The translations under genes and the position numbers were made by a program. Positions 1 through 34,184 of a stretch of DNA of 34,184 nt are shown piece by piece. Below the pieces are notes generated by a model that ran no database searches, was not told where the DNA came from, and saw only the letters and a program-made list of their open reading frames with translations. The stretch is from contig JAPYUM010000041.1 in assembly GCA_029940535.1 (NCBI GenBank), positions 1-34,184 on the forward strand. The letters run 5' to 3'. The DNA is from Vicinamibacterales bacterium. GTDB lineage: Bacteria; Acidobacteriota; Vicinamibacteria; Vicinamibacterales; UBA8438. How positions within the stretch are numbered: position 1 is the stretch's first letter; each line of letters starts with the position of its first letter.

Positions 1-2
1 GC

Positions 3-1040
3 CGGGCGTGGCTGCGGCTGGCTGGGCTCGGGTCGCTGACCGGCGGCGTCGCCGCTGTGGCGCAAGGCACGGTCGGCGGTCAAGGGACACCTGAGGGCGT
101 CTCCGGTCCGGATCATCGCGGCAACGCAATGGGTCCCGTCGGCCGCGTGTCCACCGAGACGTTCGATCCAACCCGGTTCTTACGCGCCTGGAACTTCTCG
201 GATCTTCCGGCTGACGAGCGGGCGCGATTCTACCGCGAAACGCCCCGGACTGACGGCACCACCTTGCGCGAATACGAGATGGTCGCGATTGACCGCGACA
301 TCGAGATTGCGCCCGGCGTGTTCTTTCCGGCCTGGACCTACAACGGGCAGGTGCCCGGTCCGACGCTCCGGGCCACCGCCGGTGACCGTCTCCGGATCAA
401 CTTCATCAACCAGGGGTCGCACCCGCACACGCTGCATTTTCACGGCTGGCATCAACCGGAGATGGATGGGGCGCTGCCGGCCCACCAAGTGTTGCCGGGC
501 GAGAGTTTTGTCTACGAGTTTGATGCAGACCCGTTCGGCGTGCACCTGTATCACTGTCACGCGAATCCGCTGAAGCGGCATGTACACAAAGGACTGTACG
601 GCGCGTTCATCATCGATCCTCCGGCCACGTCGCCACGGCCGCCGGCCGACGAAATGGTGATGGTGCTCAACGCGTTCGACACCAATTTCGACGCCGAGAA
701 CGAGGTGTATGCCGCCAACACGGTGGCCAGTTTCTACCTGCAGGAACCGATTCGCGTCCAGGTGGGCCAGCTGGTGCGCATGTATGTGGTCAACCTCACC
801 GAGTTTGATCTGATCAACAGCATGCATCTGCACGGGATGTTCTTCGATGTGTTCAAGACCGGAACCTCGCTGACCGCCTCCGAGTCTACCGACACCATCA
901 TGCTGTGTCAGGGCGAGCGGGCGATTCTGGAAACCACGTTCCGTTATCCCGGCGAGTTCATGTTCCACGCCCACCAGAGCGAGTTTGCGGAGCTGGGCTG
1001 GATGGGTCTGTTTCGAGCGGAGGCCCGAAGTGCCGCTTGA
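3..1040 (+). CDS. Two-domain multicopper oxidase, 5' end outside window
   Basis: Cupredoxin-fold copper oxidase, expected to act in the periplasm. The frame is open from base 3, so the start lies upstream. The first visible residues (hydrophobic, Gly/Ala-rich, ending near Val-Ala-Gln-Gly) look like the end of an export signal; the GTG at 57 is the first possible start inside the window but is probably internal. Counting from that GTG, copper motifs are HFHGWH (127-132), YHCH with a later His (165-175), HLHG (257-260) and HAH (304-306). The Cys ligand of a type 1 site is present only in domain 1; the domain 2 motif has Ala in place of Cys. That pattern fits a two-domain oxidase with one type 1 centre per chain and trinuclear sites between subunits. 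The ZIP gene follows with a short overlap. Substrate is unknown; a nitrite-reductase-like role cannot be excluded. Confidence 0.88.
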   Translation, partial: RAWLRLAGLGSLTGGVAAVAQGTVGGQGTPEGVSGPDHRGNAMGPVGRVSTETFDPTRFLRAWNFSDLPADERARFYRETPRTDGTTLREYEMVAIDRDIEIAPGVFFPAWTYNGQVPGPTLRATAGDRLRINFINQGSHPHTLHFHGWHQPEMDGALPAHQVLPGESFVYEFDADPFGVHLYHCHANPLKRHVHKGLYGAFIIDPPATSPRPPADEMVMVLNAFDTNFDAENEVYAANTVASFYLQEPIRVQVGQLVRMYVVNLTEFDLINSMHLHGMFFDVFKTGTSLTASESTDTIMLCQGERAILETTFRYPGEFMFHAHQSEFAELGWMGLFRAEARSAA

Positions 1041-2253
1041 AGCGCGCGCCGCCGCCCCAGCCGCCGACCGACCTGTGCGGGGACCGCTGCTCTGGGTCCT
1101 CGCGGCGCTGCCTTTGGTTCTGCTTGGCGGATTGCTGGGGTTGATGGTGTGGTCCGGTCCGGCCGACCTCCTCCGAGGCGAGGCGTACCCACCGGTGGAG
1201 GACCTGGCGTTCCAACGGATCACGCTCGGACCAGACGGCATTGTCGCCACCGTGTTCAACGACGGTCCAGACCCGGTGACCATCGCCCAGGTGCAGGTGG
1301 ACGATGCGTTCTGGGGGTTTTCCGCCGATCCAGGCACGACGCTGGTGCATCTCGGGCGCACAACCCTGACGATTCCCTATCCCTGGGTGCAGGGGGACAC
1401 GCATGTCGTGCGGGTTGTGACCGCCACCGGGGTCACCCTCGACCACGAGGTCGCCGTCGCGGTCGAGACACCGCGGGCCGATGCGCGGTTTCTCGGCATT
1501 TTCGCGCTGATCGGGCTGTATGTCGGGGTCATCCCGGTCGCCATCGGTCTGCTCTGGCTACCGCTTGTCTCGCGGACGGGCCGTACCGGTCTCGACTTCC
1601 TGCTTGCGCTGACGGTCGGCCTGTTGCTGTTCCTGCTCATCGAGGCGGGCCAGGACGGGCTGGAGGCGGCGGCGCTGGCGCCCGGGTCGTTCCAGGGGGT
1701 GGCGCTGTTCGCGTTCGGCGCGCTCGCGGCGTTCATCGGACTCGAGATGGTGGGCGGGTGGTTACGTGGTCGACGGGCGGAAACCGGTGAGGCTGGCCGC
1801 GGGTGGGCCCTGGCCCTGCTGGTGGCTACCGGCATCGGCCTGCACAACTTCGGAGAAGGCTTGGCGATTGGCGCCGCGTTCTCGCTCGGCGAGGCGGCGC
1901 TGGGCACCGTGTTGATTGTGGGCTTCACGCTGCACAACACCACCGAAGGGCTGGCGATTGTCGCGCCGTTGGCGCACGAGCGGGTCCGGCTCTCTCAGCT
2001 CGTCCGTCTGGGCGCGTTGGGCGGCGGGCCGACGATCGTCGGCGCCTGGATCGGTGGGCTCGTCTATTCCCCGATCTGGTCGGTGCTCTGTCTCGCGCTC
2101 GGCGCGGGGGCCATCGCCCAGGTGATCGTCCAGCTGTCGCACCAGATGGTCGGTGACAGGTCATTCGCCAGGTATATGACGACCGCACCGGTCGCGAGCG
2201 GTCTCTTCGCCGGGGTGGCGGTGATGTACGTGACGGGGCTCATTGTCGGATGA
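1030..2253 (+). CDS. ZIP family metal transporter with N-terminal extracytoplasmic domain
   Basis: Predicted divalent metal permease of the inner membrane. The ZIP signature appears twice: HNFGEG near residue 272 and HNTTEG near 302, in consecutive membrane helices, which form the metal path in this family. A membrane anchor (about residues 20-42) is followed by roughly 110 residues without membrane segments and rich in beta-type sequence, then seven or so hydrophobic helices. This extra domain is not part of the ordinary ZIP core. I chose GTG 1030 because GGAGG lies six bases upstream and it overlaps the oxidase stop by 11 bases; a TTG at 985 would extend the protein by 15 residues without a better ribosome site. 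Tight coupling to a copper oxidase suggests a joint metal role, but the transported ion is not determined by sequence alone. Confidence 0.87.
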   Translation: MPLEARAAAPAADRPVRGPLLWVLAALPLVLLGGLLGLMVWSGPADLLRGEAYPPVEDLAFQRITLGPDGIVATVFNDGPDPVTIAQVQVDDAFWGFSADPGTTLVHLGRTTLTIPYPWVQGDTHVVRVVTATGVTLDHEVAVAVETPRADARFLGIFALIGLYVGVIPVAIGLLWLPLVSRTGRTGLDFLLALTVGLLLFLLIEAGQDGLEAAALAPGSFQGVALFAFGALAAFIGLEMVGGWLRGRRAETGEAGRGWALALLVATGIGLHNFGEGLAIGAAFSLGEAALGTVLIVGFTLHNTTEGLAIVAPLAHERVRLSQLVRLGALGGGPTIVGAWIGGLVYSPIWSVLCLALGAGAIAQVIVQLSHQMVGDRSFARYMTTAPVASGLFAGVAVMYVTGLIVG

Positions 2254-2295
2254 GGGTGGTTGAGGATGTTGGACGGTCGAGCTGAGGGTAGAGAC

Positions 2296-2715
2296 ATGGT
2301 GAAGAATCAGCGTCACGGGGCTCGCGGTGCGGTGGCGGCGGTGCTGGCCGCAGCGATCGGTCTGCTCTGTGTGGTGCTGCTGTTGCCATTGACCGCCAGC
2401 ACGAGCGCGGCCGTGCGGGAGATCACGCTCGTCACTCGGGACATGGCCTTCTATTTGGAGGGCGAGTCGGAGCCAAACCCCACGATTCAGCTGCGGGCCG
2501 GCGAAGAGGTGCGATTCACCGTCCTCAATCGGGACCCCGGTCTTACCCACAACCTCGCCGTCGAGGCCTGGGGCCTCGAAACTCGCTATCTCAAGACCGA
2601 AGCGTCGACGACGGTGCTTGTGCGCGCCCCCGCGCGACCCGGCCGTCAGGTCTACGTCTGTGTGCCGCACGATAAGATGATGCGCGGCATCATCGAAGTC
2701 GTGGCAGGCGACTGA
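2296..2715 (+). CDS. Small membrane-anchored or secreted cupredoxin
   Basis: A 139-residue protein with a hydrophobic N-terminal stretch (residues about 11-36, signal peptide or anchor) and one blue-copper-like domain. Candidate type 1 copper ligands are the His of THNLAV and the C-terminal cluster CVPHDKMM, which supplies Cys, His and Met in the usual order. Such proteins carry electrons or copper in the periplasm. The ATG at 2296 has GAGGG eight bases upstream; upstream starts at 2260 and 2266 lack this and would add a hydrophilic tail before the signal. It follows the ZIP gene by 42 bases and probably belongs to the same transcript as the multicopper oxidase, for which it could be an electron donor or copper source (inference). 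Confidence 0.8.
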   Translation: MVKNQRHGARGAVAAVLAAAIGLLCVVLLLPLTASTSAAVREITLVTRDMAFYLEGESEPNPTIQLRAGEEVRFTVLNRDPGLTHNLAVEAWGLETRYLKTEASTTVLVRAPARPGRQVYVCVPHDKMMRGIIEVVAGD

Positions 2716-2760
2716 CTCGGGACGTTCAGGCCGGCCTCCACTCTTCGAACGCCCCGCTTG

Positions 2761-3204
2761 ATGGAACTCGATACGACCAACTGGTCTGGAGAGGGGACGT
2801 TCACCCAGACCTTGATCGACGCGCTGCACGCCGTCGAGCAGGTATCCCTGCTCCGCGTAGAGGACGCGTCGTCGTCGCGTTCGGACGTCGAGTTCAACTT
2901 CATCAGCAATGAGCTGTTCCTCCGGTTCGACACCCGCGATCGACAGGTACGTGGCAAGATGTTGGGTATTGTGCCGGTCACCCGAACGGTGACCGAACCG
3001 GTGATGACTGTGAGCGATCTCGAGCGCGCGTTCTGCGAGATCGACGAGGTCGGACCGCCCGACTACGCCGACGCCGGGATGCTGCAGTACCTACGAACGG
3101 AGCGAATCGTGCCGCCCTATCAAACTCGCGGATACAAGCTCGTCGAGCTCGTCAGGATTTACGAGGCGGGCTCCGAGTCGCGGCAGGCACCGGACGATGT
3201 CTGA
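2761..3204 (+). CDS. Hypothetical protein, coupled pair (first gene)
   Basis: Unrecognised soluble protein of 147 residues without signal peptide or membrane segment. It has a short N-terminal helix-like part followed by alternating beta and helix sequence, with a basic-aromatic segment near residues 110-130 (RIVPPYQTRGYK). No catalytic motif is evident. ATG 2761 is used rather than the adjacent TTG at 2758. Its stop overlaps the next gene by eight bases, so the two are probably translated together and may act together. Codon use is like that of neighbouring genes, so I regard it as real. Confidence 0.65.
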   Translation: MELDTTNWSGEGTFTQTLIDALHAVEQVSLLRVEDASSSRSDVEFNFISNELFLRFDTRDRQVRGKMLGIVPVTRTVTEPVMTVSDLERAFCEIDEVGPPDYADAGMLQYLRTERIVPPYQTRGYKLVELVRIYEAGSESRQAPDDV

Positions 3205-3628
3205 GATGTCCGATGTCAGTCGGCGAGTGCGGGCCACCATCGAGCAAGCCCGGTCGGACGCGGCGGATCGTCGCGCGCGGGCCGAACGCGACGGAGCCCA
3301 CGCCCGAGAGTTCCTGGAATTGACCGCCACGCCGGTCTTGCGCCAGTTCGCATCCGTGCTCAAGTCGGAGGGGTTTTTCTTTCGCTTGTCGACACCGGCC
3401 GGAGCAGTTCGGCTTGTGTCGGAGTCTCGTCACGAAGACTTCATCGACCTGGCCGTCGATACCACCCAGGACCCCGTGACGATCATGACGGCAGTGAGCC
3501 ACCTGCGTGGGAAACGGGTGTCCACGGCGGAACGCCCGCTGCGTCCCGGCGTCGAGATTGACCAGTTGACGGACGAAGACGTGCTCGAGTTCCTGCTCGA
3601 GGCCCTCCCCGTATTCGCCGCCCGCTAG
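3197..3628 (+). CDS. Hypothetical protein, coupled pair (second gene)
   Basis: Unrecognised 143-residue soluble protein. The first 45 residues are charged and Ala/Arg-rich and likely form a long helix or short coiled coil; the rest looks like a small alpha/beta domain (KSEGFFFRLSTPAG, then SRHEDFIDLAVDT) ending in an acidic helix. It has no signal peptide and no known motif. The start overlaps the preceding stop by eight bases, indicating translational coupling; a second ATG lies three codons downstream at 3206 and could be the actual start. The pair is followed by an interspersed repeat and a convergent gene. Confidence 0.65.
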   Translation: MSEMSDVSRRVRATIEQARSDAADRRARAERDGAHAREFLELTATPVLRQFASVLKSEGFFFRLSTPAGAVRLVSESRHEDFIDLAVDTTQDPVTIMTAVSHLRGKRVSTAERPLRPGVEIDQLTDEDVLEFLLEALPVFAAR

Positions 3629-3660
3629 GTTTCAGTAGGGGGCTGGGTTTGGTGTTGCTT

Positions 3661-3712
3661 CGTGGCGCAGGCCTTTAGGCCTGCGATCACACGGCTGAAG
3701 CCGTGCGCCACA
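3661..3712. repeat. Cloverleaf-like interspersed repeat, full copy
   Basis: About 50 bases with three nested inverted repeats. Outer arms GTGGCGCA (3662-3669) and TGCGCCAC (3704-3711) enclose two hairpins, CAGGCCTTTAGGCCTG and CACGGCTGAAGCCGTG. It lies between two convergent genes, where it could also end transcription. A shortened, diverged copy is at 32205-32235. Repeats of this general form are common between genes in acidobacterial genomes (recollection, not checked). Confidence 0.8.
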
Positions 3713-3771
3713 ATGAGAGATCTGTGGCCCGGTCGAGGTGGGTCGGCTGTCCCGGATTGCGGTCGGTTGGC

Positions 3772-4485
3772 CTACGGGATGCGGAACTGGATCGTGGCGA
3801 CCGTGCTGATTCTGCCAAGATTGAGCGTGGTTCCCGCGAAGACCGGTCCGTTGAGCCGGGCGTCTCTAGCCCGATAGCGAACTTCGCCGCCGATGTTGAC
3901 GGAACCGACCGGCACGCGTACGCCGCCGAAGACGACTGGTCCGGCGGTAATGCCCTGGTCGATGGCACTGGACTGGCCCGATATGGCCCCGGTGAAAATG
4001 CGTTCCTCCGTGTATCGCCAGAAGTGGGCGGTGGCACCACCACCGACGTATGGCTGGACGCGCCCGTCCCGGGTCAGGGGAAAGAGGCGAGCCGTAATCG
4101 GGAAAGAGACGGTGCGGACGGTCATATCCACGGCCAGGCTGTTCCCGGTCGTGGCCTCGTCGATGGGCTGCGTGCCTGACACCGTCCGCTGATAGAACTC
4201 CAGGCCGGCGCCCGCCTCGATATAGTCGCCGAAGGCCAGCATCCAGTCCCCGCCAACGATGATGTTGTCGAAGTCTCCGATGTCAAACGTCTGAAAGCCC
4301 CGGTTGGCTTTCAGGACGTCCTCGTTGGAGCGGCTGCTCTCGGAGACAACCGAGAACTGGCCCACACTGATACCGACGACCTGCTGTGCGTCGGCCACAC
4401 CCGAAACCGACAGCATGCCGACCAGCAGGGACAGCCACCACCCGCCGACATGAGTCCCGCGATCCGCATTCGGTCTGCGTCCCAC
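3772..4485 (-). CDS. Outer-membrane beta-barrel protein
   Basis: 237-residue protein with an N-terminal signal peptide (hydrophobic stretch about residues 15-30, ending in SGVADAQQ). The remainder has alternating amphipathic strands typical of an eight- to ten-stranded barrel (for example GVRVPVGSVNIGGEVRYRAR and the last strand STVATIQFRIP). The chain ends close to an aromatic residue but not in a terminal Phe. GTG 4485 is preferred because it overlaps the stop of the upstream CoA-transferase gene by one base (TAGTG), a coupling arrangement; an in-frame ATG at about codon 24 would destroy the signal. Function is unknown; OmpA-like or OmpW-like small barrels are the nearest description. Confidence 0.78.
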   Translation of the reverse strand: MGRRPNADRGTHVGGWWLSLLVGMLSVSGVADAQQVVGISVGQFSVVSESSRSNEDVLKANRGFQTFDIGDFDNIIVGGDWMLAFGDYIEAGAGLEFYQRTVSGTQPIDEATTGNSLAVDMTVRTVSFPITARLFPLTRDGRVQPYVGGGATAHFWRYTEERIFTGAISGQSSAIDQGITAGPVVFGGVRVPVGSVNIGGEVRYRARDARLNGPVFAGTTLNLGRISTVATIQFRIP

Positions 4486-5705
4486 TAGATCACCTTCTCC
4501 TGTTCCAGCGCGGAGATACCGGCCGCGTCGTATCCCAACTCTTCGAGTATCGCGTGGCTGTGCTGACCCAGGACCGGCGGTGGCATCCGCACGCTACCGG
4601 GGGTGCCTGCCAGCTTGACGGGAACGCCCATTACAGTGATGTCGCCCGCCTTGGGATGGTTCAGCGGCAGCACCATCATCCGTTCGATCAGTTGCGGGTC
4701 CGAGAGCACCTCAGCCAGGTCGCGCACCGCCCCGCAGGGGACGCCGGCGGTCTTGAGCGCGTCGAGCCATGCGCCTCTGGACCGGGTGCGCAGCCGCTCC
4801 GCCAGCAACGGTCGCAGGGCGTCCTGATTCTCGACGCGACTCTTGTTCGTGGCGAAACGGTCGTCTTCGGCCAGGGCCGGCGCCTCTACCACCGCGCAGA
4901 ACTTGACGAATAACCCGTCGTTCCCACACGCGACGACGATGTCGCCATCCGAGGCGGTGAACGTCTCGTAGGGCACGATGGTCGGATGCTGGTTACCGAG
5001 GCGAGGTGGCGCCTGGCCGGTCGCGAAACAGATGCCGGCCTGATAGGTGAGCAACGCGGCGACGGAATCGAGCATCCCGACATCGATATATTGGCCCTGT
5101 CCCAGGCGCTCGCGGGCGAGAAGCCCCATGGCCACCCCGTAGGCCGCGAACATGCCGGACACGATGTCGGCGATGGCGACGCCGAGACGATACGGGGTGC
5201 CGCCACCTGGTCCGGTGATGCTCATCAGTCCGCCTTCGCCCTGCATGACCGCGTCATAGCCTGGTTCGGAACGGCGAGGTCCGGTCTGCCCGAAGCCTGA
5301 AATCGAGCAGTAGACGAGACGCGGATGAATAGCCGACACCGCGTCGTACCCGAGGCCCTGTCGCTCGAGCGTACCGGGTCGAAAGTTCTCGACCAGGACG
5401 TCGGCGTTGGCGATGAGCTTGTCGAGCACCGCTCGTCCCTCGGGGCGCTTGAAGTTGAGCGTCACGCTCTCTTTGTTCCGGTTGACGCTGAGGAAATAGG
5501 AGCTCTCGCCGTTTTGGAACGGTGGTCCCCACCCGCGGGTGTCGTCGCCCTTGCCTGGTTGCTCCACCTTGATGACCCGAGCCCCCATATCGCCCAGCAT
5601 CATCGTGCAATATGGGCCGGACAGAACGCGCGTCAAATCGAGCACCGTTAGCCCGGCCAAGGCCCCGCCGGTCGCTGGTGTGGACGTAGCACTGGTATCG
5701 CTCAT
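4485..5705 (-). CDS. Class III CoA transferase (CaiB/BaiF family)
   Basis: Transfers CoA between a CoA thioester and a free carboxylic acid. The N-terminal half has the family pattern: LTVLDLTRVLSGPYCTMM, MGARVIKVEQP, FLSVNRNKESV and DVLVENFRPGT. The expected catalytic aspartate is in PGYDAVMQGEGG. Length (406 residues) is normal. I start at ATG 5705, giving 34 bases after the upstream stop; a GTG at 5768 would add 21 low-complexity residues and overlap the aminotransferase gene. It shares an operon with rmuC, an aminotransferase and a barrel protein. Acid and CoA donor cannot be told from sequence; formyl, oxalyl, succinyl and carnitine-type substrates all occur in the family. Confidence 0.9.
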   Translation of the reverse strand: MSDTSATSTPATGGALAGLTVLDLTRVLSGPYCTMMLGDMGARVIKVEQPGKGDDTRGWGPPFQNGESSYFLSVNRNKESVTLNFKRPEGRAVLDKLIANADVLVENFRPGTLERQGLGYDAVSAIHPRLVYCSISGFGQTGPRRSEPGYDAVMQGEGGLMSITGPGGGTPYRLGVAIADIVSGMFAAYGVAMGLLARERLGQGQYIDVGMLDSVAALLTYQAGICFATGQAPPRLGNQHPTIVPYETFTASDGDIVVACGNDGLFVKFCAVVEAPALAEDDRFATNKSRVENQDALRPLLAERLRTRSRGAWLDALKTAGVPCGAVRDLAEVLSDPQLIERMMVLPLNHPKAGDITVMGVPVKLAGTPGSVRMPPPVLGQHSHAILEELGYDAAGISALEQEKVI

Positions 5706-5739
5706 CGTGTCTGTGTCTCTCTGTCTCAGGTCGTGGTGG

Positions 5740-6852
5740 TCAGGTCTGGGCCGCGATGGCTCGCCCAAGCCGCTCCAGCCCGGCGCTCAGCGGTGCCGAC
5801 TCACCGCCGATGCCCAGCCGGACATGGTAGTCCAGGCCGAAGTGTGCGCCGGGGACGACGAGCAGGTCATGCTCCACGCGAATCGCTTCGGCCAACGCCG
5901 TCGAGTCCCGGGACCCTGAATAGCCTACCAGGGTGACCCCGCCGGCTTCCGGAGGAATCTGGTGGACGCTGGGCTGTCTGGACACCCAGGCGGCGACCGT
6001 CTCCTGATTTTGCCTGAGGATACGACGCGTGCGCTGCAGCAGGCGGTCCCGCCGTGCCGGTGCAAGTGCCGCTCGCGCCAGCCGATCGCTGACGGCGCCG
6101 GTCGCGATGGAGGTGTAGTCTCGCCGACCCCACAGGTCGTCGATGATGTCCGACGGACCGGCGACCCATCCGATACGGAGTCCAGGCAGCCCGTAGGCCT
6201 TCGACAGGCCGGCGGTGATGAGCACCCGGTCGTATCGGCCCCAGGCGGTCGGCGTCGCCCGTCCATCGAGTTCCGCCCCTCGGTAGATCTCGTCCGCCAG
6301 CACCCAGCACCCGTGGGTGGCGGCAATGTCGCACAGCTCGATCACGTCCGCCTCACTCAAACGGCTCCCGGTGGGGTTGTTCGGGTTGCAGACGGCGATC
6401 AGGCGGGTCCGGTCGGTGACGGCCGTCCGGACGGCGTCGAGGTCGAGTGTCCAGCGAGACGGCTCCGCACGCAGCCAGACCTCACGGACGGTGGCGCCAA
6501 ACGCCCTGGCCAATCCGGGAATCTGCATGTAGTTGGGTTGGATGCTGACGACCTCGTCGCCGGGCGTGATCAGCGTCCAGCAAGAGACGAAGTTCGCTTC
6601 CGAGCCACCGTTGGTGACCAGGATGTCAGCCGGAGTCGCCCCCGGATAGAGGGCGGCGATCCGTTCTCGCAGCGCGACCGTGCCATTGGTCTGGGTGTAC
6701 GACAGCGGCTGCTCCAGCAGCGAGTCGACGTCATCGGGCTCCAGCAGATCACGAACTCGAAGCGGGTGCACGCCACTCTCGGACAGGTTGATGCCAACCG
6801 TATGTTCGTACCGGGACTGCCAGCGCTCCAGTTCGAACGGCTCGATCGGCAT
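5740..6852 (-). CDS. PLP-dependent aminotransferase, class I/II
   Basis: 370-residue fold-type I aminotransferase. The PLP lysine is in GLSKAYGLPGLRIGW; other family marks are TNGGSEANF (phosphate-side loop), CNPNNPTG (Asn contacting PLP) and LADEIYRG (Asp paired with the PLP nitrogen). Near-complete length and uninterrupted. ATG 6852 begins 18 bases after the rmuC stop. The amino donor and acceptor cannot be assigned; members of this group include aspartate/tyrosine-type enzymes and cysteine-S-conjugate lyases. Linkage with a CoA transferase could mean amino-acid catabolism (inference). Confidence 0.9.
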   Translation of the reverse strand: MPIEPFELERWQSRYEHTVGINLSESGVHPLRVRDLLEPDDVDSLLEQPLSYTQTNGTVALRERIAALYPGATPADILVTNGGSEANFVSCWTLITPGDEVVSIQPNYMQIPGLARAFGATVREVWLRAEPSRWTLDLDAVRTAVTDRTRLIAVCNPNNPTGSRLSEADVIELCDIAATHGCWVLADEIYRGAELDGRATPTAWGRYDRVLITAGLSKAYGLPGLRIGWVAGPSDIIDDLWGRRDYTSIATGAVSDRLARAALAPARRDRLLQRTRRILRQNQETVAAWVSRQPSVHQIPPEAGGVTLVGYSGSRDSTALAEAIRVEHDLLVVPGAHFGLDYHVRLGIGGESAPLSAGLERLGRAIAAQT

Positions 6853-6870
6853 GATGGCGGAGACGTTGTG

Positions 6871-8295
6871 TCAGTCGGCGTCCGGGTCGTCGGACGCGGG
6901 CGGAGCGTCGAGATCGCCGAACAGGTCGGCCATCTCGGGAGCTTGCAATGGGCGCGGTCTTCGCTCGACCAGCGGGGTCTCGGGAATCGGTTCCGTGGCG
7001 CTGACCCCGAGTTCCTTGAACCGCCGGGCGGTCACCAGCACCCGCGACTCGATGGTTCCCACTGTCTTGTTGTAGGCGTCGACGGTGCGCGTGATTCCCC
7101 GACCGAGCTCGTCGAGATGTCCGGCCAGCCGGTAGATCCGCTCGTAGAGCTCACGGCCCAGGGTGCTCACGGTTTCGGCGTTTCGTGCAATACGTTCCTG
7201 CTGCCAGCCATAGGCGACCGCCCGGAGCAGCGCGATCAGCGTCAGCGGACTCGCGGGAATCACGCGCTGTCCGACACCGAACTCGATCAATCCCGGGTCG
7301 TGCTGGAGCGCCGCGCTGAAATAGCCCTCACCGGGCAAGAACATGAAGACGAACTCTGGCGCGGGCTGGAACTGGGTCCAGTACCCGCGGCTGCCGAGTT
7401 GCACCATGTGGGCCCGCACTTGGCCGGCGTGTTCGCGCAACTTCGCGACCCGCTCGTCGTCCTTCTCCGTTTCGGCTGCCTCTCGATACGCGACGTAGGG
7501 TACCTTGGCGTCGACCACGATGTTTCGACCGCCCGGCAGTTTTACCACCATATCCGGCACCAGTTTGCCGTCGGCGGTCTGGACGGTGGTTTTCTCCGAG
7601 AAGTCGCAATGGTCGATCATGCCGGCCAGTTCGACGACGCGTCGCAACTGCACCTCGCCCCACCCACCGCGCACATGGGGGGTTTGCAGCGCTCGTTCCA
7701 GGTGCGTCGTGGCCGTGGCCAGGGTCTGAAGCTGTTCTCTCATCTGCGCCTGCGATCTGGCGCGCTCCGTCTCGACTTCCTGCAGCTTGGCGTTGACCTG
7801 ACCCAGCGTCTCTTGGAGCGGTTTGACCAGCCCATCGATGGAGCGCTGACGATGGTCGAGATCCACCGCGGCCTGTTTCTGGAATTCGCTCAGCGACGTC
7901 TTTGCGAGCTGGAGGAACGATTGGTTGTTCGCCCGCAACGCGTCCGCCGACACGGATGCGAACGCTTCGCGCAGTGTGTGCTCTGCTTGCTCGAACAGCC
8001 GGATCCGGTCGGCGCCCAAGCGGCGCTCCCCGTCCAGCTCGGCCGTCGCGCGGACCAGCCGCTCGGCCTGTTCGCCGGCGTGCGCGCGTGCCTCGGCCAA
8101 CTCGTGCCCGCGAGCCTCGAGGGCCGCGTCGAGCTGTGTGATCCGCTTCGCGATCTCGTCGGCGCGCGCGCGGGCCGCCGCCGCCTCCGCCTGCGGTCCG
8201 GCCGTGCGCTCGCCCAGTCGACCCAGTCCCCAGCCGGCAAGGCCGCCCACGGCCAGACCAAGTGCCACTCCTACGAGCATCGAGACGGTGTCCAC
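6871..8295 (-). CDS. rmuC: RmuC family DNA recombination protein
   Basis: RmuC-family protein of 474 residues. An N-terminal membrane anchor (GVALGLAVGGLAGWGLG) precedes a long Ala/Glu/Arg-rich coiled coil (about residues 30-170), followed by the conserved nuclease-like core with VRGGWGEVQLRR, DMVVKLPGGRNIVVDAKVPY and FMFLPGEGYF. The family limits inversions and rearrangements at short inverted repeats. GTG 8295 is listed; ATG 8280, five codons in, is an equally possible start and neither has a clear ribosome site. It heads the minus-strand run and diverges from the sulfur cluster. The C-terminal tail is acidic. Confidence 0.92.
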   Translation of the reverse strand: MDTVSMLVGVALGLAVGGLAGWGLGRLGERTAGPQAEAAAARARADEIAKRITQLDAALEARGHELAEARAHAGEQAERLVRATAELDGERRLGADRIRLFEQAEHTLREAFASVSADALRANNQSFLQLAKTSLSEFQKQAAVDLDHRQRSIDGLVKPLQETLGQVNAKLQEVETERARSQAQMREQLQTLATATTHLERALQTPHVRGGWGEVQLRRVVELAGMIDHCDFSEKTTVQTADGKLVPDMVVKLPGGRNIVVDAKVPYVAYREAAETEKDDERVAKLREHAGQVRAHMVQLGSRGYWTQFQPAPEFVFMFLPGEGYFSAALQHDPGLIEFGVGQRVIPASPLTLIALLRAVAYGWQQERIARNAETVSTLGRELYERIYRLAGHLDELGRGITRTVDAYNKTVGTIESRVLVTARRFKELGVSATEPIPETPLVERRPRPLQAPEMADLFGDLDAPPASDDPDAD

Positions 8296-8412
8296 TGCGT
8301 TCGCTTACCTGGGCCGTGGGGGTGTGACGCCAGTGCCGGGATCTGAGCCCGACTGTGACGCGTCTCACAAGTGTAACCGGTGGGGCGGTCGTGGCGACGG
8401 GTCCTCGCCACC

Positions 8413-8441
8413 TTGAAGCCGGTCAGAGGGCAGCATAAGAT
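8413..8441 (+). promoter_or_regulatory. Candidate sigma-70 promoter for the sulfur cluster
   Basis: TTGAAG (8413-8418) and TAAGAT (8436-8441) are separated by exactly 17 bases, each matching four of six consensus positions. It lies in the 216-base divergent gap after the rmuC start and would give a leader of about 60 bases before the ATG at 8512. No clear operator was seen around it. Confidence 0.5.
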
Positions 8442-8511
8442 AAGCGGTTCTAGTGTCCTGCCAGCAAACGACTGGGGCCGGAGACACGCTCACACGAGGA
8501 CTGACCAGGGA

Positions 8512-9858
8512 ATGGACGATCACGCGCGCCGCGTCTACGATTCGATTCTTGGTCTCCAGTGCGACGCCGAGAACCCCACCCCATTGGTGCGGCTGAATCG
8601 AGTGAGCCCGTTTCAGCACACGGAGGTCTACGCCAAGCTCGAGTGGTACAACCCGTTCGGTGCCGTGAAGGACCGCGTCGCGGCGAATCTCCTCATAGAC
8701 GGCGAAGCGCGACACACCGTGGGACCGAACCAGAAGCTGGTCGAGCCCACCTCCGGCAACACCGGCATGGCGCTCGTCATGATGGCCAACGCGCGGGGCT
8801 ACACCCTCACCACGCCCTTGTCGAGTGAGATCCCGCTCGAGAAACGCACCATGTTGCGGTTCTTTGGCGCCGACGTCATCGAGCTGCAGGACACGCTGTG
8901 CCCCGCCCCCGGCGCTCCCGAAGGGGCGATCGCGAAGGCGATGGAACTCGGCGCCGAGCCGGATTTCCACATGCTGAATCAGTATGTGAACGAAGCCAAT
9001 CCAGACGCGCACTACAAGACCACCGGCCCGGAAATCTGGCGGCAGACCGCGGGCAAAGTGACCCACTTTGCCGCCGGGCTTGGCACCTGCGGCACCATCA
9101 CTGGCACCGGTCGGTTCTTGAAGGAACAGCGTGCCGACATCCAGGTGCTCGGAATCCATCCGCAAGATGGACACGACATTCCTGGCGTGCGCAGCTTGCG
9201 GCAGCTCCAGCAGACGCATCTGTTTCGTCCGGACGGGTACGACCAGGTGGTCGAGGTCACCGACGAGATCGCATATCAGCTGTGCCTGCGACTCAATCGG
9301 GAAGAGAGCATCACCGCGGGGCCGAGCTCCGCCATGGCGCTGGCGGGCGCGCTCAAGCTCGTGCCCGATGAGCCAGGCAATCTGGTGGTGGTGATCTTTC
9401 CGGACAACGCCTTCAAGTATGCGTCGTCGTTTGTCAAGCATCTCCCCGGGATGGTGGCGCCGGGCGCGGCGAGCGGGGCCGGACGAGATCCGTTGCTCGA
9501 TCGGATGCGAGAAAACGTCCGAGGAAATGCGGAACTGACGCTCGGGGTCGAGGACGCGCACACCCAGTGGCAGCGCGACAAACCGTTTGTTTTGGATGTG
9601 CGCCCGACCGATCAATATGACGAAGCCCACGTGCCCGGAGCGTTCAATCTGCCGCTGGCCGAGCTGGGAGAAAATAGCGAGGCGCTGAACATCCTGCCGC
9701 GCGATCTGGATGCGCCGATTCTGAGTATCTGCCAGCGCGGGAATGCGTCGCTGTCTGGGCTGTTGTTTCTGAAGTCACTGGGCTATCGCAACGCCCGGAG
9801 CGTCGATGGTGGAACGCTGGCGTGGCAGGAAAAAGGCTTCGTCACCGACTCGGAGTGA
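8512..9858 (+). CDS. Cysteine synthase fused to a C-terminal rhodanese domain
   Basis: 448-residue fusion. Residues 1 to about 325 are a fold-type II PLP synthase of the CysK/CysM family: PLP lysine K53 in NPFGAVKDRVA, SGNTG at 81-85, the glycine loop GLGTCGTITGTG and AGPSSAMALAGAL near the end. From about residue 345 there is a rhodanese domain (FVLDVRPTDQYDEAHVPGA) with the persulfide-forming Cys near 407 in ICQRGNASL. The first half makes cysteine from an activated serine and a sulfur donor; neighbours indicate a CysO-type thiocarboxylate donor. The rhodanese part may supply or relay sulfur. ATG 8512 is chosen over an upstream frame extension to 8380, which has no family similarity; GAGGA lies 11 bases before it. 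The stop overlaps the next ATG by one base. Confidence 0.9.
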   Translation: MDDHARRVYDSILGLQCDAENPTPLVRLNRVSPFQHTEVYAKLEWYNPFGAVKDRVAANLLIDGEARHTVGPNQKLVEPTSGNTGMALVMMANARGYTLTTPLSSEIPLEKRTMLRFFGADVIELQDTLCPAPGAPEGAIAKAMELGAEPDFHMLNQYVNEANPDAHYKTTGPEIWRQTAGKVTHFAAGLGTCGTITGTGRFLKEQRADIQVLGIHPQDGHDIPGVRSLRQLQQTHLFRPDGYDQVVEVTDEIAYQLCLRLNREESITAGPSSAMALAGALKLVPDEPGNLVVVIFPDNAFKYASSFVKHLPGMVAPGAASGAGRDPLLDRMRENVRGNAELTLGVEDAHTQWQRDKPFVLDVRPTDQYDEAHVPGAFNLPLAELGENSEALNILPRDLDAPILSICQRGNASLSGLLFLKSLGYRNARSVDGGTLAWQEKGFVTDSE

Positions 9859-10283
9859 TGGCGCCCCAGACGCTCGTGCTCCAGGTCGATGCCGACAGCG
9901 GGATCCGGCGGCACGGCCGCGAGGCGTACCCGTATGAGTGTTGCGGCGCGTTGATCGGACGCGACCGCGTGGTAACCGAGGCGCTGGCGTTGCCCAACAG
10001 CACGGATGAGGGCCCACGCCGGCGGTTCTTGGTTCGGCCGGTCGATTACCTCGTGGCAGAACGGCGAGCAGCCGCGCTCGAGGCCGAGTTGATCGGGTTC
10101 TATCACTCACACCCGGACAGTCCGGCACGACCGTCGCAGTACGATCTCGACCACGCGTGGCCCGCACTCGCCTACGTCATCGTTGCGGTGGAGCAGGCCG
10201 AGCCGCGAGCACTCACGTCCTGGCGGCTACGAGAAGACCGGTCGGCGTTCGACCAGGAGACGGTCGAAGTGGAGCCCCGTTGA
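9858..10283 (+). CDS. mec: JAMM/MPN+ metalloprotease, Mec-like
   Basis: 141-residue zinc peptidase of the JAMM family. The motif is complete: Glu27 (YECCGALIG), His83 and His85 in HSHPDSPARPSQYD, Ser93 and Asp96. In mycobacteria the homologue Mec releases cysteine from the CysO-cysteine adduct, and this gene sits between a cysteine synthase and the CysO-like gene, so the same job is expected. It may also trim the carrier precursor, which here ends two residues past its glycines. ATG 9858 shares one base with the preceding stop (TGATG), so translation is probably coupled. No signal peptide; cytoplasmic. Confidence 0.9.
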   Translation: MAPQTLVLQVDADSGIRRHGREAYPYECCGALIGRDRVVTEALALPNSTDEGPRRRFLVRPVDYLVAERRAAALEAELIGFYHSHPDSPARPSQYDLDHAWPALAYVIVAVEQAEPRALTSWRLREDRSAFDQETVEVEPR

Positions 10284-10347
10284 TCGAAGAAGACCGCGGC
10301 GCGCGACAAGGAGTGCCCGCGCAGCCCCGTCTAAGAGAAGGACGACC

Positions 10348-10632
10348 ATGGCAACCAAGATTCTGATTCCGACGCCCCTCCGCGGCTACACCGACCAGCT
10401 CGATGAGGTGGAGGCTGAGGGCGCTACCGTTGGCGAATTGCTCGCGAACCTCACGACGCGGTACGCCGACCTCCGCAAGCATCTGTACGCGGAAGACGGC
10501 ACCCGGCGCAACTTCGTCAACATCTACCTGAACGATGACGACATCCGATATCTCGAGAAGGACCAGACGCCCGTGACCGCGGACGACACCGTGAGCATCA
10601 TTCCCTCCGTGGCGGGTGGAGGATGGTCGTGA
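10348..10632 (+). CDS. cysO: MoaD/ThiS-like sulfur-carrier protein, CysO-like, with C-terminal extension
   Basis: 94-residue beta-grasp protein resembling CysO and MoaD (NFVNIYLNDDDIRYLEKDQT, then DDTVSIIPSVAGGG). Carriers of this type are adenylated and thiocarboxylated on a terminal Gly-Gly. Here the chain does not stop at Gly-Gly but runs Gly-Gly-Gly-Trp-Ser, so two residues, or three if Gly-Gly must be left, would have to be removed before activation; the JAMM peptidase next door is the obvious candidate. ATG 10348 has AGAAGGA upstream with good spacing. The three glycine codons also form the ribosome site of the next gene, which may help explain the odd terminus. Confidence 0.9.
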   Translation: MATKILIPTPLRGYTDQLDEVEAEGATVGELLANLTTRYADLRKHLYAEDGTRRNFVNIYLNDDDIRYLEKDQTPVTADDTVSIIPSVAGGGWS

Positions 10633-11795
10633 CCCAGGCCGGGCCGGCTGCTCTGACCAACGATGAGGTCGGACGCTACAGCCGGCACCTGATCATGCCC
10701 GAAGTGGGTATGGAGGGGCAGCTGAAGTTGAAGGCGGCGCGCGTGTTGTGTATCGGCGCTGGCGGGTTGGGCTCGCCGGTGGCGTTGTATCTCACCGCGG
10801 CCGGGGTCGGGACGCTCGGCATCGTCGACTTCGATACCGTTGACCACAGCAACCTGCAGCGCCAGATCATCCACGGGACACCGGACGTCGGACGCTCGAA
10901 GCTCGAGTCGGCCAAGGCGCGGCTGAACGCCCTCAACCCGGAGGTCGAGATCGTGACCTACGAAATGGCGCTGTCGTCCCAGAATGCGCTCGGGTTGTTT
11001 GCCGACTACGACATGGTCGTCGACGGAACCGACAACTTTCCAACGCGCTATCTGGTCAACGATGCGTGCGTGCTCACGGGCAAGCCCAATGTCTACGGCA
11101 GTATTTCCCGGTTCGAAGGCCAGGCGACCGTGTTCGCCGCCGAGGATGGTCCCTGTTACCGATGCATGTTCCCAGAGCCACCACCGCCGGGACTGGTGCC
11201 CAGTTGTGCCGAGGGCGGTGTGCTCGGCATCTTGCCGGGTGTTGTCGGGACCTTGCAGGCCACCGAGGCGATCAAGCTCATCCTCGGGGTTGGTGAATCG
11301 CTGGTGGGTCGGTTCCTGCTGTTCGACGCGCTCAAGATGCGGTTCCGCGAGCTGAAAGTCCGACAAGACCCCGACTGCCCGGTGTGTGGCGAGCACCCGA
11401 CCGTCACCGCCCCAATCGACTACGACCAGTTCTGTGGAATCACGCCGGCCGCACCCGCTCCCACGCCGACGCCCGGGTCGACTGATGTGACCGTCGAGGA
11501 ACTCAAGACACGCCTGGATCGTCGGGACTCGTTCCTGCTGCTCGATGTGCGTGAGCAGCGCGAGTTCGAGATCTGCCGCATCCCCGGCTCCGTGTTGATC
11601 CCGCTCGGCGAACTTCCGGGCCGATTGTCCGAATTGGCTGGGCATGCCGATCTGGTCGTCCACTGCAAGTCGGGCGTTCGTAGCGGAAAGGCCGTCGCGC
11701 TATTGCGGGACCAAGGCTATCCCCAGGCGCGCAACCTCCAGGGCGGTATCCTGGCCTGGATCGACCGCGTCGATCCGACGCTCCCCAAGTATTGA
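10629..11795 (+). CDS. moeZ: E1-like adenylyl/sulfurtransferase with rhodanese domain (MoeZ type)
   Basis: 388-residue two-domain enzyme. The ThiF/MoeB part carries the nucleotide loop GAGGLGS (43-49), the Arg finger context DHSNLQRQI, DGTDNF and a structural zinc site of CYRC (176-179) and CPVC (250-253). The rhodanese part (from about residue 285) has active Cys346 in HCKSGVRSG. It should adenylate the C-terminal glycine of the CysO-like carrier and then load sulfur as thiocarboxylate. GTG 10629 is preferred: GGAGG lies six bases upstream and it overlaps the carrier stop as GTGA. ATG 10623 is possible but directly abuts the GGAGG. A parallel role in molybdopterin or thiamin sulfur transfer is possible, as no other MoeB is seen near moeA here. 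Confidence 0.92.
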   Translation: MTQAGPAALTNDEVGRYSRHLIMPEVGMEGQLKLKAARVLCIGAGGLGSPVALYLTAAGVGTLGIVDFDTVDHSNLQRQIIHGTPDVGRSKLESAKARLNALNPEVEIVTYEMALSSQNALGLFADYDMVVDGTDNFPTRYLVNDACVLTGKPNVYGSISRFEGQATVFAAEDGPCYRCMFPEPPPPGLVPSCAEGGVLGILPGVVGTLQATEAIKLILGVGESLVGRFLLFDALKMRFRELKVRQDPDCPVCGEHPTVTAPIDYDQFCGITPAAPAPTPTPGSTDVTVEELKTRLDRRDSFLLLDVREQREFEICRIPGSVLIPLGELPGRLSELAGHADLVVHCKSGVRSGKAVALLRDQGYPQARNLQGGILAWIDRVDPTLPKY

Positions 11796-11817
11796 GGGGC
11801 GGGGTTGCCAGTCCGGC

Positions 11818-11823
11818 TACAAT
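11818..11823 (+). promoter_or_regulatory. Possible -10 element upstream of the Rrf2 gene
   Basis: TACAAT matches five of six positions of the -10 consensus and lies 17 bases before the ATG at 11841, in the only sizeable gap (45 bases) of the first half of the cluster. The best -35-like site, TTGAGG at 11792-11797, is 20 bases away, so the element is weak or activator-dependent. It would let the regulator and Fe-S genes be expressed separately. Confidence 0.35.
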
Positions 11824-11840
11824 GAATCACCGGTATTTCG

Positions 11841-12329
11841 ATGCTGCGACTCTCCAAGAAAGCGGAATACGCGCTGATGGCGCTCAAAGACCTCGCCTCG
11901 CGCCCGGAGTCCGAGGCCGCGAGCGCCCGCGAGATCGCGGAGCGCTACGGGATTCCGGTCGAGCTGATGGCGAAAGTGCTGCAACGATTGGTGCGGCAGG
12001 ACCTGCTGGCCTCTCACCATGGGACACGCGGTGGGTATCACCTCGCTCGTTCGCCCAAACGGATCTCGGTGGCGGATGTCATCGAGGCGATCGACGGTCC
12101 CGTGATGGTCACCGCCTGTACCAGTGTGGATGACGAGTGTGAACAATTCGCCACCTGCAATATTCGCGATCCACTGTGGCGCATCAAGGACCAGATCGTA
12201 CAGGCGCTGACCTCCTACAGCCTGCAGGCGCTCGCCGCGGACGAGTCCCCGCTGGTCCCGATCGCACTGTCGCCTCGCTCGTCGGAGCCAGACGCGCTGG
12301 CCCCCGCGGTGCACGTACCTCACACGTAG
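11841..12329 (+). CDS. Rrf2 family regulator, IscR-like with three cysteines
   Basis: 162-residue winged-helix regulator. The N-terminal 80 residues match the Rrf2 pattern (KAEYALMALKDLA, REIAERYGIP, LMAKVLQRLVRQDLL, GTRGGYHLAR). Cys93, Cys100 and Cys106 form C-x6-C-x5-C, near the C-x5-C-x5-C of IscR, so a [2Fe-2S] cluster is expected. Such proteins sense Fe-S status and repress or activate isc/suf genes. It sits directly before a cysteine desulfurase and an A-type carrier, and likely controls these, possibly the whole sulfur cluster. A Ser/Pro/Ala-rich tail of about 25 residues follows the domain. No palindromic operator was recognised nearby. Confidence 0.9.
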   Translation: MLRLSKKAEYALMALKDLASRPESEAASAREIAERYGIPVELMAKVLQRLVRQDLLASHHGTRGGYHLARSPKRISVADVIEAIDGPVMVTACTSVDDECEQFATCNIRDPLWRIKDQIVQALTSYSLQALAADESPLVPIALSPRSSEPDALAPAVHVPHT

Positions 12330-12399
12330 GTTCCCTGGCGAGGCGCCCGTCTGGCGGCGTTGCCAATCCCCTCGCACCGCAGCCCCGGCTAAGTACTAC

Positions 12400-13659
12400 A
12401 TGGCCCAATCGCCGATCTACATGGACGGCCACGCCACGACGCGGGTCGACCCTCGCGTTGTCGCCGCGATGGTGCCGTTCTTTGGTGAGCACTACGGCAA
12501 CGCGGCGAGTCGTCACCACCAGTTCGGGTGGGCGGCGCGAGACGCGGTGGTCGAGGCCCGGTTGGCGGTCGCCAGGCTCATCGGAGCTACCTCCCGGGAG
12601 GTGGTCTTCACGAGCGGTGCCACTGAGTCGAACAACCTGGCACTGAAGGGAGTGGTGGACGCGTCCCGCGCCCGGGGCAATCACATCGTCACGGTATCGA
12701 CCGAACATCGGGCGATTCTGGACCCATGCGCCCGGCTGGAGCAGCAAGGCGTCGCCGTCTCGTATCTGCCGGTGCGGGGCGACGGTCTGCTCGACCCGGA
12801 CACGCTCGCGGCCGCACTCAGGCCGGCCACGGTGCTGGTCAGCGTGATGTCGGCCAACAACGAAATCGGCGTGCTCCAGCCGATCGGCGATCTGGCCCGC
12901 GTGGCACATTCCGGCGGTGCCCTGTTTCATACGGATGCCGCTCAGGCGGTTGGGCACGTCAAGATCGATGTCTCCGAAGACGACATCGACCTGCTGTCGA
13001 TGACTGCCCACAAGTTGTATGGCCCCAAGGGAATCGGTGCGCTGTATGTCCGCCGTGGTCTGACGCTCACCCCTCTCGTCGACGGCGGTGGGCATGAGTC
13101 GGGACTACGCTCTGGCACCTTGAACGTTCCGGCCATCGTCGGTCTCGGGCACGCGGCGCGGTTGTGTCTGGCCGAGATGAGCCGGGAGTCCGAGCGTCTG
13201 ACACAGCTGCGTAACCGCCTCTGGCACGGTCTCCAGCAAGCATTGCCTGGCGTCTCGGTCAATGGGTCGATGACGTCGCGATTGCCGCACAATCTCAATG
13301 TCACGTTTGACGGTGTGGACGGCGATCAACTGCTGATCGGCCTCGATGACGTGGCGGTGTCGTCGGGCGCCGCCTGTTCGTCGAGCCGTCGGACGCCGTC
13401 ACACGTGCTCAAAGCGCTGGGTCTGCGGGAGGCCGCGGCGCAGGCCTCGATCCGGTTTGGTCTCGGTCGCTTCAATACGGACGAGGAGATCGACTACGTG
13501 GTCGAGAAGCTCCGAGGCTTGGTCGCGAGGTTGCGGGCGCCCGTCCCGGTGTTCGAACTCGAGGATGACGCTCCTGGACTGCCGCCAGGGTGGGCCGAGG
13601 CGGAAGACCGTCCCAACCGTCAGGGTCTCAAGAGCGCCACGCGCTCTAAGGTAGACTGA
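12400..13659 (+). CDS. iscS: Cysteine desulfurase, NifS/IscS family
   Basis: 419-residue PLP enzyme that takes sulfur from cysteine as a protein persulfide, giving alanine. Visible marks: IYMDGHATTRVDP at the start, TSGATESNN, HTDAAQAVGH, PLP Lys205 in TAHKLYGPKG, GTLNVP and active Cys326 in SSGAACSSSRRTPSH. The Ser-rich active-site loop fits the group I (IscS/NifS) type. An acidic, Pro-rich tail of about 45 residues after the family core is unusual. It follows the Rrf2 regulator by 70 bases and precedes the A-type carrier by nine. Its persulfide could feed both Fe-S assembly and the rhodanese domains of the cluster. Confidence 0.94.
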   Translation: MAQSPIYMDGHATTRVDPRVVAAMVPFFGEHYGNAASRHHQFGWAARDAVVEARLAVARLIGATSREVVFTSGATESNNLALKGVVDASRARGNHIVTVSTEHRAILDPCARLEQQGVAVSYLPVRGDGLLDPDTLAAALRPATVLVSVMSANNEIGVLQPIGDLARVAHSGGALFHTDAAQAVGHVKIDVSEDDIDLLSMTAHKLYGPKGIGALYVRRGLTLTPLVDGGGHESGLRSGTLNVPAIVGLGHAARLCLAEMSRESERLTQLRNRLWHGLQQALPGVSVNGSMTSRLPHNLNVTFDGVDGDQLLIGLDDVAVSSGAACSSSRRTPSHVLKALGLREAAAQASIRFGLGRFNTDEEIDYVVEKLRGLVARLRAPVPVFELEDDAPGLPPGWAEAEDRPNRQGLKSATRSKVD

Positions 13660-13668
13660 GACAAGACC

Positions 13669-13995
13669 ATGATTGAGATCACGCAGGCGGCGGCCAAACG
13701 GATCCAGAGCGCCATGCGACAGGAGGGGATTGCCGAGGGCGGTCTGCGAGTGGGGGTCAAGGCTGGAGGGTGCTCGGGTATGAGCTACGTCTTCAAGTGG
13801 GAGCAGACCCCCACGTCGGATGACGAGATTTTTGAGAGCGATGATGGGGCAAAGATTTTCGTCGACCCCAAGAGCTTCAAGTATCTCGACGGCACCGTGC
13901 TGGACTGTGATCCGAACATGCTTGGCCAGAACTTGATTCTGCGCAATCCTCACGCCAAGACCGAGTGCGGGTGCGGCCTGTCGTTCGGCCTTTAA
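13669..13995 (+). CDS. A-type iron-sulfur carrier (IscA/ErpA/SufA)
   Basis: 108-residue HesB-family protein with the three conserved cysteines: Cys35 (GGCSGMSY), Cys100 and Cys102 (ECGCGLSFGL). It binds iron or a transient Fe-S cluster and passes clusters to target proteins. It begins nine bases after the desulfurase stop and closes the sulfur cluster. No IscU or SufBCD scaffold occurs in the window, so the scaffold must be encoded elsewhere. IscA, SufA and ErpA cannot be told apart by sequence alone. Confidence 0.93.
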   Translation: MIEITQAAAKRIQSAMRQEGIAEGGLRVGVKAGGCSGMSYVFKWEQTPTSDDEIFESDDGAKIFVDPKSFKYLDGTVLDCDPNMLGQNLILRNPHAKTECGCGLSFGL

Positions 13996-14121
13996 GTCGT
14001 TGACTCGCTGATTCGGTCGCACCCGTGTGGTTCGGCGTCAGTGTCCCCGCCGGCCGGCTCCGGGTGATGTGATGGACACGCTGGCTCTCACCGAGGGCCA
14101 CGTTGCGTCCACCGAAGCGAC

Positions 14122-15648
14122 ATGCCCCCCGCCGACGCAGACCCCATCCTCGATGAACACCCCTCCACCCGGCCACTGGCCGTGGTGTCGAATCGGGAAC
14201 CCTATTTGCACTCCACGGCGGAGGACGGGTCCGTCACCTGGTCACCAACGACAGGTGGCGTATCGGTCGCGCTGGACGCACTCATGCGGGAACGTGGGGG
14301 CGTGTGGGTCGCCCACGGCGCCGGCGATGCCGACAAGCGTGTCGTCGACGATGGGGACCGGGTGCGTGTGCCACCAGACGTGCCGTCCTACGATCTTCGC
14401 CGCATCTGGCTGAGCGAGACCGAGGAGCGGCACTACTACGAGGGTTTCGCCAACGAAGGACTCTGGCCGCTCTCGCATGTGGCGCACGTCAAGCCTGTGT
14501 TCCGGGCCGAAGACTGGCGTGTGTATCGAGACGTCAACGACCGGTTCGCACGCGCCGTCGATGAGGAACTGCCGGACCGCGTGGCTCCGGTGTTCATTCA
14601 GGACTATCACCTGACGCTGGTGCCGCACTACTTGCGACAGCGGCGTCCGGACGCGCGTATCGCACTGTTCTGGCACATTCCGTTCCCGCATCCCGATACG
14701 TTACGGATTTGCCCCTACAGTCGAGAGATTCTTGAAGGCTTGGCGGCGACGGATCTGCTCGCGTTCCAGCTCGAGCGGGACCGACGCAACTTCCTGGCCG
14801 CGGTCCGCGCCGAGCTGGGGGTCACGGTGAAACACGGTCGGGTCCATGCGTCGGACCACACCACCACCGTCTGCACCGCGCCGATCGGCGTCGACTTCGA
14901 CCGCATCCAGTCCATTGCCAGAGACCCCGGCCTCGAGACGGAGATGGCTCGGCTGCGCCGGGAGCTGCGGATCGAGACACCGCTGGTCGGCGTCGGGGTC
15001 GACCGACTCGACTACACGAAGGGGATTCCAGAGCGTCTCGACGCGCTCGACGCCTTGTTCACCCGATGGCCGGGGCTGGCCCAGCAACTGACGTTCGTCC
15101 AGATCGCGGTGCCGTCCCGGTCGAAGCTGGACCGCTACGCGGCCGTGGAGGCAGACATCGACCAGCGCGTCGCCGCGCTGAATGCCAAGCATGGCCCGGG
15201 CCCCGGTGGCGGTGGCCCGATCCGGTATCGGAAGTCGGCGCTCCGCATCAAACGTCTCGTCGCGTTGTATCGATTGGCCGACTTTTGCATCGTGAGCTCC
15301 CTCCACGACGGTATGAATCTCGTGGCCAAGGAATTCGTCGCCGCGCGGGACGATCTCGACGGCGTGCTGGTGCTGAGCGAGATGGCCGGCTCAGCGCAGG
15401 AGCTGAGAGAAGCGGTCATCATCAATCCCTACGACGTCGAAGGGTTCGCGAACGGGCTCCAGCAGGCGCTCGACATGCCGGTCGACGAGCGTCAGCGTCG
15501 CATGCGGGCGCAACGGCACGTTGTCGCCGGCCACGACGTCTTTCGGTGGGCGTCGGACATTCTCGGGGGGCTCGAACACCTGGACCCGCGCTCGTGGCCG
15601 CCTGCCCCGGGTGGTCGCAGCCAGACCGCGAAGCGACAAAGCGAGTAG
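14122..15648 (+). CDS. otsA: Trehalose-6-phosphate synthase (GT20)
   Basis: 508-residue retaining glycosyltransferase joining a nucleotide-activated glucose to glucose-6-phosphate. Family marks: VVSNREPY at 21-28, [48 protein letters not shown] and [14 protein letters not shown]-terminal and C-terminal tails are slightly longer than in E. coli OtsA, and a Gly/Pro-rich insertion (GPGPGGGGP) lies near residue 355. The matching phosphatase is about 5 kb away on the opposite strand, so the pathway is split here. The 126 bases before the ATG hold no obvious gene. A related glucosylglycerol-phosphate activity is an alternative but less likely. Confidence 0.93.
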
Positions 15649-15729
15649 CGACTTGGCGCCCGCCTGAGGGTTGCGCTCACCCTCTCCCGCGTGCCATTCT
15701 GAGTCCTAGATTTCAAGAGGAGCGACCAC

Positions 15730-17658
15730 ATGTCACGTGCAAAGCAGGCCAACTCGCGGCGTCGGTTCATGAAACAGGCTGTATTGGGCGCCGGTGCCAC
15801 GGCGGCAACGTTGGGGGCCGGAAGCGTCGGATTGGCGGCGGCCGAAGGGGACGAGGCCCCGATTCGGGTGCCGGACGAGTTCGAAACCGCCAAGAACGCC
15901 CCCCTGCCGACCGTCGATTTCCCGATGACCGGCGCGCAGGTCTTCGCGCGGGCCTGTAAGGAAGAGGGTGTCGCGGCGCTGTTCTGTTGCCCCGGCAACT
16001 ACAGTGTGGTGCACGCCATTTCCGACACCGGTATCCCGACCTACGGCGGTCGTCACGAAGGGTCGCTCTGTCATGCGGCTGACGCCTTCACCCGAGTGAC
16101 CGGCGAGATAGCGGCGACATCTGGCACCGAGGGGCCCGGATTCACCGACATGATCTGCGGAATCGCGACGGCCAACGCCGCCCGGTCGCCGGTCCTGGTG
16201 CTGGCGAGCAACAAGACGATTTTTGCCGAAGACACCGAGCGGGGGATTCAGGACGCCTATCAGCAGCCGACCACCGAAGGCTTGCGCAAGTACGGGAAGC
16301 GACTGATTACCCCGGCTCGTATCCACGAGTATGCCGGTTACGCGTTCCGGCAGCTCCGGAGCGGGGTGCCCAAGCCGGTCCACCTCGACTTCCCGGCCGA
16401 GATCGCGAACGCGCGGTTCCGCGACGCCAGCGAGATCGAGTACTTCTACGACAAGACGAAGTACCGCACCGACACAAAACCGCATCCGGACCCGCGTGCC
16501 ATCGATCAGGCGGTCGCGTTGCTGCGCGATGCCGAGCGCCCGATGATCGTGTCGAGCAACGGCGTGTTCCACACCCGGGCGTGGGACGCGCTGCGTCAGG
16601 TGGCCGAGCGGGCCCAGATTCCGGTCGTGGAGTCCGGCGCCACCAAGGGACAGTTTCCCGCCGATCACGCGCTGTCGGCCAGCACCGCTCCGGGCGCGCT
16701 GGCCAGTGCGGACCTGGTGCTGCTGGTGGGCCAATACTGCATGCCCACCCAGGGCGAGTTCGCCTTCGGTCCGGACACGAAGTACATCCGCATTGACCCG
16801 GAAGCCGGGGATATCGGCCGGAACCTCCCGATCGATCTCGGTATCGTCAGTGACGAGAAGGCGGCGCTCGAAGCGCTGGCCGCCGCCCTGCCTCAGATGC
16901 GACACGACGCGTGGGTGGCCGAGATCGCCGCCGCGCGGGCCGAGTTCGAGGCGGAGAACGAGCAGTACTACCAGACCGGCCTCGGTTACACCGACGCCGT
17001 GCACCCCTCGGTCATCGGCAAGGAACTGGCGGACTTCCTGCACGCCGGCAGCCTGCCACGTGACCGGACGACGATTGTCCAGGGCGGATACGGGATCGCC
17101 CGCTACACACGCCGCTATCTCCGAAGCTACCGGCCCGGGCAGATCATGAACGGCGCCTACCAGTACGGCGCCATCGGTCCCGACGTGGGCTACACCATCG
17201 GGGTGGCGGCCGCCGTGCAACACGGGGTCGGGCCGCAGGCCGACTACAAGGGCCATCCGATCATCGCGATCACGGGTGACGCCGGATTTGGCTACAGCGG
17301 AATGGAGATGGAGACGCTGTCCAAGTATCGGTTGCCCGCCGTCGTCATCGTCTACAACAACAATGCGTGGGGCACCTGGGAGGGGCAACGCAACAATCAG
17401 GTCGGACTGCCGGTCCACCTGTTCCAGGAGAACCTGCGGTACGACAAGCTCGGTGAAGCGCTTGGCGCGCACGGCGAGTATGTGACCGCGCCGGGCGACT
17501 TCAGGCCGGCACTCGAGCGAGCGTATCAAGTGGCGCTCGACGAGAGCCGTCCCTCGGTCGTCAACGTGCAGGCGAAGAAAGAGTTCTGGCTGCGTGATCA
17601 GTATGCGCCTGGATTCCTCGGCAAGATCGAGCCGGGCGTGTTGTCGTATTACCACTAG
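15730..17658 (+). CDS. Tat-exported thiamine-diphosphate-dependent enzyme (acetolactate synthase-like)
   Basis: 642-residue ThDP enzyme of the acetolactate synthase/decarboxylase fold with a near-perfect twin-arginine signal (SRRRFMK, residues 9-15, then an Ala/Gly-rich hydrophobic stretch to about 38). The PYR domain has the cofactor-activating Glu110 in [15 protein letters not shown]; the PP domain has GDAGFGYSG (Asp517) and NNNAWG, the metal and diphosphate site. The middle domain is complete, so the enzyme is probably active. Export would place a cofactor-loaded enzyme in the periplasm, which fits the Tat route for folded proteins. Substrate is unknown. ATG 15730 has AAGAGGAG seven bases upstream. 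A cytochrome c gene lies downstream. Confidence 0.88.
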
Positions 17659-17699
17659 CGGGTCCAGTCGACGGTCACCCGAGGCTACCTACGGAGGGG

Positions 17700-17728
17700 A
17701 AGAAGCCGGCACGCTGTGCCGGCTTCTT
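17700..17728 (+). terminator. Hairpin terminator after the ThDP enzyme gene
   Basis: AAGAAGCCGGCAC (17700-17712) pairs with GTGCCGGCTTCTT (17716-17728) around a three-base loop, a perfect 13-base-pair stem followed by a short TCT run. It lies 42 bases after the stop and 13 bases before the next start, so it likely separates the two units, though the T tract is short. Confidence 0.65.
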
Positions 17729-17741
17729 CTATATTGCGAAC

Positions 17742-18263
17742 GTGACAGCAGGAACCAAGGGGGCGCCGCCCCTGTCTCGCCGGCGACTGACGGCTGAACA
17801 GTCGTTGGCGGTGGTGCGCGAGCGCCTGCAGACCTATGCCGACCGGGGCGTGTTTCGAGGGTTCAGTGAGCAGGCCCCGCGCGGCGGACGGCATCGGTTC
17901 CGATTCTCGTGGCTTGGTGTGCGAACCTTGTCACTGGACTACACGCCGAAAACCGGGACGTTCCTGTTTCGTAATCTCCTGCCCGGTATTCCCGCCCGTT
18001 CATCGCTCGCTCGCGATCTACAGGGGTTCGTGGCCGGTCGCGCCTCTCCACGTCTGCCCCCGCATCGCCGGGTCGACCGTCGGCGCGCGCGGATCGGGTG
18101 CGTGCCCTCGCGCGGTGCGGTGTCGGTGGAGCTTGTGGCGACGCGGAACCACCACGAATACGGCGTCAACCGGGTCGTCAATCTGGCGCACGAGATTTTC
18201 TTGTATCTCCATACGTATCAGCCGGAATACATGTGGAAGCATTTCGATGCGCCCCAGGAATAA
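17742..18263 (+). CDS. Hypothetical protein
   Basis: Unrecognised 173-residue, strongly basic soluble protein. The central part reads as a beta-rich fold (HRFRFSWLGVRTLSLDYTPK, then GTFLFRNLLPGIP), followed by an Arg/Pro-rich loop, then a well-formed segment (AVSVELVATRNHHEYGVNR) and a helix with EIFLYLHTY. No signal peptide and no known motif. GTG 17742 is the first start after the hairpin; no clear ribosome site precedes it. Gene-like codon use supports it as real. A short inverted repeat overlaps its stop. Confidence 0.65.
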   Translation: MTAGTKGAPPLSRRRLTAEQSLAVVRERLQTYADRGVFRGFSEQAPRGGRHRFRFSWLGVRTLSLDYTPKTGTFLFRNLLPGIPARSSLARDLQGFVAGRASPRLPPHRRVDRRRARIGCVPSRGAVSVELVATRNHHEYGVNRVVNLAHEIFLYLHTYQPEYMWKHFDAPQE

Positions 18264-18281
18264 GGACCCTGACCGGGTCCT
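18263..18281 (+). terminator. Possible weak hairpin at the end of the hypothetical gene
   Basis: AGGACCC (18263-18269) and GGGTCCT (18275-18281) form a seven-base-pair stem with a five-base loop that begins at the last base of the stop codon. No T tract follows, so it may only attenuate transcription or stabilise the 3' end. Confidence 0.3.
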
Positions 18282-18326
18282 AAGACGTCATCTGCCATCC
18301 GCCGCAGGTCACACGGAGAATCGAAC

Positions 18327-18740
18327 ATGCAGCAGCACTGTGTCCGCCTCCTCGTCATCCTGGCCGTCGGCGGCTACGCCGCCGTGACAGCCACGGCCCT
18401 CCAGTCGCATCCCGCCGAACCGCACCAGCACGCGGAGGGCCAAGCCCTCGAGAATCCGTTGGAGGCGACCGCCGACTCGAAAGCCACTGGCCGCCAACGC
18501 TATGTGTTCATGTGCCGAGATTGCCACGGCAATACCGGTCTCGGCGACGGCGACATGGCGCACGCGGGCGGCGACGTGCCGGACTTCACCGATGACATCT
18601 GGTTACACGGACCCTCAGACGGCGAGATCTTCCTGGTGATCAAAGAGGGCGTGTCGGCCGACATGCAGCCCTACGCCGACCGCATCAACGACGAAGACAT
18701 CTGGCACCTCGTCAACTACCTCAAGACGTTGCAGCGGTAG
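18327..18740 (+). CDS. Periplasmic monohaem cytochrome c
   Basis: 137-residue class I c-type cytochrome with a signal peptide (about residues 1-25). Haem attachment is CRDCH at 63-67, and the likely distal Met is Met113 in SADMQPY; the last helix (DIWHLVNYLKTLQR) is typical. It would carry electrons in the periplasm. ATG 18327 has GGAG eight to nine bases upstream. The spacer between signal and haem domain is His/Ala-rich (HPAEPHQHAEGQ) and flexible. The exported ThDP enzyme upstream and this cytochrome could form one oxidation chain, but a terminator-like hairpin and an unrelated gene lie between them. Confidence 0.88.
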   Translation: MQQHCVRLLVILAVGGYAAVTATALQSHPAEPHQHAEGQALENPLEATADSKATGRQRYVFMCRDCHGNTGLGDGDMAHAGGDVPDFTDDIWLHGPSDGEIFLVIKEGVSADMQPYADRINDEDIWHLVNYLKTLQR

Positions 18741-18770
18741 GCTTCCTCCGCACAAAGACGTACGTAGCCT

Positions 18771-18786
18771 CCGGTCTTCAGACCGG
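18771..18786. repeat. Short perfect inverted repeat in convergent gap
   Basis: CCGGTCTTCAGACCGG is a hairpin with a six-base-pair stem and TTCA loop in the 161-base gap between the cytochrome gene and the convergent XRE gene. It may act as a two-way transcription end or belong to another interspersed repeat family. Nothing else was recognised in this gap. Confidence 0.4.
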
Positions 18787-18901
18787 CCCAGAGTCGACGC
18801 CCGGCATGCGGGGAGCTGGCCAGGCGCAGCGGTGCGGTCGGGCGACGGAAGCGTGCATCTCGGTCGCGAACCGGTCGTGGACGAGCGTGAGAGGGAGGTG
18901 G

Positions 18902-19129
18902 CTAGCGGACAGTGCCCTCCTCGGGGCGGCCGTTGCCGTCTCCGGGGTCGAAGATCTCTTCGATTGGCAGACCGAAGAGGCGGGCAATCTTGAAGGCCAG
19001 CGGGAGACCGGGGTCGTACTTGCGGGTTTCGATGGCGTTGATGGTCTGGCGTGAGACGCCGAGTCGCTCGGCCAGCGTTGCCTGAGACCATTCGCGCTCG
19101 GCTCGCAACACTCGCAGCCGGTTCTTCAT
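18902..19129 (-). CDS. XRE-family helix-turn-helix regulator
   Basis: 75-residue protein made almost wholly of a Cro/CI-type DNA-binding domain (NRLRVLRAEREWSQATLAE, then RLGVSRQTINAIETRKYDP and LAFKIARLFG). No sensor domain is attached. ATG 19129 overlaps the stop of the upstream membrane-protein gene as ATGA, so the two are a coupled unit. In comparable pairs a small regulator acts with its membrane partner; here it probably controls its own operon through the AT-rich region ahead of the membrane gene (inference). Confidence 0.9.
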   Translation of the reverse strand: MKNRLRVLRAEREWSQATLAERLGVSRQTINAIETRKYDPGLPLAFKIARLFGLPIEEIFDPGDGNGRPEEGTVR

Positions 19130-19629
19130 CGGTATCTCCAGGCGAAGTAGAGTTGGCCGGCCATCATGGCGAACACCGGGACGAGAATCGGGACCTCGTC
19201 ACCCAAGGGCCCGGCGCCGGCGTCCTCGAGCAGCTGCCAGCCCAGGAAGAAGAAGAACCACGTCCCGAAACCCACCGCCAGCCCTTGAATCTGGACAAGG
19301 CGGGTCAGCTCGTCCGCCATCCGCAAGAACCGGAGATAGGAAAGCAGGACGCCTATCGCCAGTACGTTGGGGAACATTGCCACCAGCCAGACCGACGGCC
19401 CCTCCACCGCCAGGCCGAAGCCAAGGTTCCCCTTCAAGATCTGGCCGGCCGCGAGGAAGCTCATCATCCAGACTAACGCCCAGACGGTCATCCGGACCTG
19501 GTTGTGTCGATCAGCGGGTGTGCCGAATCCGCTGGCTAGCCAGGCCCACGAGCCCGTGGGTTGCCTTTCGGCGCCCTCGGGGGCGTCCCAGCCGCCGGGC
19601 CGGCCATCACGTTGCGCGTTGTTGGTCAT
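19126..19629 (-). CDS. Small integral membrane protein partnered with XRE regulator
   Basis: 167-residue protein with a polar, Gly/Pro-rich N-terminus of about 45 residues and four hydrophobic segments (VWALVWMMSFLAAGQIL, VWLVAMFPNVLAIGVLLSYL, GLAVGFGTWFFFFLGWQL, ILVPVFAMMAGQLYFAW). It matches no family I can name. ATG 19629 is chosen because GGAGA lies six bases upstream; ATG 19641 would add four residues. The gene is led by an AT-rich promoter island and overlaps the regulator gene. It may anchor, sense for or be the target of the regulator. Confidence 0.78.
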   Translation of the reverse strand: MTNNAQRDGRPGGWDAPEGAERQPTGSWAWLASGFGTPADRHNQVRMTVWALVWMMSFLAAGQILKGNLGFGLAVEGPSVWLVAMFPNVLAIGVLLSYLRFLRMADELTRLVQIQGLAVGFGTWFFFFLGWQLLEDAGAGPLGDEVPILVPVFAMMAGQLYFAWRYR

Positions 19630-19660
19630 GTCGTTCTCCATTGTCTATATATCAAATAAA

Positions 19661-19703
19661 CTTGACATACAAAATAGCATGACTCGCTTTTCATTATGTC
19701 AAG
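19661..19703 (-). promoter_or_regulatory. AT-rich promoter with flanking inverted repeat (candidate operator)
   Basis: CTTGACATA (19661-19669) and TATGTCAAG (19695-19703) form a perfect nine-base inverted repeat with 25 bases between. Read on the minus strand, the distal arm contains TTGACA, a perfect -35, with TGCTAT 17 bases on as a weak -10; the second arm then falls near the start of transcription. The surrounding 100 bases are much more AT-rich than the genome. The layout suits repression by the XRE protein encoded in the operon. Confidence 0.55.
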
Positions 19704-19831
19704 GTATATTTACATTTCGATATCGTGAAACAGAAGGACCAGAAGAGTGGCCTTCTTAGAACGAGAGCCGCCCGTTGGGCCGAGCGCGTCCGACCCGGCG
19801 CCTCGATGCCGAGCAGATGGTGGTACGGCTG

Positions 19832-20335
19832 CTACACGTCGTCGTCGGTAGCGCTCGCCTGGATCTGGGGGGCGCGTTTGAAGACGACGGTGAGGCCGAA
19901 GAGCGTAATCGCGGTGGAGGCGGCCAGGCCGACGTAGGTGCCCGGCGCCAAGGTGGGTTCGAGTGTGGGCTGTGCTGGTCGGCCTTCGACGATCGCGCGG
20001 GCCTGGGACGTCGACCAGCCCTGCTGGGCGGCCGAGCGCTGCATCAGTTGTTCGGCGAGAAACAGGATGCCGAACGCGCACAGCCCGACGAGCAACAGCG
20101 GGTGCCGGGAATTCTTACGGGTCACGATACTGAGACCGGCCAGCACCACGGCCAGGATCGCGCACACCAGTACCCAGAGCGCAGCCAGGTCTGGCACGCC
20201 GCCGAACTGTTGTGTGCCAACCGAGACCCAGGGCATGAACGCGCTTGCGGCGAGCACCCCGGCGGCGGCAATCGGCCAATAGTAGGCGCGCATCGAGTGG
20301 CGAACCACTCCTCGTATCGCGTTTCCCAGAGACAT
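19832..20335 (-). CDS. Hypothetical membrane protein
   Basis: 167-residue protein with about four hydrophobic segments (PIAAAGVLAASAFMPWVSV, AALWVLVCAILAVVLAGLSI, HPLLLVGLCAFGILFL and TYVGLAASTAITLFGLTVVF) and a polar loop before the last. No family recognised. ATG 20335 is the first ATG; GTG 20365 and ATG 20293 are alternatives and none has a clear ribosome site. It ends about 190 bases before the XRE operon's start and may be a separate transcript. Confidence 0.62.
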   Translation of the reverse strand: MSLGNAIRGVVRHSMRAYYWPIAAAGVLAASAFMPWVSVGTQQFGGVPDLAALWVLVCAILAVVLAGLSIVTRKNSRHPLLLVGLCAFGILFLAEQLMQRSAAQQGWSTSQARAIVEGRPAQPTLEPTLAPGTYVGLAASTAITLFGLTVVFKRAPQIQASATDDDV

Positions 20336-20383
20336 CAGCGCCGAGTGTACCACTAGCGATTGCACGCTCCGGGCCGGTGGCGC

Positions 20384-20399
20384 GACGCCGCGCGGCGTC
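20384..20399. repeat. Perfect 16-base palindrome after otsB
   Basis: GACGCCGCGCGGCGTC lies five bases beyond the otsB stop. It could fold as a hairpin in the otsB transcript, but no T tract follows on the minus strand, so termination is uncertain. Confidence 0.35.
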
Positions 20400-20403
20400 T
20401 GGA

Positions 20404-21216
20404 TCAGCCGGTTCGGCCGCGTGCCGCCAGTCGAGCCAGCAGCTCTGCGACCGCCGCCGGGTCTGGCAATCGGTAGCGGGCGCGCGATGGTCTCGACCCC
20501 ACCATGACGCTGACGCCGCGGTCACCAATCGCGTCGAACGCATGTTCGTCGGTCTGGTCGTCTCCGAGGTAGACCGGGCGGAACGGGGCGCCGTGGCCAC
20601 GCGCGGCATCCGCTTCGATCCAGCGCACGGCGTCACCCTTGTTCCAAGCGATGTTGGGCAGAAGCTCGAAGACGCAGTCACCACGTTGCAGCCGCAGGGT
20701 GCCGGCCTCGAGGGCCGGGGTGGCCAGGTCCCAGAACGCCCGTTCGGCTCGCTCGCGGTCGGCCGGAGTCGCCGCACGTACGTGCAAGGCCACGGCGAGT
20801 CCCTTGTTCTCGACCAGGGTGCCCCGGAGCGGGGCGACCGTCTGGGCGATCAGGGCGCCGAGCCGCTGCAGTTCCTCGGCGCGGGCGCCAAACCCCGGTA
20901 CTTCGAAGCGGGTGTCGGGGGCATCGATCTCCATGCCGTGCAGTCCAGCGTAGTAGAGACCGTCGCCGAGCCCCGTCCGTCGTCGCACGTCGTCCGCCCG
21001 TCGTCCGCTGACAACGCCCACCCTCGTCCGCGGTTGTGCCGCCAGCGTGGAGAGTGTCGTCCGGAGCCCGTCTCCCAGGAACACTGCCTCCGGTTCAGAT
21101 TGGAACTCGCACAGGGTTCCGTCGAAGTCGGTGAGTATCAGGAGCGGCCGGCGGTCTGCACCGATGATGATGTCGGCGAGATCCTCGGTGGTCGCGAACG
21201 GGGGTGCGGAGGTCAC
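20404..21216 (-). CDS. otsB: Trehalose-6-phosphate phosphatase
   Basis: 270-residue HAD-superfamily phosphatase that turns trehalose-6-phosphate into trehalose. Motif I is DFDGTL (Asp30 nucleophile, Asp32), motif II VVSGR, the trehalose-phosphatase mark GLHGMEI at 91-97, ENKGLAVALHVR, the lysine of WNKG (193) and motif IV GDDQTDE (218-224). The open frame extends 80 codons further upstream, but that stretch lies over another gene and has no family match. GTG 21216 overlaps the preceding stop as GTGA. Together with otsA on the other strand it completes the two-step trehalose route. Confidence 0.92.
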   Translation of the reverse strand: MTSAPPFATTEDLADIIIGADRRPLLILTDFDGTLCEFQSEPEAVFLGDGLRTTLSTLAAQPRTRVGVVSGRRADDVRRRTGLGDGLYYAGLHGMEIDAPDTRFEVPGFGARAEELQRLGALIAQTVAPLRGTLVENKGLAVALHVRAATPADRERAERAFWDLATPALEAGTLRLQRGDCVFELLPNIAWNKGDAVRWIEADAARGHGAPFRPVYLGDDQTDEHAFDAIGDRGVSVMVGSRPSRARYRLPDPAAVAELLARLAARGRTG

Positions 21217-21656
21217 CGACTGGCGGTGGGTGAGGCGGCTGGACCACGCAGTGTCGGTGCGCACAGGCTGCTGTCCGACGTCGTGGCCAAGCGGGAGTCG
21301 GACGCAGTCACCGCCAGATTCAACAGATACAGCCGGTAGGCGCCAGGGTCGCGGCCCGGGTTCCCGCAGATCCGCACGCGGTCGCTCGTGGTCAGCGCGC
21401 TGTCGGTCCACCCCTCCTGTTGCAGACGTCTCGCGCCACGCCACTCGAACGCCCACGTGTGCGGGTGGCCTTGACCGTCGCGCACGCGGAGCTGGATCAT
21501 GGAATGCGGGTTACCGAACTGGAACGAGCTGACCTCACCTTCGAGGACGATCGTGCGCTCTTCGTCGTATGTCTCTCCGATGGCGTGGTGGGCCTGAAGC
21601 GGGAAGTGCGTCGCACACACAACGGCTGCAATCAGAACGCCCAAGCGTCGCGTCAT
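21213..21656 (-). CDS. DUF6152-like secreted protein
   Basis: 147-residue exported protein with a signal peptide ending at about LQAHHA. The part HHAIGETYDEERTIVLEGEV followed by FQFGNPHSMIQLRVRD is the hallmark of small periplasmic DUF6152-type proteins, whose function is unknown. The C-terminal 25 residues are Ser/Thr-rich and not part of the family core. ATG 21656 is preceded by AGGGGG with suitable spacing. The stop overlaps the otsB start, so the two genes are transcribed together although no functional link is known. Confidence 0.8.
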   Translation of the reverse strand: MTRRLGVLIAAVVCATHFPLQAHHAIGETYDEERTIVLEGEVSSFQFGNPHSMIQLRVRDGQGHPHTWAFEWRGARRLQQEGWTDSALTTSDRVRICGNPGRDPGAYRLYLLNLAVTASDSRLATTSDSSLCAPTLRGPAASPTASR

Positions 21657-21719
21657 CAGTTTCCCCCTCTCCTCAGGTTCGCCGTCTTCATCATACTGCG
21701 CGGGTCAGCGCGGCCACGC

Positions 21720-21736
21720 CTGAAGATTGTCTGAAG
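21720..21736 (+). promoter_or_regulatory. CTGAAG-N5-CTGAAG box upstream of regulator remnant
   Basis: Two identical CTGAAG hexamers (21720-21725, 21731-21736) are spaced one helical turn (11 bases) apart. Such direct half-sites are typical for OmpR/PhoB-class regulators; the PmrA box CTTAAG-N5-CTTAAG has the same layout. It lies 50 bases before the remnant of an OmpR-class receiver gene. A matching box is at 25605-25621. Confidence 0.55.
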
Positions 21737-21785
21737 TCTGGCCAGGCCGCGCCGCTGGTCGCCCGATCTTCGATAAGCTTGGGAG

Positions 21786-21935
21786 ATGACCTCGCCCCTG
21801 CCGGGGCGCGATGGGCTCGAGGTGCTGGCCGAGTTCCGCCGCCAACAAATCGGGACGCCCGTCGTGGTCCTGACGTTCCGGATCATGCTGCCGACGGTAT
21901 CCGCGTTCGCGGGGGGCACTCCCGCCCCACACTGA
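21786..21935 (+). pseudogene. Response-regulator receiver fragment
   Basis: The 49-residue reading frame contains LPGRDGLEVLAEFRRQ followed by IGTPVVVLTFR. This is the segment directly after the phosphoacceptor Asp of OmpR-class receivers (usually DLMLPGxDGL...TPVLxLTAR). The part before the Asp, the rest of the receiver and the whole DNA-binding domain are missing, and the last 17 residues match nothing. I read it as the remnant of a deleted two-component regulator. It stands directly before a decayed PepSY gene, a frequent arrangement in metal-uptake loci. An expressed short protein is unlikely. Confidence 0.6.
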
Positions 21936-21950
21936 CGAAGAATTCATCCC

Positions 21951-22558
21951 GTGATTGCGTTTCTCGAGCGGCCCCGTTCCGTCTTCCTCCGGCGCGCGCT
22001 GTTCCAGGTGCACCTCTGGGTCGGTGTCCTGTCGGCGCTCTATCTGATTATCGTCTCCGTCACCGGTGCGGCACTGATGTTCCGCATTCACTTGCAACGC
22101 GCGGTGCACCCGGACCTCTTCGTAGAAAGCGTGGGCGATCTGGCCGAGCCCGTGACCGTGCTCGAGAGGGTGCGTGACGCGTACCCGGTCGGGCGGGTTT
22201 CGGGCGTCGACGCGCCGACTACGGATCGACCAACCTACCTGGCCTATGTCACCGCCGGCGACCAGTTATAGACGATTCTTGCCGATCGGGTGTCTGGCGC
22301 GGTGCTGGGCGAGCTACCCGAGCATTCCGTCGTCCGCACCTTGCAAGATCTGCACTTTGACCTGTTGGCCGGGCGCACCGGCCGTGTCGTGAACGGGGTC
22401 GGCGGCTTCTGTCTGTTGCTCCTGTGCCTGACCGGTCTGGTCATCTGGTGGCCCGGTCGGTCGAACTGGCGGAGTGGATTCACGATTGACTGGGCTCGTC
22501 CTCTGGTGGACGCGCGTCGTCACGCCGTGGCGCGACCGCTCGCAGCGCCCGCCCTCCG
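21951..22558 (+). pseudogene. Truncated PepSY-associated membrane protein with in-frame stop
   Basis: The frame opened by GTG 21951 encodes a PepSY-TM-type start (RALFQVHLWVGVLSALYLII, then SVTGAALMFR) and continues to AYVTAGDQL, where TAG at 22269-22271 stops it. Beyond the stop, the same frame carries on with expected family sequence: LGELPEHSVVRTLQDLHFDL, GRVVNGVGGFCLLLLCLTGL and IWWPGRSNWRSGFTIDW. The lesion is therefore a nonsense change, not a frameshift. After about 22500 similarity ends, well short of the usual 350-500 residues, and a convergent gene ends at 22559. PepSY-TM proteins are commonly linked to ferric-siderophore receptors. Readthrough or restart at GTG 22290 could give fragments only. 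Confidence 0.75.
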
Positions 22559-23215
22559 TCAGCCGACCGTGAAGACGACCAGCCCAAATGCCAACAGCCA
22601 CAAGGCGTTCAGGTGAAACACCGGTCGATAGAGCTTCAGGTTGTCGGGGAGCCCCATCGTGAGTGCCATGCCGGCTATCCCGAGGAGACCGCCGAAGCCG
22701 ACTAGCCACACCGGCCAGATCGCTCCCTGCAGCAGGAGTCCGATGACCAACACGACCTGACCGACACCGATGAATACGCGTGAAAAGCGCACCAGGCAGG
22801 TGACATATTCCGTGGTGGCACGAAGTGAGGTGATAAACCCGTCCACGGCCTCATCCGATTGGCCATCCATGTCCAACGAGCCCCACGCCCCAAAGTGGTA
22901 GTAGAAGGCGGCCGCGATCGCCCCCATCATCAAGCCGGTGCCCAACACCGCGACCGCGGGCCACACCAGGATGCGCGACTCTTCCCCCGACACGAGCGTG
23001 GCGAGCGCGACCAAGGCCATGACGGCCACGACGTGACCAAACAGGTGTACGCGATAGAGCCAGATCCACAGGCGCCGACGCTTGAGCACCGCTGGGAAAT
23101 CGGTCGGGACGAAGTAGTCGCCGAGCTTGGCCGGCAACAATATCCAGCCGAGCCACAGCATCGCTGAGGCCGCGAGGAAAAAGCCGCCGGTGACGTTGAC
23201 TTCGAAGTCGCTCAT
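22559..23215 (-). CDS. Multi-pass membrane protein of unknown function
   Basis: 218-residue inner-membrane protein with about six hydrophobic helices (for example GGFFLAASAMLWLGWILLPA, VHLFGHVVAVMALVALATLV, ILVWPAVAVLGTGLMMGAIA and NALWLLAFGLVVFTV). No family recognised. ATG 23215 follows the TonB receptor stop by 22 bases, so both are likely in one transcript; the frame is open back to 23311 but that part overlaps the receptor gene. Position suggests a role with the receptor, which is inference only. Confidence 0.7.
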   Translation of the reverse strand: MSDFEVNVTGGFFLAASAMLWLGWILLPAKLGDYFVPTDFPAVLKRRRLWIWLYRVHLFGHVVAVMALVALATLVSGEESRILVWPAVAVLGTGLMMGAIAAAFYYHFGAWGSLDMDGQSDEAVDGFITSLRATTEYVTCLVRFSRVFIGVGQVVLVIGLLLQGAIWPVWLVGFGGLLGIAGMALTMGLPDNLKLYRPVFHLNALWLLAFGLVVFTVG

Positions 23216-23237
23216 GGCTGCTGTGATGCCGCACCGA

Positions 23238-25487
23238 CTACCGCGTCCCGACAACCCGGACCCCGGCGATGACGCTCCGACCCAACGACGGGAATCCGAA
23301 GGCTTCTTCATAGTCGCGGTCCAGCAGGTTCAGAACCCGGGCGGTGAGATCCACCCCGGTCCAGATCCCGACGCTGCCGCCGAGGTTGACCACGGCGTAG
23401 CCCGGGTTGTCGAAGAAACCGCCGAACGACCCGAACGTGGGGTCCACATCGAAGGTCGAGCTGCGGGTGCCGATCGAGGTGAACGCCGAATAGCGCGGTT
23501 GTATGAACGACAGCTCGACCGAACCCTGGTGGCGTGGGCGCCGGAGCAGCGCGTCGCCGACGGTGAACCCGCCGGGGGCTTCGGACTCTGTCGAGTCCAG
23601 GGCGAGAATCTCGGTGTGGAGCCAGGTGTAGGTGACCCGCGCTTCGAATCCCTGGGGCGTCCGTCCGGTCGCGGCCAGCTCGAGGCCACGGGCTCGAGAG
23701 TTCGACAGATTGTCCGTTCTGAACTGACTGGCGTTCTGGAACGATTGACCCACCGACACGATGAGGTCGTCGTATCGGTTGAAGAACGCGGTGGCCTCGA
23801 CGACGACGCGCCCCCCGGCCACGGCCTGCTCCACCCCGAAGTCCACGCTGCGCGTGCGCTCCGATTTGAGGGCCGGATTGTCGGTGAACGCGATCTCGAA
23901 CGCGCTCGGAGGACGGATACCAGTGCCGGCGCTGACACGGAGCCGGGTCCAGTCCGGGGTGACGCTGGCCGGGCGCAGATACCACCCGACGGACACCTTG
24001 GGATTCGCCGCGACTTCCGTTTCGTCCGAAAACAGCGGACGTCCGAAACCGTCGCCGGGCAGCGCTTCGCGTGTAATACGGTCGCCACGTATACCGGCCG
24101 TCACCGACAGGCTGGAGGTCGGATCGAAACGGAGCTCACCGAAGAAACCGAGCATCTGCCGGTCGATCGGAACTTCCGCAAACGATGAGTCGGTGATGAA
24201 TGTGCTGCTGGCCTGCTCCTGCTGGACGTCGAAGCCGCCGGTGGCGACGATGCCGGGGCGCAGTGTCGCGTCGGTGCGCGCTCGCAGCGTCAGCCGGTTG
24301 GCGTCGGAGACCGACTCGCCGAATGGGCTGGCGAACTCGCTGTCATTGTTCGTGTGGCTGAGCTCGACGCGCTGGTCGACTCGTGATCCGAAACGCTGGT
24401 CCACTCCGACCGAGAACAGACGGCTGTCGTTCGTGCCCCGCGACACAATGTCGATGCCGCCGTAGGTATCGCCCGGGTCGCTGCCCCAGGCCCCCGGAAA
24501 GCCACGCTCGTTGGTGCCATACCGGAACACGGAGCGGATCGTGGTGCCGCGCTCGCCCCGCCACCGGCCGTTCAGTGACATGTCACGACGCAGATACTGG
24601 TCGTTGCTGACCGTCTCACCGGATCTGGTGGTTTCGCCGTCTTGCCCGTCCGTGTCCAGCTGTTCGAACGAGGCGCCCCAGCTGACCTCTCCGGCCGACC
24701 CGGTCGTATTCATGGAGACCCGCGAGGTGCCGAGGGTGCCGCCCTCTATGACACTGCTCAGGCGGATCGGACCACCCTGTTTCGTCACAATCTGCACCAC
24801 GCCGCCAATGGCGTCAGACCCATAGACCGCACTTTGTGGTCCGCGCACCACCTCGATGCGCTCGATGTCGCCGACCGGCAGGTGCGCGAAATCGAACGAG
24901 CCCCCAAACCCGTTGATTCGAACCCCGTCGATCATCACGAGGGTGAAGTCGGACTCGCCGCCGCGGGTGAACAGTGCCGTCGTCCCGCCCCGTCCGCCGA
25001 TGGAGGTCACTCCGAGACCCGGCACCGAGAATCGCAGCGCGTCGGCGACGGTTTCGAACTGCCTGGCGGCGATGTCGTCCCCGGTGACCACCGTCACGCT
25101 GTCGGTCACGCGTGACCTTGGGAGCGCACGGCCCGCCGCGGTCACCACGACCGACTCGCTGACGGCGCTGATCACCAGGGCGATGGTGACGGTTTGGGTG
25201 GCGCCAGACGAGAGCTCGACCGTCGTGGGTGCCGCTCGGAAACCTGGCAGCACCACGGCCAACTCGTACCGTCCGGCCGGGAGATTGCCACTCTGGAATC
25301 GGCCCTGGCCGTCCGTCACCGCGGTGTCGCGGACGGCGCTCTGGTCCGAGATGAGCACCGTGGCGTCCGGCGTCGGGCGCCCATCGGGGTCCACGACGGT
25401 TCCGGCGACCGACCCTGGCTGGGCGAGCGCCGGTCCGACCCCGAACACGGCGATGGCGAGTACAAGCGATGCGAGTGTTCGCTTCAT
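23238..25487 (-). CDS. TonB-dependent outer-membrane receptor, probably corrinoid (BtuB-like)
   Basis: 749-residue receptor. Signal peptide (residues 1 to about 23), then a carboxypeptidase-regulatory-like domain (about 25-105; GSVAGTVVDPDGRPTPDATV), the plug (about 125-235; VMIDGVRINGFGG and IERIEVVRGPQSAVYGSDAI) and a 22-strand barrel to the end. BtuB-type features are the short plug and adjacency to btuF, btuC and btuD, so cobalamin or another corrinoid is the likely ligand; an iron chelate remains possible given the PepSY remnant beyond. The frame is open to 25763 but ATG 25487 starts the signal peptide and has AGAGGA upstream. The C-terminus is not the usual Phe. A CTGAAG box lies about 120 bases ahead. 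Confidence 0.9.
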   Translation of the reverse strand: MKRTLASLVLAIAVFGVGPALAQPGSVAGTVVDPDGRPTPDATVLISDQSAVRDTAVTDGQGRFQSGNLPAGRYELAVVLPGFRAAPTTVELSSGATQTVTIALVISAVSESVVVTAAGRALPRSRVTDSVTVVTGDDIAARQFETVADALRFSVPGLGVTSIGGRGGTTALFTRGGESDFTLVMIDGVRINGFGGSFDFAHLPVGDIERIEVVRGPQSAVYGSDAIGGVVQIVTKQGGPIRLSSVIEGGTLGTSRVSMNTTGSAGEVSWGASFEQLDTDGQDGETTRSGETVSNDQYLRRDMSLNGRWRGERGTTIRSVFRYGTNERGFPGAWGSDPGDTYGGIDIVSRGTNDSRLFSVGVDQRFGSRVDQRVELSHTNNDSEFASPFGESVSDANRLTLRARTDATLRPGIVATGGFDVQQEQASSTFITDSSFAEVPIDRQMLGFFGELRFDPTSSLSVTAGIRGDRITREALPGDGFGRPLFSDETEVAANPKVSVGWYLRPASVTPDWTRLRVSAGTGIRPPSAFEIAFTDNPALKSERTRSVDFGVEQAVAGGRVVVEATAFFNRYDDLIVSVGQSFQNASQFRTDNLSNSRARGLELAATGRTPQGFEARVTYTWLHTEILALDSTESEAPGGFTVGDALLRRPRHQGSVELSFIQPRYSAFTSIGTRSSTFDVDPTFGSFGGFFDNPGYAVVNLGGSVGIWTGVDLTARVLNLLDRDYEEAFGFPSLGRSVIAGVRVVGTR

Positions 25488-25604
25488 GGATGTAGATCCT
25501 CTGGGGTTGTCCGACACCGGCTGGGTCGGCTGCGCCGCTCGCGGTCGAAGCGTCGCAGCTGTGCCGTATCCATCGAGTGTAGACAAGGGTTGGCTCACTC
25601 GGTT

Positions 25605-25630
25605 CTGAAGAGTTTCTGAAGATGTCTTCA
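25605..25630 (-). promoter_or_regulatory. CTGAAG-N5-CTGAAG box upstream of TonB receptor
   Basis: Hexamers CTGAAG at 25605-25610 and 25616-25621 (plus-strand reading) repeat with an 11-base period, as at 21720-21736. The second half-site is also the left arm of a palindrome, TGAAGATGTCTTCA (25617-25630). On the coding (minus) strand a -10-like TACACT follows at 25581-25576. The gap between btuF and the receptor gene (175 bases) holds no gene or cobalamin-riboswitch motif, so the receptor may be controlled here separately from btuDCF. Confidence 0.55.
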
Positions 25631-25662
25631 CAGCAGGGCCGTCTCTTGAGCTGTGTGGTGTG

Positions 25663-26550
25663 TCAAAACGCGTCCGGATGCAGCGCGTGTGCGATCGCCT
25701 CGGTGGCGTCCGCCATGCGCGGTCCAGGTTGTACGAACTGGTTGCCAAGTAGCAGATGCACACGGCTATTCCGGACCGCCGGCACCGACGACAGGCGGTC
25801 CCAGACCGCGACCTCCGCCGCTTGGGTGTCTTCGGTCACCCGGTCGTCGTAGGTCAGTTCCACGATGACCTCCGGGGCTGCGGTCAGAATCGCTTCCGAG
25901 CTGAGCTGGATCGATTCGCGTGACACGTGCTCGAACACATTCCGTCCGCCCGCGGCCTCGAGCATGTCGTGGAGGAACCCGGTGCCGCCGCTGGCATAGA
26001 TGTTCCCGAGCGAGCCCGGCTGGCGGCCAAAGACCAGCAGTACGCGTGGTCGGTCACGACCCTCGAGCCGGGTCCGCAGATCTACGAGCTGCGTGTCGAT
26101 GGCGCTCGCGAGGTGGGTCGCCTCTCTCACTCGGCCGATGCGAGCACCTAGTTGGCGGATGACAGAGAGGGTGTCGTCGATGCCGCCATGCGCATACGTG
26201 AACGTGTCGATCCCGGCGCGTGTGACCTGTGCGAGCTGATCCTGCTGGCTCCCGTAGAAGATGATCAGATCGGGGCGGAGGGCGAAGATCCGCTCCATGT
26301 CGGGGTCCAGCAGCCCCCCCACGCGGGTGCGGGTCGCGACCTCCGCGGGATGCTTGTCGAACGTGCCGACGCCGACGACTTCGTCCCCGGCCCCGATGGC
26401 AAACAGCGCTTCGGTGAGGGCCGGAACGACCGAGATGATCCGAGCCGGGCGCTCCTGCGCCCGCGGACGCACTTGCGCACGGGGAATCACCGCGACGGTC
26501 AGCAGCAAGGTGGCGACCAACGCCGTCGTGTGTCGAGTCACGAGTCTCAT
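25663..26550 (-). CDS. btuF: Cobalamin ABC transporter, periplasmic binding protein
   Basis: 295-residue helical-backbone binding protein of the BtuF/FhuD class with a signal peptide (about residues 1-26). Family marks: RIISVVPALTEALFAIGAGD, VGGLLDPDMERIFALRPDLI and a C-terminal lobe with ASGGTGFLHDMLEAAGG and RNVFEHVSRESIQLSSEAIL. It should deliver corrinoid to BtuCD. ATG 26550 overlaps the btuC stop as ATGA. The longer open frame (to 27486) runs over btuC in the wrong frame and is not part of this gene. Confidence 0.9.
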   Translation of the reverse strand: MRLVTRHTTALVATLLLTVAVIPRAQVRPRAQERPARIISVVPALTEALFAIGAGDEVVGVGTFDKHPAEVATRTRVGGLLDPDMERIFALRPDLIIFYGSQQDQLAQVTRAGIDTFTYAHGGIDDTLSVIRQLGARIGRVREATHLASAIDTQLVDLRTRLEGRDRPRVLLVFGRQPGSLGNIYASGGTGFLHDMLEAAGGRNVFEHVSRESIQLSSEAILTAAPEVIVELTYDDRVTEDTQAAEVAVWDRLSSVPAVRNSRVHLLLGNQFVQPGPRMADATEAIAHALHPDAF

Positions 26551-27596
26551 CGGTTGCGCACCAGAAGCCAGAGGAAAAAGGGTCCGCCGAGCATGGCCGT
26601 GATCACCCCGACCGGCAGTTCCATTGGTGACAGCACGGTTCTGGCGGCCACGTCGCATACCACCAGAAACGCGGCGCCCAGACCGATCGAGGCCGGTAAC
26701 ACCAGTCGGTGGTCCGCGCCGACCAGCAGCCGGACCAGATGCGGGACGATGATGCCGATGAAACCGATCGGTCCTCCGACGGCCACCGCCGCGCCGGTGG
26801 CGAGTGACGCGCTGAGAAACGCGACCCGCTGGGTGCGCAGCACGTCGATGCCTCGCACCGCGGCACTGTCGGCCCCCAGCGTCAGCAGGTTCAGCGCGCG
26901 CGGCAGCCGGGCGAAGGCGACGAACGCCAGGCCCATCGGCCCGAGTGCCCAAACGAGGGGGCGGTAGCTGCCGACGTCCAGATTGCCCATGACCCAGCGC
27001 ACGGACTGCAGGGTTTGGGACGGGTCGGCGAGGTATTGGACGAACAGGATGATGGCGGAGAACAGCGAGTTGAGGGTGACCCCCGCGAGCAGCAACACGA
27101 GTGTCGACAATCCCTGTCGGCGCATGGTCGCCAGGAAATACACGATCGCCAGCGCGCCGAGCGCACCGGCGAAACTGGCCACCGGTACCGCGGCCGACCC
27201 CAGCAGGGTGAGCGGGACACCGAGCGTGATGACGAGCATGGCGCCCAGCGAGGCGCCGGCTGAGACGCCCAGAGTGAAGGGCGTGGCCAGCGGGTTCCGC
27301 AACAGCGCCTGCAGCACCACGCCGGCGGCGGCCAGCGACCCGCCGACCAACGCCCCGGCGAAGGCGCGGGGCAGCCGGGCAATGAAGAAGATTTGGGCGT
27401 CGACGTTCTGACCGAACGGAATGGTCGTATCGAACACCTGCCGCAGGCTGATCGTCGTCGGACCGACGAGCGGAGCCCCGATGCACGCCGCCACCGCCAG
27501 CGCCCCGAAGCCGACCTGCACGAGCCAGATGCGGCGGCGCAGATCACCAGCCGAGACGGGGTGCAGGGCCGGCAAGGTCGCGGTAGCTTCTCGCAT
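26547..27596 (-). CDS. btuC: Cobalamin ABC transporter, permease (FecCD family)
   Basis: 349-residue permease with about ten membrane helices. FecCD marks: RLPRAFAGALVGGSLAAAGV, LLRNPLATPFTLGVSAGASL (the region following the coupling segments), VAVGGPIGFIGIIVPHLVRL and ELPVGVITAMLGGPFFLWLL. Full family length. It starts 12 bases after the btuD stop and overlaps btuF by four bases, so all three are one operon under the riboswitch. Confidence 0.92.
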   Translation of the reverse strand: MREATATLPALHPVSAGDLRRRIWLVQVGFGALAVAACIGAPLVGPTTISLRQVFDTTIPFGQNVDAQIFFIARLPRAFAGALVGGSLAAAGVVLQALLRNPLATPFTLGVSAGASLGAMLVITLGVPLTLLGSAAVPVASFAGALGALAIVYFLATMRRQGLSTLVLLLAGVTLNSLFSAIILFVQYLADPSQTLQSVRWVMGNLDVGSYRPLVWALGPMGLAFVAFARLPRALNLLTLGADSAAVRGIDVLRTQRVAFLSASLATGAAVAVGGPIGFIGIIVPHLVRLLVGADHRLVLPASIGLGAAFLVVCDVAARTVLSPMELPVGVITAMLGGPFFLWLLVRNR

Positions 27597-27608
27597 CTCT
27601 CCGTCCGG

Positions 27609-28445
27609 TTACAGCCTGGCCAGCGGCACCACGGTCAGGTGCTGAGTGGTCTCGTGCCGATGCACGTCTGCCTCGACGTCGTAGACGGCGCCGATGGTGT
27701 CCGGTGTCAGCACCTCGTCGGTGGGTCCCGACGCCACGACCCGACCGTCGCGAAGCAGCACCAGGTCGCGACACAGCCCGGCGGCGAAGTTCAGGTCATG
27801 CGTGCAGACCACGGCGGTGGTCCGATACGTCCGGTTCAGTTCCGCGATCAGCGTCGCGGTTGCGAGCTGGAACGAGAGGTCGAGCGACGACGTTGGTTCG
27901 TCGAGGAGCAACACGCGGGTGGGGTTCGCGTCCTCGTCCGGCGCGATGTCCTGCCCGTCCGATGCGCCCGGTACGCGTTCGAACTGGGCGAGCGCGCTGG
28001 CCATCACGACCCGTTGCTTTTCACCCCCGCTCAGGGTGCGGAATGTCCGTTGCTCGAGGTGCGCCGTGCCGGTTGCGGCCAGTGTCCGACGGGCGATCTC
28101 GAGATCGGCGGGGCCTTCCAACTCGAACGTCTGCAGATGGGGGTAGCGGCCCATCAACACGATTTCGAGCACGCTGTAGTCGAAGGCCAGCTCCGTTTCC
28201 TGCGGGACGACGGCGATTCGCCGCGCGAGCATCCGCCGGTCCATGGCGGTGATGTCCAGGTCGTCGAGAGTGATGTGACCGGTCGCGGGGGGCAGGAGCC
28301 CGGCGAGGAGCTTCAGGAGGGTCGTCTTGCCCGACCCGTTCGGGCCGAGCACGCCCACCAGTCCCCCGGTCGGGACCGACACGTCGATATCGTGAAGGAC
28401 CGGTCGCGCGTCGTAACTGAACGAGACGTGCTCAGCGTGCAGCAC
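27609..28445 (-). CDS. btuD: Cobalamin ABC transporter, ATP-binding protein
   Basis: 278-residue ABC ATPase. Walker A GPNGSGKTTLLK, Q-loop VPQETEL, signature LSGGEKQRV, Walker B VLLLDEPTSSLD and switch His in CTHDLNFA. A 20-odd-residue insertion (VPGASDGQDIAPDEDANPTR) sits between signature and Walker B, where most homologues are direct. GTG 28445 has GGGAG six bases upstream and puts the first strand (HAEHVSFSYD) at the N-terminus as usual. The frame remains open through the riboswitch to 28712 but that part is not coding. First gene after the cobalamin riboswitch. Confidence 0.92.
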   Translation of the reverse strand: MLHAEHVSFSYDARPVLHDIDVSVPTGGLVGVLGPNGSGKTTLLKLLAGLLPPATGHITLDDLDITAMDRRMLARRIAVVPQETELAFDYSVLEIVLMGRYPHLQTFELEGPADLEIARRTLAATGTAHLEQRTFRTLSGGEKQRVVMASALAQFERVPGASDGQDIAPDEDANPTRVLLLDEPTSSLDLSFQLATATLIAELNRTYRTTAVVCTHDLNFAAGLCRDLVLLRDGRVVASGPTDEVLTPDTIGAVYDVEADVHRHETTQHLTVVPLARL

Positions 28446-28506
28446 GCCCGGCTCCCGCGTCGCGCGTGGGGTCGAGACCGGGTTCTGCGAACGGAATGGG
28501 TTGCAT
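28432..28506 (-). other. Possible 24-codon leader ORF between riboswitch and btuD
   Basis: ATG 28506 has AAAGGA five bases upstream, the best ribosome site in this leader. The frame runs 24 codons (starting MQPIPFAEPG) and stops at 28432, inside btuD, spanning the btuD GTG in another frame. It could couple or gate btuD translation. Whether it is translated is unknown; no homologue is recognised. Confidence 0.35.
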
Positions 28507-28534
28507 CGGTTCCTTTCGGCGTGACCACGCGCCG

Positions 28535-28558
28535 CGCCGGTTCGATCACGAACCGGCG
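28535..28558 (-). promoter_or_regulatory. Strong hairpin in the riboswitch expression region
   Basis: CGCCGGTTCG (28535-28544) pairs perfectly with CGAACCGGCG (28549-28558) around a four-base loop. It lies between the conserved B12 box and the AAAGGA ribosome site. On the transcribed minus strand no T run follows, so it more likely takes part in switching access to translation or Rho than in intrinsic termination. Confidence 0.45.
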
Positions 28559-28569
28559 AAAAGGACGAG

Positions 28570-28775
28570 CCTGATTGGCCAGGTTTCCTGACTCGTGGAT
28601 CATCGCGGAACGACGACGCCTTCCCACATCCCAGGACGCAGTGGCTGGCGACTCGTCGGGATCGGTTTTCACCGATGCGACTCGTGCGCCGGATTGTCGC
28701 TCCGCTCCCCACTCACAGTGGCGGGACCGTGTGGGATTCGCACCCACTTCCCTTGACCATTCAGGGAGCGTCGAA
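28570..28775 (-). ncRNA. Cobalamin riboswitch (adenosylcobalamin-type aptamer)
   Basis: On the minus strand the conserved core reads GGGAAGTGGGTGCGAATCCC, then ACACGGTCCCGCCACTGTGA, and about 130 bases later the B12 box GAGTCAGGAAACCTGGCC (28577-28594). GAAAACCGATCC and the GCCAGCCACTG segment lie between, as in the peripheral stems. Ends are approximate. It precedes btuD, btuC and btuF and should lower their expression when cobalamin is plentiful. The T-loop-like GGGTGCGAATCCC is part of the aptamer, not a tRNA. Confidence 0.93.
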
Positions 28776-28784
28776 CTAAGACCA

Positions 28785-28796
28785 CGGAGTATAGCA
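28785..28796 (-). promoter_or_regulatory. Promoter of the riboswitch-btu operon
   Basis: On the minus strand TGCTATACT gives an extended -10 (TATACT at 28793-28788, five of six matches, with TG one base ahead). It would start transcription close to the 5' edge of the riboswitch. No good -35 is visible, which an extended -10 can tolerate. Confidence 0.55.
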
Positions 28797-28970
28797 TGGC
28801 CACGCCGACGGGCTGGTCGGTACGCGGACGCCTGCCCCGGTTGCCCGGGATGGCCGCTCCGACGTACGATACCCGTTTGTGGCGTGCGATTGAGGGGTCT
28901 GTGGTACCCACGGGCAGCGGACTCGGGTGATGCGCGGTCACGACGGGTGCGGTCAAGGGTGGAGAGTGCG

Positions 28971-30134
28971 ATGACCATGCAGGTTCGTCAGGCGACCGGC
29001 GAACCCAGCCAGACGGCGCCTGCTCCCCCGCCCGTCATGCGGACGCGCTTGCACGCCGCCGGTCTGGAGCACATCGCCGCAAAGCTCGATGCCGGCGACC
29101 GTCTCGAGTTACCGGAGGGTCTCCGGTTGTTCGAGTGCTCGGATCTATTGGCCGTTGGCTGGTTGGCGAACCGCGAGCGTGAAAAACGACACGCGGGTCG
29201 AACCTACTTCAATCACAACATCCGGATCGAGGCGACCAACGTCTGCGTCGCGAGTTGCCTCTTCTGCGCGTTTGCCCGTTTGCAGCCGGGGGACACCGGC
29301 GCCTACACCCTCACGCTCGACCAGGTGTGGGACAAGCTGCGGGCTCGATCGGATCAGGCGCTGACGGAGGTCCATGTCGTCAACGGCCTGCACCCGGACC
29401 TGCCGTTCGACTACTACCTTGATCTGCTGCGCGGATTCAAACGCATCCGGCCGGACGTGCATCTGAAATGTTTCACCGCGGTCGAGATTGCGTTCTTCGC
29501 TGATCTCTACGGGCGGACGGACGAGCAGGTGCTGCGCGAGTTGATGGGCGCCGGGCTCGATTCGCTGCCGGGCGGCGGCGCCGAGGTGTTCGCCGAACGG
29601 GTGCGCCGGAAGATCTGCCACGACAAGTGTGGGGCCGACCGCTATCTCGACATCCATCGGACCGCGCACCGACTGGGTATGCGCACGAACGTCACCATGC
29701 TCTACGGGCACATCGAAACGCACGAAGAGCGCGTGGACCACATGCTGCGCGCCCGGGCGTTGCAGGACGAGACGGCCGGGTTCCAGGCGTTCATCCCCCT
29801 GGCGTTCCATCCTGACAACAATCAGATGCGCAAACTCCCGGCTCCGACCGCGGCCGAGACGCTGCGCGTGCACGCGGTGGCGCGTCTGATGCTCGACAAC
29901 GTGCCGCACATCAAAGCGTTCTGGATTGCAACCGGGGTCGAGACCGCCCAGACGGCCCTGTGGTTCGGCGTGGACGATCTGGATGGGACCGTACAGGAAG
30001 AGCAGATTTATCACATGGCCGGCGCGCGCACGCCCGAAGCGCTGACCACTGACGACATCAGCGGTTTGATCCGGGTGGCCGGTCGGGATCCGATTGAACG
30101 CGACACGCTCTACAACGTCGTCACCCAGCATTGA
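28971..30134 (+). CDS. mqnE: Aminofutalosine synthase (radical SAM)
   Basis: 387-residue radical SAM enzyme of the futalosine menaquinone pathway, joining a chorismate-derived enolpyruvyl benzoate to the adenosyl group of SAM. The [4Fe-4S] motif is C-x3-C-x2-C at Cys92, Cys96 and Cys99 ([10 protein letters not shown]). Further marks: [25 protein letters not shown] and [17 protein letters not shown], which distinguish MqnE from its relative MqnC. ATG 28971 has GGAGAG upstream; the open frame back to 28575 lies over the riboswitch and is not coding. The organism probably respires with menaquinone. Other mqn genes are not in the window. Confidence 0.93.
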
Positions 30135-30213
30135 GTATGCGACACGTTGCAACCAGCTCTTCATTCCAGCATTTCAGCGAGTACTTCAACCACGTTTCGA
30201 AGGAGATACCCTC

Positions 30214-30813
30214 ATGGCGCACGAGCTTCCGAGCCTGCCGTACGATTTCAATGCCCTCGCACCGGACATTGATGAACAGACGATGCGCATCCACCATGGC
30301 AAGCACCACGCGGCCTACATCGCCAAGCTGAACGCCGCCCTCGAGGGGCACCCGGACCTGCAGGGGAAGAGTGTCGACGAATTGATCGCCAATTTGGATG
30401 CTTTGCCCGAGGGCATCCGGGGCGCGGTGCGCAACAACGGCGGTGGGCATGCGAATCACACCCTCTTCTGGCAGGTCATGGCGCCGAACGCGGGTGGGGC
30501 CCCGACGGGTCAGATCGCCGACGCGATCACCGGGTCGTTTGGGAGCTTCGACACGCTCAAAGAGCAGTTCGCGGCGGCGGCGATGGGTCGGTTCGGCAGC
30601 GGCTGGGCGTGGGTCGTGGCGGACGGCACCGCCCTGTCGATCGAGAGTTCACCCAACCAGGACAGCCCCGCGATGAGCGGCAAGAAGGCGGTCTTGGGAA
30701 TCGATGTCTGGGAGCACGCCTACTACCTCAACTATCAAAACCGCCGGCCCGATTACGTTGCCGCCTGGTGGAACGTGGTGAACTGGGCGGACGTCAACCG
30801 GCGCCTCGGATAG
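30214..30813 (+). CDS. sodA: Superoxide dismutase, Mn/Fe family
   Basis: 199-residue cytoplasmic dismutase without signal peptide. Metal ligands His27 ([11 protein letters not shown]), His82 (NHTLFW), Asp164 and His168 ([11 protein letters not shown]). Gln149 (PNQDSP) together with the Gly-Gly-Gly-His stretch at 76-79 is the pattern of Mn-type enzymes, where the outer-sphere Gln comes from the C-terminal half; cambialistic use of iron is possible. ATG 30214 follows a strong AAGGAG. It begins 79 bases after mqnE and has its own ribosome site, but no clear promoter was seen. Confidence 0.95.
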
Positions 30814-30912
30814 CTGAGCCCTGCAGTCAGGAGGCGGGCCGGTGTGACCGGTCCGGCCTTCTGTGTCCGCCCCGTCCACGCGCATCTGGCGCGGTGCCGC
30901 GCGCGTCACCTC

Positions 30913-31719
30913 ATGACCCTGTCCTACGTCCTGTTTCTGTTTCTCGTCCATCTCGGGGTCGGGATCATCGTCACTCTCGTCCTGGTGCCGCGGGTGGCCG
31001 GGGTGCAGTTCTTCCGGTTCAACGCCGGGTTCGCGGCGGTGCTGCTGCTCGTGGCGCTGGCGATGCGTCCGGAGGACGTAGGGTTTGGTCCGAGTGTGTC
31101 CGGGGTCGCGCTGGCAGCGCTCGTCGGGTCGACCGGCGCCATTCTCGTCTATTGGGCCACCATCGGCCGCGTGTGGGGTCGGCTCCGTCCCCTGTGGTTG
31201 TGGCTGGCGGTGCTGAGTGGCGTGGGCGCCGTCATCGGCCAGGGACTGGCCGCCTCAGCCGACGCGGGGACACTGGTCGCCGGACTGAGCGTCACCAGTT
31301 TTCTGACCTCGACCGCACTGCTCGGGGGCACGTCGACCGCGATGATCCTGGGGCACTGGTATCTGGTGTTGCCGTCGATGGATGTGTCGCTGCTGCAGCG
31401 GATCGTCAAATTCCATATCGGGTCGACCGCCGTGCGGGTCGTGGTCGTCGTCGGTATCGTCTGGTGGGCCATCGTGATGGCCGAGCTTCCAGGCCCCGGC
31501 TTCCAGCGGTACATCCTCTCACTCGACGGGGTGTTCTTCTGGCAGCGGATCCTGTTCGGGCTCCTGGGGCCCGTGGTCCTGGCCTACATGACCTGGGAGA
31601 CCGCGAAGATCCGTGCCACGCAATCGGCCACCGGCATTCTGTATGTCGACTTCTTCACCGTCATCGTCGGCGAGGTGCTGGCGAAGTATATTCTCGTCGC
31701 CACGACCGTTCCGGTGTAG
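30913..31719 (+). CDS. Multi-pass membrane protein of unknown function
   Basis: 268-residue protein with about eight hydrophobic helices (for example YVLFLFLVHLGVGIIVTLVL, FNAGFAAVLLLVALAM, MILGHWYLVLPSMDVSLLQR and RILFGLLGPVVLAYMTW). Conserved-looking His in HLGVG, GHWYLVLP and KFHIGS could bind a metal or haem, but no known family is identified. ATG 30913 places the first helix at the N-terminus; the GTG at 30844 adds 23 residues without a signal. It is followed 14 bases later by the zinc-ribbon gene, with which it is probably cotranscribed. Confidence 0.72.
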   Translation: MTLSYVLFLFLVHLGVGIIVTLVLVPRVAGVQFFRFNAGFAAVLLLVALAMRPEDVGFGPSVSGVALAALVGSTGAILVYWATIGRVWGRLRPLWLWLAVLSGVGAVIGQGLAASADAGTLVAGLSVTSFLTSTALLGGTSTAMILGHWYLVLPSMDVSLLQRIVKFHIGSTAVRVVVVVGIVWWAIVMAELPGPGFQRYILSLDGVFFWQRILFGLLGPVVLAYMTWETAKIRATQSATGILYVDFFTVIVGEVLAKYILVATTVPV

Positions 31720-31733
31720 GGGCTCCGCTGAAC

Positions 31734-32198
31734 ATGGAAGTTACCGTCGAGTGTCATCAGTGCGGCAGCTCGCTCCCGGTCGAGGCGACTGACACATCCC
31801 TCCAGATCAACTGTGGCCGCTGCAAGCAAGCGTTTCTGCTGGGCTTCTCGGATGCGCTGCGTGCCGACGAGAAGGTCGACCAGTGTCCCGTGTGCGCGGG
31901 CGGCGACTTCTATATTCGGAAGGACTTCGATCCGAAGGTCGGGGTGAGTGTCATCGTCATCGCGGCGCTCATCAGCGCCGGGTTTTACTACTACGGGCAG
32001 GATTTGGTCGCCTACGGTGTCCTCGGCGGCGTCGCGCTGATCGACCTGGCCGTCTACAGCCGGCTCAAGGATCTCACCGTCTGCTACCGCTGCCACGCGG
32101 AGTTTCGTGGCAAGTTCGAACACACCGCCGACCCCTTCGATCTCCACACCGCCGACGAGCTCGAACCCGAATACGAACGCCAAGTCGGGAAAAGGTGA
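31734..32198 (+). CDS. Zinc-ribbon membrane protein
   Basis: 154-residue protein with two metal-binding parts. An N-terminal zinc ribbon has Cys7, Cys10, Cys27 and Cys30 (ECHQC and NCGRC). A second CxxC pair, Cys51/Cys54 (CPVC), is matched by Cys117/Cys120 (CYRC), placed on the far side of two adjacent membrane helices (about 70-86 and 91-107), so the second site would close around a membrane hairpin. The acidic tail ends in Gly-Lys-Arg. Function is unknown; it may be an assembly or regulatory partner of the membrane protein encoded just upstream. Confidence 0.78.
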   Translation: MEVTVECHQCGSSLPVEATDTSLQINCGRCKQAFLLGFSDALRADEKVDQCPVCAGGDFYIRKDFDPKVGVSVIVIAALISAGFYYYGQDLVAYGVLGGVALIDLAVYSRLKDLTVCYRCHAEFRGKFEHTADPFDLHTADELEPEYERQVGKR

Positions 32199-32204
32199 GG
32201 CCCT

Positions 32205-32235
32205 GTGGCGCAGGCCTTCGCCTGCGGTCGCACGG
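32205..32235. repeat. Interspersed repeat, shortened copy
   Basis: GTGGCGCAGGCCTTCGCCTG followed by CGGTCGCACGG repeats the first hairpin and the beginning of the second hairpin of the element at 3661-3712; the remainder is gone. It abuts the moeA stop codon, between convergent genes, the same kind of site as the full copy. Confidence 0.7.
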
Positions 32236-33444
32236 TCAAAACAGCTTCACTTCGACGGTCTCGCCTTCCTCGACGATGTCCGTCTGGGCCGGGATTTCAA
32301 TGTACCCGTCCGCCTGCGACATGCTGGTGATGTCGCCCGAGGCCTTGAACGCGGACACCGCGGTGCCATCCACCACTCGCACCGTATAGAACTGATGGCG
32401 CCCGGTAGTCGAGACGATCCGTTGTGCCGCCGGCACACAGACCGTGCGGAACCGGTGTTCCGGCAGACGGGCCAGCCGGCGCAGCACCGGCATCAGCAAC
32501 ATGTAGGCGTTTGACAAGCACGAAGTCGGATAGCCGGGCATGCCCAGCACCGGGGTGGTGCCAATGGTGCCGAAGACGGTCGGTTTGCCCGGTTTCACGG
32601 CGATGCCGTGAAAGAGGATCTCGCCTTTCCGGCGAATCACGTCGACAGTCAGGTCTCGCTCGCCCACGGAGCTGCCGCCGGAGAAGACCAGGAGGTCGTG
32701 CTCGAGACACGCGTCCACCGTGTCGCTGAGCTCATCCAGATTGTCAGGCGCCGTCGGTAGCGACACCGCCACCCCGCCGTGCTCGCGGATGACCGAGCCC
32801 AGCGTGAAGCGGTTGATGTCGTAGATCTGTCCCGGGCCGAGCGATTGCCCCGGGGCGATGATCTCGTTTCCCGTCGAGAGGATAGCGACACGCGGCTTGG
32901 CGTACACCTCGATGTTGGCGATACCCAGTGCCGCGATGGAGCCGACCCGACTCGGGGTCAGATGGTCGCCCCGCTGCAGCACCTTGGCTCCGTTTGTGAT
33001 GTCAGCGCCACGACGGCCCACGTGCTGCCGCGGGTAGACGGGGGTAAAGATGGCGACCTGGTCCTCGTTTCGACGGTCGGTTTCTTCCACCATCACCACG
33101 GCGTCGGCCCCGTCGGGCATCGGCGCGCCGGTGGCAATTTGCGTGCACTGACCGGTTACGAGGGTCTTCGACGGGATCCCACCGGTGTGCACGGTCTCGA
33201 CGCACGCCAGCAGTTGTGGCTCCATGCGGCTGGCGCCGAACGTGCTGTCCGCGACCACCGCATAGCCGTCCATTGCCGCCCGGTTGAACGGTGGTACGTC
33301 CTGGTCGGCCACCACCGGAACCGCCAGCACCCGCCCGACACTTCCTTCGAGGGGGAGGCGTTCGGTTCGGTCGAGCGGAACGGAGGCGCCCATGGCCAGC
33401 GCCAACGCTTCCGCGATCGGAATCGTGTCATGAATCGGCCGCAT
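32236..33444 (-). CDS. moeA: Molybdopterin molybdenumtransferase
   Basis: 402-residue MoeA-type enzyme that inserts molybdenum into adenylated molybdopterin. Family marks: FNRAAMDGYAV, TGAPMPDGADAVVMVEE, VAILSTGNEI, YDINRFTLGSVI, FSGGSSVGERD and GKPTVFGTIGTTPVLGMPGYP. Domain order and length are complete. ATG 33444 is listed; GTG 33459 would overlap the moaB stop by one base (TAGTG), as seen elsewhere in this genome, and is a real alternative. It forms an operon with moaB. Molybdoenzymes must be encoded elsewhere. Confidence 0.94.
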   Translation of the reverse strand: MRPIHDTIPIAEALALAMGASVPLDRTERLPLEGSVGRVLAVPVVADQDVPPFNRAAMDGYAVVADSTFGASRMEPQLLACVETVHTGGIPSKTLVTGQCTQIATGAPMPDGADAVVMVEETDRRNEDQVAIFTPVYPRQHVGRRGADITNGAKVLQRGDHLTPSRVGSIAALGIANIEVYAKPRVAILSTGNEIIAPGQSLGPGQIYDINRFTLGSVIREHGGVAVSLPTAPDNLDELSDTVDACLEHDLLVFSGGSSVGERDLTVDVIRRKGEILFHGIAVKPGKPTVFGTIGTTPVLGMPGYPTSCLSNAYMLLMPVLRRLARLPEHRFRTVCVPAAQRIVSTTGRHQFYTVRVVDGTAVSAFKASGDITSMSQADGYIEIPAQTDIVEEGETVEVKLF

Positions 33445-33458
33445 CTTTGTCCCGGTCA

Positions 33459-33962
33459 CTACCGAGTGACCTCTCGCACGAGATGCCCCAACTCGGGCAG
33501 CACCAACCGGGTCATGCCCAGACGCACCGCGTTCTGCGAACCGGGCAAGGAAATCAGAATCTTGCCCCGCGCTGTCCCCGCACACGCGCGCGACAGCATT
33601 GCGGAGGGGCCGATTTCTTCGAAGCTCAGCGCGCGGAACAGCTCGCCGAAGCCGTCGATCCGCTTGTCGATCAACGCGCTGACGACTTCATAGCTACCAT
33701 CTCGTCGGCTGATGCCGGTGCCTCCGGTCGTAATGACCGCCTGCACCGCCTCGGTATCGAGTTGTCGCTCGATCGCCCCGCCGAGGGTGGACGGTTCGTC
33801 CGGCACGATCGCATGCCCCAGCACCTCGTGGCCGTCGCTCATGAGCAGCTCCCGCAGCAATCGCCCACCGGTGTTGTTCTCTTCGGTGCGTGTGTCGCTC
33901 ACGGTCAGCACATAGCATCGGATGTGGGTCGGTGAGGCGGCGCGGTGTTCCTGGTGACTCAT
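33459..33962 (-). CDS. moaB: Molybdenum cofactor biosynthesis protein MoaB/MogA
   Basis: 167-residue MPT adenylyltransferase-type protein. Marks: YVLTVSDTRTEENNTGG, ITTGGTGISRRDGSYE and SLPGSQNAVRLGM, which surround the pterin and nucleotide sites. It adenylates molybdopterin before metal insertion by MoeA, encoded directly downstream. ATG 33962 is preferred to ATG 34034: the longer form adds 24 Pro/Thr-rich residues and would leave only six bases to the divergent GH3 start. MoaB and MogA cannot be separated firmly by sequence. Confidence 0.9.
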   Translation of the reverse strand: MSHQEHRAASPTHIRCYVLTVSDTRTEENNTGGRLLRELLMSDGHEVLGHAIVPDEPSTLGGAIERQLDTEAVQAVITTGGTGISRRDGSYEVVSALIDKRIDGFGELFRALSFEEIGPSAMLSRACAGTARGKILISLPGSQNAVRLGMTRLVLPELGHLVREVTR

Positions 33963-34040
33963 CCGCAAGATGATAACTGGTGTCGCCTCCGTTGGTTTGG
34001 GCGATGGCGTGATCGTTGGTGTTTGGTCTACCATCCGAGC

Positions 34041-34184
34041 GTGCGTCCCCTTGTTGGTGTCATCCTCGGCTGCGTGGCCGCGGCCGCGCTGCTCACGGCC
34101 GCTCCGATGCCGCCTCAGCTAGACGCGCCCGCCGCCCGCTGGGTGACGGCGACGCTCGAGGCGATGACGCTCGACCAGAAGATC
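34041..34184 (+). CDS. GH3-type glycoside hydrolase, N-terminal fragment (cut by window end)
   Basis: GTG 34041 opens a frame of 48 codons running to the window edge. It encodes a signal peptide-like start (LVGVILGCVAAAALLTAA, with a Cys that might be lipidated) followed by ARWVTATLEAMTLDQKI. The last part matches the first helix of GH3 beta-glucosidases and beta-N-acetylhexosaminidases (typically ...LxxMTLEEKIGQ). Activity and full length cannot be seen. It diverges from moaB with a 78-base gap. Confidence 0.65.
   Translation, partial: MRPLVGVILGCVAAAALLTAAPMPPQLDAPAARWVTATLEAMTLDQKI

Follow-up and report, generated by a model that had tools for sequence, protein, structure and literature searches.

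Predicted OmpR-class activator sites at an uptake locus of a Vicinamibacterales bacterium, probably orphaned by loss of their regulator

The boxes of the OmpR-class regulators PhoB and PhoP are direct repeats with a period of about 11 bp, which lie beside the -35 element or replace it; their half-site sequences and regulons differ from those presented here. The PmrA (BasR) box of enterobacteria, CTTAAG-N5-xTTAAT in Salmonella, consists of head-to-tail hexamers 5 bp apart and is bound by an OmpR-class dimer (PMC3973317). AgrR of Cupriavidus metallidurans, an OmpR-family regulator of metal resistance, binds an inverted repeat of 6-4-6 (PMC7380067), whereas the box examined here is a direct repeat of 6-5-6. 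A previous inspection of the DNA by a model (the sequence-only reading) had recognized the 11-bp direct-repeat form of OmpR-class regulators, which is borne out by the identical 6-5-6 layout of the PmrA box. The half-sites differ, being CTTCAG/CTGAAG and not of the CTTAAG type of the PmrA regulon. In general kind the operator-promoter is a known one; neither its sequence nor its regulon was found described in the literature searched (box sequence, DUF6152, and regulation in Vicinamibacter). A match to CTGAAG in that literature was a sequencing adapter tag and was discarded.

The window, the whole 34,184-nucleotide stretch that was analyzed, is contig C33 of the genome under study (G000; 4,832,326 bases, 96.85% complete). 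Its relevant features are collected in Table 1. When both strands of the window were searched, CTGAAG-N5-CTGAAG matched exactly at two positions only, those of the identical repeats noticed by the sequence-only reading, and no match occurred in 100 shuffles of the window, in keeping with its estimate of far fewer than one by chance. A scan of the whole genome returned the same two sites, upstream of a DUF6152 gene and of a TonB-dependent receptor gene, and none for the reversed pattern. When each hexamer could begin with Y and one mismatch was tolerated, 32 matches were obtained against 26 for the reversed controls; as this is no excess, a wider regulon is not claimed for the strain. Both boxes are outside real genes. 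From box 1 to the start codon of the DUF6152 gene downstream the distance is 63 bp; from box 2, which lies between btuF and the receptor gene, to the start codon of the TonB receptor downstream it is 117 bp.

Table 1. Positions in the window of the boxes, promoter elements and neighboring genes
Feature	Position	Strand	Basis
DUF6152 protein, 147 aa, intact, box 1 target	21213..21656	-	PF19649, E 2.7e-20
-10-like element TATGAT of the DUF6152 gene, 24 nt from box 1	21690..21695	-	TATGAT/TATCAT kept at 22-24 nt in relatives
Predicted operator box 1, CTTCAGACAATCTTCAG on the minus strand	21720..21736	-	window and genome pattern search
Response-regulator remnant, 49 codons: start and LPGRDGLEVLAEFRRQQIGTPVVVLT segment of the receiver	21786..21935	+	alignment to the intact L096 regulator
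PepSY_TM pseudogene with an in-frame TAG (22269-22271), shorter than L098 by about 0.5 kb	21951..22541	+	PF03929 in two pieces
Unassigned multi-pass membrane protein, 218 aa, intact	22559..23215	-	no family match; flanked by the PepSY pseudogene and the TonB receptor
TonB-dependent receptor, 749 aa, intact, BtuB-like, box 2 target	23238..25487	-	best NCBIfam TIGR01779
-10-like element TACACT, 23 nt from box 2	25576..25581	-	identical in L032
Predicted operator box 2, CTTCAGAAACTCTTCAG on the minus strand	25605..25621	-	window and genome pattern search
BtuF-like periplasmic binding protein	25663..26514	-	PF01497, E 6e-29
BtuC/FecCD-type permease	26547..27596	-	BtuC as best NCBIfam family (223 bits, under the cut-off)
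ABC transporter ATPase (BtuD/FecE type)	27609..28448	-	start inferred from where homology sets in, near residue 90 of the 367-aa ORF
Cobalamin riboswitch ahead of btuD-btuC-btuF	28560..28776	-	RF00174, 69.2 bits, gathering 31.5

Read on the minus strand, the two sites are instances of one composite promoter, CTTCAG-N5-CTTCAG-N23/24-TAnnnT. Among 35 non-coding boxes of the same family of bacteria, 22 have TAnnnT 21-24 nt downstream of the repeat, where about one was expected; other offsets have about 0.25 such boxes each. The -35 position of the TonB-receptor promoter reads AACCGA, and the box ends where a -35 element would begin, so that an activator adjoining the polymerase is the natural reading. 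A direct repeat with an 11-bp period upstream of a promoter is the arrangement of OmpR-class operators. Box 1 has the same polarity as box 2, toward a minus-strand gene. The sequence-only reading had correctly set box 2 ahead of the TonB receptor; box 1, which it had set ahead of the response-regulator remnant, faces the divergent DUF6152 gene, which it had not mentioned, and the remnant lies on the opposite side. A role of box 1 primarily in serving the regulator was dropped given the conserved -10 on the DUF6152 side. At two boxes (L102 at 6031 and L104 at 6021), a -10-like TAGCGT is found about 43 nt away, a distance longer by two helical turns, upstream of a TonB receptor; a second promoter geometry is possible there. 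In L104, a 101-aa ORF separates this box from the receptor gene.

The exact box is present in 22 of the 28 genomes of the family, with counts far above the reversed-pattern control, and many family sites have a third hexamer copy at the same 11-bp period. The regions around the family boxes were fetched and their genes called, the DUF6152 genes being placed by tblastn. Scattering within coding sequence or want of conservation in relatives would have spoken against the sequence-only reading, and neither applies: only a minority of the family matches, 11 of 46, are inside coding sequence, and the composite site with its first C left free occurs 49 times in the 28 family genomes, against none for the reversed pattern. 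Across the order, the strict pattern occurs 43 times in 27 of 162 genomes, again against none, these counts coming from related genomes that are not independent. Beyond the order, four matches in the sampled phylum against four for the control amount to background; two of the four are close together in G166. Spacer bases outside the search pattern are also conserved, position 8 being A in 51 of 64 sites and position 10 being T in 52 of them, and both window sites carry these two bases. The nearest named relatives are Acidobacteria metagenome-assembled genomes such as PAUN01000077.1 (locus L032) and a Vicinamibacterales one (L034). Box 1 is kept at the orthologous place in L095, L096, L085, and L088, and box 2 in L032 (with one base N) and L033.

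The non-coding family boxes precede TonB receptors, PepSY membrane proteins, and a CusA/CzcA-type pump, and occur at loci of OmpR-class regulators with their kinases. Directly downstream of composite sites are genes for TonB receptors, DUF6152, PepSY_TM, CusA/CzcA (in one genome), di-haem cytochrome c peroxidase, and DUF4198, to which may be added a cytochrome c'-like protein (weak match) and DUF5666 (just below cut-off); in L166 the site points at the regulator gene itself. These targets are functionally coherent. The predicted TonB/PepSY/DUF6152 regulon differs from that of PmrA, which concerns lipid A modification, and would bring proteins of unknown function (DUF6152, DUF5666, and DUF4198) together with TonB and PepSY genes. 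DUF6152 orthologues are downstream of a box in seven family loci (L085, L088, L095, L096, L103, L110, and L112). The fullest layout is that of L085: riboswitch, btuD, btuC, btuF, boxes, TonB receptor, PepSY, kinase, regulator, box, and divergent DUF6152.

In relatives, the box adjoins intact response-regulator and kinase genes (L085, L088, L095, L096, and L112) or a response-regulator gene (L110). The comparison proposed by the sequence-only reading with relatives in which the regulator is complete thus finds the box conserved, and the intact OmpR-class gene with a sensor beside PepSY genes that it had suggested seeking is found there. The L095 regulator consists of a PF00072 receiver and a PF00486 Trans_reg_C winged helix; a predicted cognate regulator with both domains is therefore encoded nearby in relatives. 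Its best-scoring family is TIGR01387 (CopR/CusR/SilR), with 215.1 bits against a curated cut-off of 279.2, and that of the kinase is TIGR01386 (255.7 bits, cut-off 292.55). The CopR/CusR/SilR/CztR systems thus resemble this one most in regulator and kinase, and share with it a CusA/CzcA pump among the targets in a single genome; both scores are nevertheless below the cut-offs, so membership in TIGR01387 is not assigned. The PmrA model NF007928 ranks third, its 179.9 bits being far from the cut-off of 330 for that family. As the best families are heavy-metal ones and the scores are below the cut-offs, a metal signal, possibly copper or iron, is only a guess.

Regulator and site occur together. 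Across the order, the regulator is encoded in 25 of the 27 genomes with a composite site and in 51 of the 135 without one (Fisher p 8e-8, the true significance being lowered by genome relatedness). Outside the family, it is found (E<=1e-65) in all 12 genomes with a strict site, versus 54 of 134 overall. The only site carriers without regulator in the order are G002, which is 71% complete, and the genome under study. Conversely, 51 of the 76 genomes of the order that encode the regulator, or about two thirds, have no exact composite site; the operator may have drifted in these genomes, or the exact pattern may be too strict.

The strain has lost this regulator almost entirely, as the sequence-only reading had perceived: a 49-codon remnant persists and the kinase is gone. 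Aligned to the intact L096 regulator, the remnant consists of two pieces with 82% and 84% nucleotide identity, the intervening stretch being deleted. This first deletion, of about 0.2 kb, spans a shared CTGCC. After the second piece, the alignment jumps by about 2.5 kb to the PepSY start, which takes out the remaining part of the regulator, the kinase, and one more gene, in L096 equipped with a box of its own. No regulator orthologue was found elsewhere in the 96.85% complete assembly (E<=1e-40), although a copy may be on a missing contig. The regulator is absent from the sister genome G019 as well, and a Trans_reg_C search returned one protein in each of the two. The sister locus L032 is without regulator, kinase, PepSY, and box 1; its box 2, in which one base is unread, and the associated -10 are unchanged from the window. 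Where PepSY, kinase, and regulator are missing, L032 has a second cobalamin riboswitch and further sequence (10297-10505).

The reading to which a probability of roughly 85% is given is that the boxes are OmpR-class activator sites, predicted from their sequence and setting, which have been orphaned in this strain by the loss of regulator and kinase. In relatives, an OmpR-class response regulator, encoded beside box 1 together with a heavy-metal-type sensor kinase, would act as an activator through CTTCAG-N5-CTTCAG boxes; under its control would be TonB receptors, DUF6152, membrane proteins of the PepSY type, cytochrome-type proteins of the envelope, and probably the regulator gene itself. In the strain under study, two deletions have taken away the greater part of the regulator and the whole kinase, and PepSY is broken too. 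Boxes 1 (DUF6152) and 2 (TonB receptor) would therefore be orphan operators. They may be relics, silent or weak, or may now serve as promoters that dispense with their activator, and the two switches that remain appear to have nothing to work them. The loss of the regulator bears on the present function of the boxes, not on the class of the site.

It is unlikely that the boxes are still worked here by the remaining OmpR-class protein or by a regulator of another class. Such use would agree with the fact that box 2 has the same readable hexamer bases and the same -10 in this strain and in L032, both devoid of regulator, and with the purifying selection on the TonB receptor (dN 0.057, dS 0.461, dN/dS about 0.12 versus L032). 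However, box 1 is deleted in L032, and neutral retention of 11 or 12 bases is unsurprising at the divergence between the two. The genome encodes a single other OmpR-class protein (G000:C120, L155), which shares 42% identity with the query regulator and differs from it in the recognition helix, TRTIDNFIARLRRYLE versus TTLDNVIDVHISRLRRKID; service by a paralogue is thereby made unlikely. Of the two fates envisaged by the sequence-only reading, relics or service by a paralogue, the former, as relic or orphan, is thus the better half.

That the box is instead a repressor site, or the site of a factor outside the OmpR class with the two-component genes as mere passengers, is very improbable. Binding by the regulator is a prediction, and the spacing of about 43 nt in L102 and L104 is a second geometry; yet the upstream position abutting the -35 region without a -35 hexamer fits activation, direct repeats of 11 bp are typical of OmpR-class dimers, and the site co-occurs with the regulator. 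An accidental origin from two CTGAAG at fixed spacing (a common Leu-Lys codon pair), to which the coding matches and some tandem runs that may be species-specific repeats (L108, L111, and L115) could be ascribed, is practically nil, as it is refuted by the expectation of zero in the window, the uniqueness in the genome, the strong excess of composite sites over reversed controls, and the conserved -10 geometry and targets.

The TonB receptor is below the cut-off of the vitamin B12 receptor BtuB family, TIGR01779 (197.6 bits, cut-off 599.7), and is not classed as BtuB; yet this is its best family, and its gene follows riboswitch-btuD-btuC-btuF. The locus is therefore best read as one of corrinoid uptake in which the receptor has a second promoter under separate control. 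The cobalamin riboswitch is also present in six related loci (L032, L034, L036, L085, L087, and L089). The 218-aa membrane protein has no Pfam or NCBIfam match and falls in an alignment gap at the corresponding place of L098.

The composite site offers a precise, testable operator-promoter for an uncharacterized two-component system of a large and mostly uncultured group of Acidobacteriota, and sister strains with and without regulator give a chance to follow the fate of orphaned binding sites. A further reading, of rather low probability, is an undescribed envelope regulon of the Vicinamibacterales, which a two-component system of the heavy-metal type would run through a PmrA-like direct-repeat box, and in which one lineage lost the regulator and kept at least one operator under selection. 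If so, the retained site would be a constitutive promoter or have been taken over by another factor, and the B12-type uptake locus would be a natural example of a rewired regulon.

A trehalose-phosphatase-like sequence (20404-21212; DFDGTL motif, recognized by eye) comes immediately after the DUF6152 gene, and in L085, too, a longer gene of the same orientation lies downstream of DUF6152; the DUF6152 and trehalose-phosphatase-like genes may be co-transcribed. In G006-G008 (L108, L111, and L115), tandem boxes of four copies were not counted among the promoters, as there is no -10 at the expected place. There, four hexamers at the 11-bp period lie between two genes, ahead of an alpha/beta hydrolase, with a polarity reversed from the usual one.
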